Virus record (IMG/VR): IMGVR_UViG_3300046313_000313
Coordinates: 1 to 64,000 of that record
Source of the DNA: a virus
Reading direction: 5' to 3' (one strand)
Length of the DNA stretch: 64,000 bases
Below are positions 1 to 64,000 of the stretch, in pieces. Every line of letters begins with the position of its first letter. Within the stretch, counting starts at the first letter, position 1. The notes beneath the pieces are model-generated. The model was not told where the DNA came from, did not search any database, and saw only the letters and a list, made by a program, of their open reading frames with translations. A program made the translations under genes and the position numbers.

Positions 1-114
1 ATATCTGTACTGTTAGCTGGTCAGTCTAGTGGTGTGTATTATATCAGACCTCGCATACTGACTAACTATTCTTCTGTTAAAGTAACTGCAGCTTTTAGAT
101 TAAGAAAGCTTTAA
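1..114 (+). CDS. C-terminal end of a plus-strand gene (partial)
   Basis: Frame 1 is open from the window edge and ends with TAA at 112-114, giving 37 residues that finish FRLRKL. The gene starts outside the window, so its product cannot be named. It is followed within 15 bases by a strong hairpin terminator and is convergent with the minus-strand helicase gene, which is the usual layout at the end of an operon. Confidence 0.55.
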   Translation: MSVLLAGQSSGVYYIRPRILTNYSSVKVTAAFRLRKL

Positions 115-124
115 ACAAAAAAAA

Positions 125-163
125 AAAATACTCCCGGCCTTTTGGCCTGGGAGTATTTTTTGC
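125..163. terminator. bidirectional hairpin terminator
   Basis: The stem ATACTCCCGGCC / GGCCTGGGAGTAT closes a short loop and is flanked by an A-run on the left and a T-run on the right, so it can end both the plus-strand gene at the window edge and the minus-strand helicase operon. Confidence 0.85.
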
Positions 164-165
164 TG

Positions 166-1713
166 TCATATCATGTTTGGATAGTGTAGCTCATTGATGG
201 AAGCTACCTTAGGCTGATACAAAAGCTTTCGATTACGGTGATAACCTACTTGCTTAGGGATCTGTAAGCAATACAGGTAGTAGAACTTAACATCTCTGTC
301 TTTCAACTCTCTCAGTCTACCTAACGCTTGAAGATTAGATACAGGACTGTCTACGGAGACAGACATGATCGCCACTCTTAGATTAGGTATATCGATAGCC
401 GTACCACCAGACTGGATCGTAGTGACTCTTATGTCAGCTTCGATCACATTCTCATAAGGGTCGTCTTCCACATACCTTCGCACATCCAGATCAGGAAACT
501 CTTCTTTCAAATGTTTGGTATACTCAGTACACATATCTATACTGGCACAAAAGACAACGAGTTTATCGTTTTCCATCTTACCAGATATATACGTGTCCTT
601 AACCAACCTCGTAAGCATCATGAAGTAGTTATCTCTCTTCATGGTATTCTTAGTTATACTTTTCTCAAACTCTATATGGCTGTAGTTATTACTACCAAAA
701 GGTGAGGTTCGTATTTTAGAGGCGTTGAAATTAGAGATCTCATAGCTGATAGGGAACAGCTTGATGTATTTCTTCATTTCGATTTTGTCGAAACGGATCT
801 GTTTAGGGAAGATGAGACTATACATCCTCTTTAGAAACGGATCTTCAGATACCAGGGTAGCTGTTAGAAATACCAAGTTGTGGATATGCATGTGCGTTAG
901 CGCTCTGAATACTGCATGAAAGTGCTGGTGACCTTCATCGACAATCATCGTACCTGCCTTGATCGTTCTTGCAAAGTCACAAGGTTTGCACTCATACCCA
1001 CTCATCTCAAATTCATCTACGGATCCAGAATATGCTTCTAGGTAGTACATGAATGTAGTCAAACTACAGATGATAAACTTACTGGTAAGCTGTCCATCTG
1101 CGGCTAAGGATATCAAACCCTTTAGCTGATCACCACCTTGTACGGTCATGATCTCTTTGGGCTTAACATTAACCACAGCTACTATTTCCTCAGCCCACTT
1201 TTCTATGTACTTAGGTAGAACAAGTACAAATACTCGCTCACCCATGTTCACAGCCGTGGCTAAAGAACTTATACCTTTACCTGTACCTGTCGGTAAAGAC
1301 ACCAATCTGCTGTTGAAATCACCTTCGTACTTGGCAGAGCAGAATTGCACCACCTCGTTTTGATAATCTCTAAGTTCCCAACCTGGGTTGAGTTTTAGAT
1401 CTACTTTAGTAGCTTCATAGGAATCCGCTACTGTAACTTCATACATGCTGTCATCAAAGTGTTCATAAGCAAGAAGCTTCAGAAACTCTGAGTATTGAGC
1501 TATGTGAAATCTAAACTCTGTGCTGGCTTTGTTCTTCCAAGCATATGTCTTCTGTACTGTGTTTTGTTTATTCCCTATTTTCACATAGTTGATTTGAACA
1601 AACTTAACACAGAACTTAAGCAACATAGCCAAAGCTCTGGGTGTAGGGAAAGTGACGCTGAATGAATGTGTGTATTTGGTTACATGGAAGTGTTTGGGTA
1701 TATCGATTTGCAT
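166..1713 (-). CDS. superfamily 2 (DEAD/DEAH-like) DNA/RNA helicase
   Basis: The product is a 515-aa ATP-dependent helicase, likely acting in phage DNA replication, repair or recombination. Visible motifs are a Q-like element (LRDYQ, about residue 114), Walker A PTGTGKG (about 141-147), a DEGH box (IVDEGHQHF), motif III-like LTATL, and a C-terminal RecA-like domain ending in QALGRLRE (motif VI with its arginines). The first 110 residues form a separate N-terminal extension, as in UvsW-like phage helicases. It is the last gene of the RNA polymerase operon and is separated from beta'C by a terminator hairpin. Family membership is clear; the exact role is inferred. Confidence 0.88.
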   Translation of the reverse strand: MQIDIPKHFHVTKYTHSFSVTFPTPRALAMLLKFCVKFVQINYVKIGNKQNTVQKTYAWKNKASTEFRFHIAQYSEFLKLLAYEHFDDSMYEVTVADSYEATKVDLKLNPGWELRDYQNEVVQFCSAKYEGDFNSRLVSLPTGTGKGISSLATAVNMGERVFVLVLPKYIEKWAEEIVAVVNVKPKEIMTVQGGDQLKGLISLAADGQLTSKFIICSLTTFMYYLEAYSGSVDEFEMSGYECKPCDFARTIKAGTMIVDEGHQHFHAVFRALTHMHIHNLVFLTATLVSEDPFLKRMYSLIFPKQIRFDKIEMKKYIKLFPISYEISNFNASKIRTSPFGSNNYSHIEFEKSITKNTMKRDNYFMMLTRLVKDTYISGKMENDKLVVFCASIDMCTEYTKHLKEEFPDLDVRRYVEDDPYENVIEADIRVTTIQSGGTAIDIPNLRVAIMSVSVDSPVSNLQALGRLRELKDRDVKFYYLYCLQIPKQVGYHRNRKLLYQPKVASINELHYPNMI

Positions 1714-1720
1714 AGAGAAA

Positions 1721-1751
1721 AAGAAAAGCCTGGTGTTAATAGGCTTTTCTT
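1721..1751 (-). terminator. hairpin between the beta'C gene and the helicase gene
   Basis: The 11-bp inverted repeat AAGAAAAGCCT / AGGCTTTTCTT lies in the 43-base gap between the two genes. Read on the minus strand it ends in a T-rich stretch, so it may attenuate read-through into the helicase. Confidence 0.6.
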
Positions 1752-1756
1752 ACTCC

Positions 1757-3769
1757 TTAGACAGTTAAGGTTCTTCGTTGTCGTTCAGCTTCGAGTACCT
1801 CATGAGGCATCACGAACACATCGAACGGGCTGTCGGGTCTGTCCAACTTGTAATAGCTGGCTGGATTCAGGATCACATCTTGCTGACCCTGATAAGCAAA
1901 TGCCACAGAGAGACTTCGGTTCTTCATGACTCTGGCTGCGATAGACATCACAGCTTTATCAGACCCACGAGAAAGACCGAAGGTACCTGGTTCACTTACC
2001 ATACTTGCGTAGATAATCACTTCAAGACAAGCTATGTTCACATTGAGTTTGGCATTCACCAACATGAACAGCTGTTGCAGTGTGTAGACAGCAGACTCTG
2101 GAGTCTGTCGATCATTCAGGTTTTCCAACTTAGACTCGATGATCTCGGCCACTTGTTTAGAGTGATCTGAGAACGAGTACTCGATGTCGGGCATCTTGAA
2201 CAACGGCAGTGTATAGTTCCAGTTGGTCAACTCAAGAACAAAGTTGTTTTTGCTGTCTGTGTGCCATCCATGATCTTTAAGATAATACAGAAACTCCTGG
2301 CTCAGATTAGCTCCTCGATTACCTTGAGAAAGATCTACTGTATCAACAAGCTTGTTACCTTTGGCGTCTGTCAAACACAGATCGATCGTAGAGATGTTAC
2401 TCACACGAGTCGGGTTGATCTTAGTCACATCTTGAGCAATATGCAGATCCACCAACCCAGGCAAGCAATCCCTACTGATCGTTATCGTAGGATTCATCTT
2501 CTTGAACCTTGTGTTCAGGATGTATCCAGTCTTCTCTTTAGTCAGATCAAAGAATCTTCCTGTGTTATCAGAGAGGTTGATGGTGGGTGAGACTGAACTG
2601 GCCTGATAGTGCTTGTTCGACAACACAGACTGAGAGGTCTGTTGAGTCATCGTGGCTGCACAAATATGCCCAAGGTTGGTATATGCAGACAGGTTGTATG
2701 ACAACCCACCGAAGCATACAGCACAGACACCGTGCTTGTCGTTGTGCTTACAACCCAGAACAGACCTGATTTTAAGTGTCTTCCCATACAGAGTAGAGTC
2801 GTCACCACGGATCATTTTCAGATTACCAGTTTCTTCATCCAGATAATACTTGCCAGCCATGTAAGCCAGATCACCTTGGTAGGTCGTTACACCAGCTTCA
2901 TCTTTGGTAGGTGGAAGTATTAGCCAGTGAATGTAATCTGTAGATCCACAATCTACATAGTGAAGTCTTTCTACTGTCATGCACAACAGCTGAAGTCGCC
3001 GAGCAAAATACTCAGCATCTTCCAAAGGCGACTCTGAGAAATAGTGACTCTTAGCAGCAGAACGTGATTCAGCTGCGTAGTCGTGAAGTCTCACAAACCC
3101 TTCTGTGAAGTTGGACATGATAGGAGTAGGAAGGATCTTACCATCTACCTCTGTCAGAAACCCACGCACAGCCACACACTGGGTAACTTGGTTGGCATTC
3201 ACCATCTTAGACCGAACAGCCCTAGCCAAGTTGTTGTTGGAAAACTCCTCGTTAGTCTTAAGGATGTTCAGGATCTTATTGTAACTATCCACAATGGAAT
3301 CGTTATTTGGCTGTACAGAGTCATTGATCTGTTTAACAGTCGGGTGATCCACCACTTCAATGAAGTCCAAAATGTCGATAGATGACACATAAGCTTCTGC
3401 CTCACATGTCACCTTGTTATGAACATTGTTTGTGATTTGGTAAATCAGTTTGTTGATGTTCTCTCGATCCACTGGACTGTTGATCTTGAAGTGCCAGATC
3501 GTATCCTCAGCTATCCTTCCCAACAGCTCGATATGCGTCTCTGAACTCAAGGGTTGGTTCTTGAGCACAGTCTCAACACAATGCCTACTCGTCAAAGGCA
3601 AGCCAGCATACCTTCTGTGGAATTCCCAGAAGTGCCAACTATAGGTAGTCTTATTCCGTGTAGACGGAACGGTGTTTCCGTCGTCAAAAGTCAGAAGAAA
3701 GCTTTTGGGAAGCTCGCTCAACTGACTCTGGCTAAGGAAGCAGATTTCTCTTGCAGACAAATTGTTCAT
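1757..3769 (-). CDS. RNA polymerase beta' subunit, C-terminal half (non-virion RNAP)
   Basis: The 670-aa product matches the C-terminal half of bacterial beta' and forms part of the phage multi-subunit RNA polymerase that transcribes phage genes in the infected cell. The second zinc site is complete: C274, C340, C349 and C352 (C-x8-C-x2-C after the first Cys). The segment GHICAATMTQQTSQSV (about 368-383) corresponds to the bridge/trigger region (VGIIAAQSIGEPGTQ in E. coli). The start ATG follows GGAAGAATAAAGTATC. The gene lies directly downstream of the beta C-terminal gene, the same order as phiKZ genes 71-73 and 74, which points to the non-virion enzyme. The N-terminal half of beta' is at 16975-20741. 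Confidence 0.92.
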   Translation of the reverse strand: MNNLSAREICFLSQSQLSELPKSFLLTFDDGNTVPSTRNKTTYSWHFWEFHRRYAGLPLTSRHCVETVLKNQPLSSETHIELLGRIAEDTIWHFKINSPVDRENINKLIYQITNNVHNKVTCEAEAYVSSIDILDFIEVVDHPTVKQINDSVQPNNDSIVDSYNKILNILKTNEEFSNNNLARAVRSKMVNANQVTQCVAVRGFLTEVDGKILPTPIMSNFTEGFVRLHDYAAESRSAAKSHYFSESPLEDAEYFARRLQLLCMTVERLHYVDCGSTDYIHWLILPPTKDEAGVTTYQGDLAYMAGKYYLDEETGNLKMIRGDDSTLYGKTLKIRSVLGCKHNDKHGVCAVCFGGLSYNLSAYTNLGHICAATMTQQTSQSVLSNKHYQASSVSPTINLSDNTGRFFDLTKEKTGYILNTRFKKMNPTITISRDCLPGLVDLHIAQDVTKINPTRVSNISTIDLCLTDAKGNKLVDTVDLSQGNRGANLSQEFLYYLKDHGWHTDSKNNFVLELTNWNYTLPLFKMPDIEYSFSDHSKQVAEIIESKLENLNDRQTPESAVYTLQQLFMLVNAKLNVNIACLEVIIYASMVSEPGTFGLSRGSDKAVMSIAARVMKNRSLSVAFAYQGQQDVILNPASYYKLDRPDSPFDVFVMPHEVLEAERQRRTLTV

Positions 3770-3775
3770 GATACT

Positions 3776-4702
3776 TTATTCTTCCACGTACTTGGTTTTA
3801 AATCCGGTACAGGTGAACATGTGGTTGATGATCTGTATGGGTTTCGTGTTACCGTAAGTAACCAGATTCCTATCCACGATCTCTTTGATATCAGAAGGTT
3901 TCTCAGCATCCAAGATGTTCCTTGCCATATGGCGCTGAACAAGAGGGTTACCAGATCTATCCAACATCTCAGCCACAGCTTCCCGACCACAATACCCCAC
4001 AAACAAACGACCCTCAGTCTCACCGATGGTCCTGACCGGTGTGTTGCGATAAGGTCTTGCATGCTTTTCACGACGGTTGACCTGAGCCAACAATCCATGC
4101 AACTGAAGGTTGCCTGTGCTCACAGCTGTCCAGTCGTCAGCGATCTTTTCCAACAGCATCATGTACAGAGGAGCGATCCTTACATTTCTTTCCGTAGTCA
4201 CCATTTCACCAGAATTACCACGATAGGTTACCTTACCGTAGACTGGTTTGTAAGGAGACGCCTCTATCCTTTTGACGATCTCTTTGGATGAGAGCTGTTT
4301 GTCAATAGGCACATAGGCATACGCATGGTTAGAGATGATACTGACCATGTGCTCAGCCTGACTCTCTGGTGTTACCATACTTGCGTAGTACATGGCTTGT
4401 TTGTCTGAGAACAACTTATAGAAGTCCACGACATACTGATGCACGGCTTGTATCTTTTGGATATCGTGCTTAGCCAGTAACTGTTCTGCTGTCACAGCTG
4501 TGGGTGTCAATCGCTCATATCCAAATTGTTGTCTGACGTGCTGGGTGATGTCCCTCAGCGTAGCACTCATGTGCTGTTCATACAACCTACCTAAGTTCAT
4601 GCGGGAGATAGTAGATGCTGCGTCCATCACCACATCCGCACGATTGCCATTTTCGTCCACTGGCATGTTCTCAGGTTCCTCAGTTTTTACAACTACGCCT
4701 TT
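3776..4702 (-). CDS. RNA polymerase beta subunit C-terminal half, exon 2
   Basis: This is the second exon of the intron-split beta gene (308 codons plus stop). It reads KGVVVKTEEPENMPVDENG and then SRMNLGRLYEQ, which aligns with E. coli RpoB KGVVSKINPIEDMPHDENG and SRMNIGQILE. Exon 1 is 6019-7203, and joining 6019 to 4702 restores HGGKGVVV, the conserved HGNKGVV active-site motif. The joined protein is about 703 aa. Reading from the ATG of MPVDENG alone would give a 296-aa protein without the catalytic lysine segment, so the spliced form is the sensible one. The stop lies 6 bases before the beta'C start, so the two are translated from one message. Confidence 0.9.
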   Translation of the reverse strand, partial: KGVVVKTEEPENMPVDENGNRADVVMDAASTISRMNLGRLYEQHMSATLRDITQHVRQQFGYERLTPTAVTAEQLLAKHDIQKIQAVHQYVVDFYKLFSDKQAMYYASMVTPESQAEHMVSIISNHAYAYVPIDKQLSSKEIVKRIEASPYKPVYGKVTYRGNSGEMVTTERNVRIAPLYMMLLEKIADDWTAVSTGNLQLHGLLAQVNRREKHARPYRNTPVRTIGETEGRLFVGYCGREAVAEMLDRSGNPLVQRHMARNILDAEKPSDIKEIVDRNLVTYGNTKPIQIINHMFTCTGFKTKYVEE

Positions 4703-6018
4703 CTTATTGTCCAGTAAAGTCGCTCAGCTTCACAGCTTACTCTCTTTACCCGGTGTGCTAAGACACCCGCCTGTACTTTCATACAGGAACAGACTATATC
4801 TTCATCCTTCCTTTCGGTTAGGATGTCTCCCATTTCGAATCTTGCTAAGATCCTACGCCTTACGGCTAGTCGTTGGCCACACCCCATGTAAGTATATATG
4901 TACATACTTAGTTAGGAGCTTCGGTGCGGATTGCCCATATATCTTTATTAGTTTTACCTTACCTGTGTGATTAGCACAGCCGTTAACTCATTTTCATGGT
5001 TAAGTTGGTCAATAAAGTTTTGGGGGTTCCCCGGCAATTAGAGAGATTTTTTGTATTTACATTACTGTAAATAGGTGGCAGGATTTTATATTTCATTGGT
5101 AGTTACCAGACTTATTTCGATGTGTCGATCTAGCTAAGTCTAAAGATATTCTCTGGCCAGGTGGTAAATCCAGTCAGATATCTTAAAATGTAGTTCTCAT
5201 ATGGGATTTCATGATTATCATCCAAAAGCTCTATGACTTTATTTTGGTCTAGCTTAGTTTGATTTATAAAATCTTGAAAATTCCATACGGTTTGTTTACG
5301 CTCAGTGACATTGTAAACAATTATATCGAAAGTGTTGAACAACGTTTCCTTAAAACCTAAACCGCGAAGTAGTCTTGTTTTAAACTTCTCACGGTCTATA
5401 TTTAGTTGTCTTATCCACTCTTCAATAGGTTGTATTATATCACCGTACTTGACGTTTTGATGGTAGTATCTTACATTCACCATTTGCTCTCTTGGATTAC
5501 TCCATTTACAATTAGCTTTGTAATAACCCTTATCGCCGTCTATTCTGTCGAGCGTTGTGTTGTCCGGTCTTGGACCCATATCGTCGTAAAAGTGCTTGAA
5601 TGACTTAAGCCAGCTTTCACATATGGTGATCCCGCGTTCACCGTAAAGATGGTATTTTATGTTATTTTTATTAGTGCAACGCTGGATCATATTCTCCCAA
5701 GTAGAATATTCCCTGCTTTGCCATAAACCATGCTTTGTTTTATTAGCCTGACGGTAACACCCACAACTTTTATTTGTAGGTCTTTTCAATAGAGGTAGAC
5801 ATATATTTTTAATTACGCCGCAATCACACTGGCATTTAAAAATACGCCCGCTCTTACCCATCGGAGCTTCTTCGAGAACTGTTAACATATTGAAACGTTG
5901 TCCAATATCAATCTTGCTTCTGCTCATTTCATACTCACCTCTTTCTTTTAAATGATTTCAAATCGACACATCTGAAATCTAGGTTGTTGTTCTACCAATG
6001 AACTATAAATTTTTATTT
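4703..6018 (-). mobile_element. group I intron in the RNAP beta gene, with HNH gene
   Basis: The intron is 1,316 bases. The 5' exon ends ...CATGGTGGT and the intron ends ...CAATAAG before AAAGGC. The first step needs U at the 5' site and G at the 3' end, and both are present. P1 can form between exon GGTGGT and an internal guide GCCACC lying after the HNH ORF (about 5073-5078), with the required U-G pair, so the ORF sits in the P1 loop. The core (about 4780-5040) has the group I pieces GGGCAATCCGCA and GAAGATATAGTC. Long near-identical stretches are shared with both beta' introns. Confidence 0.88.
5130..5927 (-). CDS. HNH-family homing endonuclease (intron-encoded)
   Basis: The product is 265 aa. 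It begins with a Cys-rich zinc-binding stretch (CQCDCG ... SCGCY, residues about 32-57) followed by the YSTWENMIQRC, YGERGI and DMGPRP...TLDRID...GYYKANCKWS pattern typical of phage HNH endonucleases that cut near intron insertion sites. A C-terminal part of about 110 residues probably binds DNA. It lies wholly inside the beta-gene intron and would promote spread of that intron to intron-less phage RNAP genes. The RBS GAGGTGAGT lies just upstream of the start. It is AT-richer than its neighbours, as expected for a mobile gene. Confidence 0.88.
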   Translation of the reverse strand: MSRSKIDIGQRFNMLTVLEEAPMGKSGRIFKCQCDCGVIKNICLPLLKRPTNKSCGCYRQANKTKHGLWQSREYSTWENMIQRCTNKNNIKYHLYGERGITICESWLKSFKHFYDDMGPRPDNTTLDRIDGDKGYYKANCKWSNPREQMVNVRYYHQNVKYGDIIQPIEEWIRQLNIDREKFKTRLLRGLGFKETLFNTFDIIVYNVTERKQTVWNFQDFINQTKLDQNKVIELLDDNHEIPYENYILRYLTGFTTWPENIFRLS

Positions 6019-7203
6019 ACCACCATGATTATCGGTTAACTTAAACCCTTCGCATGGCTCTATGGTGTACTCAATCACAAACTGGATTTGATATTCGTCA
6101 ACAGATGTTTTCCGTGATTGGAGTTGCAGTGGTTGTTTAAAGCTACTGCTGTTGTGATTGGTTTGCACCATGGCTTCACAGACAAGCTTGTCAAACTTAG
6201 GTGTAGTCAAGATCTCATTTGTGCCAAACTTTGTTCTGTTGTCCTTGCGAAGAGAAATTTCCAGATCGATCACTTTCTTGTAAAAAGATTGATTGGCCTC
6301 ATGGTACCTGTTTAGGTAGTGAGACATCTCCACCGGCATATTCTTAACAGGTGCGTTATTGCGAATGACTTTGACATCCACCACCACTCCACCCCCACCT
6401 CGTACGTAGACAGCTTCGTCAAACATGTGGTCGACTTCCATCAGATCGATACGGGACATCTCTACAGGCGAAAGAGATGTGTTGAAATCTCTGAACGCCA
6501 TGAGAATACCATCTTCACGGATCTTGTCACCAATCTCTGGGAAAGGTTTGACCTCGTTGATGGTACCGTAAAGGTTGAGCGGGAATTGTTTACTACCGAA
6601 GTTGACCACTCGGGTGTCATAGATCTTGAACTTAAGCTTAGGCAGAAAGTCCTTAGAGACCATAATACCGTCCTCAGCCACAGACGGAATAGACATCAAA
6701 GCGATGTTAGCGTTGATGCCAAACATGAAGTTACCGTTGTCAGAGACAGCTGGCGTGTCCGCAAAGATTGTGTCTTTTTGGATGTAAGCACCTGGCTGAA
6801 GCTTACCGATGTTCTTCTTGTTAACTTTGTACTTAAAGCCAAAGTTCTGATGGTATTGGGCTTTGTACGGAATGACCAGATAGTCTATCTGTTTGTTATC
6901 TTCACGTTCAAAGAACACATAAGTCTCTGGATTGAAGTTCAAAGACTTGTTACCGATACCTCTTGGGTAGCGATCCATGATGGCGATGATGCGGCCATCT
7001 TCAGGCATCTTTACGTTAAAGGTATACTTACCGAACTCTTGTTCAAGCCCAGTCTGTACCAGTTTCTCTTGAGCGCCGTCGATCACCAGACGCTGACCGA
7101 TATGTGAAGAGAACATAACTGCTCGTGAGGAGCTGTTATGTGCACAGTAGGCATTCAGACCTTGAATACCTACGAATTCCAGTTTCAGTTCATTCTTTTG
7201 CAT
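6019..7203 (-). CDS. RNA polymerase beta subunit C-terminal half, exon 1
   Basis: This first exon has 395 codons. SSSRAVMFSSHIGQRL near the N-terminus corresponds to the start of the C-terminal half of bacterial beta (HDDANRALMGANMQRQAV in E. coli), and the exon ends GFKLTDNHGG, equivalent to GDKMAGRHGN. Unspliced reading would add one Lys and stop at 6013-6015 (TAA). The start overlaps the end of the 167-aa upstream gene by 14 bases, with AAGGAGCAATC upstream as RBS. The N-terminal half of beta is not in this window, which fits the five-subunit non-virion RNAP of phiKZ-like phages. Confidence 0.9.
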
Positions 7204-7693
7204 GATTGCTCCTTATGGTGGATATGATCCAGTGTGGTACTTTTGATGGAAGAGACCAGTGAGCAAACTTAAGTTTTTCACCGATGTAGAAGGATCTATA
7301 AGCTTGAACAAGGTCGTCTTGCTTATATTTGTCTGGCATACAAAGAGGTATGGGGGTTCTTTCTTTCTTTGTGATTTTCTCAGGTGGTATGGATAACCTA
7401 CTCTGTAATAACAGGTGAGTCAAATGTTGTTTACCGTAGCGTTCTTCGTATTCTTCTGCCATGCAGCAGAAATACTCATAGTGCCACAGATAGTTACCTA
7501 TGCTTTCTCTTGTCCAGATGGTGGATGGGTGATTAACATGGGCGGCTTTGTAAAGACCGTCTGTGTAATCTGATTCGAGTTGGTGAGCTGTGGATAACAT
7601 CTGACCAGACTCAAGAACCATCTTTACGACATGTTCATTGCATAGGTATCTAGCAGAAACCTTAGGATCTAAGTCCAATAAGAATATGTTCAT
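7190..7693 (-). CDS. conserved phage protein of unknown function (167 aa)
   Basis: The pattern MNIFLLDLDPKVSARYLCNEH, VVKMVLESGQMLSTAH, NHPSTIW and ERYGKQH, then AMPD-like CMPDKYK, is that of a family found widely in large tailed phages of several hosts. No activity is known to me. It is the first gene after a promoter-like motif at 7716-7734 and overlaps the beta C start, so it is co-expressed with the RNA polymerase subunits. Confidence 0.75.
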   Translation of the reverse strand: MNIFLLDLDPKVSARYLCNEHVVKMVLESGQMLSTAHQLESDYTDGLYKAAHVNHPSTIWTRESIGNYLWHYEYFCCMAEEYEERYGKQHLTHLLLQSRLSIPPEKITKKERTPIPLCMPDKYKQDDLVQAYRSFYIGEKLKFAHWSLPSKVPHWIISTIRSNHAKE

Positions 7694-7715
7694 GTTTAGA
7701 CTTTGATGGATGATA

Positions 7716-7734
7716 CAGTCAAATAGAATATATG
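7716..7734 (-). promoter_or_regulatory. promoter-like motif upstream of the 167-aa gene and RNAP beta
   Basis: On the minus strand this reads CATATATTCTATTTGACTG, a variant of the motif found upstream of at least twelve other genes in the window. It ends 23 bases before the ATG at 7693, so transcription would start close to or just after the TTGAC part. Confidence 0.6.
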
Positions 7735-7768
7735 TGGTCTAGATGGTATAGACACAGGAACATAAACC

Positions 7769-8092
7769 ATGGACATCCTAAAACAAATCCCTAATCTAGA
7801 ATCTTTCTTTTTTGAGAAAGACTTCATTAACACTTTGGAATCCCACCTGACTTACTTAAGAAGTAAGAACACCAAAGTAAAAACTATCACTACTCATCTT
7901 CTAGATAAGTACAGTGGTGACTTCTATGGGTTGTTAGATGAACTCAACATACCTAAACAGTATCATTATGCTGTCATGAGGGTGAATGGGTTCGATAACA
8001 GTGATAATTATAGATCTACCATTACTGCTATTATCATACCTGATTTCAGTGAGATAGAGTCTATTAAAGATATCTATCGTACAAAAAAATAA
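7769..8092 (+). CDS. hypothetical protein, isolated plus-strand gene (107 aa)
   Basis: This is a lone plus-strand ORF between two minus-strand operons. It starts MDILKQIPNLESFFFEK and has an open frame of 108 codons followed by a terminator hairpin at 8112. There is no clear Shine-Dalgarno before the ATG and I recognise no domain. Its position (own divergent upstream region, own terminator) argues that it is real. Confidence 0.6.
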   Translation: MDILKQIPNLESFFFEKDFINTLESHLTYLRSKNTKVKTITTHLLDKYSGDFYGLLDELNIPKQYHYAVMRVNGFDNSDNYRSTITAIIIPDFSEIESIKDIYRTKK

Positions 8093-8111
8093 CCCATAGG
8101 CTGTTATATGT

Positions 8112-8142
8112 CCAGAGTCCCTTGTGGGGACTCTGGATTTTT
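8112..8142. terminator. bidirectional hairpin terminator
   Basis: The stem CCAGAGTCCC / GGGGACTCTGG is followed by ATTTTT on the plus strand. It separates the plus-strand gene from the end of the minus-strand gene at 8154. Confidence 0.85.
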
Positions 8143-8153
8143 AACCCGAGTTA

Positions 8154-9491
8154 TCAGTAGTATCCGGTTCCTGGATACCTAACGTTTCCAGCCATGGCAG
8201 GTTGCGGCCAGCCATTTTGCGGGGACGCTATCTGTTGTTGCTGCATAGGTTGTTGAAACTGCGGTGGGTAACCATGCATCTGCTGCTGCATCGGCATCTG
8301 TTGAGGATGTCCTTGCATAGGCATTTGCATAGGTCGACCATAGCTGTCATACACAACACCCATAGGCTGCATGGGCATTTGCTGCATAGGCATGGGTTGC
8401 ACAGGACGCCCATATGGATCGTAGGCCATAGGCATTTGCTGAGGTACAAATTGACCGTTACTTTGAGTAGCTTGCTCAAAGCTGACTTTACCATTCTTAT
8501 TAGCCGGAGCTTGTGGCTTTGGCTGTTGGACTGGCATTGTGCTCATCTGAGGCATCATCTGAACAGCTGTCTGTGTAGACTCTGGCTCAGTTGGTGCTTT
8601 GGGTGTCAGACTTCCGTCACTTCCATACTGCACAGGAATGCGCAATATTTCAGCTTTCAGAGAGTCAATATCCCGCATAGCGTCAAGCCAATCAGATGCA
8701 AACATGCATTGCTCATTCTCGTCGATGTAATCTTTGTAGATCTCAACGAGGTCATTGATGCGTGCAGTTATCTTGGCTGAACCAAACATCAACACATCCA
8801 GATAAGGAATAGTGCTGTTATTGCTACCGTAGTTATAACTCTCTTGCTTCTCCAGATCAGGAAAGACAAACTCAAACATCTTCTGAAGACATTCTTTGTC
8901 CTTGATGCGCAGGTGATCAACAGGAAGTCCGTTAGGAGTTTCTTTCTCTTTGGTCAGTTGCTCATAGAACGGGAATGACACCACAGATACCCGAGTACAG
9001 CGCTTGCCTTGGTAAGACGCACCGCGATTCAGATAAAGAGACACAAAGCCTTTGTCAGGCTTGTTCTTCACTGCATGTGTCATGATTTTGACAAAGTTTG
9101 TCAAAGTCTTCATGTCAGCATCCATACCCATGTTGAACAACTCAGCTTGCTGAGGGTTCATTTGGTTATGAAGGTCTGGACTGGCCAGAATGTTGATCAG
9201 AGTCTGAAGCAGGTAACATGTCGAGATATTGATCTTCGTCATGATCTTCTGTTTCAGCAGGCTGATCACAACAGACTCACCTTTAAAGATGTTCTCCGCC
9301 ATGGGGTGAAAGATCATCTTTTCACTGGGATTGAAGTTCCTCAACTGTTGATCATAAGGCATCACCAGTTGCTTTCCTTCAATCAGGATCGATTCATTAC
9401 CTGACCCGTAGGCATTCTTAATGAACCCACTCTTGTCTACCTTCATGGTGGCGTATTCAAGAATGGCTTCGTAAACATCCAACAGTTTCAT
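8154..9491 (-). CDS. phiKZ-like conserved protein with Met/Gln/Pro-rich tail (445 aa)
   Basis: Residues 1-300 look globular with no motif I can name. From about residue 320 to the end the protein is low-complexity, with repeats of MPMQ/QQMPMQ and two near-copies of Y-D-(P/S)-Y-G-R-P. Such tails are flexible and often mediate assembly or condensation. It lies between the putative fifth RNAP subunit and the beta gene in the transcription operon, so a link to transcription or the phage nucleus is possible but only inferred from position. Confidence 0.75.
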   Translation of the reverse strand: MKLLDVYEAILEYATMKVDKSGFIKNAYGSGNESILIEGKQLVMPYDQQLRNFNPSEKMIFHPMAENIFKGESVVISLLKQKIMTKINISTCYLLQTLINILASPDLHNQMNPQQAELFNMGMDADMKTLTNFVKIMTHAVKNKPDKGFVSLYLNRGASYQGKRCTRVSVVSFPFYEQLTKEKETPNGLPVDHLRIKDKECLQKMFEFVFPDLEKQESYNYGSNNSTIPYLDVLMFGSAKITARINDLVEIYKDYIDENEQCMFASDWLDAMRDIDSLKAEILRIPVQYGSDGSLTPKAPTEPESTQTAVQMMPQMSTMPVQQPKPQAPANKNGKVSFEQATQSNGQFVPQQMPMAYDPYGRPVQPMPMQQMPMQPMGVVYDSYGRPMQMPMQGHPQQMPMQQQMHGYPPQFQQPMQQQQIASPQNGWPQPAMAGNVRYPGTGYY

Positions 9492-9501
9492 TTTGTTACC
9501 T

Positions 9502-10956
9502 TTAAACTATGTTGTTGATGACGGACTGCTGAGATGGTGCGTAGGTTTGTTCAACCACTTTGAACATCTGCTCAAAGTTGTGAACGTTGTGGTCAAACAC
9601 TTGGTTGTTAGGAGCCAATACAGGAGCCAACAACCCATCACAGAACGAAGGTGTTACATACATGATGGCAGGACCACCGTCGATACTCACGTTGATTTTG
9701 GTTTCGCCAAAGATGTTGACGTCCATTTCAAGTGTGTACAGTTGCTGTCCACCATACGAGATATCAGAGAATACCTCAGTATCCAGACGGTTCTTAAATG
9801 TCTGGAAAGCCTGGGTCATGTCTGCTGACGTCACAGAAGAACCACCAATAAGAGTGGTGTGTACTTGTCCCATACTGCTATGGTTTGTACTCATGAATGT
9901 TACCTTTGAGATGAAAAGTGACATCATGATAGCCGGCACTGCATTAGACAACATGGTCGCCACCACAGTTTCACGGTTGGCTGAGTTCCAGTACTCGCTT
10001 TGACCAGATTGATGAACAGCTGCTTGATGGGTGTTACCCAGTCGCAGCATGTTGGTCATAGCCACAGTGTTGCTGTCCAGTTTGATCAGATCGCCATAGT
10101 TGAACGTCGTCGCCAAAGGCATGCCGCGAATCTGACTGATAGCCCGAATAAACGGATTCTCAGAAATCATCGTGTCCAGAGCAATCTGTGTACCCCTTGA
10201 GTAGATATCAACATCAGACTGGCCAAAGTCAGCCAGTGCGTATGCTTGACGATGAGTGTCGAACACTTTGCTGATGAACTGACCTGGTAGATTGTTCTCA
10301 CGGTTAGACCCAATAGGTTCAGTACCCAACCGCAAACGCCCATCGTTGTATCCGATTCCAGGTTCAAGATAGGAATGCGCATTTTGAATGTAACCAGATT
10401 GGATGCCTGTGAAGACTTCCTGTGGTCGCATCTTGTGTACGCCTTTGTTCACGCTGTTGGGTTCCGGGTTGATGATCTGAGAACTCTGAGTTACCAAGTC
10501 TTTACTTGTATAACCCATAGGTGTCAATTGCTCAACACGATTGACACGAATGAAACTGTTCAGGACAAAGACCATGTTAGGATCGATGTTACCATTTGCA
10601 GTTACACCCAGGGTGTCTGTAAACCCTTGGAAGTAGTACACACACAGACTACCCGTGTTAGACACTGTGTGGATTTCCAGAATAAACCTGATGCGTTTCT
10701 CAGTCCACCCATATGGAATATGGATCACATCGCCTGGTGTGGCACTGGGAGCCATGATGGTACTTGCGATACCACCTAACAGATTCCCAGTGATGTTACC
10801 GTTACCGACCTGTTGCAGTCGGTTACCGATAGCGTTCATTGTATCCCCACTTACGTGGGTCATGTAAGGACGCTGATGTACGGGATTGTAAGTCCCAGTC
10901 TCTTGCATGGTGAGTTTCGCAACTCTTATGGTTTGTTTCATGGCACTTTGCATCAT
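9502..10956 (-). CDS. phiKZ-like conserved protein (484 aa)
   Basis: An uninterrupted 484-aa ORF rich in Asn, Gly, Thr and Ser, with beta-strand-like alternation that looks like a structural or shell-type protein rather than an enzyme. No catalytic motif is visible. It overlaps the upstream gene by 4 bases (ATGA), so it is translationally coupled to the putative fifth RNAP subunit. A second Met one codon later or at residue 6 could also be the start. Confidence 0.72.
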   Translation of the reverse strand: MMQSAMKQTIRVAKLTMQETGTYNPVHQRPYMTHVSGDTMNAIGNRLQQVGNGNITGNLLGGIASTIMAPSATPGDVIHIPYGWTEKRIRFILEIHTVSNTGSLCVYYFQGFTDTLGVTANGNIDPNMVFVLNSFIRVNRVEQLTPMGYTSKDLVTQSSQIINPEPNSVNKGVHKMRPQEVFTGIQSGYIQNAHSYLEPGIGYNDGRLRLGTEPIGSNRENNLPGQFISKVFDTHRQAYALADFGQSDVDIYSRGTQIALDTMISENPFIRAISQIRGMPLATTFNYGDLIKLDSNTVAMTNMLRLGNTHQAAVHQSGQSEYWNSANRETVVATMLSNAVPAIMMSLFISKVTFMSTNHSSMGQVHTTLIGGSSVTSADMTQAFQTFKNRLDTEVFSDISYGGQQLYTLEMDVNIFGETKINVSIDGGPAIMYVTPSFCDGLLAPVLAPNNQVFDHNVHNFEQMFKVVEQTYAPSQQSVINNIV

Positions 10957-12503
10957 AACCAGTTCCTTTCGCCCAACTCAATGAGCAGTTTTGCAAGATC
11001 TGACCTTATGTCAGGTTTAATAACAAACACCCTACTCGTATTGCCAAGAGTTTCTCTCAGCCAACGATCTTCTGCTGTAGGTACCCAGCTGTGAGACACA
11101 AGGTCTGCAACAACTTGATCAACAGCTTCCAGGGCGTAGTTGGATACTTTGCCTGTAGACACACGACCGATAGGTTTGCTGAAAGGATACAACAGCTCAA
11201 TCTTATCGGAAAGTTCTTTAGGGATTCTGTCCTTAGAACTTTGTGGTGCCAATACGTATTCATCGTTGGAGTATCTTGGATAAGACGTAACCAACAAAGA
11301 TAAATACTTGTGTCCTCGTGCCCACAAGACACTTTGAAGAACACCAAGCAGTTGTATAATGATATCTCGATTCAAGTACGAGATACCTCTTGGTGAGATC
11401 ACAGGTTTCATGACCCATGATAACAACAGCACTTGCACATCAGTGACCTGATGCGGTTGTAACAATTGACAAGTCCTCTGTGCTGAATTAAAAATGTCTT
11501 CTGACATCAGGGACGTTAGTCGAGTAGCTACATACGGCAGATCTTCTACCGAGTATTCCAACTCTACCACCTCACCCAACGACAAGTTGGTTTTCATTCG
11601 GTAGCGCTCAAGCACAGTTCCTTTGTTCTCACGACCGATGTCGTCCAGTTTGTTCTTCTGGATTCTATTGGCATGATCCGCATCAGGACTGCGAATACGC
11701 TGCATCAAGAACTTGTACAAATATTTGACAATATCTTGTTTGGGGTCTTTTGGATTGTTACCAGAGATATCTCCGATACAGAGCTTCTTGACCACAGTCA
11801 AAGACAACAGCCACTGAGGATAGTCTTCAGTAGACAACACATTCATCAACTTCTCACTGTCGTCTTTTGACTGATTCATGAGGTTTGAAATATATGTTCT
11901 CAGCTTCTGTACTGCCAGAGAGTTGTTGATCTCTGAATACTTCAGCAGCATGTATGCATGGAACTCTTTGTAGTAGTTACCATACGACCTGCGTGTTGAA
12001 GAGATATACTCACCCCAGATAGGGATCATGGACCTCAGAGCTAAGGACAAAGCCACCAGCTCCAGATAGTCTGACCTTGTGTAAGTCTTTTCTCTTGTAG
12101 AGTTGTTATCCATGTTAGGTACATACTCAGGCAAGAATGTCTGAGGTACCATCACACCAGAACTAAAAGACAACCACATCTGTACTTCAGACAGCTTATG
12201 GTAAGACAACAGCTCAGCTACTGCCTTAGAGAGATTTTCATTCATATCACCCACGGTGTAGGATGAATTAATGATCTCCCTTACATTCTCATACACCTGA
12301 AAGATCCCGTCTTGAACAGGATCGTCCAGTTGCGACCAATAAAAGTTCAGATAATGGAAGACGTCATTGCTGAGTCCGTCATCGTCACCTTCCTCGATCA
12401 TGGCACCTTTTCCAAATACGGATACTTGGAATTCTACCACTTTACCCTTGTGCTCAATAATAGCTTTTGGCGATTGTTGAGCTATGCTTGTAGTTATCCT
12501 CAT
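10953..12503 (-). CDS. probable fifth subunit of the non-virion RNA polymerase (gp68-like, by position)
   Basis: The 516-aa protein has no motif I can name. The phiKZ non-virion RNAP has an extra subunit of about 520 aa (gp68) with no bacterial homologue, needed for promoter use, encoded upstream of the beta C-terminal gene and downstream of beta'N. This gene has that size and place in the order beta'N, this gene, beta C, beta'C, and its own promoter motif at 12537. The assignment rests on synteny and length only. A profile search against phiKZ gp68 would settle it. Confidence 0.5.
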   Translation of the reverse strand: MRITTSIAQQSPKAIIEHKGKVVEFQVSVFGKGAMIEEGDDDGLSNDVFHYLNFYWSQLDDPVQDGIFQVYENVREIINSSYTVGDMNENLSKAVAELLSYHKLSEVQMWLSFSSGVMVPQTFLPEYVPNMDNNSTREKTYTRSDYLELVALSLALRSMIPIWGEYISSTRRSYGNYYKEFHAYMLLKYSEINNSLAVQKLRTYISNLMNQSKDDSEKLMNVLSTEDYPQWLLSLTVVKKLCIGDISGNNPKDPKQDIVKYLYKFLMQRIRSPDADHANRIQKNKLDDIGRENKGTVLERYRMKTNLSLGEVVELEYSVEDLPYVATRLTSLMSEDIFNSAQRTCQLLQPHQVTDVQVLLLSWVMKPVISPRGISYLNRDIIIQLLGVLQSVLWARGHKYLSLLVTSYPRYSNDEYVLAPQSSKDRIPKELSDKIELLYPFSKPIGRVSTGKVSNYALEAVDQVVADLVSHSWVPTAEDRWLRETLGNTSRVFVIKPDIRSDLAKLLIELGERNWL

Positions 12504-12536
12504 GTTGACACTTTCGTTAAAAGAATTTGAACCTAA

Positions 12537-12554
12537 GCTCAGATAAAGTAAATG
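12537..12554 (-). promoter_or_regulatory. promoter-like motif
   Basis: The minus strand reads CATTTACTTTATCTGAGC, matching the shared motif. It ends 34 bases before the start of the 516-aa gene and lies just downstream of a terminator, as expected for a transcription unit start. Confidence 0.6.
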
Positions 12555-12567
12555 TTACTTAAAACAT

Positions 12568-12600
12568 CTAGACAGGCCCTTCGAAAGAGGGCCTGTCTAG
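12568..12600 (-). terminator. hairpin terminator
   Basis: A 12-bp perfect stem CTAGACAGGCCC / GGGCCTGTCTAG ends the minus-strand unit of the 223-aa gene and is followed on that strand by ATGTTTT. Confidence 0.8.
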
Positions 12601-12602
12601 TA

Positions 12603-13274
12603 TTAGAATGTCAAATCGTCAAAGTCCATGACTGGTTTAGCTGCTGCTTTTTGTTCGAAAGGTTTCTTAGCCTGGTAAGCACCAGGTGCATTCTTATCGT
12701 AAGGCGGTTTATACACATTCACGTTCTGTGTATAGATGTTACGCAAAGCACGAATAGTAGCTGCTGCGTGTAGGCACGAAGCCTCTGATTCTGAAAGCTG
12801 TGTACCATCTGACCGATATACCTTGTGGAAATCAGACAACCGGAACGTAAACTTCAGCCTTGGGCGAGTCTCACTCTCGACAGAGATCACAGACAACCAA
12901 GCCATACCTTGGTCATCCTTACCAAAGAAGAGTTTGGAGTTGGTGACCTTTGGTGCGTCCGGTGTCCGATCAGCTGGATTATCCGATCTTGGATAGGATA
13001 GCATGTCGATAGACATCTTCTTGTTGTTTTCCCCTTTGACGATTTCTTCAAAGAGATCTAGGAACAAGAAGAACGTCTCAGGATTCATAGGGGCTGTGAT
13101 AGCCCCGCGTCCATCTTTATCACCAGGATCATTGGTCCAAATCGTGATCCTTGGGTTGCCATCACGAATAGCCCAAACCAACCTACTCCTTCGAGTAGCG
13201 TTGTTTGGATTGGGTGTAAACATCATGAACTTTGAGAGTTCATTAATTTTTGGTGGTTCTGATACGGTTGTCAT
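12603..13274 (-). CDS. putative single-stranded DNA-binding protein (acidic tail)
   Basis: The product is 223 aa. The C-terminus MDFDDLTF is an acidic-aromatic tip like that of SSB proteins (DDDIPF in E. coli), preceded by a low-complexity Ala/Lys/Pro linker after about residue 190. The body is strand-rich, with aromatic and basic residues suited to an OB-like ssDNA-binding fold (RSRLVWAIRDGNPRITIW). It sits among replication and transcription genes and has its own terminator. The family is inferred from the tail and layout. Another replication accessory protein with a similar tail is possible. Confidence 0.45.
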   Translation of the reverse strand: MTTVSEPPKINELSKFMMFTPNPNNATRRSRLVWAIRDGNPRITIWTNDPGDKDGRGAITAPMNPETFFLFLDLFEEIVKGENNKKMSIDMLSYPRSDNPADRTPDAPKVTNSKLFFGKDDQGMAWLSVISVESETRPRLKFTFRLSDFHKVYRSDGTQLSESEASCLHAAATIRALRNIYTQNVNVYKPPYDKNAPGAYQAKKPFEQKAAAKPVMDFDDLTF

Positions 13275-13325
13275 TGTGTTCCTAGTGGGTGGAGTTCATC
13301 ATACATTATATACGAAAAATAATTT

Positions 13326-14183
13326 TTAGAGTTGAGCTAACATCCTAGCTACCATGGGTTCTGGAATGTCAGTGGATAAATCCATAACTACTTTGGCTTT
13401 GGTCGTCATGGAAGTCCAACCTCTTTTAATAGATACATCGTAGACTTGTTGACGTATCTTAATAAGAGCAGGTTGAAACAGCACGCGATCACCAAACACC
13501 ATCAGAAGTTTACTCAGGAAAGGAAGATGTTTCATATCTCTTTCCCCAAGTGGGTAATACTTAGAATTCCATTCATATCTGGGTTTGAGTTTACCAGTAT
13601 GACTTTCAAGTAAATCCAATCGACTGAGTTTCTCGTGTGAGAGCAGATCCCAAGGTACGTGGGATAAAATCAAAGCCCTCGTGCTATGAGGAGCTTTGAT
13701 ATAATCTTTGAACTTTTGAACATCTGGGCTGTCTTTGAATTTACCAAGCGTCTTTACAAGGATAGCTTTTTCATGTTTCTGAATGTCTGTTTTATCAGCT
13801 CTCAGTTCCACGATAGCTGACTTGGCTTTGGAAACAGCCTTGTCATACTCCATGATGTAAAAGACAGGAGTGGCAGTACCACCGCCTTCTACTTTAAATA
13901 AACTTTGGATAAGTTCGATTTCTTGCTGGATAACTTCGGCAAAATCATCAGCCGTGGCTTGTAACTTAACTTCTTTATCTACAGACCCAAGTATGTTTCT
14001 GTAGAGTGTTGAAAGATTGACAAAACAGGAGTTGTAATTACTCAGTATGACCTGATTGGGTATTTCTCTTTCAGGATCATAAGGAGTCTGTCTTCCTGCA
14101 AAGACAGACTCAAAAGCCAGAGACGTACCTATGCTTAGTGGAAAAGCACTGATGTCTCTGTTAAATAAAGGGTTCATAGTCAC
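13326..14183 (-). CDS. phiKZ-like conserved protein (285 aa)
   Basis: I recognise no domain. The ORF is long, ends just after the next unit's promoter region, and overlaps the SbcD-like gene by 4 bases (ATGA), so it belongs to the same operon. A central helical, charged region (about 120-180) is visible. Confidence 0.7.
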   Translation of the reverse strand: MTMNPLFNRDISAFPLSIGTSLAFESVFAGRQTPYDPEREIPNQVILSNYNSCFVNLSTLYRNILGSVDKEVKLQATADDFAEVIQQEIELIQSLFKVEGGGTATPVFYIMEYDKAVSKAKSAIVELRADKTDIQKHEKAILVKTLGKFKDSPDVQKFKDYIKAPHSTRALILSHVPWDLLSHEKLSRLDLLESHTGKLKPRYEWNSKYYPLGERDMKHLPFLSKLLMVFGDRVLFQPALIKIRQQVYDVSIKRGWTSMTTKAKVVMDLSTDIPEPMVARMLAQL

Positions 14184-15331
14184 CTCATGTTGGTAAGTGT
14201 GTTGGTCATGATTGTGTTAAATATGGTCTGTTGAGCGGTGTTAAGACTATGCTTTTTTTGGATCTCGTCAAATAACAAAGTTGTTATGTTAGATCTTTCT
14301 ATTTGCACAGAGCTGTACTCCATCCCCAATAAGTCATTGATATACTCATTATGAACAGCTTCTTCTTCATCCTCTAAGCTTTTTTTACTTAGGTGATAGA
14401 GAGGATACCTGAGTTTCAATTCCTCAAAGGCTTGATAAACACCGTGATCTTTACGGGCCTTAATTCTAATATATGAGTTTATAGGAATCTTTAAGAGCTG
14501 TTTGTCTATGGATTCTAAACATCTATCCACATCAGCTAACTTAAGAGTGATTGTTTTGAAGATCTTGGCTTTTTTATTCTCTAGAAAGAAGAACTTATTA
14601 CCATCATCAGGATCCAATATCATCAACATAGCACCCTTGGGTTCTTCTTCCCCGTGAGTAAGTCTATCAAAAGAACCTTGAGCTAAGATTCTTTCGTATG
14701 TCGAGTGGGTGTGGATATGTCCTATATTGATAAAGTACTTGACTAACTCAAGATAAGATAACTCATCATGTTTACTGGTGGTCTTACCCACACCAGGTAA
14801 CTGATAGTTAAACAAACCATGCATGATAGCTATATCCACAGTTTTCAACTGCATCTCAGCCATCAAAGTCTTTACCTGATCTAAAGTTTCTTGTGTTGTG
14901 GCAGCCCATTCATCAGGCACATAAAGAACGTGTATGTCATGTTTCTCCATGTACTCTATAGAAAGAATGTCTATGTATTTGAAATCACCAGGTGTCTGCG
15001 ATATCTTCCAAACAGTTTCTGCTTGAGACGATTGATTCCAATCATGACTGGGCGTACCTTTCAGGATCCTCAGTGAGATGTTCTCTCTAGAGCAAAATCT
15101 AGATAGTCTATCCAACCACAGTTTGATAAGGTGCGTATTCTCATCATCCATGTCTAGTAATCTGTCAAACAAATCACCAGCTATGAAGATGATATCTAGT
15201 TTACAATGATCGCTTTTAGGGCTATAGTCTTCAAAGAAAGTATCTAGATTTGCAATAATTTCCTCTGTTGGGTTATTCTTACTACCCAGATGTACATCAC
15301 TGAGAACTAAATACCTTAAACGTTCAGTCAT
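14180..15331 (-). CDS. SbcD/Mre11-like metallophosphoesterase (DNA exonuclease subunit)
   Basis: The calcineurin-like phosphoesterase motifs appear in order over 383 aa: SDVHLG (about 9-14), AGDLFD (about 51-56), GTPSHD in place of GNHD (about 93-98), MHG (about 171) and GHIHTH (about 206-211). The metal-ligand residues are conserved, which supports an active di-metal nuclease. In T4 and bacteria the partner is an SbcC/gp46 ATPase; it is not in this window. The role is probably processing of DNA ends during replication and recombination. Confidence 0.85.
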   Translation of the reverse strand: MTERLRYLVLSDVHLGSKNNPTEEIIANLDTFFEDYSPKSDHCKLDIIFIAGDLFDRLLDMDDENTHLIKLWLDRLSRFCSRENISLRILKGTPSHDWNQSSQAETVWKISQTPGDFKYIDILSIEYMEKHDIHVLYVPDEWAATTQETLDQVKTLMAEMQLKTVDIAIMHGLFNYQLPGVGKTTSKHDELSYLELVKYFINIGHIHTHSTYERILAQGSFDRLTHGEEEPKGAMLMILDPDDGNKFFFLENKKAKIFKTITLKLADVDRCLESIDKQLLKIPINSYIRIKARKDHGVYQAFEELKLRYPLYHLSKKSLEDEEEAVHNEYINDLLGMEYSSVQIERSNITTLLFDEIQKKHSLNTAQQTIFNTIMTNTLTNMR

Positions 15332-15851
15332 AGATCAGATCGTCTTTGTCATCATTATTAGTTACAGATCCTGAGTTTTCAGTCTTTGAACCTAAGTTAT
15401 ACCTAGTAAGGATGCCTTCCCAATCTTTTTGCGCCTGGGTTAAAGGCACTTCGGTATAACCATCAGACTTATGCTCAAGAGCTTTAGCTAAAAAGTTATT
15501 GGCTACTTGAGGTAGGTTGTTGTTATACAGCTCATACTGACTGAAGATCTCCCGCATGGTTTTACCTTGCAGCATAGTCACCATGCCTGTGTCATAAAGA
15601 GCAGGCACTCTGAACAATACTTCGTTGTTATTACCGATGACATCTACAGGTGCCATGGGGTTACCAGCCACACTTACCCATTCGGCAAAGACAGGTTGCG
15701 AAACAGTCGGAGTTTTCTCACCGGAGAAATAAGGTAGGAAGTACTGTGAGAAGATCTTCTCTGGTAGTTTAGCGACAGGGGTTTCACTAACCAAAGTTTT
15801 ATAGCTTTGATCTATGTTGTTCTGCAATTCTTGTTTAACGTCTTTATCCAT
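15324..15851 (-). CDS. conserved hypothetical protein (175 aa)
   Basis: No domain recognised. It overlaps the start of the SbcD-like gene by 8 bases and lies 4 bases downstream of the next gene, so it is part of the operon. The C-terminal 25 residues are acidic (NNDDKDDLIYD). Confidence 0.68.
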   Translation of the reverse strand: MDKDVKQELQNNIDQSYKTLVSETPVAKLPEKIFSQYFLPYFSGEKTPTVSQPVFAEWVSVAGNPMAPVDVIGNNNEVLFRVPALYDTGMVTMLQGKTMREIFSQYELYNNNLPQVANNFLAKALEHKSDGYTEVPLTQAQKDWEGILTRYNLGSKTENSGSVTNNDDKDDLIYD

Positions 15852-15855
15852 GTTG

Positions 15856-16263
15856 TCACCCGTTATTGATAGATATGATTTTGCTGATGGTTGTGTTGGT
15901 ATACTCTACCATTTTACCTAAGGTATAAGTAGTACCTACTGTGTCTGTAAAGTTAATAAATAAACTTAAACTAACAGAACTGGAACCTGTTGCTGTAAGA
16001 CTGTCATCTACTTCCACAACAACATTTTCAAAAAACTTACTGAAGTATTTAGCCAAAACAGATTCTAAAGACCTGATTGTAGCGGGTATGTCACCTTGGT
16101 TGGTATGGAGTATGTAAGAAAAAGAAGTTACACCTTCTGGAAAAGTGTAAGATTGACTGTGGTCAGAAGCAAAGAAATGTGAAAACAAATAGTCTGCTGT
16201 TTTCAAACTGCCTGTGACCCAGCCGTCTGTGCTCAGACTAGGCATAGTGGCTGAAGAACTCAT
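15856..16263 (-). CDS. hypothetical, possibly baseplate-associated protein (135 aa)
   Basis: The mostly beta-strand sequence, with IPATIRSLESVLAKYF followed by a strand-rich end (VSLSLFINFTD, GKMVEYTNTTISKI), is loosely reminiscent of T4 gp25-like baseplate wedge proteins, but no diagnostic motif is present. It follows a terminator at 16313 that ends the upstream unit. Confidence 0.6.
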   Translation of the reverse strand: MSSSATMPSLSTDGWVTGSLKTADYLFSHFFASDHSQSYTFPEGVTSFSYILHTNQGDIPATIRSLESVLAKYFSKFFENVVVEVDDSLTATGSSSVSLSLFINFTDTVGTTYTLGKMVEYTNTTISKIISINNG

Positions 16264-16312
16264 ACGGGCCTCTTAAAGGTAAAAGATCATACCATACTAC
16301 CAGCCGGTGAAA

Positions 16313-16346
16313 AAAGAAATACCCAGCTTTGGCCGGGTATTTCTTT
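16313..16346 (-). terminator. hairpin terminator
   Basis: The stem AAAGAAATACCC / GGGTATTTCTTT is followed on the minus strand by TTTTTC. It ends the beta'N / 207-aa gene unit. Confidence 0.85.
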
Positions 16347-16351
16347 ATGTA

Positions 16352-16975
16352 TCACTCACCAAAGATATCGGTAGGGTCACGACCCTCAGCCAAGATCTGT
16401 TGGATCTTATCCCATGTCAACAATATATCGTGACGTTCTTCTGTTGAAAGATCTTGATGACCTTCAAATAGTTCATCACAATACTGTTTAGCCACCCACT
16501 CATACTTACCATCCACTTCAATGTCCTGGACCACACCATCCATCACCCTGCGGTAATAGTAGTGCTGATCATTACTTTGCTTAGGATCGATATCGATATA
16601 AGTGTCGCTGTAGCCATTGACGAGTTGTCTATGGTACATGTTTCGAAGGTCCGGCTGTGCCATGATGTAGTTTTGCATCATGGGTGTAGCGCTTCTCATA
16701 CCTTCGATGTCATCTATCTGGATAATGACGTTAGGTTGATATAACCCACCGGCATGTCTGATAGCAGCTTTAGCTATCCTGATAGCTGTGTTATCATGGA
16801 TTCTTGCATACAACTCTTTAGCACCTTGCATAAATCTTTGACCAGTTTCAGTCAGCGCATTACTGAACGACTGCATTTGGTTTTGGAAATACTGCAAAGT
16901 GCTTGGAGATTGATTTGGGAATGCAAGGTAATCAAAAGCCAAAGGTGAAGCTTCGATCACATTGATTTGATACAT
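16352..16975 (-). CDS. phiKZ-like conserved protein (207 aa)
   Basis: I place the start at 16975 (MYQINVIEAS), because this ATG overlaps the TAA stop of the beta'N exon 3 (TAATG) and gives translational coupling. A longer open frame reaches 16990 but would run back into beta'N. The protein is acidic at the C-terminus (AEGRDPTDIFGE). No domain recognised. Confidence 0.68.
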   Translation of the reverse strand: MYQINVIEASPLAFDYLAFPNQSPSTLQYFQNQMQSFSNALTETGQRFMQGAKELYARIHDNTAIRIAKAAIRHAGGLYQPNVIIQIDDIEGMRSATPMMQNYIMAQPDLRNMYHRQLVNGYSDTYIDIDPKQSNDQHYYYRRVMDGVVQDIEVDGKYEWVAKQYCDELFEGHQDLSTEERHDILLTWDKIQQILAEGRDPTDIFGE

Positions 16976-17157
16976 TAACTCTCCAACCAAGATGAGATTG
17001 TTGCAATATTAGGCTTTGGGATACTTACGTTACCTGAAACCTGGAACGGCTTAGTCATCTGAAATATGTTAAACTCTGGTGAGAGAGGATACCACATATT
17101 AGACATCTTTTCGTCAAGTGAGATAGAGACATTGAGAGCGTCCATAACTACCTCACT
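16975..17157 (-). CDS. RNA polymerase beta' N-terminal half, exon 3
   Basis: After the second intron the beta' frame resumes as (SE)VVMDALNVSISLDEKM and ends ...GNVSIPKPN...SSWLES. This aligns with E. coli beta' after NADFDGD (VHVPLTLEAQ ... NGEPIIVPSQD). The exon start at 17157 is my best fit: the preceding base is G and the codon phase works. A start at 17151 is also possible. The stop TAA at 16975-16977 overlaps the start of the next gene. Confidence 0.75.
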   Translation of the reverse strand, partial: SEVVMDALNVSISLDEKMSNMWYPLSPEFNIFQMTKPFQVSGNVSIPKPNIATISSWLES

Positions 17158-17487
17158 CTAGCTTTAACTAAGTTCGCTAAACTTATTGATCTTGCTTAAG
17201 GATCCTGATACTTTCATATCAGATTAGACTATATCTTCATCTTTCGATGCTCTTCGTTTCCACTCGCTTGAGTGTACTCCCATGTGGGATAGTCGTTGAC
17301 CACACTCCATGTAAGTATATATGTCTATACTTAGTTAGGAGCTTCGGTGCGGATTGCCCAATCCTTGTATCTTTTACCATACCCAGATAGTTACTCTGGC
17401 CACTGCATATATTTCTATCGCAGTTTGGTGCACAAGGCTCTAAGGAGTTTCCCGCAATTAGAAGAGTTTAAACGACGGCAACACTCT
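17158..17487 (-). mobile_element. ORF-less group I intron 2 of the beta' gene
   Basis: The intron is about 330 bases with no room for an ORF. P1 is clear: exon GACGGT pairs with the internal guide GCCGTC at about 17474-17479, with the U-G pair at the splice site. Core pieces are GGGCAATCCGCA (about 17349), GTCAACGACTATCCC and GAAGATATAGTC (about 17235). A segment of more than 50 bases around 17300-17360 is almost identical to the intron in the beta gene. The 3' end is uncertain by a few bases (G at 17158 or 17152). Confidence 0.85.
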
Positions 17488-17508
17488 ACCGTCAAAATCA
17501 GCATTTGG
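17488..17508 (-). CDS. RNA polymerase beta' N-terminal half, 21-base exon 2 (PNADFDG)
   Basis: This micro-exon reads P-N-A-D-F-D-G, the first part of the NADFDGD motif that holds the catalytic magnesium in all multi-subunit RNA polymerases. It joins in frame to exon 1 (...LTVRA, ending at 19500) on one side and exon 3 on the other. The upstream intron ends in CAATAAG (G at 17509), as in the beta gene, and the downstream intron starts after the T of GACGGT. Confidence 0.88.
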
Positions 17509-19499
17509 CTTATTGTCCAGTAAAGTCGCTCAGCTTCACAGCTTACCCTCTTTACCCGGTGCGCTTACACACCCACCTGTACTTTCATACAGGAACAGAT
17601 CATATCTTCATCCTTATTAAAGGATGCTCTCCGCTTCTTCCCTGCTTAGGGCTTTACTCGGTCGCAACTCCGATGATCGTTGAACTTTACGCATGGTTGA
17701 TAAGAATCAACTTTAGCGTCTTAGCTGCTGATTACCCAATTCTTATATTTTTCAAACTATCACGCTCATCGTTTCCGATCACGTTGTAGTATATAAGACT
17801 CTAAAGGACTTCCCAGCAATTCAAAGAGATAACTTAGTCAATTACTCAACTAAGTGCCTTATCTCATCATTATTAAAATACAATGTCAATCGCCACACAC
17901 CGCCTATCAATGCTTTTCTTCTAGCTATTGTAGGGATATATTGTCTAGCATACCCAAATTGCTGACTAATATCTATAGGACTTGTTATAATCCTAGTTTC
18001 GCCAGTTTCAACGTTTTCGATAAAATATCCGTTACCCCTAAAAGATCTTTTATCGAGACATAATTGTTTAAAGTACCTCAGCTCCTTATCGGTAAGATCT
18101 TTAAACTGTCCGTTGAAACTAAATTGCCAACCTTTAATCGGAATGTTCTTTAATCTTTTATTTTTAATAGATAGTTGAACACCCCATGAAACACCAGTTA
18201 TTTTCTCACAAGCTGCCAGCGATTCAAATTTACGTTCTTTGCGTGTGAATATATTTCTAGCAGTAACTGGTATTTTTATTTGTAAATCTTCTAAGGATGG
18301 TTTTTCCTGAGGCCATGGTCTTGCATCTAATTTTCGTTTGAAACATAATCCGTCTGAATAGATTTTAATATCGGAAGATCTAAGTCTGACGGACACGGTT
18401 AGTTCAGAATATCCAAGTTTCAGAGAGCAATCCCTAGCACTTTTATATTCAGTCACCTCATCCGTGATTATGTTTTTAACAAGTATTGCTGAACCATACC
18501 TGAATTGATCGTACTCATTTTCTAAATTTTCATAATTTTTCCATTCTTTTAATTCAGATAGCCATTGAAACTGCATGTAATTTTCCCAAAGTTTACAACC
18601 GGGTTTTGTTTTTAACCGATGGTAAAGTAAATCATTACTCAAGCCTAATGCAATTGCGCATTGCGTCGGGTTATCATAAATAGTGATTTCATTGGTTTTA
18701 ACATTTCTAGTTATGACGTCTATGGTATACTTTTTCTCATTTTCAAGAATTCTATTTACTTTTTCATCAGATCTATCACAATTCGAATAAATGACATTTC
18801 CTCTAGGTGTCACCCATTCTAAATTATCTAAGGTGTCAAAGCCAGGTATCTCATTTTTATGATTTACGTACAGCGATTCAACGTTTCTAGGATAATCTAG
18901 CCATGCTAAGCACATAGCTCTGTGTCTGAAAAATTTGTAAGATGTATTCTCATTAAGGGAAACATCAGGAATACCTGAATAGGAATGGTAACCATCTCTA
19001 TCACAAAAAGCTTTTTTATCCACACCAGTTATCAAATTTCTAACTTTTCCTTCCTTTGTTATACCATATCTTGTAAAACCAGGAATATAAGCATGATCTT
19101 TGTGTACTGGATGTGATAAACCAACTGGAAATTTCCAAATCAAGTTGCTAGGATGAGAGTTATTAAAATCACCGTCCTCGAACATCAAGTGTAATAAATG
19201 CACTTGACTTTCATGAACGTGAACGGGCTTAAAAGCCGAAGCTATGATAAACTCTATTGGATATAGACCAGGACCTCTTATCCAATCTAAGAAAATCAAA
19301 GTGCTTCCTGTTTCAGTTGAGATACACTCAATCTGAATGTTCTCTCGCGATATGACATCACCTTCTGAGTTAACAGAATAACGACCGTCAGACCAGGGTA
19401 GCGAAAGATAGTTTTGGGTTTGTAAATATTTACTAAGCATATATCCTTTCTATATAGAAAGGTATGCTAAACGGCGATTGACAATAATGATAAGAATTA
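17509..19499 (-). mobile_element. group I intron 1 of the beta' gene, with HNH gene
   Basis: The intron is 1,991 bases. The 5' exon ends GTGCGCGCT; the intron ends CTGGACAATAAG, with some 50 terminal bases almost identical to the beta-gene intron. The group I core is about 17580-17830. The first 30 intron bases (UUAUCAUUAUUGUCAAUCGCC) can pair with the end of the endonuclease ORF (GGCGAUUGACA ... AAUAAUGAUGAGA, about 17868-17905), closing the ORF into a long peripheral stem. I could not identify the internal guide with confidence. Confidence 0.85.
17842..19440 (-). CDS. HNH homing endonuclease with NUMOD-type DNA-binding repeats (532 aa)
   Basis: Encoded inside beta' intron 1. Residues about 190-220 form an HNH motif (VNHKNEIPG...LDNLEWVTPRGN). 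An earlier copy at about 80-103 (LHLMFEDGDFNNSHPSNLIW) looks like a second, probably degenerate HNH module. The C-terminal half carries four repeats of the NUMOD1 type (for example VKNIITDEVTEYKSARDCSLKL and IENVETGETRIITSPIDISQ) that read DNA sequence. I-HmuI-like enzymes of SPO1-type phages have this build. The RBS AGAAAGGATAT precedes the ATG. It should cut intron-less beta' genes. Confidence 0.9.
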   Translation of the reverse strand: MLSKYLQTQNYLSLPWSDGRYSVNSEGDVISRENIQIECISTETGSTLIFLDWIRGPGLYPIEFIIASAFKPVHVHESQVHLLHLMFEDGDFNNSHPSNLIWKFPVGLSHPVHKDHAYIPGFTRYGITKEGKVRNLITGVDKKAFCDRDGYHSYSGIPDVSLNENTSYKFFRHRAMCLAWLDYPRNVESLYVNHKNEIPGFDTLDNLEWVTPRGNVIYSNCDRSDEKVNRILENEKKYTIDVITRNVKTNEITIYDNPTQCAIALGLSNDLLYHRLKTKPGCKLWENYMQFQWLSELKEWKNYENLENEYDQFRYGSAILVKNIITDEVTEYKSARDCSLKLGYSELTVSVRLRSSDIKIYSDGLCFKRKLDARPWPQEKPSLEDLQIKIPVTARNIFTRKERKFESLAACEKITGVSWGVQLSIKNKRLKNIPIKGWQFSFNGQFKDLTDKELRYFKQLCLDKRSFRGNGYFIENVETGETRIITSPIDISQQFGYARQYIPTIARRKALIGGVWRLTLYFNNDEIRHLVE

Positions 19500-20741
19500 A
19501 GCGCGCACTGTTAAAATGTGCATTCCAATAGTGAGGTCATTTGGGTTCTTTTTGAACTTAGTAATCTTCACTCGTTGAGCCGACCCCTGCAAAAGGCTCG
19601 GATTTCTTTGGAGACATACATACAAACCTTTATCAGGCGCTTCGTCTATCAGCTCCTGCATAAACCTTTCTAACAAGGGGTGGTGTTTGTTAGTATGTTT
19701 GTATAGGAAACCAATAGAGTCATTCAGACCCATGCCGTAACGCCGCAGCTTATTCAACATGTGGATACGGTAAGCTGTGGTGGCCATACACCAAGGAGCT
19801 TCTATTTCATCATACTCTTTACCCGCTGTAATAGAGATGATAACTGCTCGGAATGAGAAGTTGGTTCTGGCTCCGAACATGTGTTTCCTGAAGTGACCGT
19901 GCTTATGAGCCATCAACAACAGGGTGTCGTTGTAGAAATCACAAAGCATGATCAAGGACTTAACTGTTCGGTTTTGCTTGGTCTTACTTGTCTGATCGTA
20001 AAAGTCTCTGTCAATAGACACCATCGTGTTGACAGCATTCACAGCCTTCATAATGGAAGGATCTGTGTATGTGCCTAGCGGTTGTGTATCAAAGATCAGG
20101 ACTATCTTGTTCGGCAAAGGCAGATACTCACTGAAAATTATCTTACGATAGTCTTTTAGCAAGGATTGAAGATAGTCTATCCTCTCACTCTTAAGCTCGA
20201 ACTTCTGAGTCTTAGGTGCAAACTCAGTCATGGAGAAGAGAGTATCCATGATGTAATCGAAATTAGTCACAAAGTAATTGTAACCGCGCTCGATATTGCA
20301 CGTCATCAGTTTGGTCAGCACTTTGTCAGGTGTTTTAGCTGCTGTCGTATAGCTTGTGTTACAAAGCCATTCGATCACAGAGAACCCTGATTTGGTAAAC
20401 CTCTTGATGAGCATCATGAAAACCACAGGAGAAATAAGCTTCTCTACCCCTACTGGTTGTTTGAGCCAGATGACTGGTTCGATATCTGACACAACTGAAG
20501 CTTTAACTTCAGTGTGACAGACTGGACAGATAGTACTCTTAGAATATTCACCTTTGGTATGTCCACATTGACAACTGGGAATCAGACTGATCTGATCACT
20601 AGAGAGATGTGTGGTAAGTTTCTCTTTGACAGCCTCACGTTCTTCAAGCGTAGAACACGCCATGTGGTTGATGAGGGTGGGGGTATGACGTAATGTATAA
20701 AACATCTCGTCGTAGTTAACCAGTTCTTGGATAACAGGCAT
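19500..20741 (-). CDS. RNA polymerase beta' subunit, N-terminal half, exon 1
   Basis: Exon 1 has 414 codons; the spliced protein (exons at 19500-20741, 17488-17508 and 16975-17157) is about 481 aa. Zinc site 1 is present: C57, C59, C72, C75. The end of the exon, LQGSAQRVKITKF...IGMHILTVRA, aligns with E. coli NRAPTLHRLGIQAFEP...QLHPLVCAAY just before NADFDGD. It lies directly downstream of the ChmA-like gene, as gene 55 follows gene 54 in phiKZ, supporting assignment to the non-virion RNAP. It has its own promoter motif at 20783. A TAA at 19497-19499 would stop unspliced translation. Confidence 0.92.
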
Positions 20742-20782
20742 GAGTTTCCTTTATGGTTGGTTGATGATACATTCAGACAGCG

Positions 20783-20799
20783 GTCACATAAAGTATATG
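20783..20799 (-). promoter_or_regulatory. promoter-like motif for beta'N
   Basis: The minus strand reads CATATACTTTATGTGAC, matching the consensus, 42 bases before the beta'N ATG and immediately after the terminator of the ChmA-like gene. Confidence 0.65.
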
Positions 20800-20830
20800 G
20801 TATTAGTAAAATTAACAAACAGGACAAAAA

Positions 20831-20860
20831 AAGATACACCAGCCGAAGCTGGTGTATCTT
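20831..20860 (-). terminator. hairpin terminator after the ChmA-like gene
   Basis: A 12-bp stem AAGATACACCAG / CTGGTGTATCTT with a CTTCGG-type loop is followed on the minus strand by a T-run. Confidence 0.88.
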
Positions 20861-20885
20861 TATGTCAGATCCGTATCTCTACAGA

Positions 20886-22754
20886 TCAGTAGCGGTAACC
20901 ACCCATGTTGATGTAGTTCTGCATATGCTGAGGAGCCATGCCGAAACCCATGAACGATTGAGTAGGTGCCAGCAGACCAGCGTTGGCGAAACTTGCAACA
21001 CCGCGTTGGTTGTTGAAGTCTGCACCAGACATTGGGCTGTTGATACGCACCATCAGGTTGCAAGCCTGAATACCCTTACGCAGAGCGTCCAGGAACGTAG
21101 CGCTGAAGGTCACTCGTTGAGCATAGCCTGTAAACACAGCGGACTCATTGGACATGCTGGAGATCATACGCTTGCGATCGGAGAGACGCTCTGCCAACGA
21201 GATGTTGGTGTTCAGGTACGTTTCGGTGAACTGACGCAATGCATGCACATTGTTGGCACCAAGGATGTTGGCAGCTGCCAAGTAGTCGATGTCACGGATG
21301 TCACGCTGAGCACCGTTGCGATCGGTGTAGTAACCCAGATGGACACGGTTACCCACATCCACGAACATCTGTGCGTTGTTCGGGAAATAGCGACCGAAGT
21401 TGCCAGCAGTCAGTTCCTGAGCAGCTTTGTACATGATGTCGTAAGCACCACCACCGCTTGCAGCAGCTGCACTGTACAGACCAGTATACCATGCCTGAGG
21501 ACCAGCTTCTGGGCAGTCAACAGCAACCATCAGACCAGGCTGAACCAGAGTGTTCAAGAACTGACCCAAGTTCTCAGTCGTAAAACTGGAAGACTTGGTG
21601 TCGAGGATGTTGCTGATACCAGTGGGTTGATTGTCAAAGTTGCCTTCGATGTTCAACGCACCTGCATCACGCAGATCCAAATCCTTAGTCATCTGGGGTC
21701 GGAAGATCTGGTAGTAGTTGTTGTTCAACGCCAGAGCATCCATGTTCGCCACTGCCAACAGCATGTTAGCTGGAGTGTATGCGTGAGCACTGGACAGAGT
21801 GGTGATCACAGCACGAGCTGCAAACTTCTGTGGCAAACGCTGTTGTGCAGGCATGTAGGGGTTGACCATGGGTTCACGAGGAGCCCAGAGCATTTCTACA
21901 AAGCCGCCAACTTCACTGATGCGAGTCTCACGACCGCCGCTGTTCAGACTGCGGTTCTGATTTTGGTTCTGATTGTTCTGAGCTGCAAAGCTCAGTTGGA
22001 AGTCAGAACGAATCAAGTTACCGACATCGTCAGCCACAGGTGTCGAACCAAAGGTCATGTTGATGACCAATTGTTGACCCGTAGGGATCTGCGACAGGTT
22101 CAGATCCTGGAACGTAGGAACCAGTTGAGACAACTCAGTACCGTTAGCCAAGCCAGCGTTCAGTGCCAGCTTATACACAGCAGCTTTGTCCTTCGTATTG
22201 AAAGTAGCTGGTACGACAGTGGCGTCGGTGAACCGCAGTTCGTGCTGAGGAAACGCACGACCAACAGCCGCCTTGGCTTTTGCAATCAAGATGTCGTCGA
22301 GAGCATCGCCCGCTACCCGATACAACTCGATTTGCTTTTGGTGGTGGTACTGCACCACAGGAGTGGGTTTGTCACCAGTTGCTTCGAGGATCAGCACATG
22401 GAATGCTACCTTGTTAGGTACATCCTTCAGACGCATCGCCACGACCAGGCAAGAGAATGCCAGAGCCGTTTCGTTCTGGTTGTCCAGATCCAGAATGCTG
22501 ATCAGACTGTCAGAACTTGCGTTCTTGTAGATCTCAATAAGTGCGGTCTTGAGGTCGTTGTAAGCCTCAGACCCAATTGAGCGACCGATAGGGGCACCGA
22601 AGATGTTACCGCCGGAACCGAAGTTCCAAGAAGATTTCACAGGTGCTTGTTGGGTAGCAGTAGCTGCTTGACCAGGAGAACCGGCTTGGGTGAAAGCGGT
22701 TGCTTCAGCAGAGGTTGCAGAAGCGGAAGAGTTGTTACCAGTATTGAGAGCCAT
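20886..22754 (-). CDS. chmA: ChmA-like phage nucleus shell protein (chimallin)
   Basis: The 622-aa product fits ChmA (about 600-630 aa in phiKZ, 201phi2-1 and phiPA3), the protein that self-assembles into the lattice enclosing phage DNA in the infected cell. The N-terminal 45 residues are a low-complexity Ala/Ser/Thr/Gln segment and the C-terminus is flexible and Met/Asn/Gly-rich (ending YINMGGYRY), as expected for the disordered N- and C-terminal segments that link protomers. A second low-complexity stretch (NNQNQNQNRSLNSGG) lies near residue 240. It is upstream of beta'N, matching phiKZ gp54-gp55. It has the best promoter match in the window and higher GC than its neighbours, consistent with high expression. 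The assignment rests on size, composition and synteny. Confidence 0.8.
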   Translation of the reverse strand: MALNTGNNSSASATSAEATAFTQAGSPGQAATATQQAPVKSSWNFGSGGNIFGAPIGRSIGSEAYNDLKTALIEIYKNASSDSLISILDLDNQNETALAFSCLVVAMRLKDVPNKVAFHVLILEATGDKPTPVVQYHHQKQIELYRVAGDALDDILIAKAKAAVGRAFPQHELRFTDATVVPATFNTKDKAAVYKLALNAGLANGTELSQLVPTFQDLNLSQIPTGQQLVINMTFGSTPVADDVGNLIRSDFQLSFAAQNNQNQNQNRSLNSGGRETRISEVGGFVEMLWAPREPMVNPYMPAQQRLPQKFAARAVITTLSSAHAYTPANMLLAVANMDALALNNNYYQIFRPQMTKDLDLRDAGALNIEGNFDNQPTGISNILDTKSSSFTTENLGQFLNTLVQPGLMVAVDCPEAGPQAWYTGLYSAAAASGGGAYDIMYKAAQELTAGNFGRYFPNNAQMFVDVGNRVHLGYYTDRNGAQRDIRDIDYLAAANILGANNVHALRQFTETYLNTNISLAERLSDRKRMISSMSNESAVFTGYAQRVTFSATFLDALRKGIQACNLMVRINSPMSGADFNNQRGVASFANAGLLAPTQSFMGFGMAPQHMQNYINMGGYRY

Positions 22755-23054
22755 GATTTTCCTTGAGTTATGGAAGGTTAAAATTGATTGTGCACAATCA
22801 GCCTTTAGAGCTAAAGACTAAGCAGAACTACTCGTTAAAACTAATTATCGACTAGGGCCAAATAAAGTATATGAACCCTGGTTTTTTTAGAAACGGGATT
22901 TTTGCGGCCAAGAGTTTACTCAGAGGTTACCCTCTAAGTTGCACGGACGTTCAGTTCCATACTATAAGTATACTGTCTGTAAAAAATGTACCTAACTTTT
23001 ATCTTAAGTCTAATCACTATAGCAATCTTATGAATTATTTTTAAAGCCAGAACC
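22755..23054. promoter_or_regulatory. divergent control region between ChmA-like gene and plus-strand operon
   Basis: This 300-base gap holds the ChmA promoter motif (22856-22873) with a leader of about 100 bases that includes TTTTCCTTGAGTT before the ATG on the plus-strand view, and AT-rich sequence before the plus-strand start (TATAAGTATACTG at about 22961, CTTATGAATT at about 23027). The plus-strand operon does not carry the shared motif, so it may use a different (later) promoter class. No ORF or tRNA is seen. Confidence 0.6.
22856..22873 (-). promoter_or_regulatory. promoter-like motif for the ChmA-like gene
   Basis: The minus strand reads CATATACTTTATTTGGCC, the reference sequence for the motif. 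It lies 100 bases before the ChmA ATG, leaving an unusually long leader compared with about 30 bases for other genes with this motif. Confidence 0.65.
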
Positions 23055-24134
23055 ATGTACGAGCTTTTCACAAAACGTTTCGAAGAAAATAACGATATCA
23101 TACGTCCTGGTCAAATAGACCTCATCAAGAGAAACTATCAGAAACAGATCACTAAAATTGAAAACTATTACAGAGCATCTGGCTTTAGTGTAAGAAGCAA
23201 ACATTTGTTCTGTAGGATCATCACGACAGCTTTATCTGGCATGTCTTTAGATATATACAGATTCAATCAGCTGAATGATCTAAGGGCCAATAACTACGCT
23301 AGGTATTTTGAACTGACCTCAGAAGTAAGCTTTGGTAAATTCAGAAAAGACTTTCTATATAGAGGGTTGACTGGTTTGCTATCTATATCCGAATATTTCG
23401 ACGTAGCTGAGGCTTATAGAGACTGGGAAAACTTAAGACCTGTGGAGGTACTTACACACAACGTAAGCAACACAAGGTTTTTACTACCTGACAATCCAAA
23501 CTACAACAGTGAAGAAGGCATCAACTACGTCAAGATAGACATACCTAAGTTATTGTTGATGTACAGAGCTTTCTATGAGAAACAGGTAAGTGCCAGAGGA
23601 GATGTTGACGGTGGTATGGTCCCCGTGGCTCAGTTTGTCATGAGGTATGTATTACCTAACATGATGAGATCTCATTTAGAGCTGGTTTTGTTTAACAGAT
23701 TTAACAATTTGTTAACTGGTGAGCCTATGGGTGAGACTTATAAGAACCACCCTTTTCCTGTTCTGGATCAAGATAAGTCTTTAGATAATGTTCTCTATGA
23801 GCTGGTCAAACATGTTCAAAGAAAACCTATGCACTATTATAGTGTATTGAAGCTGATACCTTCTGTCTACTCAGAAGACTTTCAACAGTTTGGTCTGATG
23901 CCTGATTTAGCACCTACCAAACAAGTCTGGTGGTATCTGCTTATGTCTAAGAGAAGAGTTATGGAAATGTTAATGACACAGAACCCTGAGAGGGGTGAGA
24001 GGTTAAACAATTTCTATATACAGGATCTTAAAGTAGATCTGCAAAGATTGAACAGAGACAACAGTCTGAATTTCATGAAACAAGATGATTTGTTCATGGA
24101 TGATATACTGTTTGCTAATGAACATTCTAAATAA
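23055..24134 (+). CDS. phiKZ-like conserved protein (359 aa)
   Basis: First gene of a two-gene plus-strand operon divergent from ChmA. The helix-rich protein starts MYELFTKRFEENNDI and has a charged C-terminus. I recognise no motif. The ATG follows AAAGCCAGAACC, a weak RBS. Opposite orientation and absence of the shared promoter motif suggest a different expression time, perhaps with virion genes, but this is inference. Confidence 0.72.
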   Translation: MYELFTKRFEENNDIIRPGQIDLIKRNYQKQITKIENYYRASGFSVRSKHLFCRIITTALSGMSLDIYRFNQLNDLRANNYARYFELTSEVSFGKFRKDFLYRGLTGLLSISEYFDVAEAYRDWENLRPVEVLTHNVSNTRFLLPDNPNYNSEEGINYVKIDIPKLLLMYRAFYEKQVSARGDVDGGMVPVAQFVMRYVLPNMMRSHLELVLFNRFNNLLTGEPMGETYKNHPFPVLDQDKSLDNVLYELVKHVQRKPMHYYSVLKLIPSVYSEDFQQFGLMPDLAPTKQVWWYLLMSKRRVMEMLMTQNPERGERLNNFYIQDLKVDLQRLNRDNSLNFMKQDDLFMDDILFANEHSK

Positions 24135-24142
24135 GGAACCTT

Positions 24143-24952
24143 ATGTCTATACTGACTAAAGCTTTAGATGAGATAAAGTACAGGATACCTATACAGGTAC
24201 TGATGGAAGCTTTTAAACCTAATCATACCACATGGAGACCCACAGCTCCCGTGAGTATGGATTCTGAAATATTAAATAAAGTCATTAAGCCTAGAGTGGT
24301 GGTCGATACCAACATCGTAGGCGGTCAGACTGCTTTGATATCTTTAGATGGTTTAACTCCTGAGTATATAGATAGGTATAGCATGCTGTACCATATACCA
24401 CCAGAGAGATTGAACAACAGAGCTATTATGTCTGTGTTATCTGTAGGCTTAGCTCCTTATGGAGTAGGTAACAACGGATTTCCTTCTGTAGCCAGTAACT
24501 GTTCCAGTGATCTGGTGGGTGTTGGGGCCAGAGTGGGTAACTCTTTCTCATCTGTACCTATGATGTCAAATGCCACTGCTGAATTGGTAGAAAGATCTAC
24601 CGTAGTGGTCAGAGACAGCGCACATCCTAATTACTATTATGTATTAAGATGTGTGGTGGCTAATGAAGCTAACATGGAAAATATAAACCCCAGATCTTGG
24701 CACGTTTTTGCTAAGCTTTGTGAATTGGCTGTAAAGTCTTATATCTACAACACCATGTTGATAAAGATGGATCAGGCTTTTCTGTCTGGCGGTCAAGAGT
24801 TAGGCGCTTTTAAGAATTACGTAGAGGGCCTGTCTGATAGTGAAGAGATGTATCAGACTCAGTTACGTGAAGTATGGCAAGCAGTTAACTTTATGAATTC
24901 TGCTTCTGATTACAGCAGGTTTATTAGATTACAGGTAAGTCCTGGGATTTAA
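24143..24952 (+). CDS. phiKZ-like conserved protein, possibly virion structural (269 aa)
   Basis: Starts 9 bases after the previous gene, with AAGGAACCTT as RBS. The sequence (VDTNIVGGQTALISLDGL, VVRDSAHPNYYYVLRCVVANEANM) looks like a mixed alpha/beta structural protein. No enzyme motif is visible and no family is recognised with certainty. It ends at a bidirectional terminator. Confidence 0.7.
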   Translation: MSILTKALDEIKYRIPIQVLMEAFKPNHTTWRPTAPVSMDSEILNKVIKPRVVVDTNIVGGQTALISLDGLTPEYIDRYSMLYHIPPERLNNRAIMSVLSVGLAPYGVGNNGFPSVASNCSSDLVGVGARVGNSFSSVPMMSNATAELVERSTVVVRDSAHPNYYYVLRCVVANEANMENINPRSWHVFAKLCELAVKSYIYNTMLIKMDQAFLSGGQELGAFKNYVEGLSDSEEMYQTQLREVWQAVNFMNSASDYSRFIRLQVSPGI

Positions 24953-24965
24953 AGTAAAAAAAAAA

Positions 24966-25001
24966 ATAACACCCCTAGTCCTTACAGGCTGGGGGTGTTA
25001 T
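24966..25001. terminator. bidirectional hairpin terminator
   Basis: The stem ATAACACCCC / GGGGGTGTTAT, preceded by an A-run and followed by TTTTA, closes both the plus-strand operon and the convergent small minus-strand gene. Confidence 0.85.
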
Positions 25002-25002
25002 T

Positions 25003-25209
25003 TTACCACTCAAATCCAACATGCCAATACACGTTGCATATTTTCTCACCAGCTTTCTGATCAGAAACCCCATACAAAAGTATGGGCACGCCACTCAAAT
25101 TGAGGTTCTTCCCACATGAGAACCCGGACGAGAAGTCCGTTGTGGTGGAAAGGGAAATTTTTCCTTCCGTCACATGTTTGCAACTCCGGCAAGGTAGTCC
25201 GTCGCTCAT
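25003..25209 (-). CDS. small Cys-containing protein (68 aa), single-gene unit
   Basis: The start at 25209 (MSDGLPCRSC) is preferred because AAGGAG lies six bases upstream; a longer open frame exists. CRSC near the N-terminus and a third Cys (FSCGKN) could bind zinc. The gene has its own promoter motif (25265) and its own terminator, the layout of early host-takeover genes. Function unknown. Confidence 0.65.
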   Translation of the reverse strand: MSDGLPCRSCKHVTEGKISLSTTTDFSSGFSCGKNLNLSGVPILLYGVSDQKAGEKICNVYWHVGFEW

Positions 25210-25264
25210 AACCATCTCCTTAGCCATCAAGTATTACAGAAGTGTAACTTAAACTGATAACGAT

Positions 25265-25283
25265 AGTCAAGTTAAGTATATAT
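25265..25283 (-). promoter_or_regulatory. promoter-like motif
   Basis: The minus strand reads ATATATACTTAACTTGACT, a variant with AA in place of TA. It drives the 68-aa single-gene unit, with about 55 bases of leader. Confidence 0.58.
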
Positions 25284-25309
25284 GACTGAATTTATTTATA
25301 AGCCGAAAA

Positions 25310-25342
25310 AGACACTACCCAGCTCTAAGCTGGGTAGTGTCT
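25310..25342 (-). terminator. hairpin terminator after the DNA polymerase gene
   Basis: The stem AGACACTACCCAGC / GCTGGGTAGTGTCT is flanked by an A-run, which reads as T-run on the minus strand. Confidence 0.85.
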
Positions 25343-25348
25343 TAAATC

Positions 25349-27472
25349 TCAATACCCTTGAGCAGTCAATGTCATGTCATGTTTACCATAGAAACCTAAG
25401 CTTCCAAGTATCAGTCTATAAGCACTTGTTAAATCTAAAACGATGCGTTCTGCATCCAACACCATCAAAGCTTCTTTAGGTATACCTCTACCCAACACAT
25501 AATCCATCGGTATGTAAAGAGTAGGAAGATCTACTTTGTTTCGTTCAGCCATCCACTTTATCAGGTTGGTTTTAAACTCTACGTTGTCGATCTTATCTAG
25601 CCAAGCTTTATAACCGGTCACGTTAGCTACTGTGGTGGGTACTTTCAACACGCTGTATGGTGGTGGTGGTACTTCTCCATAGGTAGGTTCAAAGACAGAT
25701 CTCCAGAACTTATACCACTTATAGTTAGACTTATCCTCATCTTCACTATAACTCTCTTTAACTTTGATCTTACTTCTCTTATAATAGATAGGTTCGCCAG
25801 AGTTTAGAGATTTGATAATCTGTTTCTCGAAATCAGCCACATGTTTGATAAGCTCAGTCATCTTGATCTTCTTACCAGCATAGACATCAAGAAGGACTTT
25901 CTCCATCATTTCAGTAGCATCTTTGATAACCTCTACAGGAGAAGCTGAGTTTTTAAGGTGCACGCCTTTGATTTCAAAGTCTGGTTTCTTATATACGTTA
26001 CCTTCTTGGATAGTTTTAAACGTAAAATAGTGTTTAGACACAGGCGTCTGTGCAAACACAGGAAACACAAACTCTGGTTTCATAGCTATCTGAAAGAGTT
26101 TCTTCTCAGACACACCCATGTTGGCAGAAAACACAGCCAAAGTATGCGCTACACACTGAGTAGCTAAGAAAACCACAGCACCCGCTACTGCAAAAGCCTC
26201 ATCATGAAAACACAAACCATTGAAGTACCAAGTTACATAATCATCCACACTAAACATAGTAGAGTCTGTGTCACTTAACACCACAGCTCTTCTAACCATG
26301 TTAGGTATAAACGCTGTACTTACAGGTACGTTATCCGTCAAGAATAGATTTTGAATAAAATCAAGATACTCACCTACAACTCTGTCTATATTCTCACAGG
26401 TAGCCGCCAGTGTGTTTACAGACTCGGGTGAGAGTTCATGATACTTTTTACCAAAACCTTTAAGTTCTGATTGACAGATTTGATGTGCGTAGTTAACAAA
26501 GCTTTCATCAAAGCAGTGTATGGTTTTGATAGGGTCTTCAAAGGTTTTGTCTTTGATCTTTCTGGAAATCTTCTCCAGAAACTTCCAAACAAACTGAGGA
26601 TTGTGTTTTCTGATGTGATAGAGATCGCTGATATAAACAACAGCTGCTCTTTCATACCCATCCAAAGTCTTAACAAACTGTTCTATAGAGGCTTTACCCC
26701 TTCCGTCTAACCAGTAAAGATTAGACGAATAAGCAATGCATTCCATAGTCTCTTCTGCCGAAGGTATATGAAGCTGATACTTATCCAGAGTTTGTTTAAA
26801 AGACTCTGTCACACTCATGGATAAAGTAATTACGTTGTTAAGAGTGGTCTGTATGTCTTTATAATGACGACTGCCAGCCACGATCTTTTCATTTAACGCA
26901 TTACCCAATGAACTCTCTGTCCTTACAGTACTGGTTAAAGTACTGTGAGCTGTTGGGTTATAAAAAGGAGAACCTTTAGATCCAAAGGCTCCTGACATGG
27001 AGTTGTTATACCCTTTCTTGTTGTTCTGTTCGTTCTCTTTGATAGCGTAGAGAATCATGTCTCCGTTGGTCCTAGCTACAAAGGATTCTTTCTTAGCTTT
27101 AGAACGAACAACAACGTTGTCATCTACAAAGTCTACTAGCAAAGATGGTTGCTCTTTGGCAGATAGATAGGTTGTGAATGTAGGAGCTATGATGCGCTCT
27201 GTCTTCGTAATGAAGTTGATATACTGATACAGACCTGTTTTAGTCACATACCTATCACCATTGTCACCACGCTCATAGTGTGTAACCGTCGGGTTTTTGA
27301 CACCAGGTATAGATCCATCAAAAAGTTTAACCTTCAACTGTTCTCTATAATAGTCAACAGGTTTACCCTTCTGTTTATGAAGAAAGTAAGCTGTCTGATC
27401 TATGTAATGCTTGATAGGATCCAGATCTCTCTTGTATTCAGAAGCCGGACGAAGAAACGGATTGTTAGCCAT
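25349..27472 (-). CDS. family B DNA polymerase, C-terminal palm/thumb part
   Basis: The 707-aa protein carries motif C, LSDTDSTMF (about residues 400-408), with the two catalytic aspartates of family B polymerases. Downstream, YFTFKTIQEGNVYKKPDFEIKG (split here: YFTFK then FEIKGVHLKNS) matches the KKRY/KG-R motif that binds the primer strand. No 3'-5' exonuclease (DIE) motif is visible in the N-terminal 300 residues, so the exonuclease/N-terminal half is probably encoded elsewhere, as in other phiKZ-like phages with divided replication genes. RBS AAGGAATG lies just before the ATG. Confidence 0.78.
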   Translation of the reverse strand: MANNPFLRPASEYKRDLDPIKHYIDQTAYFLHKQKGKPVDYYREQLKVKLFDGSIPGVKNPTVTHYERGDNGDRYVTKTGLYQYINFITKTERIIAPTFTTYLSAKEQPSLLVDFVDDNVVVRSKAKKESFVARTNGDMILYAIKENEQNNKKGYNNSMSGAFGSKGSPFYNPTAHSTLTSTVRTESSLGNALNEKIVAGSRHYKDIQTTLNNVITLSMSVTESFKQTLDKYQLHIPSAEETMECIAYSSNLYWLDGRGKASIEQFVKTLDGYERAAVVYISDLYHIRKHNPQFVWKFLEKISRKIKDKTFEDPIKTIHCFDESFVNYAHQICQSELKGFGKKYHELSPESVNTLAATCENIDRVVGEYLDFIQNLFLTDNVPVSTAFIPNMVRRAVVLSDTDSTMFSVDDYVTWYFNGLCFHDEAFAVAGAVVFLATQCVAHTLAVFSANMGVSEKKLFQIAMKPEFVFPVFAQTPVSKHYFTFKTIQEGNVYKKPDFEIKGVHLKNSASPVEVIKDATEMMEKVLLDVYAGKKIKMTELIKHVADFEKQIIKSLNSGEPIYYKRSKIKVKESYSEDEDKSNYKWYKFWRSVFEPTYGEVPPPPYSVLKVPTTVANVTGYKAWLDKIDNVEFKTNLIKWMAERNKVDLPTLYIPMDYVLGRGIPKEALMVLDAERIVLDLTSAYRLILGSLGFYGKHDMTLTAQGY

Positions 27473-27522
27473 GTTACATTCCTTTAACTATATTATCCAT
27501 CGGCTGAATAAAAAAGAACAAT

Positions 27523-27556
27523 CATAACACACAGCCACATTAGGCTGTGTGTTATG
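27523..27556 (-). terminator. hairpin terminator
   Basis: The stem CATAACACACAGCC / GGCTGTGTGTTATG is followed on the minus strand by ATTGTTCTTTTTT. Confidence 0.85.
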
Positions 27557-27563
27557 TGTTCAG

Positions 27564-28289
27564 TTAACGCTGAGCCATCAACAACTGCTTAACTGTAGGC
27601 ATGTGTTTGAATATGTCCTTAACCACAAATGGCCAGTTGAGTTTGTAAGATTTGATTCTTGCCCAGTTGGTCATGCAGTTTGCGTTTATCAGCTTACCAA
27701 TTTGCAAATTCACTGATGGTTCAGTAAGTTCTTTATCGCTAAAGAGATCACATAAAAACTGTATCTTATCTATATCTTTGTTATATAGATACATATGCCC
27801 TGCATCCCATAGAACCATGGCGATAACCAGATCAGAAGACTTAGGTTTGGTTTTCTTCTGGACCAAGCTCAGAAGATTCTCAATAAACACGTCTTTGTCA
27901 AGTGATTGAGCTGTATGGGTGATGTGATCGCAGGCGGTATGTTTTTTGATAATTTCCCTGGCTTTGACTTTACCCACACTTTTAAAAAGCGCAGCAGCCA
28001 CAGCTAATCTTTTCTCTTTTAAAGAAAGATTGCTATAGCAACAACCTTCAAACACATTCAGCGCATAGATTCTGTCTCTGATATATTGCGGGTGGTGGCA
28101 CTCCGTCCACAAGCAATATATATCTGCGTGTGCTCTACCAAACAATTCTAAACCCAATTCTATTAAAAGACGTTCCATGAGATTGTGATCTTCAGCAGTT
28201 CTATATTGCTCCATCAAAACATCATAGTTAAATGTCTCTTTCTTTTTCGGTTCTTGTCTTGTCATGTTTCTTAGTTTTATACGAGTCAT
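27564..28289 (-). CDS. HD-like helical protein with lost catalytic HD pair (241 aa)
   Basis: The segment HADIYCLWTECHHPQYI followed by helices and AVAAALFKSVGK resembles HD-type phosphohydrolases (H...H-x-Hi...AalfHDiGK), but the HD dipeptide is KS here, so hydrolase activity is doubtful. A second Met at residue 9 (MTRQEPKK) is an alternative start; neither has a strong RBS. It may be a non-catalytic nucleotide- or protein-binding relative. This is a pattern-based guess. Confidence 0.68.
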   Translation of the reverse strand: MTRIKLRNMTRQEPKKKETFNYDVLMEQYRTAEDHNLMERLLIELGLELFGRAHADIYCLWTECHHPQYIRDRIYALNVFEGCCYSNLSLKEKRLAVAAALFKSVGKVKAREIIKKHTACDHITHTAQSLDKDVFIENLLSLVQKKTKPKSSDLVIAMVLWDAGHMYLYNKDIDKIQFLCDLFSDKELTEPSVNLQIGKLINANCMTNWARIKSYKLNWPFVVKDIFKHMPTVKQLLMAQR

Positions 28290-28322
28290 TGTTGCACCAT
28301 TTTATCACCCTGAATATGTTTT

Positions 28323-28574
28323 TTATTCCGGAGAAGAAAGAAAATTGATAGCTGATATAAGTCCTTTTGCCCTAAACAGTTCTGAGAACCCAACAGCTTT
28401 AGCTTTAGAGTAAAAAGAAAGTGCCAACATTGTTTCACTTATTTCAGATGCAGATTCCCATTTTAAAGTCTTAAACTCAGGGTGGTCAATCATTTCTTTT
28501 TTAGAAGCGTAGACTTTATAAACCTTCACAGGTTCTGGAACATCTGGCATTTTCATTAAATCGTTAAGAGTCAT
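28323..28574 (-). CDS. hypothetical protein (83 aa)
   Basis: Short ORF starting MTLNDLMKMPDVPEPVKVY, starting 1 base after the stop of the 63-aa gene. No domain recognised. Co-transcription with its neighbours supports it. Confidence 0.6.
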   Translation of the reverse strand: MTLNDLMKMPDVPEPVKVYKVYASKKEMIDHPEFKTLKWESASEISETMLALSFYSKAKAVGFSELFRAKGLISAINFLSSPE

Positions 28575-28575
28575 T

Positions 28576-28767
28576 TTATTCTTTAGGTTTAAATAAAGCC
28601 GGTATTCGTTCTTTTATACGAATACCTAATTTATCCATGGCTGTAGCCATCTCAACCAACTCTTTCTCTCGCCTAGCTGCTTTTAACTCAAGCTCAGCTA
28701 TTCTATCATTTTGAGTTTTTATACTCTCGATTATGGTCAATATCTGAGAACTTTGTATGTTTGACAT
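28576..28767 (-). CDS. small coiled-coil protein (63 aa)
   Basis: Residues 10-45 show a heptad pattern (IIESIKTQNDRIAELELKAA then RREKELVEMATAM) typical of a coiled coil, so it probably oligomerises. It is the first gene of a three-gene unit ending at the terminator at 27523. Function unknown. Confidence 0.62.
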   Translation of the reverse strand: MSNIQSSQILTIIESIKTQNDRIAELELKAARREKELVEMATAMDKLGIRIKERIPALFKPKE

Positions 28768-28832
28768 TATAGAGCCTTGGATTGCTTGTTACCAACTGAT
28801 TTCCAGAAAAGCCTGAGAATGCCGACAAAAAA

Positions 28833-28860
28833 AAACAGAGAAGCCGAAGCCTCTCTGTTT
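28833..28860 (-). terminator. hairpin terminator
   Basis: The stem AACAGAGAGGC / GCCTCTCTGTT with a CTTCGG-type loop is flanked by A- and T-runs and ends the unit that begins upstream at 31108. Confidence 0.85.
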
Positions 28861-28863
28861 TTT

Positions 28864-29047
28864 CACAACTTTGCTGCCGACTGAACTATCAGAACGTTTA
28901 ATTGAAAACTGTCGGCTAGTTATTCAATTTGAGATTAATTCAATCGACTTACAACGCACAATCTTTTTACGACCTTGGTCGGATGTGACTTATCAAGGTA
29001 TGTTCCAAGTGGGGATTGTCGTGTTGGCTTCATAAACTAAAACTCGT
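28864..29047 (-). other. gap without recognisable gene
   Basis: There is a repeated word, GCCGAC / GTCGGC (28821, 28885, 28916 and 28977), but no ORF and no copy of the shared promoter motif. It may be an untranslated 3' region of the 107-aa gene. Confidence 0.4.
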
Positions 29048-29371
29048 TCAGTGTTCCACAGTATTAGGCAACTGTGGTGTTATGAGAAAGTTGAAGGGAT
29101 CCATGAGCTTCATCATATCTGCTTGGAAATCCAGAAGTTCGTCGATCATACGGCATTGGAAGCTTGTGGCGTCCTTAGGTGTTCTCATACCACCGTTAAT
29201 CACATCGTTAGCCATGTTAATGGTGTCTGAGATGTATTTAGATAGATCGACTGGATCTAGATTGTTTGCTATTTGATAGATTTGAAGGTTTCTCAATGTG
29301 GATCGAATAAAGATTTCTATGTACCTTTTATTCAGTTTGGTGAGACTATCTTGGTGTCTAGCTTTGGACAT
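29048..29371 (-). CDS. hypothetical protein (107 aa)
   Basis: A helical, charged ORF starting MSKARHQDSLTKLNKRYIE. No recognised family. It follows the 225-aa gene by 40 bases in the same direction. Confidence 0.6.
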   Translation of the reverse strand: MSKARHQDSLTKLNKRYIEIFIRSTLRNLQIYQIANNLDPVDLSKYISDTINMANDVINGGMRTPKDATSFQCRMIDELLDFQADMMKLMDPFNFLITPQLPNTVEH

Positions 29372-29411
29372 GTCTGTGATAGGGATTAGTTAATGTTGCT
29401 ACCACTCTATG

Positions 29412-30089
29412 TCAGAAACCTTTGGTTGGGTAAAGGTTCCTTAAAATTGCATCGGCAAAAGCAGAGCCTTTTGTACTGGTCCCAGTCATCCCCCCCGATT
29501 GCGAATCAAAATTGTTAGACAGAGAATAATCCACAATCATGCCAGCACCTACGATGGCAGATTTCATAGTCTCATACTGAGTGCGCTTAGCCAACAAAGT
29601 CGACAACGCATTGAAATTAATTACGGTAGCTTGTTCGATCTGGGGTGTAGCCTCTGTCTCAAACCAAGCATCAAGATCTTTATTCAAACGTGATTCCTTG
29701 TCTTTCACAGCTGTCCGAATGCGTGAAACCAACATCTCACCCAACTCATTCCAGACTATGTGTCGGAATGGGGACATAGGTGTCACCATGTGTAATGTAG
29801 TTACGGTTACTCTACCACCAGGGGATTTATCCCACCCATCACCGGTAAAGTGATAACCAGCTTCCATCGCTTCTTTTCGGGTCACAGTTATGGGCTTGGG
29901 TGTGAAGACACGATCCTGAAGCTCAAAGAAAGATCTGATCTCATCGTCAATCATCTGCTGCATGGATTCCTCAGGGATCAATCCAAGAAAAGTTTCTTGG
30001 ACTTTCTTTTTCAACACAGCGTAGATGTCAGGAGCTGCTGTGGATAAAGAAGCTTCATTCAAAGATGAGAGTGGGGATACTTGATTCAT
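29412..30089 (-). CDS. hypothetical protein (225 aa)
   Basis: No domain recognised. The N-terminal half is helical (EESMQQMIDDEIRSFFELQD); the end is Gly/Ser-rich (SQSGGMTGTSTKGSAF), which looks like a flexible tail. RBS AAGGAATGTATC precedes the ATG, the usual leader of genes in this phage. Confidence 0.65.
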   Translation of the reverse strand: MNQVSPLSSLNEASLSTAAPDIYAVLKKKVQETFLGLIPEESMQQMIDDEIRSFFELQDRVFTPKPITVTRKEAMEAGYHFTGDGWDKSPGGRVTVTTLHMVTPMSPFRHIVWNELGEMLVSRIRTAVKDKESRLNKDLDAWFETEATPQIEQATVINFNALSTLLAKRTQYETMKSAIVGAGMIVDYSLSNNFDSQSGGMTGTSTKGSAFADAILRNLYPTKGF

Positions 30090-30099
30090 GATACATTCC

Positions 30100-30282
30100 T
30101 TAGTGGGGTTTTAACTTACCAGACTCATAAAGATCTCTTTGGTCGAGAGGTTTATGTACGTAGACGTTATCGTGTTCGTCTTTTACTGGCACGCACCAGC
30201 AATCACCAGAGGCTTTGTGTTCTCTGAGATCGCCGATGGGCACCACATGTAGTGATTTTTCATCACTGTAGTTCTTCGTCAT
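30100..30282 (-). CDS. conserved small phage protein (60 aa)
   Basis: The pattern HVVPIGDLREHKASGDCWCVP then VHKPLDQRDLYE is seen in small proteins of many unrelated tailed phages (HVVP-DL-EH ... C-C-P ... VH-LDGRE). The role is unknown. The start overlaps the end of the IS110-like gene by 20 bases. Confidence 0.72.
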   Translation of the reverse strand: MTKNYSDEKSLHVVPIGDLREHKASGDCWCVPVKDEHDNVYVHKPLDQRDLYESGKLKPH

Positions 30283-31108
30283 GATTGGCGTTTACATTAT
30301 CCAAAGTGTTGCTATCATCTTTGGGTATTACGTCAGACAAGAAGTTCTCGTAGCTTAGAGGTTTGTTGGTAAAAGCCATAGGTGGTAGTTTACCCCAGTG
30401 ACGTTCGTACCACACTCTGTGTAAATGTGAAATAAAGATTTTCACAGTCCATCTGCGTGCTCTGGCATCTATGTGTGATGCAGTGAGCATACCTTGTTCT
30501 AGCACTTCTCTTACCTGAGGGTTACTAGATCGACTGTGATCTAAATATTTCTTAGCTGTTTCAGCGTAAACTTTGTTTTCGTTATTCTCTGTTTCCTGCT
30601 GCTTTCTGCTTAGATAGAGCTTACCATACAGACAGTTTGGATTATCGCTAAAGGTTTTAAAGCTATAACCAATCAACCAAGTAATCCTTTTGAGATGTTG
30701 GTTGTATTTCTGTTGATCGACTGTTCTGTCAAAAGCACTAGAACGATTAGGGTCTAATCCACAATAAGACCAAATATGACCTACCGTATTGGCTTTAGCA
30801 ATATCGATCGTAGACAAAAGACCTGCTGCCAAGATAGGACTAACTCCATAGACCTTAGAAAACCACCCACCCATTTCATGTTCGTCAACATAACGAGTAA
30901 GTAGTTTCTTATAATCTTTCTCACGCTTCTCAAGACTTTTAAGTTCTTCTTGAAGCAGAGTCAGGTTGGTGTGTCCATCGTGATCAGCTGTGTTGAGACG
31001 ATTTTGGATCTTTTGTTTGTTGTTCTGGTGATCGTAATAAAGGTTCACCAGAAGACGCGCATCTGCATCATGAATGATAGCAGACGGCTGGAAGAGTTTA
31101 GAAAACAT
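30263..31108 (-). CDS. orphan IS110/IS116-type transposase C-terminal domain protein
   Basis: The 281-aa product has a coiled-coil start (about 15-80) followed by GVSPILAAGLLSTIDI...GHIWSYCGLDPNRSS and LKRITWLIGYSF, the helix-hairpin-helix and serine segment of IS110-family (Transposase_20) proteins. The N-terminal DEDD RuvC-like domain of an active IS110 transposase is absent, and there are no element ends around the gene. It therefore looks like a domesticated phage gene rather than an insertion sequence. It heads the operon that runs to 29048. Confidence 0.7.
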   Translation of the reverse strand: MFSKLFQPSAIIHDADARLLVNLYYDHQNNKQKIQNRLNTADHDGHTNLTLLQEELKSLEKREKDYKKLLTRYVDEHEMGGWFSKVYGVSPILAAGLLSTIDIAKANTVGHIWSYCGLDPNRSSAFDRTVDQQKYNQHLKRITWLIGYSFKTFSDNPNCLYGKLYLSRKQQETENNENKVYAETAKKYLDHSRSSNPQVREVLEQGMLTASHIDARARRWTVKIFISHLHRVWYERHWGKLPPMAFTNKPLSYENFLSDVIPKDDSNTLDNVNANHDEELQ

Positions 31109-31210
31109 TACTCTTCTCCTTATTTAAAGTGTTTGGATCTGAAACCTCATAAGTTAGATCGGGTTGATGATACTGTTTGGTTATGAAGATATAGGTGTCG
31201 TGTTTTTATA

Positions 31211-31242
31211 TCCCTGAAGAGGTAAGAGAATCTCATCAGGGA
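31211..31242 (-). terminator. hairpin terminator
   Basis: The stem TCCCTGA / TCAGGGA extends inwards with AGAG/CTCT pairing and is followed on the minus strand by TATAAAAACAC. It ends the 122-aa single-gene unit. Confidence 0.7.
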
Positions 31243-31277
31243 AATTTCCTTTCAGTTTATTTGTTACAGTAATAATT

Positions 31278-31646
31278 TTAACCGTAGCAAATTCTCCCTT
31301 TGGGGGTAATCAAAATACCCGAGAGCCGCCCAAACAAATCTTTTTCGCCTGCGATGACTCGATAATCCCCATTAGAAATGGCTCTGAGCTGTCGATGCGC
31401 CTCATGATCAGCTTGACCATGAGAGGTTATCAGGTACGAAGAGAGTTCGTATGACATAGCATGAACAGGGCATTCTGGATCGACTTCCAGTAGTTCTATC
31501 GGATCGTCGTCTTTAACATATCCTTTATTCAGGAACTTGGTAGCAAACCAGACGTTCTCGTCCTCATCTTTATAGGTAGGGACGTTCAATGTAATGAACT
31601 TGTCCAGTTTCTCTTTAAGCTCAGTGACGGCTTCAACTTTAGTCAT
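31278..31646 (-). CDS. hypothetical protein (122 aa), single-gene unit
   Basis: Starts MTKVEAVTELKEKLDK, acidic in the middle (DDDPIELLEVDPE). It has its own promoter motif at 31674 and terminators on both sides, so it is a stand-alone early-type unit. No domain recognised. The leader AAAGGAATGTAACATG is the common one. Confidence 0.65.
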   Translation of the reverse strand: MTKVEAVTELKEKLDKFITLNVPTYKDEDENVWFATKFLNKGYVKDDDPIELLEVDPECPVHAMSYELSSYLITSHGQADHEAHRQLRAISNGDYRVIAGEKDLFGRLSGILITPKGRICYG

Positions 31647-31673
31647 GTTACATTCCTTTTAAGGTGACAAGAT

Positions 31674-31691
31674 TGTCAAGTATAGTTTAAG
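31674..31691 (-). promoter_or_regulatory. promoter-like motif
   Basis: The minus strand reads TTAAACTATACTTGACAA, a variant of the shared motif, ending 28 bases before the ATG at 31646. Confidence 0.6.
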
Positions 31692-31720
31692 CGGTTATAT
31701 AAGTTTAAAAAGGTTATAAA

Positions 31721-31753
31721 AACATACTCCACCCTGACTGGGTGGAGTATGTT
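31721..31753 (-). terminator. hairpin terminator
   Basis: The stem AACATACTCCACCC / GGGTGGAGTATGTT is followed on the minus strand by TTTATAACC. Confidence 0.88.
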
Positions 31754-31758
31754 TTTAA

Positions 31759-32424
31759 TTAAATCGCTAAATTAACAATTTTCTTAACAGTACGGCGTAA
31801 GTCAGCAGCACCCAACAGAATGACTTGGAAAGGGAAAGACTTGATTTTTGTCTTTCTCTTAGAGATAAGTTCAAAGAACTTATTTGAACGTGCTTTATAT
31901 GTCTCGACTACCTTCGTTAGATCCTTGATGGTCCTAATGGAGTCAAGATATCTAGCTATGTCTTGACGATCTTTAAAGTCCACGCTGTAAAGCTGTTCTA
32001 GACCAGAGATACGATCGGCCTTAAGATCAGACTCTATCTGTTTCCAAGTTGTATCATTCAAAAGGAAATAGTATCTCCAAAAGAAGGCCTCACTTGTCTT
32101 CATCCAGGTGTAAAAGCTGTTCATGTCCAGATCCATACCTGGTTCATCAAGATCTTTATCTTTCAACCAATCAATGAGATCAACACAAATTTCTTCAATA
32201 TACTTTCTCTTGGACTCCATACCCAAGAACCAACCCTTCATTTCCCGATAAGCATCTGTATAGGTAGTGACCGCATCATGGGCAACTGCTCTGATAAAAC
32301 CTTCCATAGCCACATCGTCAAGTACTACCTCAGGTACTTTAAGGTGATCCAAATAATCCACATCGCGCTCATCCATAACACCGCGCTGCATCATCTCTTC
32401 CAAAGCATAATTTCTCTTAGCCAT
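31759..32424 (-). CDS. hypothetical acidic helical protein (221 aa)
   Basis: I start the gene at 32424 (MAKRNYALEEMMQRG) because GAGGAATTT lies just upstream. A longer frame reaches into the terminator hairpin at 32470. It is rich in Asp, Glu, Trp and Tyr and mostly helical. No domain recognised. Confidence 0.65.
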   Translation of the reverse strand: MAKRNYALEEMMQRGVMDERDVDYLDHLKVPEVVLDDVAMEGFIRAVAHDAVTTYTDAYREMKGWFLGMESKRKYIEEICVDLIDWLKDKDLDEPGMDLDMNSFYTWMKTSEAFFWRYYFLLNDTTWKQIESDLKADRISGLEQLYSVDFKDRQDIARYLDSIRTIKDLTKVVETYKARSNKFFELISKRKTKIKSFPFQVILLGAADLRRTVKKIVNLAI

Positions 32425-32469
32425 AAATTCCTCGTAAAAAGGTTGAAGTTCTAACCAAATTATGTAAAA

Positions 32470-32505
32470 AAGAAAATACCCGACCCGCAAGGCCGGGATT
32501 TTTCT
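32470..32505 (-). terminator. hairpin terminator
   Basis: The stem CCCGACCC / GGCCGGG around a short loop, with T-rich sequence on the minus-strand side, ends the 283-aa gene unit. Confidence 0.75.
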
Positions 32506-32514
32506 TTTTGAGTT

Positions 32515-33366
32515 TTAAATCATAACGTAAGTTTTATTGACTGCATTCGGAGCATCCTTATTCACCACAGTATCGTTAATCCAAATCTTTTTACCGCTGG
32601 TTAGTGTCCTTACATGACCTCTGCGAATATGTTCTCGTGGGGATGCGTGTGTGCTGTGACCAGTTGATGGGTTAGATTGCTCACTGGTATAATTTAAATC
32701 TATAGTTAGCACGTGGTAACTATCATAAGGTACAAAACCATTCCTTTTGATATTAGCCTTACCTCTAACGCTTGGTGTGGTTTTACCCACCTTTACATTA
32801 GAACACGACATTGCTTTTATGAAAAACAAAAAGGTAGCAAGCTCATCATCATAGTCCGATACGTTACCTAGTAGATTTTCTGAAAAAACAAGATCTTTAG
32901 TTTCCTTAATAATTTTCACAACAGGTAAAACTATCCATGTTTCACCCAGTTTGTCGTTAATGTTGGCAAAAGCTGTGGTGATTTCAATATTATCACCTGT
33001 GTCCATTGCGTACACCAGCCGCTTACGAGATATATCAGATCCTTCTTGTGTGTATTGAGGAACGCCGTTAATATAGAAATACGGATCACCTTCTTCCCTT
33101 GTGATTGGTGGTACGTAGTATTCAAGACAGATGCATTTGAATGGTAGAGTAATTACACCATCTAAGAAATTAAAATTACCCTTATCAAAGTTTTTGATTC
33201 TTCCACCGTCCGGTAAGTTAAACTTAATAGATTTGTGGTGTAATTTACAAACTTTTGTATATCCGTCTATTAACAATGATAGTTTACTGCTTTGTGTGTA
33301 CGATGCTCCGGCAAGGAATTTCTTTGCAAAGTCATAAAGTTCTCTGCTGTAATTTAAGTTGCTCAT
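32515..33366 (-). CDS. conserved phage protein with PREH-RRGH motif (283 aa)
   Basis: The end of the protein, HASPREHIRRGHVRTLTSGK then IWINDTVVN, is a pattern found in otherwise uncharacterised proteins of many large phages. The N-terminal 200 residues are mixed alpha/beta. The basic motif suggests nucleic acid contact, but no function is established. The leader AAAAGGTAACATC precedes the ATG. It is bracketed by terminators, hence a single-gene unit. Confidence 0.7.
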   Translation of the reverse strand: MSNLNYSRELYDFAKKFLAGASYTQSSKLSLLIDGYTKVCKLHHKSIKFNLPDGGRIKNFDKGNFNFLDGVITLPFKCICLEYYVPPITREEGDPYFYINGVPQYTQEGSDISRKRLVYAMDTGDNIEITTAFANINDKLGETWIVLPVVKIIKETKDLVFSENLLGNVSDYDDELATFLFFIKAMSCSNVKVGKTTPSVRGKANIKRNGFVPYDSYHVLTIDLNYTSEQSNPSTGHSTHASPREHIRRGHVRTLTSGKKIWINDTVVNKDAPNAVNKTYVMI

Positions 33367-33395
33367 GATGTTACCTTTTGATTAAAATATAAAAT

Positions 33396-33431
33396 AAAGA
33401 AAAGTCCCAGCCGAAGCCAGGACTTTTCTTT
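33396..33431 (-). terminator. hairpin terminator after tilS and its 3' RNA
   Basis: The stem AAAGAAAAGTCC / GGACTTTTCTTT with a CCGAAGCC apex lies just upstream of the 283-aa gene and would end transcripts that come through tilS and the ORF-free stretch after it. Confidence 0.85.
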
Positions 33432-33933
33432 AAGCTAGCAATACTTTCCCACTATGTTCTTAAACAGATTAGACACAACTCTATATCTATCCAAAAACAC
33501 AGCAGGCAAGCAGCGCTACTCACTTCTATTTAACAGGAAAGGTCATAGCTGACCTAAAATTAAATTTTACACGTCCTGATCGCACAGCACTTACCATAGC
33601 ACCTGGTCTACATTACTGCAACGGCATGAGATTTATACCCCAATCTTTAAACCATACAGCCGTATGATGATCTAAAAATTGTCTGGACGTTCACTTACCT
33701 AAAGATAAGTCAGAGCTATTCCACCATTTGCTATAGTGGGATGCGGATCTACATCGGAACTATCAAATCTAACTCATTGAAATGAGGTTTATTCGACTAA
33801 CGATAAGTTCGTACCGTGTGTAAGATCAGTGAAAAGAGTCTTTGTATTTTGTCGATGTATAAAGTCTTACGGTTTATTCACGCATAGACCTTACCTTATC
33901 GTGATAGATTATTGCTATCTACTAGGACTTTGT
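33432..33933 (-). ncRNA. ORF-free, hairpin-rich stretch downstream of tilS
   Basis: About 500 bases without a coding frame on either strand but with many short hairpins (GGTCAGCTATGACC; CATACGGCTGTATG; CCACTATAG...ATGGTGG; GATAGCAATAATCTATC). It lies between the tilS stop and a terminator, so it is transcribed with tilS. With the stretch at 35241-36177 it suggests one or more structured RNAs in the tRNA island. No known RNA family could be assigned by eye. Confidence 0.45.
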
Positions 33934-34545
33934 TCACTGTGTCATTCTCATGTCTGTTAAAATCAGTTTTCTGACTGTGGTTTCCAAGCCAGGGAAAACT
34001 GTCAAAACATTAGACATCAAGTTATTCCTTACCTTATTCCTAAGATTGAAGTCGTTATCTGCATTGGTAGGATCTGTCAGATACTTTAACCTATAGAAGT
34101 TAGCATACTCTATAATAGTCTTCTTAGAAGTAGTTAACAAAGGTCTCTGCACATTACCATTTTGATAAGCCATCACTCTACTTCTACCTTGACAGCTGGT
34201 CATCAGGTACCATTCAGTAGCATCAGACAGATGATGACCTGTAAGTACAGGCTTATCCATAGATTGAAATATGGTGTTTCTTTTTCTAGACCAAAAGGAT
34301 TCTAGAGATGTGGAGTTATCAAACTCAGACAACTTGAAGGTTTTATAAGCTAAACCAAGCTGATTAGCTGTCTCTTTACAGAAAGCCAGTTCAGTCTTAC
34401 TAAAGTCTGTGTTATGATCCACAGTAAGTAAAGTTACATTAACTCTCTTCCTTAACAGAAGGTGTAAAAGTACGACCGAATCTATACCGCCTGAAAAAGC
34501 AAGGTAAACATCTTTTTGAAGAGTCTTAAGTACATTGAGTTTCAT
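33934..34545 (-). CDS. tilS: tRNA(Ile)-lysidine synthetase-like protein
   Basis: A PP-loop ATPase with SGGIDS (P-loop for adenylation), HHLSDATEW (the HH-x-DD-x-ET element of TilS, slightly changed), RPLL..SKKTIIEYA and DPTNADNDFNLRNKVRN, all TilS hallmarks. At about 203 aa it holds the N-terminal catalytic domain only and lacks the C-terminal tRNA-binding domains of E. coli TilS (432 aa), like short TilS forms. TilS converts C34 of the CAU-anticodon tRNA-Ile to lysidine so that it reads AUA. A CAU tRNA is encoded next door. The start at 34545 is preferred because an earlier ATG (34572) lies in the terminator stem. Confidence 0.85.
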   Translation of the reverse strand: MKLNVLKTLQKDVYLAFSGGIDSVVLLHLLLRKRVNVTLLTVDHNTDFSKTELAFCKETANQLGLAYKTFKLSEFDNSTSLESFWSRKRNTIFQSMDKPVLTGHHLSDATEWYLMTSCQGRSRVMAYQNGNVQRPLLTTSKKTIIEYANFYRLKYLTDPTNADNDFNLRNKVRNNLMSNVLTVFPGLETTVRKLILTDMRMTQ

Positions 34546-34567
34546 GTGTTGAGAAAAAAAGAAAAGA

Positions 34568-34606
34568 CACAACTGCTCAGAATCTATAAGACTCTAAGCA
34601 GTTGTG
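34568..34606 (-). terminator. hairpin terminator after the tRNA pair
   Basis: The stem CACAACTGCT(T/C)AGA / TCT..AGCAGTTGTG is flanked by A/T runs on both sides. It ends the tRNA transcript before tilS. Confidence 0.85.
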
Positions 34607-34615
34607 CTTTTTTGT

Positions 34616-34927
34616 TGGTAGGCAGGATGAGATTCGAACTCACTATCTTCGGCTTCACATTTGTGTTAGTTTCCTAACTCTGTGGACTATATCACCATCC
34701 TTAACTTAATATTAGGATGTCGGGCGCTTTACTCTGTTATTAAGAAGATTCTACTTCTCAGATAGTCTCTGCACTTTCCTAGGGTATACCCTAAGCTTAG
34801 CTCAGTATTGCCGTCGTCATTATACGTTACGGTTTCACTGAATTCACCCGATTATTCAATACTGATTACTCAGTAAGGTCACCATTGAGATGAGGCCGCC
34901 GCTTATAACCCCTTAAGCTTCCCGCCT
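34616..34927 (-). tRNA. tRNA with CAU anticodon (Ile2 or Met), interrupted by a group I intron
   Basis: Acceptor AGGCGGG / CCTGCCT, D-arm GCTT..AAGC, T-arm GTGAG TTCGAAT CTCAT, and an encoded ACCA end. The anticodon arm is split: the 5' half ends CTCAT (anticodon CAU at 34-36) and the 3' half begins AAGCCGA. One mismatch (27-43) remains in the anticodon stem and position 8 is A instead of U. The adjacent lysidine synthetase gene favours tRNA-Ile(CAU, lysidine) over Met. Confidence 0.82.
34656..34889 (-). mobile_element. group I intron in the CAU tRNA (ORF-less)
   Basis: 234 bases, inserted directly 3' of the anticodon (after U36). P1 can form between exon TCAT and GTGA at about 34879-34882, with the U-G pair. 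The last intron base is G (34656). Core pieces of the CAGAGACTAT / AGTCC type (P7) are visible around 34680-34770. Confidence 0.75.
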
Positions 34928-34936
34928 ATTTTACAC

Positions 34937-35240
34937 TGGTCCGCCCGGCAAGAATCGAACTTGCAACTAAAACTTAGCGTCACACTATAGTTTTCACTAC
35001 CAGGTTACCCTGTTTGTGCGCTGGACTTTGTCTTGATCATGACCTACTTATGATAGGTTTTAGATCTTTGCCGTCAAGTCTCTACACGTTCTATCCCTTT
35101 TGAAAAAGATAGCTTCGCTCGGCGTTGGCATCAGCATTACCTGTTAAGCGTTCACCGAATTTGACAAAATTCACTGAATACTTTCGACATCCAGTGCTCC
35201 TAATTGAAGGTTCTTGTTATATCCATTTAACTACGGGCAG
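34937..35240 (-). tRNA. tRNA-Arg(UCU), interrupted by a group I intron
   Basis: Acceptor CTGCCCG / CGGGCGG, D-arm GTTA..TAAC, T-arm GCAAG TTCGATT CTTGC and encoded ACCA. Anticodon stem AGAAC / GTTTT. Joining the loop halves CTT and CTAA gives the 7-base loop CU-UCU-AA, anticodon UCU. It lies 9 bases upstream of the CAU tRNA in the same transcript. Confidence 0.85.
34978..35206 (-). mobile_element. group I intron in tRNA-Arg (ORF-less)
   Basis: 229 bases, inserted after U34 inside the anticodon. P10 is visible: the 3' exon CUAA pairs with UUAG just upstream of the guide GAG, which pairs with exon CUU (short P1 with U-G). Core pieces resemble those of the tRNA-Leu intron (GCATCAGCA...GGCATCAGCA and the P7 pair), so the tRNA introns form a family distinct from the RNAP introns. 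Confidence 0.78.
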
Positions 35241-36177
35241 ATTATCTTTAATAACACTTTATTCAAATGTTATTAAAGATACCCAATATCACTATTGGGT
35301 CTTACCACTTATTACTCACGTAAGACAAAGCTCACATTTTCACATTAGATTCTATATTCTTTTACTCTTATAGACTTTACAGTCAGAGATATTCCTTTAA
35401 GAATCTTACGTGGGTTTAAAGTCTTTCTACCATATCGTGTTATTAGTACCAGGGGCTGACTATGCAATCTTAGGCTTTTCCTGGATTCAGTCATGCTACA
35501 ACTAATAACGCATCAGAGTAATTACTTCTGATATTTGACTTAGGTAATCTCCATTAGACTTATACCTTCTGTATTTAATCCGACCAGACTGCCTTTCGCA
35601 TGTATCTGGTTTTACTGTTTCCAGTAGTGAGCTAAACTCACATTTCGGTCAGATTGGTCCCAGAGTAACTCTGGACTTTGGAGATGGGCACCCACTCGTT
35701 AAAGTGTTTTACCGTCTTTCGATAACTTTTACGCTCATTGACATAGCATGTGGTTTAAACATCGCTTGTCTTGATGGACTACAAGTTATTTTTTCGGTGG
35801 CGTCTTGTTTATCTGTCTGCTTAATCGTTGTCGCTATTCCAAGGGCGAGTCCACCCATCCTGGCGAATGAGCTTCAATCTCTCACGACTATCCTATAAAC
35901 TTTTAAGCTTTTCCATTATTTCAGACCTTACAGCTAACGTCTATATCAGGCGATTAATATAGACATATGCGTATCTGTTGTCATGGCGACAGATGTTCTC
36001 GATGATTGTTCAAGAACATCGATATTCCTCACATGAGTACATTACTGAAACTCATGCAACCTTTTACAAGGACGATATACTTAGGAACGCTAAGTATAAT
36101 TAACTGTCTTTCACTCTCGTGTGGAGCTATTGAACTTAAAGCCACCAGTATCAAGACTAATCCTGGTTTCAATGATA
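35241..36177 (-). ncRNA. large structured ORF-free RNA next to the tRNA pair
   Basis: Some 940 bases without a convincing ORF. On the minus strand it is full of stable hairpins: ACCCAATAGTGATATTGGGT; AATAACATT..AGTGTTATT; CTGACT..AGTCAG arms; CTGGAAACAG (GAAA tetraloop); CCAGAGTTACTCTGG; GATGTTCTTGAACAATCATC then GAGAACATC; ACTTAGCGTTCCTAAGT. It runs straight into tRNA-Arg. Large ornate RNAs of the GOLLD and ROOL classes are known beside phage tRNAs; this may be such an RNA or a new one. Assignment needs covariance-model searching. Confidence 0.55.
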
Positions 36178-36366
36178 TTATTTATATACCGCGCAAGGCG
36201 GTCGAGGTTTTTCTGGTGGGGATTTGATAGACCCTGTCGTTGCAGCAACACGTTTAGCCCTAGCAGACTGCAATCGTTTAAGGCTGTTGTCTATCTCATC
36301 CAGTTTGAACAACGACACAAGGTCGCACGCTCTCCAGAAATAACCCCATGAGAAATCATTCCACAT
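36178..36366 (-). CDS. hypothetical small protein (62 aa)
   Basis: Starts MWNDFSWGYFWRAC, 14 bases after the stop of the 91-aa gene and in the same operon; a GTG nine bases earlier is an alternative start. The aromatic N-terminus and basic Pro-rich end (SPPEKPRPP) suit a small regulatory or membrane-associated protein, but no family is recognised. Confidence 0.55.
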   Translation of the reverse strand: MWNDFSWGYFWRACDLVSLFKLDEIDNSLKRLQSARAKRVAATTGSIKSPPEKPRPPCAVYK

Positions 36367-36379
36367 GGCGATCACTTTC

Positions 36380-36655
36380 TTAAGTTTGTTTCAGCTCTTC
36401 TATCATCAGTTCAAGCATACGCTTTTTAACTTCAGGATCTATGCTCTTGGGAACATAAACAAGTCCGCGTATGGCAAACTCTTTCATGTAAGACAACGAC
36501 ATTTTTGTCGCGTTGTCAAATCTGGTTTCACATGCTGTCAACCTAGAACCAGATTTTAAACTCTCTATGTAGTTTACAAAGTCATCTGAACTAACCATAC
36601 CTCTACAGATATCAATAAAGATATTATAAGGATGGGTATTGAGGTTGATTTCCAT
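36380..36655 (-). CDS. hypothetical protein (91 aa)
   Basis: The start at 36655 (MEINLNTHPYNIFID) is supported by AAGGAACAT just upstream. It is the first gene after the promoter motif at 36718 and is helical with a basic C-terminal half. Function unknown. Confidence 0.62.
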   Translation of the reverse strand: MEINLNTHPYNIFIDICRGMVSSDDFVNYIESLKSGSRLTACETRFDNATKMSLSYMKEFAIRGLVYVPKSIDPEVKKRMLELMIEELKQT

Positions 36656-36717
36656 ATGTTCCTTAGTGCATGCACCCTTGCACATTATACAAGAGGTAAA
36701 TAAAATTTGACACTATT

Positions 36718-36735
36718 GTCAGATAGAGTTTATAT
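36718..36735 (-). promoter_or_regulatory. promoter-like motif
   Basis: The minus strand reads TATAAACTCTATCTGAC, a variant of the shared motif, about 62 bases upstream of the 91-aa gene and directly after the terminator at 36763. Confidence 0.58.
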
Positions 36736-36762
36736 AGCTATAGTTGTTTAGAAAAGGGAAAA

Positions 36763-36796
36763 ATAAAACCACCAGGTGTTACCCTGGTGGTTTTAT
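36763..36796 (-). terminator. hairpin terminator
   Basis: The stem ATAAAACCACCAGG / CCTGGTGGTTTTAT is followed on the minus strand by TTTTTCCC. Confidence 0.88.
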
Positions 36797-36958
36797 CTTG
36801 CGCTTACCCGCTTTTCAACTCGGAAGACCAAAACACCATGCGATCCTAAAGCCAGATCGTAATAATTGCTCGTTTTACCGAGTCCAACCATTTATATAGG
36901 AGACACAGAGCTGGAGCTAATCCCAGTCGCCACTATGTACCTCAGTCTTTCCATAACA
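36797..36958 (-). other. 160-base 3' region with small hairpins
   Basis: Between the membrane-protein gene and its terminator. It contains a CTCGGTAAAACGAG hairpin and an ACTCGGAAGACC element but no ORF. It may be a structured 3' UTR or a small RNA released from the operon transcript. Confidence 0.35.
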
Positions 36959-37552
36959 TTATACTTGATTCTGTTTTTGATATCTGAGTTGATTTTCATA
37001 GTAATAAACTTTGAACTTACAGTAATATTTCAAATGTTTGAAAACTGAGAACATGAAAGCCAGGAATATACTCATTAAAGATACCAGCAGTAAACTTGTT
37101 GTGATAAATATAAGACCGGTACCGCTAATGGCCTGAGTCATTAATAACACTATAACAACATAAGAAGTTATCTTACTGATTGTGGGTAATCGATATAAGA
37201 AGAACTCATTGTTACTTATAACAAAACAATCTTTTAAAGTTACGCTGGTTCTGTGAGATCTTATATAGTTACCGGTATGGATGTTAACACTATTCTCATA
37301 TTGCAAACCCAGAAGTACCAAATAGATACTTACACATGTTGCTAGATATGCAATCAGAAAGACAACCGTCTGAACAAAGAAAAAGTCTGTTTTATCTAGA
37401 TCGTAAAGATAAAGATAAAGCTGTTTTGTTCTTTCATCTATGAAACTCAGAAAGGTTTTATCCCGAATGAGGATAGAGTAACTGAATAGATACCAGAATA
37501 CCAAAGCTATAACTGAATAGCTGACACCGAATAAGTTTCTAAGAAAAAGCAT
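36959..37552 (-). CDS. membrane protein with about four transmembrane segments (197 aa)
   Basis: Hydrophobic stretches at about residues 8-28, 58-84, 126-148 and 152-174 are separated by charged loops; the C-terminus is basic and tyrosine-rich (FKVYYYENQLRYQKQ). No family recognised. It is the last gene of the radical SAM operon, and it overlaps the 238-aa gene by 14 bases. Confidence 0.68.
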   Translation of the reverse strand: MLFLRNLFGVSYSVIALVFWYLFSYSILIRDKTFLSFIDERTKQLYLYLYDLDKTDFFFVQTVVFLIAYLATCVSIYLVLLGLQYENSVNIHTGNYIRSHRTSVTLKDCFVISNNEFFLYRLPTISKITSYVVIVLLMTQAISGTGLIFITTSLLLVSLMSIFLAFMFSVFKHLKYYCKFKVYYYENQLRYQKQNQV

Positions 37553-38255
37553 GATTGATCCTGAGATTAAGTCTGTTTTTGATAGCGTCAGTGCCGGTAT
37601 AATCTTGAAAGTTTGAGAAACCTTCGTTCAATTGCAGCTTGATGAAGCAAAAAGCCAAAGCTCTGTGGACAAAGCTCACATATTTTTTCCTGCTGAAGGT
37701 TTGTGAAAATCTCACACTCTGCGTCATCTCAGGTGTGAGATGGGTGAGATAAGCATCTTTAGTTTTACCAGCCTCTAGTAGATCCAAATACTTTAGAGAT
37801 TTGTCTATCTCCTCAGCAGTAAACTTAACCACTATGTTTTTATGATCAAGAAACATAAGGCCGATAGGTGCAAAGATAATCATCTCTGAGTAACCTATGC
37901 TACCCCTGTGAGAGTTATAACATCCCAGTAACATGTTATACATATCCATGGATTTGGGTCTGTATAAGATCTTATTAGATATGTCTGTCGTCTCAGCCTT
38001 GGCTAACATGAGCATATACATATTAGATACACTTCTGGTAAGAAGCACCTCTAGACTATCTTCTTTTTGATATGTCAGTTTGGAGAACATATCTTTAACG
38101 TCTTTGACTAACCAGTTGTTAAAGTCCTTTTTGTCTGTAGAGACAGGGTTAAACATACTAGAGATGAGGTTTTCAGAATAATCAAGCAGGCCTTCCAACA
38201 TCTTACCTGGTATGGGATAGTCTAAAAGTTGCGTTTCTTCAAAGTCTAATTTCAT
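37539..38255 (-). CDS. hypothetical protein (238 aa)
   Basis: A helical soluble protein starting MKLDFEETQLLDYPIPGKM. No motif recognised. Overlap by 4 bases with the upstream 68-aa gene and 14 with the membrane protein indicates coupled expression in the radical SAM operon. Confidence 0.65.
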   Translation of the reverse strand: MKLDFEETQLLDYPIPGKMLEGLLDYSENLISSMFNPVSTDKKDFNNWLVKDVKDMFSKLTYQKEDSLEVLLTRSVSNMYMLMLAKAETTDISNKILYRPKSMDMYNMLLGCYNSHRGSIGYSEMIIFAPIGLMFLDHKNIVVKFTAEEIDKSLKYLDLLEAGKTKDAYLTHLTPEMTQSVRFSQTFSRKKYVSFVHRALAFCFIKLQLNEGFSNFQDYTGTDAIKNRLNLRINHAFS

Positions 38256-38458
38256 TTTGTTACCTTAGATAGTTGATTGAGTTTGATTCGGTAATAATTT
38301 AAAGATACTGACCTGGCTCTTAGCTGAGTCAATCTTTTTTCCTGTTCAGGTGTATATTCTTTACCAACCTTTGAATCATGTACTTTATAAAAGAGTTTGT
38401 TGATCTTTTCTAAGAGTCGAGTGGATTGATCCCATTTATGGACATTTGTCATGTTCAC
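38252..38458 (-). CDS. small basic protein between radical SAM and 238-aa genes (68 aa)
   Basis: The sequence MNMTNVHKWDQSTRLLEKIN... is lysine/arginine-rich and helical with a coiled-coil-like middle. It overlaps both neighbours by 4 bases. Small genes next to SPASM-type radical SAM genes are often the modified peptide, but this one lacks Cys or a leader-core pattern, so a peptide-precursor role is only a possibility. Confidence 0.6.
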   Translation of the reverse strand: MNMTNVHKWDQSTRLLEKINKLFYKVHDSKVGKEYTPEQEKRLTQLRARSVSLNYYRIKLNQLSKVTK

Positions 38459-39207
38459 TTTATCTTTCTGATATGTTTACAACCTAGACAGTGATTAGGT
38501 ACTATTTTGTCTTTAAAGCTTAACAAAGCAGCTTCTCTAGAAAACCCCTGTGGTTCTTTTATATAGCAACAAGGTAATTCAACGCCATCTATTGTATAAA
38601 ACGGATTGTTTTTATTTCCGTTTAGAAAATCACAAGTTATGGCTTTGGCTTTGTCATCCGGGACTTTAAATATAATTTTCTTATTTTCGGGATATACAGA
38701 TACATAATCAGACTTAACTGACAGTTGATTAATATTGTAAAAAATATTATTTTCTTTTAACCAGAGTAAAGTGCTTTTTAAGTCTTGACCCACATTGGTT
38801 ATTTGCACATCCACAACAGTCTGCTTATGTGATTTTAACAAAAGTATATTTTGCATCACCTTTTTAACATTATGCCTGCCTATTGACTTACATGTTTCTT
38901 CGTCAATGCTGTCTAATGAAATAGATATTCTTTTAAAATATTTAATAATTTTCTCTATATCAACAACAGATCCGTTAATTATGGAATAAGGTATATGACC
39001 TCTAGAATAAACATAATCAACTCCTTCCCACCAGTATTTCCATAAGGTTGGTTCGCCTTCACCCTGTAGTTTAATAACAGACGTGTCTTTAAGCTTATCT
39101 ATAATTGTGGTAAAGGTATCCCAGGACATATCTTTTTGCTCCATGGTCCTGCCTGTGCAATACCAGCAATTATAATTACAACGCGTGGTTACTTCTATTT
39201 GTATCAT
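38455..39207 (-). CDS. radical SAM protein with C-terminal Cys cluster (SPASM-like)
   Basis: The 250-aa product begins MIQIEVTTRCNYNCWYC, the CX3CX2C cluster that binds the 4Fe-4S used to cleave S-adenosylmethionine. LQGEGEPTL (about 47-55) is the GGE-type SAM-binding motif, and SISLDS a later barrel strand. The C-terminus has further cysteines (CDFL, PCCYI, CLGCKHI), consistent with an auxiliary Fe-S site as in SPASM/twitch enzymes that modify peptides or proteins. It is the first gene of an operon with three unknown genes. The substrate is not evident; a host or phage peptide is possible. Confidence 0.85.
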   Translation of the reverse strand: MIQIEVTTRCNYNCWYCTGRTMEQKDMSWDTFTTIIDKLKDTSVIKLQGEGEPTLWKYWWEGVDYVYSRGHIPYSIINGSVVDIEKIIKYFKRISISLDSIDEETCKSIGRHNVKKVMQNILLLKSHKQTVVDVQITNVGQDLKSTLLWLKENNIFYNINQLSVKSDYVSVYPENKKIIFKVPDDKAKAITCDFLNGNKNNPFYTIDGVELPCCYIKEPQGFSREAALLSFKDKIVPNHCLGCKHIRKIK

Positions 39208-39255
39208 TATTCACATCACATGTTTTCAATTTATCGTAAATAAAAATAACGCAAA

Positions 39256-39289
39256 AAAGATAAGCAGGGATTTACCCCTGCTTATCTTT
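39256..39289 (-). terminator. hairpin terminator
   Basis: The stem AAAGATAAGCAGGG / CCCTGCTTATCTTT overlaps the stop of the 76-aa gene and ends the large small-gene operon that begins at 41556. Confidence 0.88.
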
Positions 39290-39518
39290 AAACCTTCTGC
39301 ACTTTACCGCATGTGGAACAGGTGATTTCACCGTTCAGCATGTAGAACTTGCACGGGTCTTGAAATGCTATCTTGTCGTAGTCGCAAGCAAGGTTCTTGC
39401 TTTCTACGATGGTGGTGATAGCTGTGCGCTCTTCTTCAGACCCAGCCACTACTTTGTAGTCTGTGTATTTAGGGATACACAGAGCACGTTTTACATTTTG
39501 GAAGAATGATTTAAACAT
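39288..39518 (-). CDS. small zinc-finger-like protein (76 aa)
   Basis: The start at 39518 (MFKSFFQNVKRALCIPKY) follows AAGGCGGAAA and overlaps the end of the 116-aa gene. Cysteines include C-D-Y, PCKFY and CSTCGKV, so C-x2-C plus upstream Cys could bind zinc. No family recognised. Confidence 0.65.
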   Translation of the reverse strand: MFKSFFQNVKRALCIPKYTDYKVVAGSEEERTAITTIVESKNLACDYDKIAFQDPCKFYMLNGEITCSTCGKVQKV

Positions 39519-39861
39519 TTTCCGCCTTTGGAATCTGGTGGTCTGTGGTAAAAGCCATTTTTCCACCCATGTGCCTGAGCTTTACGTCACAGATGTTTTC
39601 GATCTGCTCGTCCATCATCTTATCGATTTTGGATTTGATGAAGTCTTGCATTTCAGGTTTTTCCAGCTCTTTACTGATGATTTCTTCGATCATTGAGCGA
39701 CCAATGCCTTTATCTTTGACGAGTTTGCCATTTATATAGGCATCTCTTTCATAGAAAAAAGCGTAGAAGGCGCTGTTGATAGTTTGATCTATCTGAAGCT
39801 TGAGTCTTTTTTCGATGGCTGGTTTATCGATCAACTGATCGATGTTGAATTTGATTTCCAT
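39511..39861 (-). CDS. hypothetical protein (116 aa)
   Basis: The helical protein starts MEIKFNIDQLIDKPAIEKR and its middle has repeated acidic/basic heptads. It overlaps the next gene by 8 bases. The leader GAAAGAATGTACC precedes the ATG. Function unknown. Confidence 0.63.
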   Translation of the reverse strand: MEIKFNIDQLIDKPAIEKRLKLQIDQTINSAFYAFFYERDAYINGKLVKDKGIGRSMIEEIISKELEKPEMQDFIKSKIDKMMDEQIENICDVKLRHMGGKMAFTTDHQIPKAENV

Positions 39862-39894
39862 GGTACATTCTTTCTTGAGACAGGATTGATTAAA

Positions 39895-40098
39895 TCAAGC
39901 CAAAGCAGATTCTTCCAACTCCAGCATGTTGACAGGCACATGTGCCTTATCTCTGGACTGTTCATATTGAATATGAACACGAGCGGATCCGACAGGCGCA
40001 TCTTCCACTACACGGATACGGAACTTCATTTTCAACCGTGATGTGAAAATACCCTTAGTACCTTTTTTGATCAAGGTCTTGCTGACTGGTTCAGTCAT
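39895..40098 (-). CDS. hypothetical small protein (67 aa)
   Basis: Starts MTEPVSKTLIKKGTKG; strand-rich (KMKFRIRVVEDAPVGSARV). It overlaps the upstream membrane-protein gene by 8 bases. No family recognised. Confidence 0.6.
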   Translation of the reverse strand: MTEPVSKTLIKKGTKGIFTSRLKMKFRIRVVEDAPVGSARVHIQYEQSRDKAHVPVNMLELEESALA

Positions 40099-40375
40099 TT
40101 CTTTCTTTCTTTACAGGTTCTTCTACAAACAGTATATAGATGACTGCGTAGATAACTAATAACAAATTAAACAAAATGATCGTGGACACACCTGTCCAGA
40201 AGATCACAGCAGCCAAAGGCTGGTCTGGTGTATACCAGTGTGTGAACACAACACCAAAAGTCAGAATAAACACCACAAGTGCAATCAGCTTAATGTTAAC
40301 TGCTTTCTGATAGTGTTTATGGAAGACGTTATTTGGGTTATCTCTATAGCTTGAGCTTTCAAGATACTTGTTCAT
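40091..40375 (-). CDS. small membrane protein with two transmembrane segments (94 aa)
   Basis: Hydrophobic segments at about 28-46 and 55-83 with a short polar turn (YTPDQP), and a charged C-terminus (EEPVKKERND). It probably sits in the host inner membrane. Early phage operons often carry such genes, but its target is unknown. Confidence 0.65.
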   Translation of the reverse strand: MNKYLESSSYRDNPNNVFHKHYQKAVNIKLIALVVFILTFGVVFTHWYTPDQPLAAVIFWTGVSTIILFNLLLVIYAVIYILFVEEPVKKERND

Positions 40376-40878
40376 GATCTTATATAAGTTTTCATGTGTT
40401 TGTCAGCTATGTGTATAGTATCTAGTTGAATCCGTCTGGTGACATCATCTTCCATCACACACATAGCCTCGTGCATGTCTTTAACCTGATTGACTTCAGA
40501 CTCAGTGAATCTGTACCAATCAGGATTAGTTTCATGTTCAGAAGCTTTTACCACCAGCATGTTAAAGACAGCTTCTAGCTCATCTACAGTTTCTTGCACA
40601 TAAACCACTTTAGCTATCTCTACCGCATGCTTGGTTCTAAAGGCTGCGTTATACCAATCAGTAGGTGTGCCTGTATTGGTTTCAAGAGCTTTGATGGTTA
40701 ATTCAAAAACTCTTCTGATCTTATCCTTCAGTTCTTTAGGAACAGCAAAAACCACTGGGGTGTGGGTTTTGTATTTCTTTTTGACTTGAGGGCGTTGTTT
40801 GAGTTTAAGTTCTATTACCACGGCTAGGGATGAAGTTATCCAGATAGGTGTTGATGTAATAGGCTGCCTCAGCTGCAT
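40372..40878 (-). CDS. hypothetical protein (up to 168 aa, start uncertain)
   Basis: The C-terminal 130 residues (from VVFAVPKELKDKIRR) look like a real helical protein and the end overlaps the membrane gene by 4 bases. The 5' 74 bases overlap the previous gene in another frame, so translation more likely begins near 40800 (for example the GTG in CTAGCCGTGGTA). No family recognised. Confidence 0.55.
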   Translation of the reverse strand: MQLRQPITSTPIWITSSLAVVIELKLKQRPQVKKKYKTHTPVVFAVPKELKDKIRRVFELTIKALETNTGTPTDWYNAAFRTKHAVEIAKVVYVQETVDELEAVFNMLVVKASEHETNPDWYRFTESEVNQVKDMHEAMCVMEDDVTRRIQLDTIHIADKHMKTYIRS

Positions 40879-41038
40879 CTTTACATCTCACGATGGAAGT
40901 AGACAGCCTGTACTTGAGAAATATCGTACCTGACTCAAGTATGGAAATACCTATAGGGCAGTTAACACCGTCCAGATTTGTTTCTTTGACAAACTTAGAA
41001 AGTCTGTTAACAGCTTTATCCAGTAAACCATCAGTCAT
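40805..41038 (-). CDS. hypothetical protein (77 aa)
   Basis: Starts MTDGLLDKAVNRLSKFVKE, overlapping the end of the 173-aa gene by 4 bases. It is mixed alpha/beta with no motif I can name. Confidence 0.6.
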   Translation of the reverse strand: MTDGLLDKAVNRLSKFVKETNLDGVNCPIGISILESGTIFLKYRLSTSIVRCKDAAEAAYYINTYLDNFIPSRGNRT

Positions 41039-41556
41039 TTGACTTCCTTGAAACTAGCGATGAAATTCTTCATGCTCCCAGCAGGTGTGGTGTTTCCAGT
41101 CTGGACTTTAAACCCAACACGAAACTCTGACTCAAGACCTTTGCCAGAATCTACACGTTCAAGACAAAACATGTATAGGCCATGTTCATCAGCCACAGCG
41201 TCCAGAGCCATGGCTTGATCATGACAACTAACTGTCATGAAATATTCTTGAGGTGCTTGCCTTGCCAAAGCCAGACATAGGTTGAGTTGATTCTCACGCA
41301 TCTTGTTGACGTGTTCGTGAAATTCTTTCTTCAGGGTGCGCATCTCAGCTTTCAAAGCTTTGTTTTCTTCTTTGATAGCGTTGAGTTGTTTGTTCTCTTT
41401 CAGAACATCCTGAAGATCCAGGATCAGCTTAGCAATATTAGAAAAATCAAATTTTGAGGTTTGATCTTCCATAGCTACTGTAACGGCATTTTGAACTGCT
41501 GATTCATTAACCTGTTTCTTGGTAGCTGACTTCACAACTTTACTTTCATTCAACAT
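41035..41556 (-). CDS. coiled-coil protein, first gene of the small-gene operon (173 aa)
   Basis: Residues 35-95 form a strong coiled coil (LDLQDVLKENKQLNAIKEEN then KALKAEMRTLKKEFHEH). The C-terminal half is globular. The promoter motif at 41586 and the leader AAGAAAGAATGTATC precede the start. The operon from here to 39288 encodes seven small unknown proteins. Confidence 0.66.
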   Translation of the reverse strand: MLNESKVVKSATKKQVNESAVQNAVTVAMEDQTSKFDFSNIAKLILDLQDVLKENKQLNAIKEENKALKAEMRTLKKEFHEHVNKMRENQLNLCLALARQAPQEYFMTVSCHDQAMALDAVADEHGLYMFCLERVDSGKGLESEFRVGFKVQTGNTTPAGSMKNFIASFKEVK

Positions 41557-41585
41557 GATACATTCTTTCTTTAATGAGACAGGAT

Positions 41586-41604
41586 TGTCAAGTAAAGTCT
41601 ATAT
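41586..41604 (-). promoter_or_regulatory. promoter-like motif
   Basis: The minus strand reads TATAGACTTTACTTGACAA, ending 30 bases before the ATG at 41556. The bases between, including CCTGTCTCATTAAAGAAAG, are nearly the same as those before 43505, so the whole promoter-leader cassette is repeated. Confidence 0.65.
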
Positions 41605-41663
41605 AACCGTAATTATTTACGAGGGTTTAATCAAATAGTAAACATCGTGAATAAAAAAATAAA

Positions 41664-41696
41664 TATAGAACAGCCCTTGTGAGGCTGCTCTATATC
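41664..41696 (-). terminator. hairpin terminator after the acyl carrier protein gene
   Basis: The stem ATATAGAGCAGCC / GGCTGTTCTATAT is followed on the minus strand by TTATTTTTTTATTC. Confidence 0.88.
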
Positions 41697-41930
41697 TTAT
41701 CTGTCTAATTTCAAATCGATCAGCTTAGTCAGCTTATGGATAGTGTTATATCTGTCCATCTCATCATCGGTTATAAACACATCGAAATGTTGTTCTAACT
41801 GCATGATGATCTCTACTCTATCCAGACTGGTTAATCCTACGTCACTATTTAGAACGGTATCTATTGTGACGTGTTGATTGGTAAACTCAGTCACGATCTG
41901 TTTTATTTCAGATTCTGTTGTTGTCCTCAT
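41697..41930 (-). CDS. acyl carrier protein-like protein
   Basis: The 77-aa length is that of a stand-alone ACP. DVGLTSLDRVEIIMQLEQHF carries the serine that receives 4'-phosphopantetheine (usual D-S-L; here T-S-L, so the Asp before Ser is replaced) followed by the classic helix II. FITDDE follows. The start at 41930 is chosen because GTAGGATGTATC is a good leader and gives standard length. It needs a host phosphopantetheinyl transferase. Phage ACPs may redirect lipid or peptide chemistry; the loss of the Asp leaves modification uncertain. Confidence 0.82.
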   Translation of the reverse strand: MRTTTESEIKQIVTEFTNQHVTIDTVLNSDVGLTSLDRVEIIMQLEQHFDVFITDDEMDRYNTIHKLTKLIDLKLDR

Positions 41931-41966
41931 GATACATCCTACGTTGATACATAGGATATTCAATCA

Positions 41967-42482
41967 TCACTTCTTACCACCGGTGATAAGCCTTGGGGAC
42001 CAACCCTTCTTAATCACAGTCTCTTCTGAAACTTTAAATTCTTCAGGTTCTTTTTCTTCAATGGCATGTTCATTAACAGTGGTGTGTTCGGTAAGCTTAT
42101 CCTTACCTGACTTCTCAGCTATTACTATCTTTGTAAGCTGGATGAAGAATGATGTAAAAGGATAGGGGATAACCGCATCTACATCTACATCAATAATAGC
42201 ATCTATTTCGTCCAGAGAAATCATGATGTTTTCAGGCTTGCCGTTGAACCTGGCCTGAAAACTCAGATAATGTTCATAAACACCAAAATTGTGCACAGAC
42301 TCAGGTGATAGATTAAGAGTGATAACCCCTTCTTGACTTTTATGCTGCTCCAGGAAACCTGCATGGGTCTTAGGGCGATACCAGATATGTACACGATGAC
42401 CTTGCTCAGTCAACAAAGTGTAGCTGGATGCAAAGGCATCTGTTACAAGTTTTTTAACGTCAAGTTGAATTTGAACATTCAT
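41967..42482 (-). CDS. hypothetical protein (171 aa)
   Basis: Starts MNVQIQLDVKKLVTDAFA. Strand-rich middle, acidic linker and basic C-terminus (KKGWSPRLITGGKK). It overlaps the 71-aa gene by 23 bases. No family recognised. Confidence 0.62.
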   Translation of the reverse strand: MNVQIQLDVKKLVTDAFASSYTLLTEQGHRVHIWYRPKTHAGFLEQHKSQEGVITLNLSPESVHNFGVYEHYLSFQARFNGKPENIMISLDEIDAIIDVDVDAVIPYPFTSFFIQLTKIVIAEKSGKDKLTEHTTVNEHAIEEKEPEEFKVSEETVIKKGWSPRLITGGKK

Positions 42483-42675
42483 GATTTTGTTCCTTAGTTG
42501 GAAGTTGGTGATTGTGAGGGTTGAAGATGATGCCGTCGGTACGTTTAAGCCAGGCTACAGCAACATAGTTGACTTGAGGATAACCCCTTTGTGTGATGCC
42601 TGTAATAGTACCAGGTCCTACAGGACTATCTTCTATGGTATCGCCTATCTCAAGATATTCAGGGTTCATAGTCAC
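42460..42675 (-). CDS. hypothetical small protein (71 aa)
   Basis: The sequence EIGDTIEDSPVGPGTITGIT then YPQVNYVAVAWLKR looks like a small SH3-like beta barrel. It overlaps neighbours on both sides, so it is embedded in the operon. Confidence 0.62.
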   Translation of the reverse strand: MTMNPEYLEIGDTIEDSPVGPGTITGITQRGYPQVNYVAVAWLKRTDGIIFNPHNHQLPTKEQNHECSNST

Positions 42676-43505
42676 ACTACTTTCATGACACGTTGAAAAA
42701 TGTAAAACTTTCTATCTGGAAACTTAATGCCCAAACGTTGAGCCTCAGTAAAAGCTTTCTTATATGTCAGATGAGTTGAGGGTTTTTCAGAAAATTGATA
42801 ACCGTTAAAATCTTCTGTTTTTTCTTTCAGCTTACTGGATATGACAAATATTCGTTTTCTTTTAAGACTGTTGGTATGGTCAAGAACCATATCTACTGTT
42901 TTACAGAAATTTAAATAGTGCTCATTAAGCTTGGTATTTTTGTAGTGTGTTCCAGTTTCGTTAAGCTGGATACCGTTTTCATCTAATAGATGCTGAAGGT
43001 TATTTTCAGCGTAGATGCTAAACATCTGTTGTTTAGTACCGGGCATGATACTTTCCTTTTTTGACGAAGTTTGATTTTTACATTCTTTTTCTGGCAGATG
43101 TACACCATTTATGTACCAGTATTTTTCACCGCTGCGATTTTCGATAGCAGGTCCATCAATACGGTGAAGCATGCCGTGTCGATACCATAATTTATTACCA
43201 TCTATGCGCTCAACAGCTGATCCGTCTTCCCGATGACGCTCACCGTTCAGCCACCATTCACTATGACCATTCCGGCGATCGATAGCAGGACCATCTATTC
43301 GATGACGCTTCCCGTTCAGCCACCATTCTCTATCGCCGTTAGCGTACTCAACAGCAGGATCATCTAGACGATGTAGTATGTTGTCCAGATACCAAGCTTT
43401 ATACCCATCCAAACGCTCAACGGTTGGACCATCTTCACGATGAAGCTTATCGTCTTTATACCAAACTACACTTCCATTTTCTTTTATGACTTTTCCATTT
43501 AACAT
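42672..43505 (-). CDS. MORN-like repeat protein fused to a second small protein (277 aa)
   Basis: Residues 10-140 hold five repeats of about 22-24 residues with the core W-(Y/W)-x-N-G-x-x-H-R-x-D-G-P-A-(V/I), a repeat known from phage and giant-virus proteins and thought to mediate binding. From M154 the protein (MPGTKQQMFSIYAENN) looks like a separate helical protein, and the DNA before M154 is AAAAAAGGAAAGTATC, the standard gene leader of this phage. The two genes therefore seem fused in frame, or the second is also made from an internal start at 43046. Confidence 0.72.
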   Translation of the reverse strand: MLNGKVIKENGSVVWYKDDKLHREDGPTVERLDGYKAWYLDNILHRLDDPAVEYANGDREWWLNGKRHRIDGPAIDRRNGHSEWWLNGERHREDGSAVERIDGNKLWYRHGMLHRIDGPAIENRSGEKYWYINGVHLPEKECKNQTSSKKESIMPGTKQQMFSIYAENNLQHLLDENGIQLNETGTHYKNTKLNEHYLNFCKTVDMVLDHTNSLKRKRIFVISSKLKEKTEDFNGYQFSEKPSTHLTYKKAFTEAQRLGIKFPDRKFYIFQRVMKVV

Positions 43506-43535
43506 GATACATTCTTTCTTTAATGGGACAGAATT

Positions 43536-43553
43536 GTCAGATAAAGTTTAAAT
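43536..43553 (-). promoter_or_regulatory. promoter-like motif
   Basis: The minus strand reads TTTAAACTTTATCTGACA, ending 31 bases before the ATG at 43505, with a leader almost identical to that at 41556. Confidence 0.65.
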
Positions 43554-43596
43554 GATTATAAATAACTAGGCAGCCTATTTGCTCTGTTCATAAAAA

Positions 43597-43620
43597 AAAC
43601 AGGACCCGAAGATCCTGTTT
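43597..43620 (-). terminator. hairpin terminator
   Basis: The stem AAACAGGATC / GATCCTGTTT type hairpin with a CTTCGG apex is followed on the minus strand by a T-run. Confidence 0.82.
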
Positions 43621-43624
43621 TATA

Positions 43625-44614
43625 TTAAGGTAAGAAATCACACTTCATCAACCTCAGAAACTTTTCAGTATCTGAGATAGGAAATGAGAACCCTGAAGCA
43701 TTTTTATGCCCACCGCCGCCGTTGTGTTTAGCTATAGCTGATACATCCACATCTCCAGCAGCGTTACTACGAAGAGAAACTATCACCAGATCTCTACCAG
43801 GGCTGACGATGAAGAAAGCACAAAACGCATACTCATCTTTAACAAGATCAGCCACGTTTGATACATACTTCATATCACAGTTCATAAGGGCTGCTTTACC
43901 CAACTTGGTTTCCACAGGAGTAATAAGTCCTTTCAGACGCTCACATTCTGCTTCGTAGAAGTCAAGCTCCAATGCTGCTTTGGTCCAGACGGCTTTAAAT
44001 TCACTATCTGACATTTCAAAGATCTTGTCCCAAGCTTCAAATGTCATCTCAGCATTCAAAACTTTGTTCCAGATCTTTGTACCGTCCAATTTGAAAAGCC
44101 ACAGATCACGATCTTCTACAGCCAACGCAGCATGGCGCAGTCTAGCAGGAACATCGATATCTTCAGAATCAATAGTTTCCAAAGCCAGACCAGCGCCTGA
44201 ACGATTCTGGATAAGTTTAGTGAAGAACTTAACATCCTTCTCACAACAAATCAGGTCAGGTCTCTGCTCAAGACAAAGATGATTGACTGTCTTTAGTTTC
44301 TCTACGTCAGAAGCACCGTAGATATCAATCGCTGTCTTGTGGTGATCAAGAAACGCCAAACACTTGAGGTTTGGGGATTCGTTGACAATCTTAGCCAGAT
44401 CATCTTTGCTGTAAGAATAGTCGATAATCCAGAACTCTTCTGCGTCTGTAGACAAAGCCTCGTCACCATACTGCACTGGTGTGTACAGTACATCTAGACC
44501 ATCCAACTCAGCTTCCTGGCTTTTAAACCAATGTCTGAGTAGATAAGCAGACATAAAACCATCGGTACAGTTCTTGTGGTACCGAACTTCAACTTTCATT
44601 TTTTCAGACATCAT
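43625..44614 (-). CDS. DHH-family phosphoesterase
   Basis: The 329-aa protein has HKNCTDGFMSAYLL (motif I with catalytic Asp), WIIDYSYS (motif II), FLDHHKTA (the DHH motif, about 88-95) and the C-terminal DHHA1 glycine-rich GGGGHKNASGF (about 303-313). Members such as NrnA degrade short RNA or cyclic dinucleotide products (pApA, pGpG), using two metal ions. In a phage it could recycle nucleotides or remove signalling nucleotides used in host defence; the latter is inference. It overlaps the 50-aa gene upstream by 4 bases. Confidence 0.85.
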   Translation of the reverse strand: MMSEKMKVEVRYHKNCTDGFMSAYLLRHWFKSQEAELDGLDVLYTPVQYGDEALSTDAEEFWIIDYSYSKDDLAKIVNESPNLKCLAFLDHHKTAIDIYGASDVEKLKTVNHLCLEQRPDLICCEKDVKFFTKLIQNRSGAGLALETIDSEDIDVPARLRHAALAVEDRDLWLFKLDGTKIWNKVLNAEMTFEAWDKIFEMSDSEFKAVWTKAALELDFYEAECERLKGLITPVETKLGKAALMNCDMKYVSNVADLVKDEYAFCAFFIVSPGRDLVIVSLRSNAAGDVDVSAIAKHNGGGGHKNASGFSFPISDTEKFLRLMKCDFLP

Positions 44615-44763
44615 GATACTTTCTTAAGTAAAACAAAAACAATTGAAATGACACAACATGCGCAAAAGAACCCGAGACTCAGGTATTGCATAATGGAGAG
44701 TTCCCTACTCCACTTATCCAAATCCTCTTGTTCTTTCTTTGAAAGATTGCGGTAATCGTTCAT
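44611..44763 (-). CDS. small single-span membrane protein (50 aa)
   Basis: The ORF reads MNDYRNLSKKEQEDLDKW... and ends with a hydrophobic segment (YLSLGFFCACCVISIVFVLL) plus LKKVS. Overlaps by 4 bases with both the upstream zinc-site gene and the DHH gene (ATGA at each junction), so it is clearly a translated part of the operon. Confidence 0.65.
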   Translation of the reverse strand: MNDYRNLSKKEQEDLDKWSRELSIMQYLSLGFFCACCVISIVFVLLKKVS

Positions 44764-45173
44764 TGGCTGAAGTCCGTTCTTGATTTGATCATGTTCTTTG
44801 CTGTATCATCATCTGCATTATACAGACGGTCGCAAAAGCACTTATCTATTTCATTCACGACTTTTTCCAATTTCACCCACTGATAAAAAGCTTGACCGTA
44901 GCGCAAAGTTTTACTATCGTGTCTGAAATCCTGAATGACAGAATTGCTAAACGTTAGGCGATCTGTATCACAAACAAAATCATCTTTGAGTTCAGAGAAA
45001 CGTTCGTGAGACAAACAGCGGAAATGTACATAGCGATTACCATTTCCGCTATCGTACCAAGCGGTAGTGCGAAGATGAATCAGATTTTCCACATCGTTAC
45101 AAACAGGACACAACACTTCTTCATTCACAGTCGCCATTTGACCTGTGAAAATTTCTCTTACAAATTCTTTCAT
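44760..45173 (-). CDS. hypothetical protein with zinc-binding Cys pattern (137 aa)
   Basis: CPVC near residue 22 and HFRC near 50 suggest a zinc knuckle (C-x2-C ... H-x2-C). The rest is helical. The leader AAAGGAAGTATC precedes the ATG. No family recognised. Confidence 0.64.
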   Translation of the reverse strand: MKEFVREIFTGQMATVNEEVLCPVCNDVENLIHLRTTAWYDSGNGNRYVHFRCLSHERFSELKDDFVCDTDRLTFSNSVIQDFRHDSKTLRYGQAFYQWVKLEKVVNEIDKCFCDRLYNADDDTAKNMIKSRTDFSQ

Positions 45174-45188
45174 GATACTTCCTTTTGC

Positions 45189-45542
45189 TTAAACAGATTT
45201 ATAACGAAGCAGATCCCAAATCTCTTCATCGGTGAGTATCTCATACTCTACCGGTGTGTTGATCTGAGCTTTGATCTTAGCATTTGATGTCCAGCAATTC
45301 TCTCGCTTGTGTTCATGGACACCAGGTCGTTGAAACTCAACAGCTGATTTGAGTTTCTTTTCATCGTAAATGATGGCTATCACACAGGACTTGCCGTGCG
45401 ATATGTGTTTACCCGGACCTTTCTTCGACTTGCCAGAAATTCGATCAGCCCAACAAGCTGCCTCGTTGATATCCCTGGTTACAGTACCTGGCACAAAACC
45501 AGGTTTCAAGAAAGATCGCAAGGTACCTTTATAGAATACCAT
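45189..45542 (-). CDS. hypothetical protein, first gene of its operon (117 aa)
   Basis: I start at 45542 (MVFYKGTLRSFLKPG) because the promoter motif at 45603 lies inside a longer open frame that reaches 45659. The FYKGT ... VTRDINEAACWAD ... EYEILTDEEIW order faintly recalls small ADP-ribosyltransferases (R - S/T - E), but the match is weak and no activity is claimed. Confidence 0.62.
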   Translation of the reverse strand: MVFYKGTLRSFLKPGFVPGTVTRDINEAACWADRISGKSKKGPGKHISHGKSCVIAIIYDEKKLKSAVEFQRPGVHEHKRENCWTSNAKIKAQINTPVEYEILTDEEIWDLLRYKSV

Positions 45543-45602
45543 TTCATAATAACCCAATAAGTTATTGGCTTTTGGGTTTGGTTTACTTGATGAAATACCA
45601 AG

Positions 45603-45620
45603 TCTCAAATAAAGTAGATG
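45603..45620 (-). promoter_or_regulatory. promoter-like motif
   Basis: The minus strand reads CATCTACTTTATTTGAGA, a good match to the consensus, lying after the terminator at 45644 and about 61 bases upstream of the preferred start of the 117-aa gene. Confidence 0.62.
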
Positions 45621-45643
45621 TTGCCAAAAAAATTTACATAGCC

Positions 45644-45676
45644 TATACACCCGAGCCATATAGGCCGGGTGTATAG
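45644..45676 (-). terminator. hairpin terminator
   Basis: The stem TATACACCCG / CGGGTGTATA with inner GCC/GGC pairing is followed on the minus strand by GGCTATGTAAATTTTTTT. Confidence 0.85.
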
Positions 45677-45683
45677 CTGTGTT

Positions 45684-45851
45684 TCATTTAACGTTTATAT
45701 AGACCAATAGGAATAAAACCATGACTATTCCTACAGCCAGTACAAATGACTGACCATCAAGAACTATGTCTTTATATTGATCTTCTTCAGTTTCATAAGC
45801 ACTCAAGGTACTTATACCAGAAGCTTCATCTTTTTCATTGTTAAAAAACAT
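45684..45851 (-). CDS. small single-span membrane protein (55 aa)
   Basis: The ORF reads MFFNNEKDEASGISTL... with a hydrophobic C-terminal segment (FVLAVGIVMVLFLLVYI) and NVK. The ATG lies directly after the stop of the 64-aa gene (TAATCATG). It is the last gene before the terminator at 45644. Confidence 0.65.
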   Translation of the reverse strand: MFFNNEKDEASGISTLSAYETEEDQYKDIVLDGQSFVLAVGIVMVLFLLVYINVK

Positions 45852-45853
45852 GA

Positions 45854-46048
45854 TTATATTTCTGTTGATTTAACAATGATAGATAAGCCATCTGGATGAT
45901 AGCTGGAAGTGCTCTTACAAGCCATGTTGATAGATTCTTCTATAGATTCAAACAGAGGATGATTCTGTCTAAATCTAAGCTGTACGTGTTTCTCTTTACC
46001 TTCGTCATTGACGATAGTTGTATTAAAGACTATTTCGTTACCGATCAT
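45854..46048 (-). CDS. hypothetical small protein (64 aa)
   Basis: Starts MIGNEIVFNTTIVNDEGKEK; strand-rich, with an overlap of 4 bases to the preceding membrane-protein gene. No family recognised. Confidence 0.62.
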   Translation of the reverse strand: MIGNEIVFNTTIVNDEGKEKHVQLRFRQNHPLFESIEESINMACKSTSSYHPDGLSIIVKSTEI

Positions 46049-46269
46049 GATTTATCAAACCTCTTTTTTATCTCTCTAAAAACTACCATCGATAACACCA
46101 GAGCTGAAAATATATTCAGTAAAGGAGCTAAAGACACCACTATCAAAATACCACCTGTGGTAGCACTGAAGTCTACACCTCTCTCATCATAAAAAAGATA
46201 AGCGCAGATAGCTGTTAGAACAAAACCAAAGATTACAAAAGTCAGATGTGTAGTTATAAGAAATTCCAT
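46045..46269 (-). CDS. small membrane protein with two transmembrane segments (74 aa)
   Basis: I take the start at 46269 (MEFLITTHLTFVIFGF) rather than an upstream frame that would run through the terminator-like stem at 46318. Two hydrophobic segments (about 8-24 and 36-62) and a basic end (REIKKRFDKS). A partial copy of the promoter motif (TTATTTGACTG, about 46291-46301) lies upstream. Confidence 0.62.
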   Translation of the reverse strand: MEFLITTHLTFVIFGFVLTAICAYLFYDERGVDFSATTGGILIVVSLAPLLNIFSALVLSMVVFREIKKRFDKS

Positions 46270-46317
46270 TTTAATACCGTTGTTGTAGTTACAGTCAAAT
46301 AATTTCGGGTAAAAAAA

Positions 46318-46394
46318 TAAGGGCGGGACAGTTTGTATCTGCTTGTGACAACCGAGTCTGGGTAGACTGATCACTTGCATCAACAAACTGTCCC
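46318..46394 (-). terminator. long branched hairpin at the end of the second tRNA island
   Basis: The outer stem GGGACAGTTTG / CAAACTGTCCC encloses a smaller CAGTCTACCCAGACT hairpin and is followed on the minus strand by GCCCTTATTTTTTT, the form of a terminator for the tRNA/ncRNA transcript. Confidence 0.7.
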
Positions 46395-46404
46395 TAATTA
46401 AGAA

Positions 46405-46500
46405 CAAAGCCAACATGAATCGAACATGTTAAGTAAATATAACCTTCTACGCAGAATAGCACTGCTCCAGTTAATTTACTTGCCTCTACCAGACGGCTTT
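46405..46500 (-). tRNA. tRNA-like structure without a normal anticodon arm (degenerate or TLS)
   Basis: Acceptor AAAGCCG / TGGCTTT, a D-loop-like T-C-TGGTAGAGG and a perfect T-arm ACATG TTCGATT CATGT are present. Instead of a normal D-stem and anticodon arm there is a long stem AAGTAAAT-TAAC / GTTA-T-ATTTACTT capped by GCAG-TGCTATT-CTGC. No CCA is encoded (position 73 is G followed by TTC). It may be a degenerate tRNA or the tRNA-like end of the large RNA upstream. Identity as a working tRNA is doubtful. Confidence 0.4.
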
Positions 46501-47660
46501 GTTTCTCTATTTATTACAAGATAGAGAAGGATGTGTCAGTCACCGCATCCAAGATATTTATAACACCGACTCGTGTTACCGGTTTGTCCAAACCTGGTGA
46601 AAGGATAAGCTACATCTGTTTAACTCAATCGCCACATACCCAGTAGTTCAGGTAAGGGTTAAGATGATTGTGCTATAATAAGCACAGAGCCTTAATACGA
46701 CAGTGTTTTAATTCATCAACATAACACTGAAGATACCCGAGTTCTCAATAGAGAATCTCGCTGTATTTTTGATGCCTAAGCACTCTAAAGCTATCTCTCC
46801 TAAAATAAGAGATAGCTTATAGGCTGCTCTCTGGGGTGATCAATCCCAAAGTTTACAACTTCCCAAAGATATCATTCATACAGTTCCCGACCAAGGGTAG
46901 TCTATATAAGAGATATCCATAGGGCGTACGATTTGGCGGTTGGTTAGACCACCTTCTACTCCTTAACAAAAAGTTAAAGGCAGGCTATTATCGTGAGCGC
47001 ACCTCTTTCTATTACACACTTGTGATGTGTTTCGTCCTTGTGTTTAAAGCCTTAGGACTCATCAGATAGATAAGGCTCAAATGAAGTTTATGTGGCCTCA
47101 TTCTTTTATAAAGGGGTTTTCCCATAGCAGACTAAATGACTTCTGTCTATCTAATCTGCTACAGGCAAACACCTGAGTGCTAACTTGTTATCATATCACA
47201 AAGGTAGATAACCACAACCTATTACAATAAAGACGTGTGAATCGCCTGCTTGCTTTGGCAAGAACAGCCCTCGAAGCTAGAGCCACATCAGGTCTGAACA
47301 ATCGTCAGAACACATGATCCCAGGGGATTTAAAAAGCATCAAACACAGTTCTGGGAAACTATGTGCTAGATCGACAGTTTATATTTTCCTTGTTTTATCA
47401 ACTAAGTGAAAATACCGATCACTTTATACTGCTCCATCGTGCGTGTATTTTGTTATCACGCTAACGTCCCGATAGTACGTTTACCTAAGTTACCAATGGT
47501 CAATACCTGCACCCTAGCCTTACGCCCGCAAGCGATCTATTAACTTAACTCCGTAATCCGCAATGATATACGCACATTAAGAAATGTTTACACACTAGAT
47601 TTACTAAGCAGCGACTTGTTAGTTACCATTGATACGATCAAGTCTACTCCGGTTTACTTA
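46501..47660 (-). ncRNA. 1.2-kb structured ORF-free RNA containing a hammerhead ribozyme
   Basis: No credible ORF in 1,160 bases. On the minus strand there are many strong hairpins: GAGATTCTCTATTGAGAACTC; AGCTATCTCTTATTTTAGGA then GAGATAGCT; GGTGGTCTAACCAACC; CACCAGGTTTGGACAAACC type arms; CCTTTAACTTTTTGTTAAGG. The segment starts after an intron-containing tRNA cluster and ends in a tRNA-like structure. It resembles the large ornate RNAs (GOLLD, ROOL classes) found beside phage tRNAs, but the family is not proven. Confidence 0.55.
47005..47074 (-). ncRNA. hammerhead ribozyme (open at stem I)
   Basis: Every conserved core position is present on the minus strand: CUGAUGA (47065-47059), stem II GUCC / GGAC (47058-47055 with 47037-47034), GAAA (47033-47030), stem III ACACA / UGUGU (47030-47026 with 47018-47014) closed by a UCACAAG loop, cleavage triplet GUA with scission after A at 47013, and stem I UCUAU / AUAGA (47070-47066 with 47012-47008). 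It would cut the 1.2-kb structured RNA in two. Confidence 0.87.
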
Positions 47661-47667
47661 GGTTAAA

Positions 47668-47722
47668 TGGTACCAGGAACGGGACTCGAACCCGTAAGAC
47701 CCTTGCGGAAGTATTAAGTTTT
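47668..47722 (-). tRNA. 3' half of a split tRNA (partner of 48557-48587)
   Basis: It holds a T-arm ACGGG TTCGAGT CCCGT, acceptor strand TCCTGGT and an encoded ACCA end. The only matching 5' acceptor strand (ACCAGGA) lies about 870 bases upstream at 48581-48587, beyond tRNA-Leu and an HNH gene. A long variable arm (ACTTCCGCAAGGGTCT) suggests a Tyr, Ser or Leu type tRNA. I could not rebuild an anticodon stem from the two halves, so the gene may be inactive. Confidence 0.6.
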
Positions 47723-47733
47723 TAAAGTACATG

Positions 47734-48044
47734 GGTGGCCCGCTCCGGAATCGAACCGGAACGCCCCTTACGAAAGCGTCAGATTTTAAGTCTGATCTCT
47801 ACCACTGCAGTTTTCACTGCCACTTTAGTGTGTTTGTGGTCTGGACTATCCCTTCAACTACATCCTAAATGTTTAGCTGGGCGATTATAGTCTCTGCACG
47901 TCTTTCTATATTTCTATAGAAATTTCGCTCAGGATTGGCATCAGCAATTAACTGTTAAGCTTTCCCTGAATTTACGCCATTTTACTACATTATTTCTAAT
48001 GTAGGACACATCAAATATATGTCTACCTATTTCATCAGCGGGCC
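47734..48044 (-). tRNA. tRNA-Leu(UAA), interrupted by a group I intron in the D/anticodon junction
   Basis: Acceptor GGCCCGC / GCGGGCC, D-arm ATG..GGTAGA-CAT, anticodon arm TCAGA CTTAAAA TCTGA (anticodon UAA), long variable arm ACGC..GGCGT, and T-arm TCCGG TTCGATT CCGGA. The 3' end reads ACCC, so CCA is not exactly encoded. The leader and trailer are also complementary: AGTACATGGGT before the 5' end and ACCCATGTACT after the 3' end extend the acceptor to an 18-bp stem. Confidence 0.85.
47797..48018 (-). mobile_element. group I intron in tRNA-Leu between positions 25 and 26 (ORF-less)
   Basis: 222 bases. P1: exon GACAU pairs with GUGUC (48009-48005) with the U-G pair at the splice site. P10: 3' exon AUCAGA pairs with UUUGAU (48015-48010) over six positions. 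The last intron base is G (47797). These pairings fix the insertion to the junction of D-stem and anticodon stem, leaving the anticodon loop intact. The core has the P7 pieces CAGAGACTATA and GATAGTCC. Confidence 0.88.
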
Positions 48045-48055
48045 ACCCATGTACT

Positions 48056-48556
48056 CTATTTCTTTTCTAATCTGTAGTATTCTTTCTTTATTTCAGTTCT
48101 TTCGATGATCACGCCGCCATTTTGAACTTTGGCGCCATAAGAACCTGAACATTTTTTACTACAAAAAGGACCTGCTCTATTAGAAACATAATTAGTTATC
48201 TGATTTTTACTAGGGGTAAATATTTCCTCACACCCAGCACACTTTACAGGATCCACCTTTACTCGTTTAGCGTCTTCACTTGCGTGAACAGGCAGTGTTT
48301 TAACAATAAGGTTATTTAGAGAATTATTGGTGAAATTTCTATCGTGATGGTCAACAGTCTCACCGTCTTTTAACTTTTGTTTTAATTCAATTTCTTTTAA
48401 AGCCTTGGGGTAAGAGATGGTTTTGGTCTTACCTTTAGTCCCCTTAGCAGCTTTTGAATTATTTAAAACAATATGCTGTCGACCATCACTTCTGTGATAA
48501 GGACCTAAGACGGATGTATATTCTGGATATAATCCAAGAAGTATTTGCTTATCCAT
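48056..48556 (-). CDS. HNH endonuclease with zinc-finger end (166 aa)
   Basis: TVDHHDRNFTNNSLNNLIV is the H-N-N type HNH motif (about residues 72-90). The C-terminal part CAGCEEIFTPSKNQ ... FCSKKCSGSYGA carries a CxxC...CxxxC zinc finger like that of phage AP2/HNH endonucleases. The ATG lies 5 bases after the D-stem of a tRNA 5' half (48557-48587), and the stop directly precedes tRNA-Leu(UAA). It is therefore a mobile endonuclease gene within tRNA sequence and may drive homing of the tRNA intron. Confidence 0.85.
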   Translation of the reverse strand: MDKQILLGLYPEYTSVLGPYHRSDGRQHIVLNNSKAAKGTKGKTKTISYPKALKEIELKQKLKDGETVDHHDRNFTNNSLNNLIVKTLPVHASEDAKRVKVDPVKCAGCEEIFTPSKNQITNYVSNRAGPFCSKKCSGSYGAKVQNGGVIIERTEIKKEYYRLEKK

Positions 48557-48587
48557 GTTTTCCCTTTACCGATTTGGGCATCCTGGT
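48557..48587 (-). tRNA. 5' half of a split tRNA (partner of 47668-47722)
   Basis: ACCAGGA (acceptor), TG, then D-arm CCC AAATCGGTAAA GGG, similar to E. coli tRNA-Tyr D-arm layout. It pairs 7 of 7 with the acceptor strand at 47672-47678. After the D-stem, the sequence runs into the HNH gene start (AAAACATGG), so the anticodon arm is missing or displaced. Confidence 0.6.
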
Positions 48588-48651
48588 AATATCTATATCT
48601 CACGTTGCAGTCAGTTAGAATATTTATCACTAAATGATTCTAGAAAAGGAT

Positions 48652-48726
48652 TGGTGCCGGATGTCTGATTTGAACAGACGACCTATCGCTTACAAGGCGA
48701 GTGCTCTACCCCTGAGCTAATCCGGC
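48652..48726 (-). tRNA. tRNA-Thr(UGU)
   Basis: An intact tRNA: acceptor GCCGGAT / ATCCGGC, D-arm GCTC AGGGGTAGA GCAC, anticodon arm CTCGC CTTGTAA GCGA(T), T-arm GTCTG TTCAAAT CAGAC and encoded ACCA. Anticodon UGU. It is the most upstream tRNA of the second island and has no intron. Confidence 0.93.
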
Positions 48727-48760
48727 TTACTCTCCGCATTCTATTACAAACACGAATAAA

Positions 48761-48789
48761 AAAATACCCTGTTTGACCAGGGGTATTTT
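48761..48789 (-). terminator. hairpin terminator
   Basis: The stem AAAATACCC(C)TG / CAG(G)GGTATTTT is followed on the minus strand by TTTTATTCG; it ends the thymidylate kinase operon just after the SLOG gene stop. Confidence 0.82.
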
Positions 48790-49337
48790 CAATTGATACT
48801 ATCGCCATTAAAGAAATTAGCTATGTGGTTATAGTGTTCTGTGATCTTGAGATTAAACACAGGTACATTATACAAACATGCCAAATCTATAGCGATCTTA
48901 GTACCGCCAGTTCTTGTACTCGTAGTCCCTCTACCTATATAACCATCTCTGGTATAACAGATAACGAACTTACTAGGATGACTCAAATCATTCCCTAATA
49001 TCTGAAGTACATTTCTACCATAGAGCTTAAGAAGAGCTGGGGACAATTTATCCATGTAAGGACAAACGTTCTCCAGGATTCTGTAAGCTTCGTTTGGTAT
49101 GTGATATTGATAATCTAAATCGTTGAAGCCTTTCCAGGGTAGATAGATTTCACAATTCAGTTTATTTCTAACACCTTGGTAGAACGCTGAGTCTGCTCCT
49201 TCAGCACCACCTGAACGCAAGATGTATTGCTTCTGCTCTAGAAGAGCAGCTACTTTAGTCATAGCGTCCAGATAGAACTGAGGAGTATCTCTGTTACCTA
49301 TACCTGTGTAGGTACGGTTACTGAGTAGATCAATCAT
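48789..49337 (-). CDS. SLOG/DprA-like Rossmann-fold protein (182 aa)
   Basis: YTGIGNRDTPQF, then ILRSGGAEGADSAFYQG and EIYLPWKGF form the nucleotide-binding pattern of the SLOG (DprA/LOG-related) family seen in many phages. GRGTTSTRTGGTKIAIDLA is a further conserved segment. Such phage proteins probably bind a nucleotide or nucleic acid; the activity is unknown. It overlaps the thymidylate kinase stop by 8 bases. Confidence 0.78.
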   Translation of the reverse strand: MIDLLSNRTYTGIGNRDTPQFYLDAMTKVAALLEQKQYILRSGGAEGADSAFYQGVRNKLNCEIYLPWKGFNDLDYQYHIPNEAYRILENVCPYMDKLSPALLKLYGRNVLQILGNDLSHPSKFVICYTRDGYIGRGTTSTRTGGTKIAIDLACLYNVPVFNLKITEHYNHIANFFNGDSIN

Positions 49338-49989
49338 GACCTTCGATCTTCATCAGGATACTGGCTTGAACCATGTCGATAGAACCGTGACAATCTATCT
49401 TGATGATTTTACCATAGTAGTTATCTGGAAGTTCATTACACAGCTTAGTCACTTTAGACATGAGAGTGCTATTAGCTTCATGGACATCTTGCTTCTTGTC
49501 TGTGTAATCACGCTGACCTTTTTGAAGTACTCGTTCAGCAGCTACTTCTTCTGACAGAGTAAGTACAAAGGTGATGTCAGCTGGTCTGAGTGCTGAGTGC
49601 ACATACTCAGAATATTCAGTATACTTTTTCATGTATATAGCATCTTCAGGGTGCTCAGCCAAAGCTTGTTGATACAGAATGTTAGACAAGATGTACCTGT
49701 CTAATACCACGTAATCATTTTCTAACAGAGCCTGTTCGATTACTTTTTTGTGAGCTGCGCGATCAGCTGTGTAAAGATCGGAGATTTCTGTTCTGGACAG
49801 ATCTTTACCTTCTCCGTTAAGGTAAGCTGCGATGCACTTACCTGTATCAGATTGATATTGAGGGTAACCAGACAGAAAAACCTTCAAGCCAAGCTTAGAC
49901 ATATTCTCAGCCAAAAGCTTAGCTTGAGTAGCTTTACCCACGCCATCGATACCTTCGATAGCGATCAACTTCCCGATCTTACTGCTCAT
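49330..49989 (-). CDS. tmk: thymidylate kinase (dTMP kinase)
   Basis: The Walker A EGIDGVGKATQ, DRYILSN (the DRY motif), and the LID-region RVLQKGQRDYTD are those of bacterial Tmk, which makes dTDP from dTMP. At 219 aa it has the usual length. The start at 49989 (MSSKIGKLIAIEG) fits the RBS AAAGGACAAATC and overlaps the upstream gene end; a longer frame starts 18 bases earlier. Together with the dCTP deaminase at 61775 it supplies dTTP for phage DNA. Confidence 0.9.
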   Translation of the reverse strand: MSSKIGKLIAIEGIDGVGKATQAKLLAENMSKLGLKVFLSGYPQYQSDTGKCIAAYLNGEGKDLSRTEISDLYTADRAAHKKVIEQALLENDYVVLDRYILSNILYQQALAEHPEDAIYMKKYTEYSEYVHSALRPADITFVLTLSEEVAAERVLQKGQRDYTDKKQDVHEANSTLMSKVTKLCNELPDNYYGKIIKIDCHGSIDMVQASILMKIEGHD

Positions 49990-50590
49990 TGATTTGTCCT
50001 TTAACAAAGTTGCGTGCTATGAATTCATCTTCGTGTTCTGAAATAGCAGAGAGAAGAATATTCCTCAGAAGCATAGGGCTTTCTGCTGTATAGACCTTTT
50101 CAACCATATCAAAGAACCCACTTGTGGAAAGCTTATGATGTAACTGTTCAGAATTTGTAAACTCTGGATTTTCCCAGTTATTATCCACAACTTTCTTTTT
50201 GTACTCATTACAGACCAAGAAGTTATAACGTTGGTAAGGTGACAGGTCCATGATGGGGAGTATACCTGATTTGGTATGATTTTCCCATGAGTTCATGTTG
50301 ACCCACTTAGTGACTGAGAAAGTCACTTTGGTCTCACCAGTGATCCAGTCAAAGACATGATACAAAGGTGCGCCTTTGTGGTCTGTATGAACATGAGTCA
50401 CGAAACCAACTAAGGGATCTTCCCACGCATCAGACTGATGATACACAGGCATGTAAAGCATATCCATAGCCAGAGTAGCAGCTACAATATCCTTACGGGA
50501 CTGAGTCTCAGTTCGTTCATGCATGACCCCATATTGCTTCCAATCAGCAAGCAGACGATCGAACGATGATTTCAGCATTATTTTGATCAT
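49979..50590 (-). CDS. hypothetical protein (203 aa)
   Basis: Starts MIKIMLKSSFDRLLADWKQ. Mixed alpha/beta with no motif I can name. Overlaps the thymidylate kinase start and begins 1 base after the stop of the previous gene, so it is in the tmk operon. Confidence 0.65.
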   Translation of the reverse strand: MIKIMLKSSFDRLLADWKQYGVMHERTETQSRKDIVAATLAMDMLYMPVYHQSDAWEDPLVGFVTHVHTDHKGAPLYHVFDWITGETKVTFSVTKWVNMNSWENHTKSGILPIMDLSPYQRYNFLVCNEYKKKVVDNNWENPEFTNSEQLHHKLSTSGFFDMVEKVYTAESPMLLRNILLSAISEHEDEFIARNFVKGQINEQ

Positions 50591-50591
50591 G

Positions 50592-50996
50592 TTACTTTCC
50601 TTTTTTGATGATAGCCACGGTACGATCCATGACCAGGGTTTTGCTGTTGTTTGTGTGATAAAACAAACGCCAGCGAGTCGCTAACACTTTATTGTCCTTC
50701 ATAACACGCATGTGTTTATCCGTAAAAGCTTTAGCAGGTTCTTCTGAAACCAGTTCAAGTCTCTTACTTTTATCAGAACGTGTCTGATTGAAGTTACTTA
50801 AAACCATGACGTCATATGTTCCATGCTGCCACAGCAATTCGTGAAACATACTTTCCATAGTTATCAACTCAGTCCTGAATTCTTCCTCAGACTGAAAGAC
50901 TTCAGCGATGTCCTCAAAATCCATTAAGGAGATGGTTTTGACAAAAGGGCTGTCAACCATCTCTTCTAACAGTTTAGTTTTCTCTGCGATACCCAT
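50592..50996 (-). CDS. hypothetical protein, first gene of the tmk operon (134 aa)
   Basis: The start at 50996 (MGIAEKTKLLEEMVDS) is preceded by AAAAAAGGAAAGTATC, the standard leader; a much longer frame upstream crosses a promoter and terminator and is not credible. Helical N-terminal half, basic end. Function unknown. Confidence 0.68.
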   Translation of the reverse strand: MGIAEKTKLLEEMVDSPFVKTISLMDFEDIAEVFQSEEEFRTELITMESMFHELLWQHGTYDVMVLSNFNQTRSDKSKRLELVSEEPAKAFTDKHMRVMKDNKVLATRWRLFYHTNNSKTLVMDRTVAIIKKGK

Positions 50997-51026
50997 GATA
51001 CTTTCCTTTTTTAAAGTTGAAATACT

Positions 51027-51044
51027 GTCAAGTAAAGTAAATAG
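51027..51044 (-). promoter_or_regulatory. promoter-like motif for the tmk operon
   Basis: The minus strand reads TATTTACTTTACTTGACA, ending 31 bases before the ATG at 50996, the same spacing as at 41556 and 43505. Confidence 0.65.
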
Positions 51045-51074
51045 GATCAAAAAATTATACACAGGCTGAAAAAA

Positions 51075-51103
51075 AATCCCCTCAGCTTTTGGCCTTGGGG
51101 ATT
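51075..51103 (-). terminator. hairpin terminator
   Basis: The stem AATCCCC / GGGGATT with inner CAGC..GGCC pairing is followed on the minus strand by TTTTTTTTC. Confidence 0.82.
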
Positions 51104-51108
51104 CTCTG

Positions 51109-51363
51109 TCATGCCGTTGCCTTGATAGGCTCGACGTCATGGAAATACGATACTTCCATGATGATATCGCACGCGGCGAACTGACCCTTGATAGAAGGAT
51201 CAGCCTTGAGACTTTCTTCAAAGTCTTTGATTAAGAGAGCGTCGACCCTCTTATCCTTAGACAATGAAGAACACATGCGCGCTATCTTTCGCGCTCGCTG
51301 GACCAGCTCAGTAGCCAAACGAGCCAGCTCAATATTGAGCTGTTGCGAAGAAAGTTCTTTCAT
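51109..51363 (-). CDS. small helical protein (84 aa), single-gene unit
   Basis: The start at 51363 (MKELSSQQLNIELARLATEL) has CAAGGAGACAAC upstream. It is almost wholly helical with basic and acidic patches. It has its own promoter (51437) and terminator, as do the other early-type small genes. Confidence 0.68.
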   Translation of the reverse strand: MKELSSQQLNIELARLATELVQRARKIARMCSSLSKDKRVDALLIKDFEESLKADPSIKGQFAACDIIMEVSYFHDVEPIKATA

Positions 51364-51436
51364 GTTGTCTCCTTGATGTTTTAAACCACCTGACATCTAC
51401 AGGTTTTCCCAAGATCGGGAACGAACTAGCGATATA

Positions 51437-51454
51437 GCTCAAGTTAAGTATATG
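51437..51454 (-). promoter_or_regulatory. promoter-like motif
   Basis: The minus strand reads CATATACTTAACTTGAGC, identical over 18 bases to the motif at 61418-61435. Confidence 0.65.
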
Positions 51455-51489
51455 TCATTGAAATCTTTTACAAAGATAGTCGGGTTTAA

Positions 51490-51523
51490 AAGATACACAG
51501 AGCCTTACGGCTCTGTGTATCTT
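51490..51523 (-). terminator. hairpin terminator of the tail-fibre operon
   Basis: The stem AAGATACACAGAGCC / GGCTCTGTGTATCTT is followed on the minus strand by TTAAACCCG. It ends the adhesin operon that runs from about 61162. Confidence 0.88.
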
Positions 51524-51549
51524 AAGCTCTCAGACTCTCACGAGTCAGA

Positions 51550-52122
51550 TTACCACTGCTCAGCCAGCATCTGGGGAGCAACAGGCAGACCGTTATACAA
51601 CAGGTTGCCGGTGTCGTCGCTCAACAGATCCAGCACAGCGATGTTAGCGTGTGCATGGCGCTTAGCCACGGCATCGTCAATGTCAGCCACCAAAGAGGTA
51701 GGCTTATTAGCGATAGAAGCCCACTCCAGGACCACATCCAGCGACTCATGTTCGCTGATCTTAGCCCAGGCCATGCCAACTGGATCATACACGTAAGTGG
51801 CAGCGCCGATCAACACGGTGGTGTCAGCAGTAGCGTCCAACACCAAAGCCATCGTAGCGATGCTAGGTGCCAGAGCGTCACGAGCGGTGATGTCTGCAAC
51901 GACCTTCAGTGAAGAAGCAGCAGCCAGACCAGTGGTGATCTTACCGTCGACCATTGTCTCCAGTTCAGCAAACGTAGGTACGTGCTTAGCAGCGGTACCG
52001 GTGCTGTCGGAAACATAGATGTTAACGTCGTCGGTACGAACGGCGTCAGCAACCAAATACAGAGTAGAAGCTTCCAGTACGCCTGGCAGAGCTGTTACTT
52101 TACTAATTTTCAATTGTGCCAT
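51550..52122 (-). CDS. tail fibre/adhesin-associated protein (190 aa)
   Basis: The N-terminus MAQLKISKVTALPGVLEAST is paralogous to the 190-aa protein at 53317 (MAKLNVSKVTQLPAVLTPST). Ala-rich strands follow and then IDDAVAKRHAHANIAVLDLL, a segment common in phage fibres. It is higher in GC than the rest of the operon, perhaps for strong late expression. Probably a virion component at the fibre. Confidence 0.72.
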   Translation of the reverse strand: MAQLKISKVTALPGVLEASTLYLVADAVRTDDVNIYVSDSTGTAAKHVPTFAELETMVDGKITTGLAAASSLKVVADITARDALAPSIATMALVLDATADTTVLIGAATYVYDPVGMAWAKISEHESLDVVLEWASIANKPTSLVADIDDAVAKRHAHANIAVLDLLSDDTGNLLYNGLPVAPQMLAEQW

Positions 52123-52243
52123 GTTAGGCTCCTATGAAGTTAAAGAGGAAATGAATACCTGAACTAGGTCGAGATCTTGATACTATTATCTATAGAACTC
52201 TTTTAAGTAACCATGTTCCATATCATTGAGATAAGAATATTCC

Positions 52244-52471
52244 TCAAAAGCAATAAGCTTTAGGTTTAGACTTCTGTAACAATGTTAAGGAGTTAGGTGC
52301 GCCTATATACTTTACTGGTATTCTAACAGAACCTGGACCGCCTATCATAGACCCAGCTGCGATAACAGATTGACTGGGTGAGAAAGGCTGTAGGTTATTG
52401 GTAAGGGTAGAGAATTTTCCAGATGTTTGGTTTACGCTACCAGTTGTTTCTAAAAAGGATACAAAGGCCAT
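52244..52471 (-). CDS. hypothetical small protein in the fibre operon (75 aa)
   Basis: Starts MAFVSFLETTGSVNQTSGK; Gly/Ser/Thr-rich and strand-like, compatible with a small fibre or tip piece. It follows the 281-aa gene by 3 bases. A gap of about 120 bases to the next gene holds no ORF. Confidence 0.6.
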   Translation of the reverse strand: MAFVSFLETTGSVNQTSGKFSTLTNNLQPFSPSQSVIAAGSMIGGPGSVRIPVKYIGAPNSLTLLQKSKPKAYCF

Positions 52472-52474
52472 ATG

Positions 52475-53320
52475 TCACTCCCAAAGAAGTGCGCATGTGA
52501 ACTGTGAGTTTAGGTTAGCAAAAGGATCATCCGCCACAGAAATGTACGTTCTAGTTACAGTACCCACAGGTTTGTAAGAAAAGATAGTACCTTTAGGCGC
52601 TTCACTAACACAGACACCGCACATACCAATAAACGGAACAACTTCAGGCACATTCAAGAAAGATTGATATGCCTGATATTCAGCACTTGTGGTCAAAGTA
52701 GTAGGTGGAAGTCCTGGTAAACACCCATAGCCTACTAAGTGTCTATCGTAAGCTGTGTTTGTGGAGATGCGAACCGATTGCAAACCACCACCAATAGGGA
52801 TTAAGGATCCATAACCTACAGTGCTAATAGCTCCAGAAGCATCTACAGTTTTAGTGCAATTATAAATGCCTATAGGAGATGTTCCATTGGAACCAGTAGA
52901 GGCAAATATTAAGGTAAAGTGATAGCTAGTTACACTGATATAAGTCAAATGCAATTGACTTATGCTAGTGACAGGACGATTATGCGCCACAGCTGTTTGA
53001 GCTGAAATGGCACCAGTGATGGTGCCGGTGCCACTACTACCTGTACCAGAAGTAATAAAAATCAAAGGGTAATCAAGAGCAGCGCCACTGCCGTATTCTA
53101 TTTTAAAAAAGATAGAACTGTCCGGAAGTTTCCAAATTTCATAACCCGCAGCTGTGTTTATAACACTTGGTCTATTGACTGTTGTCCAGTTAATCTGACC
53201 CGTATCTGTGGTTTTGATAAGTCCAGCTGCTGTAAGATTGGAGCTAAGGCCTGATCCCCAAGCTCTAAACCCCGCAGATGTATTATGATTAACTACCGCT
53301 GAATAATTTAAAGTTGTCAT
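52475..53320 (-). CDS. probable adhesin/fibre protein (281 aa)
   Basis: A Gly/Ser/Thr-rich, beta-rich sequence (TSGTGSSGTGTITGAISAQT) with low charge, as in receptor-binding proteins. It overlaps the 190-aa gene by 4 bases. No known domain. Confidence 0.65.
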   Translation of the reverse strand: MTTLNYSAVVNHNTSAGFRAWGSGLSSNLTAAGLIKTTDTGQINWTTVNRPSVINTAAGYEIWKLPDSSIFFKIEYGSGAALDYPLIFITSGTGSSGTGTITGAISAQTAVAHNRPVTSISQLHLTYISVTSYHFTLIFASTGSNGTSPIGIYNCTKTVDASGAISTVGYGSLIPIGGGLQSVRISTNTAYDRHLVGYGCLPGLPPTTLTTSAEYQAYQSFLNVPEVVPFIGMCGVCVSEAPKGTIFSYKPVGTVTRTYISVADDPFANLNSQFTCALLWE

Positions 53321-53889
53321 GTAACTATTTCCACAAAGATTCTGATTGACGTGAAGTTGGTATTTGAATCCAATTTAAATCTAAGCACATCACCAGCCAA
53401 GACGTTTTTATTCCAACCGGTTAAAACTAGATCTTTTAACTTATAGCCGTTAGTGATAATGACTGGATTACCACCTAAGATACTATCTGCTATTACAGGC
53501 GGATAATTATCCACTGTGCTTTTCCAGATATCCATGCTTAGGGATCCAGGACCGCCTTCTGTAAGAATGACAATAGATTTAATCACACCTGTAGATTTAC
53601 AGACAGTTGTAGGCATGTCTACTTCTAAAGGATCCAACAGAACTCCGTTATTTGTCCATCCGGCACCCACCATGTAGGTATTACTAGAGGTAGCTATAAT
53701 AGCAGAGTTTACATAAGCTATGATGTCGCCATAGTTCAATAAACTTTTTACAGCAGTACCATCTAGATTACTCACCTTCAGTTCTAGATCATTAGGTCGA
53801 TCTATGTCTGAAGATGGTAATAAATACATGGTAGATGGCGTTAGAACAGCAGGTAGTTGGGTAACTTTACTGACGTTCAATTTTGCCAT
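53317..53889 (-). CDS. fibre-associated protein, paralogue of 51550 product (190 aa)
   Basis: The first 50 residues (MAKLNVSKVTQLPAVLTPST, then MYLLPSSD...LELKVSNLDGTAVKSL) match the 51550 protein; the C-terminal halves differ, suggesting a shared docking module with exchangeable tips. Confidence 0.68.
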   Translation of the reverse strand: MAKLNVSKVTQLPAVLTPSTMYLLPSSDIDRPNDLELKVSNLDGTAVKSLLNYGDIIAYVNSAIIATSSNTYMVGAGWTNNGVLLDPLEVDMPTTVCKSTGVIKSIVILTEGGPGSLSMDIWKSTVDNYPPVIADSILGGNPVIITNGYKLKDLVLTGWNKNVLAGDVLRFKLDSNTNFTSIRIFVEIVT

Positions 53890-53899
53890 AAACTATCCT

Positions 53900-55006
53900 T
53901 TACCACTGAATGTCACCAATGGTGACGGCGTTAAGCACACCACCTAAACCCATAGCGTTGACAATAGTCTCTACTTGGGTTTGCAGATTTGGAACTGTAA
54001 GTTCAGAAGTGATAGCTGTTTGCAAGCCTTGGATCTGGGTAGCCGTGTGTGCGTGTGGTAATACATCATGGACACCAGAAGTGGCATTCATGAATGTATC
54101 GACATCACGCATGATCACAGACAGAGCTGCATTAAAGTCAGTGACTTGTGCTGCCGTATGCGTGTGAGCGACTGAAGCCAAATTCATAGTAGAAACGATA
54201 GCCTGAACTTCAGAAGCGAAATTCAAGAGATCGGTTACACTATGTTGGTGGCTTGTATTTGCTTTACCAGCTACAGTAGTTTGCAAAGCTGTGATCAGAG
54301 TGCCTAATGCAGTAACATCTGAATTATTGGCTTTACCACCTAGAGTAGCAGTAAGGTTGTTAATCTCAGAGATTTCATGTGTGTGACCCACACTAGAGAA
54401 ACTAGCGATTGCGTTTGTGATCAGAGCCTGAACAAAAGCCGTCAAACCAGAAATTTCACCAGCTGTATGTGTGTGGTTAACGTCAGCTTTACCGGTAATT
54501 TGACTGGCTACATACAGATCAAGACCTGTTATGTCTGTAGTACCGTGGCTATGCACTGCAGCTGCTTTGGTGGCAAGAGCTGTGTTGATGTTAGTCACCA
54601 CAGTCGCCAGACTGTTCAGATCTGCTGCATTGGCCTTATCGGCCAGAGCAGTGACTAATCCCACCACCTCTGTGAGTTGATGAGTATGACCTGCTGCTGA
54701 CAGAGTAGCTGCTAATGCAGTTAACTGATCGGTAATATACTGCACCAGCCCTGGCACATCTGCCATGGCGTGAGTATGGCCCATATTAGATTTACCTGCC
54801 AGTGCGGCTTGGGTAGCCGTAGAGATAGGTTTATCTGCGTCTGAAGTATTATTGACAAGATCCAGTCCCAGATCAGTTTTAGTGATCAGAGACTTGATAG
54901 CGTTCAAAGTGACACGGTGGTTGACACCACCGATGGCTACTACAGTTTGCTCAAGACCTGATGGGGTCGTAAGCATCAGAAATTCACTGATTTTTTTACT
55001 AGGCAT
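53900..55006 (-). CDS. tail fibre protein with G-H-T-H repeats (368 aa)
   Basis: N-terminus KISEFLMLTTPSGLEQTVV...GGVNHRVTLNAIKSLITK is shared with the fibres at 57948 and 59510. It has about nine repeats of about 25-40 residues, each with GHTH or HTH/HSH plus LTEVVGL..ALADKA. His-x-His repeats of this kind line trimeric fibre shafts and can bind metal, as in the T4 gp37 tip. It lacks a large globular tip domain. Confidence 0.8.
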   Translation of the reverse strand: MPSKKISEFLMLTTPSGLEQTVVAIGGVNHRVTLNAIKSLITKTDLGLDLVNNTSDADKPISTATQAALAGKSNMGHTHAMADVPGLVQYITDQLTALAATLSAAGHTHQLTEVVGLVTALADKANAADLNSLATVVTNINTALATKAAAVHSHGTTDITGLDLYVASQITGKADVNHTHTAGEISGLTAFVQALITNAIASFSSVGHTHEISEINNLTATLGGKANNSDVTALGTLITALQTTVAGKANTSHQHSVTDLLNFASEVQAIVSTMNLASVAHTHTAAQVTDFNAALSVIMRDVDTFMNATSGVHDVLPHAHTATQIQGLQTAITSELTVPNLQTQVETIVNAMGLGGVLNAVTIGDIQW

Positions 55007-55049
55007 AATAACCTCTTTGTTAGTGACTTAGTCAGTCATAGCATGACCG

Positions 55050-55643
55050 TTAAGTCAATGTGCTATAATTTACCTGTAAACGATTACTTGTACCCATACC
55101 TGCTGAGACAAGTCTTTTGACATTACTAGGTAAGGCCATAAGATTTCTCTCTATTTCATAACGTTCTCTTTGTTGTCTGTAGCACAAAGCACCTGCCTTG
55201 ATATAAAACAAAAGAACATCTGAAGTAGAAGCAGACTTGACTCGTTTATCGTCTAAGGTCAATAGAGGAGATGTGGCTCCTGGTATGACCATGGTATTCT
55301 GAGCAGAGATAGTGCTGTCAAAGAACCAGAACTTACAGATGGTATCAGATATATAAGCTACCTGAGGTCTTGCTAATTGATCAAAAGCAAAAGACAATTC
55401 TCTAATATTACTATCAGAGAAAAGAAGACTTGGATTAGACTGATTATCTACCGAAGCTAAGAAAGCTGATAAACCATCTGTCCAGACTCGCCAAGGCTTA
55501 AACATCAATCCTTTTGAAAGATCGGTTAAGCTGGCTGGTCCTATTTCAAAGTCTTCTTTGTTATGTCTTCTGATATTGTTATCCGGAGCAAGCACACTGG
55601 AAACTATGGTGGTGGAGTTAAACAGTATGTTGTCAGGTAGCAT
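55050..55643 (-). CDS. hypothetical protein in the fibre operon (197 aa)
   Basis: Starts MLPDNILFNSTTIVSSVLAP. Mixed composition, strand-rich. Two bases separate its start from the 312-aa gene stop. Possibly a virion protein attached to the fibres; no motif recognised. Confidence 0.65.
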   Translation of the reverse strand: MLPDNILFNSTTIVSSVLAPDNNIRRHNKEDFEIGPASLTDLSKGLMFKPWRVWTDGLSAFLASVDNQSNPSLLFSDSNIRELSFAFDQLARPQVAYISDTICKFWFFDSTISAQNTMVIPGATSPLLTLDDKRVKSASTSDVLLFYIKAGALCYRQQRERYEIERNLMALPSNVKRLVSAGMGTSNRLQVNYSTLT

Positions 55644-55644
55644 A

Positions 55645-56583
55645 TCAGACCTTGTCCCAGTTATATCTGAAGGAAATAGTCAAGGACTCACTGGCTGACT
55701 TAGTTACAGCCTGATCAAATTCATAAATGTGAACAGGATTATGGCCGACTACTATTGTGTCAAAACTAACAACACCTTCAGCTGGTATCAATGTTCGATA
55801 AAAATCTACAAATTTATTACCTGGGACGTATGTCTTTTCATGATCGTAAAAAGCACTACCGTAAGTTTGGAAAAGACTAGGCCAAGATCCAAGTACATCA
55901 GCATAATCCAACTTACCAGTGCAAAAACTTATAACGCCAGGTTTTTGAAATAGATCTGGCTTACCACTATTTAGTAACACATTCTCTTTATCTATAAAAG
56001 ATCTGACTCTACCTGTTCTAGCGACTCCGTTTATGTTAATGCTAAAAGGTTGATTTATGGGACTAAATGATGTTTTTAAATAATAATAAACATCTAAGTA
56101 CTCATCGTTGGCCACAGTCAGTGTGGTTGGATTTCCGTTTGTGTCTTTAATTAACGCTCTGGAAAATACTTTCATTTCCCCAGTTTGTGGATCACCTTGA
56201 TATAATCCTATTTCAGTCAAATTACCCGAAACAATACCGGGTGTAAAGTTAGCAACTGCTGATATTTTGTATTCGTAGGGAAAAGTAGTTTCCTGAATAG
56301 GTGTAGGTGTACCATTCCAATTCACATACGTCCAAGCCAATTGACCAGAACCGTCTAACACAGGCTGCTCCAGTTGTAAATTGCTGGCTGCTGGTGCTGT
56401 TGTACCTGTGCCTAAAGCACAATATGTGGGTCTCCAAAAACCACCGGCATTATCTAGTGTAATGCCGAAAGTGGTAATGAGGTTATCAAAATCTGCTACT
56501 ATCTCAGACACATCTGAATCTTTTTTACGTTTCGCTATGGTGTAATGTCCAGAGTAAACGTTGTTACCGGTTTTCTTTGTCAT
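55645..56583 (-). CDS. phiKZ-like virion/fibre-associated protein (312 aa)
   Basis: The middle (ALIKDTNGNPTTLTVANDEY, then LDVYYYLKTS) matches the paralogue at 57044 (ALIRDFNGNPTVLTVRPDEG then LNVTYTIETH). Both have the same order of beta-rich segments, so they are duplicated genes of one virion protein family. It overlaps the 154-aa gene by 4 bases. Confidence 0.72.
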   Translation of the reverse strand: MTKKTGNNVYSGHYTIAKRKKDSDVSEIVADFDNLITTFGITLDNAGGFWRPTYCALGTGTTAPAASNLQLEQPVLDGSGQLAWTYVNWNGTPTPIQETTFPYEYKISAVANFTPGIVSGNLTEIGLYQGDPQTGEMKVFSRALIKDTNGNPTTLTVANDEYLDVYYYLKTSFSPINQPFSININGVARTGRVRSFIDKENVLLNSGKPDLFQKPGVISFCTGKLDYADVLGSWPSLFQTYGSAFYDHEKTYVPGNKFVDFYRTLIPAEGVVSFDTIVVGHNPVHIYEFDQAVTKSASESLTISFRYNWDKV

Positions 56584-57044
56584 GATTTAACAATCGAGGT
56601 TAGAGTTAGGGATCTGGTAACTGCATCATCAGCATGCTGATGGTGTATGACCAAGAGTTCTTGTTTTGAAACACCTGTCAATTGAAGACTTCTGGTAACA
56701 ACATCGTCATTTACAGAAGCTTCGTGGTAGGTAAATAGTTGTTTAGATATACTTATCAACTGTAAGCTAGATGTAACTTCCTCAATTGGAATATTTACCG
56801 TATGGAAGTTACTAGCCGCTATACTCACAGATGTCAGTTCAAGACTGCTACTTACAGTATCTGTTGCGCTAGGTATTATGTCTACAGAAACATTAACAAG
56901 ATTGAAACCAGGTTCTATCATGTCAAAAGTTTCTAAGCCGTATAGCTTACTCAATACCTTAGTTAAGGGCTGAGTTTTAAAAGAACTGGAAACTATGCGA
57001 GTTTCAGTATTCTTTTTCAAAGGTCCTGTTGTGTTGATTAACAT
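56580..57044 (-). CDS. hypothetical repeat protein in the fibre operon (154 aa)
   Basis: Contains four loose repeats ending in the pattern (S/R)SLQLTSVS (SSSLELTSVS, TSSLQLISIS, TRSLQLTGVS, TRSLTLTSIV) spaced by about 28-32 residues. A small beta-repeat protein, probably a structural piece of the fibre assembly. Confidence 0.66.
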   Translation of the reverse strand: MLINTTGPLKKNTETRIVSSSFKTQPLTKVLSKLYGLETFDMIEPGFNLVNVSVDIIPSATDTVSSSLELTSVSIAASNFHTVNIPIEEVTSSLQLISISKQLFTYHEASVNDDVVTRSLQLTGVSKQELLVIHHQHADDAVTRSLTLTSIVKS

Positions 57045-57946
57045 CAGACTACACCTTTCCGCATCCAGCTTGTTTCAATCGCCAAAGACAAAGAGTTTTG
57101 ATCTGTCTTCATGATAGGTGGATTGAACTCTAATTGATAAGCACCCAGAAACCTAGAACTACTTGCTATAAAAATAGTCTTGATCCCGTTAGGGAAGTTA
57201 CCTCTGTCTCTATTGAACTTCAGATAGTGAGTTCTCTTATTAGACAAAGGTACGTAAGGATCAGACCTAAACTTATCAGCAGAGTAACTGGTGTTATAAA
57301 CCGCAGACTCTAAGTTATCCACCATAGGTGTATCAAACGCAGTGGCGAAGTTACCTGAGTCTGTGTCCAAACCAGTCTTAAGCGGAGTCCAAGCACTACC
57401 TACGTTTAACATACTAGGTCTGATAGTGACTACGGTGTTGATGCCGTTGATCACCATGTTGACTGTAGACTCAGCTGGGTTGACATGAGTCTCTATCGTG
57501 TATGTTACGTTAAGACCTTCGTCTGGTCTTACAGTTAATACAGTTGGATTTCCGTTAAAGTCACGTATCAAAGCTCTTGAGAATATATCAGCATTAAGTG
57601 CATTACCTACTGATATTTCTCTGATAGGTTGTGTGATGTAACCAAATGGAAAAGAAAAAGAAACGTTAGTCTCTAGCACATAGGGTTTAATCTGGGAATG
57701 ACTGAAGCTTATGGCTTCAGTCACCAGACTCGTATGGCTATTCAATACTTCTAGAGATGTATCTGTCGGTAAAGCTGGATTATTACCCACACCCACTTGA
57801 CAGTCAGTAAGTAATACGTTGCTATTACCTATCTGTTCAAGTCCGTTATCGACCACCATGTTGTCGAATACGTGAGTGTTACGGATACCTTCTTTACCGA
57901 CTATCTCTAGCTTGTATCTGCCTGAAAGTCGGTGATTGAATTTCAT
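57044..57946 (-). CDS. phiKZ-like virion/fibre-associated protein, paralogue of 55645 product (300 aa)
   Basis: FNGNPTVLTVRPDEGLNVTY and VVTIRPSMLN align with the 312-aa protein. The overlap of one base with the 154-aa gene (TGATG-like) shows coupling. Beta-rich, no enzyme motif. Confidence 0.72.
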   Translation of the reverse strand: MKFNHRLSGRYKLEIVGKEGIRNTHVFDNMVVDNGLEQIGNSNVLLTDCQVGVGNNPALPTDTSLEVLNSHTSLVTEAISFSHSQIKPYVLETNVSFSFPFGYITQPIREISVGNALNADIFSRALIRDFNGNPTVLTVRPDEGLNVTYTIETHVNPAESTVNMVINGINTVVTIRPSMLNVGSAWTPLKTGLDTDSGNFATAFDTPMVDNLESAVYNTSYSADKFRSDPYVPLSNKRTHYLKFNRDRGNFPNGIKTIFIASSSRFLGAYQLEFNPPIMKTDQNSLSLAIETSWMRKGVV

Positions 57947-57947
57947 T

Positions 57948-59492
57948 TTACATGTTCAAAGCGTAACCGACACAATACAGATAAGGCGTGACTCCATCAA
58001 AGGACTCCACCATAAAGCTGAATGTATCGATTTTGTTGTTGATCAAAGTAAGAGCTGGAGCTGCACCATCAGGGAACTTCACGTTAGCTGGGAATACAAG
58101 ATCACCACCTTTGTGAATAATAACCACTTTGTAGTCAAAACCTATCCGTGTGAGATCTAAGTTCTGAATATTGAAGTTGGTTACGTTAGAGATTAACTCT
58201 ATACGGATAACCTGATGAGTATCTAAATCCCAAGAAACAGTACCCGAAGCTGGCTGTACTTTATTGGTAGTAGAGACTTTCTGTGGTTTGGTGAAGTTAT
58301 TCTCTGCGGAAGGAGACATGTAGTCTGTACCAGCAGCAGCTAAAGTCAATATGTTGTTGGTAGTCTTTAACAGACCTGTTCCGGCAACGTTGATACCACC
58401 ACCCACACCGCCACCTGTGCTTATTACACTGATGGCGTCTGATAAAGCCACCATATCGGTTATGATACCGTTACCAGTAATACCTGGGGTGATGCCGTTA
58501 ACTATGTCTGATAAAGCAGTTAAGCTTGTGATGTCAGCTTTTAAAACATTTATACCATTGACTGTGTCAGTCAATGCATCTAAGGCAACCTGACTGGCTT
58601 TACTCAGAGAAAGAGCATTTACCGTATCACTTAAGACATCAAGATCTACCTGCGTAGCTTTAAGCTGATTAATTTGATTAACCAAATCACTCAATGCATC
58701 CAAATCTACTTGACTTGCTTTACCAGCTATCAATACAGAATGCGATTGAATAAGGGTAGTCAGTGCGGTGATTTCAGCATTTATAGCTGTAAGGTCTACA
58801 GTACCGCCACCGCCACCACCGCCCCCAGCTTGTAAGTTTGTTACTGCTGTTTGCAGATTGGTAATGATAGTAGACAAACCAGAAGTGTCAGCAATAGCGT
58901 GTCCATGACCAATAGCTGATTTACCTGCTAAACTGGTTTGGATAGAACCTAAACTATCATTCAGTCCCGATATGCTAGACATGTCATGAACATGACTAAC
59001 AGCTGCTTTACCAGCCAATGCTGGTGATAATCCAGCTATAGTAGTCATGTCGTGTACATGACCAGTTTCAGCTTTCATAGACAAAGTCTGTGCTAAGAGA
59101 CTGATATCATCTATAGCGTGCGTATGGCCTAAAGCAGCCTTACCAGCCAACGACAGATCAAGACCACTTATCTCAGAGCTAACGTGCGTATGTCCAAAAT
59201 TAGACTTGCCAGCCAGAGCCGTCATCAAACCTGAGATATCATCTGTAGCTAGGGTATGTGTGTGATTTGCATCAGCTTTACTTAGCAAAGCAGTCAGCAC
59301 AGCAGTTGATACTGGCTTATCGGCATCACTTGTGTTGCTGACATTACCCAGACCCACATCTTGTTTAGTGAGTATAGATTTAAAAGTATTCAGAGTCATT
59401 CGGTAATTCTGATTACCAAATATCAAAGACACTTGTTCCAGACCTGTGGCTGTGGTTAACAGCGAAAAGTCACTTATCTTTCTATTAGCCAT
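57948..59492 (-). CDS. tail fibre protein with G-H-T-H repeats and coiled-coil region (514 aa)
   Basis: The N-terminus KISDFSLLTTATGLEQVSLI is the shared fibre module. Repeats GKSNFGHTHVSSEISGLDLS and similar run to about residue 200. A poly-Gly hinge follows (eight Gly in a row, about 225), then heptad repeats KASQVDLDALSDLVNQINQL and KASQVALDALTDTVNGINVL (trimeric coiled coil), and finally a strand-rich C-terminal domain of about 120 residues that could bind the receptor. Confidence 0.82.
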   Translation of the reverse strand: MANRKISDFSLLTTATGLEQVSLIFGNQNYRMTLNTFKSILTKQDVGLGNVSNTSDADKPVSTAVLTALLSKADANHTHTLATDDISGLMTALAGKSNFGHTHVSSEISGLDLSLAGKAALGHTHAIDDISLLAQTLSMKAETGHVHDMTTIAGLSPALAGKAAVSHVHDMSSISGLNDSLGSIQTSLAGKSAIGHGHAIADTSGLSTIITNLQTAVTNLQAGGGGGGGGTVDLTAINAEITALTTLIQSHSVLIAGKASQVDLDALSDLVNQINQLKATQVDLDVLSDTVNALSLSKASQVALDALTDTVNGINVLKADITSLTALSDIVNGITPGITGNGIITDMVALSDAISVISTGGGVGGGINVAGTGLLKTTNNILTLAAAGTDYMSPSAENNFTKPQKVSTTNKVQPASGTVSWDLDTHQVIRIELISNVTNFNIQNLDLTRIGFDYKVVIIHKGGDLVFPANVKFPDGAAPALTLINNKIDTFSFMVESFDGVTPYLYCVGYALNM

Positions 59493-59509
59493 TTTATCTT
59501 CTTTCTAAA

Positions 59510-60673
59510 TCAATAGCCCACAGGCCCTACAGTAGTAGCGTCTAACAGTATCAGATGTAACTTTAAGTTACGCACCCTAAGAAAAGGTTCCTGACCAGGA
59601 ACTCTAGAAGATACAATAGCGTGTACTTCTGTATTGACATTTAAAAACCTAGGGTAAGCAACATTCTCTAAAGGTTCGGCATTATAACCTAAACCTTCAG
59701 GATCTTTAGACTGATTATAGAGAGTAGGTATAATCAGCTTACCTATATTTAAGTAATCGGGAACCGTTGATAATTCACCAGTGACAGGGTCTGTGTTATA
59801 GGACATATCACTTTGAAACAGACCCGGTACTTGGTTAAGAAGTACTTCCACTTGATCAAGACCCTCGTTACCTAATACTGGATATTCAGTTGTTATACTT
59901 GCGTCAACAACAAAACAGTCAAAAGGTATATAGAACTTATGTGTTCTATATAGAGTATCCATACTGATACCACCGTCAAAGTTTTCATAAAACTTAGGTG
60001 TCAAGTCTACAGTGTAAGGTATTCTTATCTGCTGGGTAGGGTGAGAGTGATCACCTTTAGCTGCCTCAAGTATTTCACCTGGATTAGGATAAACATTAGG
60101 GGCGGAAGGAGTACCTGAGAAAAAGGTAACTCCAGAACCAGTGCTTAGTCCGGCTATCTGTGCTTGCAATGTGGCTATCAATGCAAAAATATCTGCTATA
60201 GTCGTAGTCAATCCAGATACTTCAGATTGAGCGTGGGTGTGTAATACAGCAGCTTTACCCGCTAAGGCGTCCACTAAACCTACTACTTCAGACAAAGCAT
60301 GGTTGTGTACAACGGGTGACTTACTAGATAAAGCTGTGTCTAAGCCATCTACTTGAATCATAGGGTGATTATGACTGACGTTAGCTTTAGTGGCTAAAGT
60401 GTCTAATAAACCTAAGATGTCTGCTACAGTGTATACATGGGTGTGATTGACATCCGCTTTATTCATTAAAGCGTTAACAACAGCTGTGGATAAAGGTTTG
60501 GTAATATCTGAAGTGTTGTCTACATTACCCAACCCTACCATAGCCTTAGTGACTAAAGCAGCTATAGAGTTAAGTGTGACTCTATAGTTCTCATTACCAT
60601 ATATGACAGCAGCTTGTTCTAAACCACTTAAGGCTGTCAACATTTCAAACTGACTTATTTTTCTATTAGCCAT
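59510..60673 (-). CDS. tail fibre protein with G-H-T-H repeats (387 aa)
   Basis: N-terminal module KISQFEMLTALSGLEQAAVIYGN is shared with the two fibres downstream, followed by five VNHTH/VSHNH/VLHTH repeats. After about residue 195 a unique C-terminal domain of about 190 residues (from TPSAPNVYPNPGEILEAAKG) begins, which probably forms the tip. It is the most upstream of the three paralogous fibres. Confidence 0.82.
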   Translation of the reverse strand: MANRKISQFEMLTALSGLEQAAVIYGNENYRVTLNSIAALVTKAMVGLGNVDNTSDITKPLSTAVVNALMNKADVNHTHVYTVADILGLLDTLATKANVSHNHPMIQVDGLDTALSSKSPVVHNHALSEVVGLVDALAGKAAVLHTHAQSEVSGLTTTIADIFALIATLQAQIAGLSTGSGVTFFSGTPSAPNVYPNPGEILEAAKGDHSHPTQQIRIPYTVDLTPKFYENFDGGISMDTLYRTHKFYIPFDCFVVDASITTEYPVLGNEGLDQVEVLLNQVPGLFQSDMSYNTDPVTGELSTVPDYLNIGKLIIPTLYNQSKDPEGLGYNAEPLENVAYPRFLNVNTEVHAIVSSRVPGQEPFLRVRNLKLHLILLDATTVGPVGY

Positions 60674-60700
60674 GATGACTCTTTCCTATTTCGTGTTTAA

Positions 60701-60731
60701 TAGATACTAAGCCTTTACAGCTTAGTATCTA
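60701..60731 (-). terminator. hairpin between 140-aa gene and the fibre genes
   Basis: The stem TAGATACTAAGC / GCTTAGTATCTA is followed on the minus strand by TTAAACACG; a possible partial terminator inside the operon. Confidence 0.65.
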
Positions 60732-60739
60732 TGTAAGAA

Positions 60740-61162
60740 TTATTCTGTTAACAGATATTCACCATTCTCGCCTAAGATAGGTGTGCCATCTTCAGCTAGG
60801 ATTAAACTCATCATTTGTTCAGGACAATCATAAAGGAACTGTTCCTTCAGGTAACCTGACTCAAGATGATAAACGTCTAAGGTACCCAGAGTCACCCAAA
60901 CTTCATCTTCAGATGTGGCGTTGTGATAAGGTGCGTTTACTTCCAGTTTAAAAGGAAGTAGATTATCGGCTTTACCTATCTTTAAATAAATCCGCAAACG
61001 TAGAAAGTCATCTGCTCTTGTGGTGTATGCTTCAAAAGCAATAGGGTAATCAGCTTTTTTAGCGATGCAGATCATATCAAAATCTGTAACGCGTAGGTTT
61101 CTGTTAAACTGATTGTTGAACAGAGTCAACGCCATCAGTTTAATATGGTCATGTTCTTTCAT
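60740..61162 (-). CDS. hypothetical protein at the head of the fibre operon (140 aa)
   Basis: The start at 61162 (MKEHDHIKLMALTLF) has AGAGGTCCAG upstream. The C-terminal half contains a short repeat, ILAEDGTPILGENGEYLL, similar to hinge peptides of virion proteins. Strand-rich, likely structural, no known family. Confidence 0.64.
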   Translation of the reverse strand: MKEHDHIKLMALTLFNNQFNRNLRVTDFDMICIAKKADYPIAFEAYTTRADDFLRLRIYLKIGKADNLLPFKLEVNAPYHNATSEDEVWVTLGTLDVYHLESGYLKEQFLYDCPEQMMSLILAEDGTPILGENGEYLLTE

Positions 61163-61284
61163 CTGGACCTCTGTTAAATAAGGTTGTCTTTGACTGATTA
61201 CAATCAACTTCTGTAAACGATAAGAGTTATCGCTATAGTCAAAGGATTACTTTTTAAAGAGATGGAACAAAAAAAAAAATAAAA
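61163..61284. other. gap without gene
   Basis: AT-rich sequence between the 140-aa gene and the terminator of the 18-codon gene. An A-run of 11 at about 61269 is the only marked feature. No copy of the shared promoter motif, so the fibre operon may use another promoter class. Confidence 0.4.
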
Positions 61285-61314
61285 AAGAGGTGCCCGAATT
61301 ACCGGGCACCTCTT
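61285..61314 (-). terminator. hairpin terminator of the 18-codon gene
   Basis: The stem AAGAGGTGCCCG / CGGGCACCTCTT is followed on the minus strand by TTTTATTTTTTTTTT, overlapping the stop of the mini-gene. Confidence 0.9.
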
Positions 61315-61369
61315 AACCGAAGTAGAACAACCATTCTACTTCGGTCAGGGTGATTTCACGGACTTCCAT
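61313..61369 (-). CDS. 18-residue mini-gene MEVREITLTEVEWLFYFG
   Basis: The ATG has AAGGAG seven bases upstream, a very strong RBS. The unit is complete: promoter motif (61418-61435), RBS, 18 codons, terminator. The coding part itself contains an 11-bp perfect inverted repeat (CCGAAGTAGAA / TTCTACTTCGG). It could be a functional micropeptide, a leader peptide, or a small RNA with an incidental ORF. Confidence 0.55.
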   Translation of the reverse strand: MEVREITLTEVEWLFYFG

Positions 61370-61417
61370 GATAACTCCTTCAGCATAGCGTATATTCGAA
61401 TGAATATTTGAACCTAA

Positions 61418-61435
61418 GCTCAAGTTAAGTATATG
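61418..61435 (-). promoter_or_regulatory. promoter-like motif of the mini-gene unit
   Basis: The minus strand reads CATATACTTAACTTGAGC, identical to the copy at 51437. It lies 49 bases before the mini-gene ATG and just after the stop of the 83-aa gene (61463). Confidence 0.65.
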
Positions 61436-61462
61436 TGACTGAAATCTTTTACATGAGGATAA

Positions 61463-61714
61463 TCAAGGGTAGATCCATTTATTGGCTTCCATGATACGGA
61501 AACTATAAACCACATTCTCAAATCGCTTCATGATCTGTTCATGAGTCTCACCCAGAACTTCTATGGCGGTGTTCACCCACGAGTAATCGTAAGTATTACC
61601 ATTTATAAGATCAAGAGCTGCTTTCTTGATAGTTGTGTAACCTACCACAGTAACCAAGATAAGGTTATCATTGGTTTCCAGTTGCTTCATCATACCTTGC
61701 ATTGTAATCAACAT
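61463..61714 (-). CDS. hypothetical protein (83 aa)
   Basis: Starts MLITMQGMMKQLETNDNLIL with CAAGGAGTAAAGAA as RBS. Mixed alpha/beta, aromatic C-terminus (ANKWIYP). No family recognised. It lies between a terminator and the mini-gene unit. Confidence 0.62.
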   Translation of the reverse strand: MLITMQGMMKQLETNDNLILVTVVGYTTIKKAALDLINGNTYDYSWVNTAIEVLGETHEQIMKRFENVVYSFRIMEANKWIYP

Positions 61715-61737
61715 TTCTTTACTCCTTGGGATATTAC

Positions 61738-61765
61738 AGACACCAGCCTCTATGGGCTGGTGTCT
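61738..61765 (-). terminator. hairpin terminator after the dCTP deaminase gene
   Basis: The stem AGACACCAGCC / GGCTGGTGTCT lies between the dCTP deaminase stop (61775) and the 83-aa gene. Confidence 0.75.
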
Positions 61766-61774
61766 GTATGGGGT

Positions 61775-62434
61775 TTACATAGGGGGGACAGGTTCGGCAG
61801 GTTGATTTTGATACTTACCATTCCGATCAGCATAGCTCACCAAACATTGCTCATCCGACTGGAAGAACTGAAGTTGAGTGATGCCCATACCAGGATAGAT
61901 GCGCACAGGAAGATCTGTGGTGTTGGTGATTTCCAGTGTAATGCTTCCAAACCAACCAGATTCAAGAGGTGTTACAGTCACGATAATACCAGCTCTTGCC
62001 ACAGTGGATTTACCCATGCAGACAACAGAGACATCACGAGGAACGGTCACTTTTTCGACGGTGTGTCCCAAACAAAAGCTCTTTGCTGGTAGTTCAATCC
62101 AAGCCAGGTCTTCAAAAGAAGTCAGTTCGCAAGTGTTAGCAAAGTCAGCAATGTCGATAGAGCGACCCAGCGTACTTGCCAATACAGGTGTATTAACAGA
62201 CAGACCACCACCGGAGTTAGGACTGGTGCGTACTAGGTAAGCCTCATGTCCACGGAAGAACTTGAAGTTAGGACCCAGGCGTACATCGTAACCGTAAGAA
62301 GAAAGGCCAAAGCTAGGTACTTTCTTTTCCTCACCATGAACAACGATCTTGTTTTCATTGTCCATCACAAACGGAACAATCATGTCCCGCAACAGAGAAT
62401 TCTCACGAATCCATTTATCAGACTTGATGCTCAT
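61775..62434 (-). CDS. dcd: dCTP deaminase
   Basis: The 219-aa protein has SSYGYDVRL near the N-terminus, GKSTVARAGI (the catalytic GKSS-ARxG loop) and WFGSITLEITN with the catalytic Glu, followed by GMGITQLQFF. It deaminates dCTP to dUTP, which is then used for dTMP synthesis and thus works with the thymidylate kinase at 49330. Length is slightly above the usual 190-200 aa because of an insert at about residues 30-85. Whether it is mono- or bifunctional (with dUTPase activity) cannot be read from sequence alone. It overlaps the next gene by 17 bases. Confidence 0.9.
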   Translation of the reverse strand: MSIKSDKWIRENSLLRDMIVPFVMDNENKIVVHGEEKKVPSFGLSSYGYDVRLGPNFKFFRGHEAYLVRTSPNSGGGLSVNTPVLASTLGRSIDIADFANTCELTSFEDLAWIELPAKSFCLGHTVEKVTVPRDVSVVCMGKSTVARAGIIVTVTPLESGWFGSITLEITNTTDLPVRIYPGMGITQLQFFQSDEQCLVSYADRNGKYQNQPAEPVPPM

Positions 62435-62825
62435 GTTTTCTTTTCCTTAAGATGGTTAATATGTCAGCTAAAGCATGTGCTTGGTTGACTGGTGTCGATG
62501 CAAATCTGTCTCTCAGACAATTGTTATGGTTGTAAGCTTGTATGTCAAGTTCTCTCAAAAGCTCAAGGTTATTAACACTCCAGCATTTCCAAAGATCGAG
62601 ATACTCGTGATATAGATCGGTGTTTGGAATAAGACTCGGTTTACCTTTTCCCAAACGCCAGTTTATACCACCTGGATCCATTCCTTTGACATCACATTGA
62701 TAATGCATCTCTATACTTCTGCCGTCATACATGATGGCGTTAAAAGCAGAGAAACGTTTATCACCTTGGCTGCTTATTTCATAACCCTCTGTTCTTGACC
62801 ATCTTACGTCTGAATCGACTGACAT
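62418..62825 (-). CDS. conserved phage protein (135 aa)
   Basis: GYEISSQGDKRFSAFNAIMY, DGRSIEMHYQCDVKG, GKGKPSL, LWKCWSVNNLELL and the end FASTPVNQAHALADIL form a pattern shared with uncharacterised proteins of many large phages. Function unknown. It is in the dcd operon, overlapping genes on both sides. Confidence 0.76.
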   Translation of the reverse strand: MSVDSDVRWSRTEGYEISSQGDKRFSAFNAIMYDGRSIEMHYQCDVKGMDPGGINWRLGKGKPSLIPNTDLYHEYLDLWKCWSVNNLELLRELDIQAYNHNNCLRDRFASTPVNQAHALADILTILRKRKHEHQV

Positions 62826-63151
62826 GATGCATTTACGTAACTACCATCTGGATTATCACCCCAGCTTTGGATGACATTGATGTCTATACGAAGACCATAA
62901 CCGCTTTCACGATCGAAATCTTCAGCTAACCAAACATCTCCCATGCGAGAAGCACCTGTCACCAGGTAAACTTTGCCTTCAAAAGTAGCAAACAGTTTAT
63001 GAGCTTTTACAAACTTATCAAACTTAAACCTCAGATTCGCCGGAAACCTGAAATGATTAAGTATCCAAGCTGCATAGGTTTCCGATTCTGACATCTGGGA
63101 ACAAGGAGCATCAATGAAATCATCGACATGTTTGTAGGTTCGATCAGACAT
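62804..63151 (-). CDS. hypothetical protein (115 aa)
   Basis: The start at 63151 (MSDRTYKHVDDFIDAPCSQ) follows GGAAGGACTTTAATATC and lies 4 bases after the upstream stop; a longer frame overlaps the upstream gene and is unlikely. No family recognised. Confidence 0.64.
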   Translation of the reverse strand: MSDRTYKHVDDFIDAPCSQMSESETYAAWILNHFRFPANLRFKFDKFVKAHKLFATFEGKVYLVTGASRMGDVWLAEDFDRESGYGLRIDINVIQSWGDNPDGSYVNASCQSIQT

Positions 63152-63155
63152 GATA

Positions 63156-63551
63156 TTAAAGTCCTTCCTTGGTTCCGTTGACAAAGTACTCTTTATGTAG
63201 CATAGATACACCATACTTGTTAAAAAGTTGCTTATATTTTTCCTGGAACTCAGAATTAATATCAAAGTTACTTCTATCTTTGATCAAAGCCATGCATTCC
63301 ATATCAAACATAGCGTAAGTCATGTTCTCACGGAAACATTCATCAATGCAAGACTGATGAAGGAAGATCCAGCCTAGATGTGTTTTCAGACTGCTGTCTT
63401 TTTCACGAACATAGATCAGACCTGTAGACATTTCCAGATAAGTGAAATTACCTACAGTACCAAAGTTAACCACATGACCAGGTATAGCCACAGGTGTGAG
63501 GGTCAGAGTTTCCTGACCAAGGTCTTGATAATCATCTCTAAAATAGGGCAT
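63156..63551 (-). CDS. hypothetical protein (131 aa)
   Basis: Starts MPYFRDDYQDLGQETLTLTP with AGAAAAGAATGTATC as leader. Mixed alpha/beta. No family recognised. Confidence 0.64.
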   Translation of the reverse strand: MPYFRDDYQDLGQETLTLTPVAIPGHVVNFGTVGNFTYLEMSTGLIYVREKDSSLKTHLGWIFLHQSCIDECFRENMTYAMFDMECMALIKDRSNFDINSEFQEKYKQLFNKYGVSMLHKEYFVNGTKEGL

Positions 63552-63582
63552 GATACATTCTTTTCTTGAAGTGGGTAAATGA

Positions 63583-63987
63583 TTAAGTTGTTCTGGTGGT
63601 CAGATTGTAAGAACGGTACCCCATGGCGTTAAGAGCGTCACGAATACGACTCACGTCATTCATACTGGCATTTGCTATCACAGCTGTGATGGTAATACTG
63701 TCGATAAGCTCCACACTGGCCATGTCGATCCACTGGTCGGCATAGATGAATCGTTCCCCTGATTCCCCAATGAACTCATAGTACGTACAGCTGTTGACAT
63801 CATCAGGTGTGCCTGGTGGAAGCAAAGGAAAAATCTTCCGGTATTGAAGATCGATGTTGTTGGTCTTTCTGGCAGTGTCGGCTACCATAATACCAACCAA
63901 CTTGGCGTTGATAACAGATGCACCCAGAATACTGGGTGCTCTTGTGACAAAGGTAAAGGTCTTATTCAGACTAAATTGAGCAGCCAT
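63583..63987 (-). CDS. hypothetical protein (134 aa)
   Basis: Starts MAAQFSLNKTFTFVTRAPSIL. Its end (ANASMNDVSRIRDALNAMGY) is helical. Complete in the window; its promoter and upstream neighbours lie outside. No family recognised. Confidence 0.64.
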   Translation of the reverse strand: MAAQFSLNKTFTFVTRAPSILGASVINAKLVGIMVADTARKTNNIDLQYRKIFPLLPPGTPDDVNSCTYYEFIGESGERFIYADQWIDMASVELIDSITITAVIANASMNDVSRIRDALNAMGYRSYNLTTRTT

Positions 63988-64000
63988 TTTTAAAAGCTTT

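Follow-up and report, generated by a model that had tools for sequence, protein, structure and literature searches.

A hammerhead motif and a conserved downstream structured RNA in a phiKZ-like jumbo phage, with a likely role in 5' end formation

The tRNA island and its two structured RNAs

The window analysed in this study comprises positions 1 to 64,000 of a 72.7 kb virus record (IMGVR_UViG_3300046313_000313). Its DNA polymerase is closest to those of phiKZ-like jumbo phages (41% to Burkholderia phage FLC9), and the virus encodes an RNA polymerase beta subunit. No DNA-level similarity of the window to sequenced phages was found. The locus of interest lies on the minus strand, for which coordinates are given in descending order. 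In this lineage, a tRNA island and a structured RNA, here called RNA A, are located between DprA and a hammerhead motif (47070–47008), which is followed by a second structured RNA, RNA B (47012–46311).

The island starts with a tRNA-Thr (TGT) at 48726–48652, called by both ARAGORN and Rfam, and includes a tRNA-like gene interrupted by a group I intron (48028–47820, Rfam), which confirms the tRNA-island setting proposed in an earlier note on this DNA. The 3' half of a tRNA-Leu was recognised by alignment at 47701–47668; its counterpart in the near relative L123 is intact (9216–9301). RNA A occupies 47667–47079, between this remnant and the hammerhead. It is structured and non-coding (z −5.0 for 47668–47013), and the region as a whole has 94% identity with L123.

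RNA B is the predicted release product of the ribozyme, a structured stretch of ~702 nt (z −9.6 and −10.6). It contains no coding frame except the start of the next gene, and it matches no Rfam family. The models of GOLLD (RF02032) and ROOL gave no match with E up to 10 in 46300–48100, so that RNA A and RNA B were rejected as members of these families. Near the 3' end of RNA B, 46503–46403 adopts a tRNA-like fold, as indicated by structure prediction and by covariation with L123, with a 9-bp acceptor-like stem, D-arm-like and T-arm-like hairpins and a long anticodon-like stem. Neither ARAGORN nor Rfam called a tRNA here, and the sequence has no CCA. A terminator-like hairpin (GGGACAGUUUG...CAAACUGUCCC) with a U tract follows at 46394–46311; it is apparent from sequence and fold, and is kept in L123. 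The earlier note had described a part of about 600 bases that ends in the tRNA-like structure. This agrees with the ~610 nt between the predicted cut and the end of that fold, but the RNA continues for ~90 nt to the terminator.

Between the window and L123, RNA B changed at 14 of 426 paired sites versus 27 of 268 unpaired sites and no pair was broken, a comparison that is supportive rather than conclusive because the structure was optimised on these same two sequences. In a three-sequence alignment including the more distant relative G009, 14 pairs changed on both sides and many others were broken. The conserved core of RNA B, 47012–46755, is 69% identical with G009 and has motifs in common with two further relatives, G037 and G046. 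The tRNA-like fold lies in an extension of RNA B that G009 lacks.

Several other features were observed in the window. Another large structured non-coding stretch (36190–35270, z −4.6) lies upstream of the first tRNA island; it has no Rfam match and is absent from the records of L123, L124 and phage FLC9. Five group I introns score above the Rfam cut-off (4770–5097, 17205–17497, 17576–17886, 34663–34916 and, on the minus strand, 47820–48028), and a sixth (35217–34998) falls just under it. The introns at 34663–34916, 34998–35217 and 47820–48028 appear to sit in tRNA genes. ARAGORN also called a tRNA-Met at 59021–58929, inside the frame of a phage tail-repeat protein (57948–59492), and this call is probably false. 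The gene at 31108–30263 has an IS110/IS116-type transposase domain (Pfam Transposase_20, E 2e-6).

The hammerhead motif and its pseudoknot

The motif contains the complete invariant core of a hammerhead (CUGANGA, GAAA and the A15.1-U16.1 pair) together with an NUH cleavage site. On the minus strand, CUGAUGA is found at 47065–47059 and GAAA at 47033–47030. Stem I (UCUAU, 47070–47066, with AUAGA, 47012–47008) has an open end, which defines type I. Stem II (GUCC, 47058–47055, with GGAC, 47037–47034) and stem III (ACACA, 47030–47026, with UGUGU, 47018–47014, keeping A15.1-U16.1) are both closed by loops. The cleavage triplet is GUA (47015–47013), with A47013 as H17, and the predicted cut lies between A47013 and A47012. 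The minimum free energy fold of 106 nt contains the three hammerhead stems as well as an outer GAGC/GCUC helix. The core bases, the GUA site, the three minus-strand stems, the closed stems II and III and the open stem I had all been claimed in the earlier note, and sequence and fold bear these claims out. The hammerhead is unchanged in an alignment with L123.

Could such a motif arise by chance? The pattern of core plus site occurs once in the 64-kb window and in none of 100 shuffles, while a strict descriptor (stems of at least 5/4/5 bp plus NUH) found 0 matches in 200 strand scans of simulated windows. A seed scan of IMG/VR for half of the hammerhead core (CUGAUGAGUCC...GGACGAAAC) yielded at least 120 stretches. 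In the fetched loci, 127 of 130 half-core matches could be completed to a hammerhead, 93 of them to type I only. A covariance model, R1, was built from 31 distinct type I phage hammerheads, with the window and L123 left out; 12 of its 15 pairs changed on both sides, a statistic that is biased by the choice of examples with good stems. R1 scored the window hammerhead at 40.9 bits (E = 9.1e-12 in 64 kb), with a runner-up of 10.5 bits. The shuffles, the strict descriptor and the R1 score together rule out a chance look-alike.

The one result in favour of a look-alike or an inactive relic is the score of 16.1 bits with the Rfam model Hammerhead_1 (RF00163), under the gathering cut-off of 34 bits. 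Other clear phage hammerheads also fall below this value (26.0 bits in L209, 20.5 bits in G037), and the cut-off serves curation and does not define what a hammerhead is. The choice of GUA is a minority yet normal one, found in 29 of 185 cases in the phage hammerhead set. Against decay or coincidence stand not only the R1 and descriptor results but also the unchanged copy in L123 and the presence of the motif in divergent phages, where compensatory changes have accumulated around an intact core. We therefore regard this reading as very improbable. Judged from its sequence, the window motif is a true hammerhead.

The earlier note did not mention a further pairing, in which AGCCUUA (47077–47071), directly 5' of stem I, pairs with UAAGGCU (47054–47048), the first seven bases of loop II. 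The seven pairs are perfect and flush with stems I and II, and the hammerhead and the preceding pseudoknot strand together span 47077–47008. R1 independently detects hammerheads in the relatives G009, G037 and G046 (E 6e-10 to 5e-9; 1e-9 for G037, 5e-9 for G046), and each has a pseudoknot in the same place: AGUCGUA/UGCGACU in G009, UACCGA/UCGGUA in G037 and ACGUCG/CGACGU in G046. Across the window and these relatives the pseudoknot has 6 or 7 pairs at a distance of at most 2 bases from both stem ends, and the pairing is compensated in differing sequences. Shuffling gave p values of 0.002 for the window and 0.004, 0.012 and 0.019 for the three relatives. Stems II and III and the distal part of stem I covary among the relatives as well. 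A faster reaction is a known effect of pseudoknots that link stems I and II of hammerheads (PMC3088659). The covarying pseudoknot would thus supply the tertiary contact by which the stem I and stem II regions of hammerheads are joined, with a rival hairpin possible.

This rival arises from the same two strands, which alternatively fold as a local hairpin in ViennaRNA, a program whose scoring does not extend to pseudoknots. In longer contexts, the hairpin is predicted to be stabler than the hammerhead, and it could be the first of the two to form as transcription proceeds. Hence, the element might act as a conditional switch, in which the hairpin of tail and loop II blocks the hammerhead, and a signal or the speed of transcription determines whether the RNA is cut. 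The growing transcript and the 121-nt context are indeed both predicted to fold into the hairpin, and a conserved, compensated pairing suits a hairpin as well as a pseudoknot. However, the paired strands abut stems I and II directly, as described for rate-enhancing hammerhead pseudoknots (PMC3088659), and the covariation of stems II and III indicates that the ribozyme fold itself is under selection. A switch is therefore unlikely, and we favour a pseudoknot that stabilises the ribozyme.

The hammerhead and RNA B as a unit

Queries with single DprA or DNA polymerase sequences returned near-identical records only, while an alignment of phiKZ-like polymerases yielded 80 IMG/VR loci and reached G009, G037 and G046. 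When 47 of the corresponding records were searched by BLAST with the RNA region (1.37 kb), one strong match emerged, G009, whose polymerase is 79% identical to that of the window. The 69% identity with G009 coincides exactly with the hammerhead plus the beginning of RNA B; it is found nowhere else in the query. The hammerhead-like matches in G038 and G020 were weak (~19 bits) and were left out of the comparison. In G044, a hammerhead-like match of 23.1 bits is located in a tRNA array.

In all three relatives, the predicted cut is followed by a structured RNA, of 329 nt in G009 (z −6.0), 476 nt in G037 (z −3.8) and 292 nt in G046 (z −4.2), so that RNA B ranges from 292 to 702 nt over the four phages. 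These stretches end in terminator-like hairpins, with a long U tract in the window, G009 and G037; the hairpin of G046 has no long U tract and its 3' end is less certain. They have in common a loosely kept motif, AANCGUACG, and the motif GCAGCCURU, which closes a hairpin with roughly GNGUG on its 3' side. A scan for the RNA B motifs retrieved the known copies and one match in coding sequence, L438, which was rejected as false.

The upstream side is different in each case. In G009 the unit directly follows the genes of thymidylate kinase (TMK) and DprA, leaving no space for RNA A, and in G046 it follows DprA and an 80-aa ORF. No tRNAs were found in the 4–4.5 kb around the units of G009, G037 and G046, and the GOLLD and ROOL models had no match with E up to 1 around them. 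As far as these genomes indicate, the tRNA island is a local context of the window lineage. The earlier note had assumed one large structured RNA across the locus. Two RNAs are a better description, since G009 leaves out RNA A, which folds well alone, and joining RNA A to RNA B gains only ~4 of ~430 kcal/mol. Five more distant phiKZ-like phages have reading frames after DprA and no convincing sign of RNA B, and none of the named isolates examined has the unit.

Our comparison establishes the linkage of the hammerhead to RNA B and the replaceable nature of what precedes it. The conserved unit of hammerhead and RNA B is known from only four independent lineages. With the downstream RNA constant and the upstream neighbour replaceable across these phages, the hammerhead appears to belong to RNA B. 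Hence, the pseudoknot-stabilised type I hammerhead is likely a 5' processing element of RNA B in this phiKZ-like jumbo phage. On the minus strand, passage of the polymerase beyond 47008 would allow the ribozyme to fold, and a cut between A47013 and A47012 would follow shortly after transcription. The cut would free RNA B (47012 to ~46311), with a 5'-OH end, from the co-transcribed upstream RNA, which would consist of the tRNA island and RNA A in the window and of a protein gene in the relatives. Transcription would then end at the terminator, setting the 3' end of RNA B. The persistence of the unit in four lineages lends strong comparative support to the earlier proposal that the downstream RNA starts at 47012. 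In this reading, cleavage would take place in infected cells, RNA B would be the functional product, and its exact 5' end would presumably matter.

Alternatively, the hammerhead might serve the upstream product: it would trim RNA A, or in the relatives the DprA mRNA, at the 3' end to a 2',3'-cyclic phosphate, with RNA B as a mere trailer. In favour of this, RNA A is structured and conserved in L123, and in another phage record, G005, a GOLLD RNA has a hammerhead immediately after its 3' end. Yet, the upstream neighbour varies among the window, G009, G037 and G046 while RNA B is constant, and we consider a service to the upstream RNA improbable.

Hammerheads beside stable RNAs in other phages and known systems

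Hammerheads were also observed near tRNAs and GOLLD RNAs in other phages. The fetched loci contain 258 type I hammerheads, of which 24 have a tRNA no more than 400 nt away, in every case on their own strand; 4.4% of bases are that near to a tRNA, and none of 59 type III hammerheads is. The sample is redundant and these counts are descriptive only. In L067 (8393–8448) the called cut coincides exactly with the 5' end of a tRNA-Tyr. L071 (6477–6679) has two units, of which one likewise has its cut called exactly at a tRNA-Tyr 5' end and the other looks alike by eye, and in L157 (10098–10044) the predicted cut falls one base before a tRNA-Gly. In these three cases, the 3' strand of stem I would double as a strand of the acceptor stem, and tRNA 5' maturation without RNase P is possible. 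Hammerheads at exact tRNA 5' ends look rare; the idea that they are common was rejected after a canonical-tRNA scan returned a single stretch, which has no hammerhead.

Three hammerheads occur in one tRNA array of L209 (1432–2613; record G005, IMGVR_UViG_3300001605_000031). One lies between tRNA-Gln and tRNA-His, and its predicted cut would keep the extra G(−1) on tRNA-His. The other two bracket a GOLLD RNA (Rfam 2076–2550, 198.6 bits), with predicted cuts after ~1681 and ~2607. In the isolate Xanthomonas phage X1 (L212 2562–2647; OQ427096 137898–137983), a hammerhead of 29.3 bits is located directly upstream of the GOLLD 5' domain. X1 and G005 share the conserved hammerhead-GOLLD junction CGUC^UGGUNUAGCAAC. 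A hammerhead at the 5' edge of GOLLD in these two phages is an analogy that supports 5' processing of RNA B. The link with GOLLD is rare: hammerheads as general GOLLD companions were ruled out by their absence from all 117 other GOLLD loci.

A recurring hammerhead, mostly with a GUAG loop II, is found in the tRNA arrays of L023, L035/L098, L070, L117, L136, L147, L175, L178 and L202. It is followed by a similar short non-coding stretch that starts with AGACAGC and contains ACCUURUGGUGUA. The phage contigs L063, L101, L111, L114, L134 and L200 carry several hammerheads each, with stems that covary between copies, and resemble reported multi-hammerhead prophages.

The natural role of most bacterial and phage hammerheads is, to our knowledge, not known. 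Here, one hammerhead is tied to one downstream RNA across divergent jumbo phages, which makes 5' end formation directly testable. Searches of Rfam and of literature that took in few subscription papers and theses did not turn up the unit of hammerhead and RNA B, and the hammerhead-linked RNA B is apparently a family of phage non-coding RNA so far undescribed. The GOLLD and tRNA cases suggest that some phages mature stable RNAs by self-cleaving ribozymes instead of host enzymes. Perhaps, as a more tentative proposal, the hammerhead and RNA B represent a new self-processing class of phage RNA, and hammerheads serve some large phages as dedicated processors of some tRNAs and of large structured RNAs. 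Maturation of these RNAs would then require neither RNase P nor similar nucleases of the host, a possible consequence of transcription in a protected phage compartment. If so, the 5'-OH ends of hammerhead-cut RNAs could also permit ligation into circles; no RNA ligase or RtcB was found among the 20 window proteins scanned.

Type I hammerheads (Rfam RF00163) with pseudoknots between stems I and II, including prophage cases, were described by Perreault et al. 2011 (PMC3088659). The window hammerhead has the same core, stems and cleavage triplet, a pseudoknot in the region of stems I and II, and an intergenic phage site. It differs from them in its loop II of 17 nt, its seven-pair pseudoknot to the stem I tail and its GUA site, and in being tied by conservation to one specific downstream structured RNA.

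GOLLD and ROOL are large ornate RNAs, and GOLLD can contain tRNAs (PMC12286853). Like these, the window has a large structured RNA in or near a phage tRNA island, and like GOLLD in G005 and X1, it has a hammerhead at the 5' edge. In contrast, RNA A and RNA B match neither of these two families, and the 117 other GOLLD loci have no hammerhead.

Gut phages carry tRNA-associated theta ribozymes, which are of the HDV-like kind and cleave at the 3' ends of tRNAs (PMC10879173). Theta ribozymes cut within 5 nt of such an end, whereas the nearest one here, that of the tRNA-Leu remnant at 47668, lies ~655 nt upstream of the predicted cut. The two systems are alike in that a small self-cleaving ribozyme, located in a stable-RNA region of a phage, is proposed to mature the adjacent RNA. 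They differ in that the window ribozyme is a hammerhead, and would form the 5' end of an RNA that is not a tRNA.
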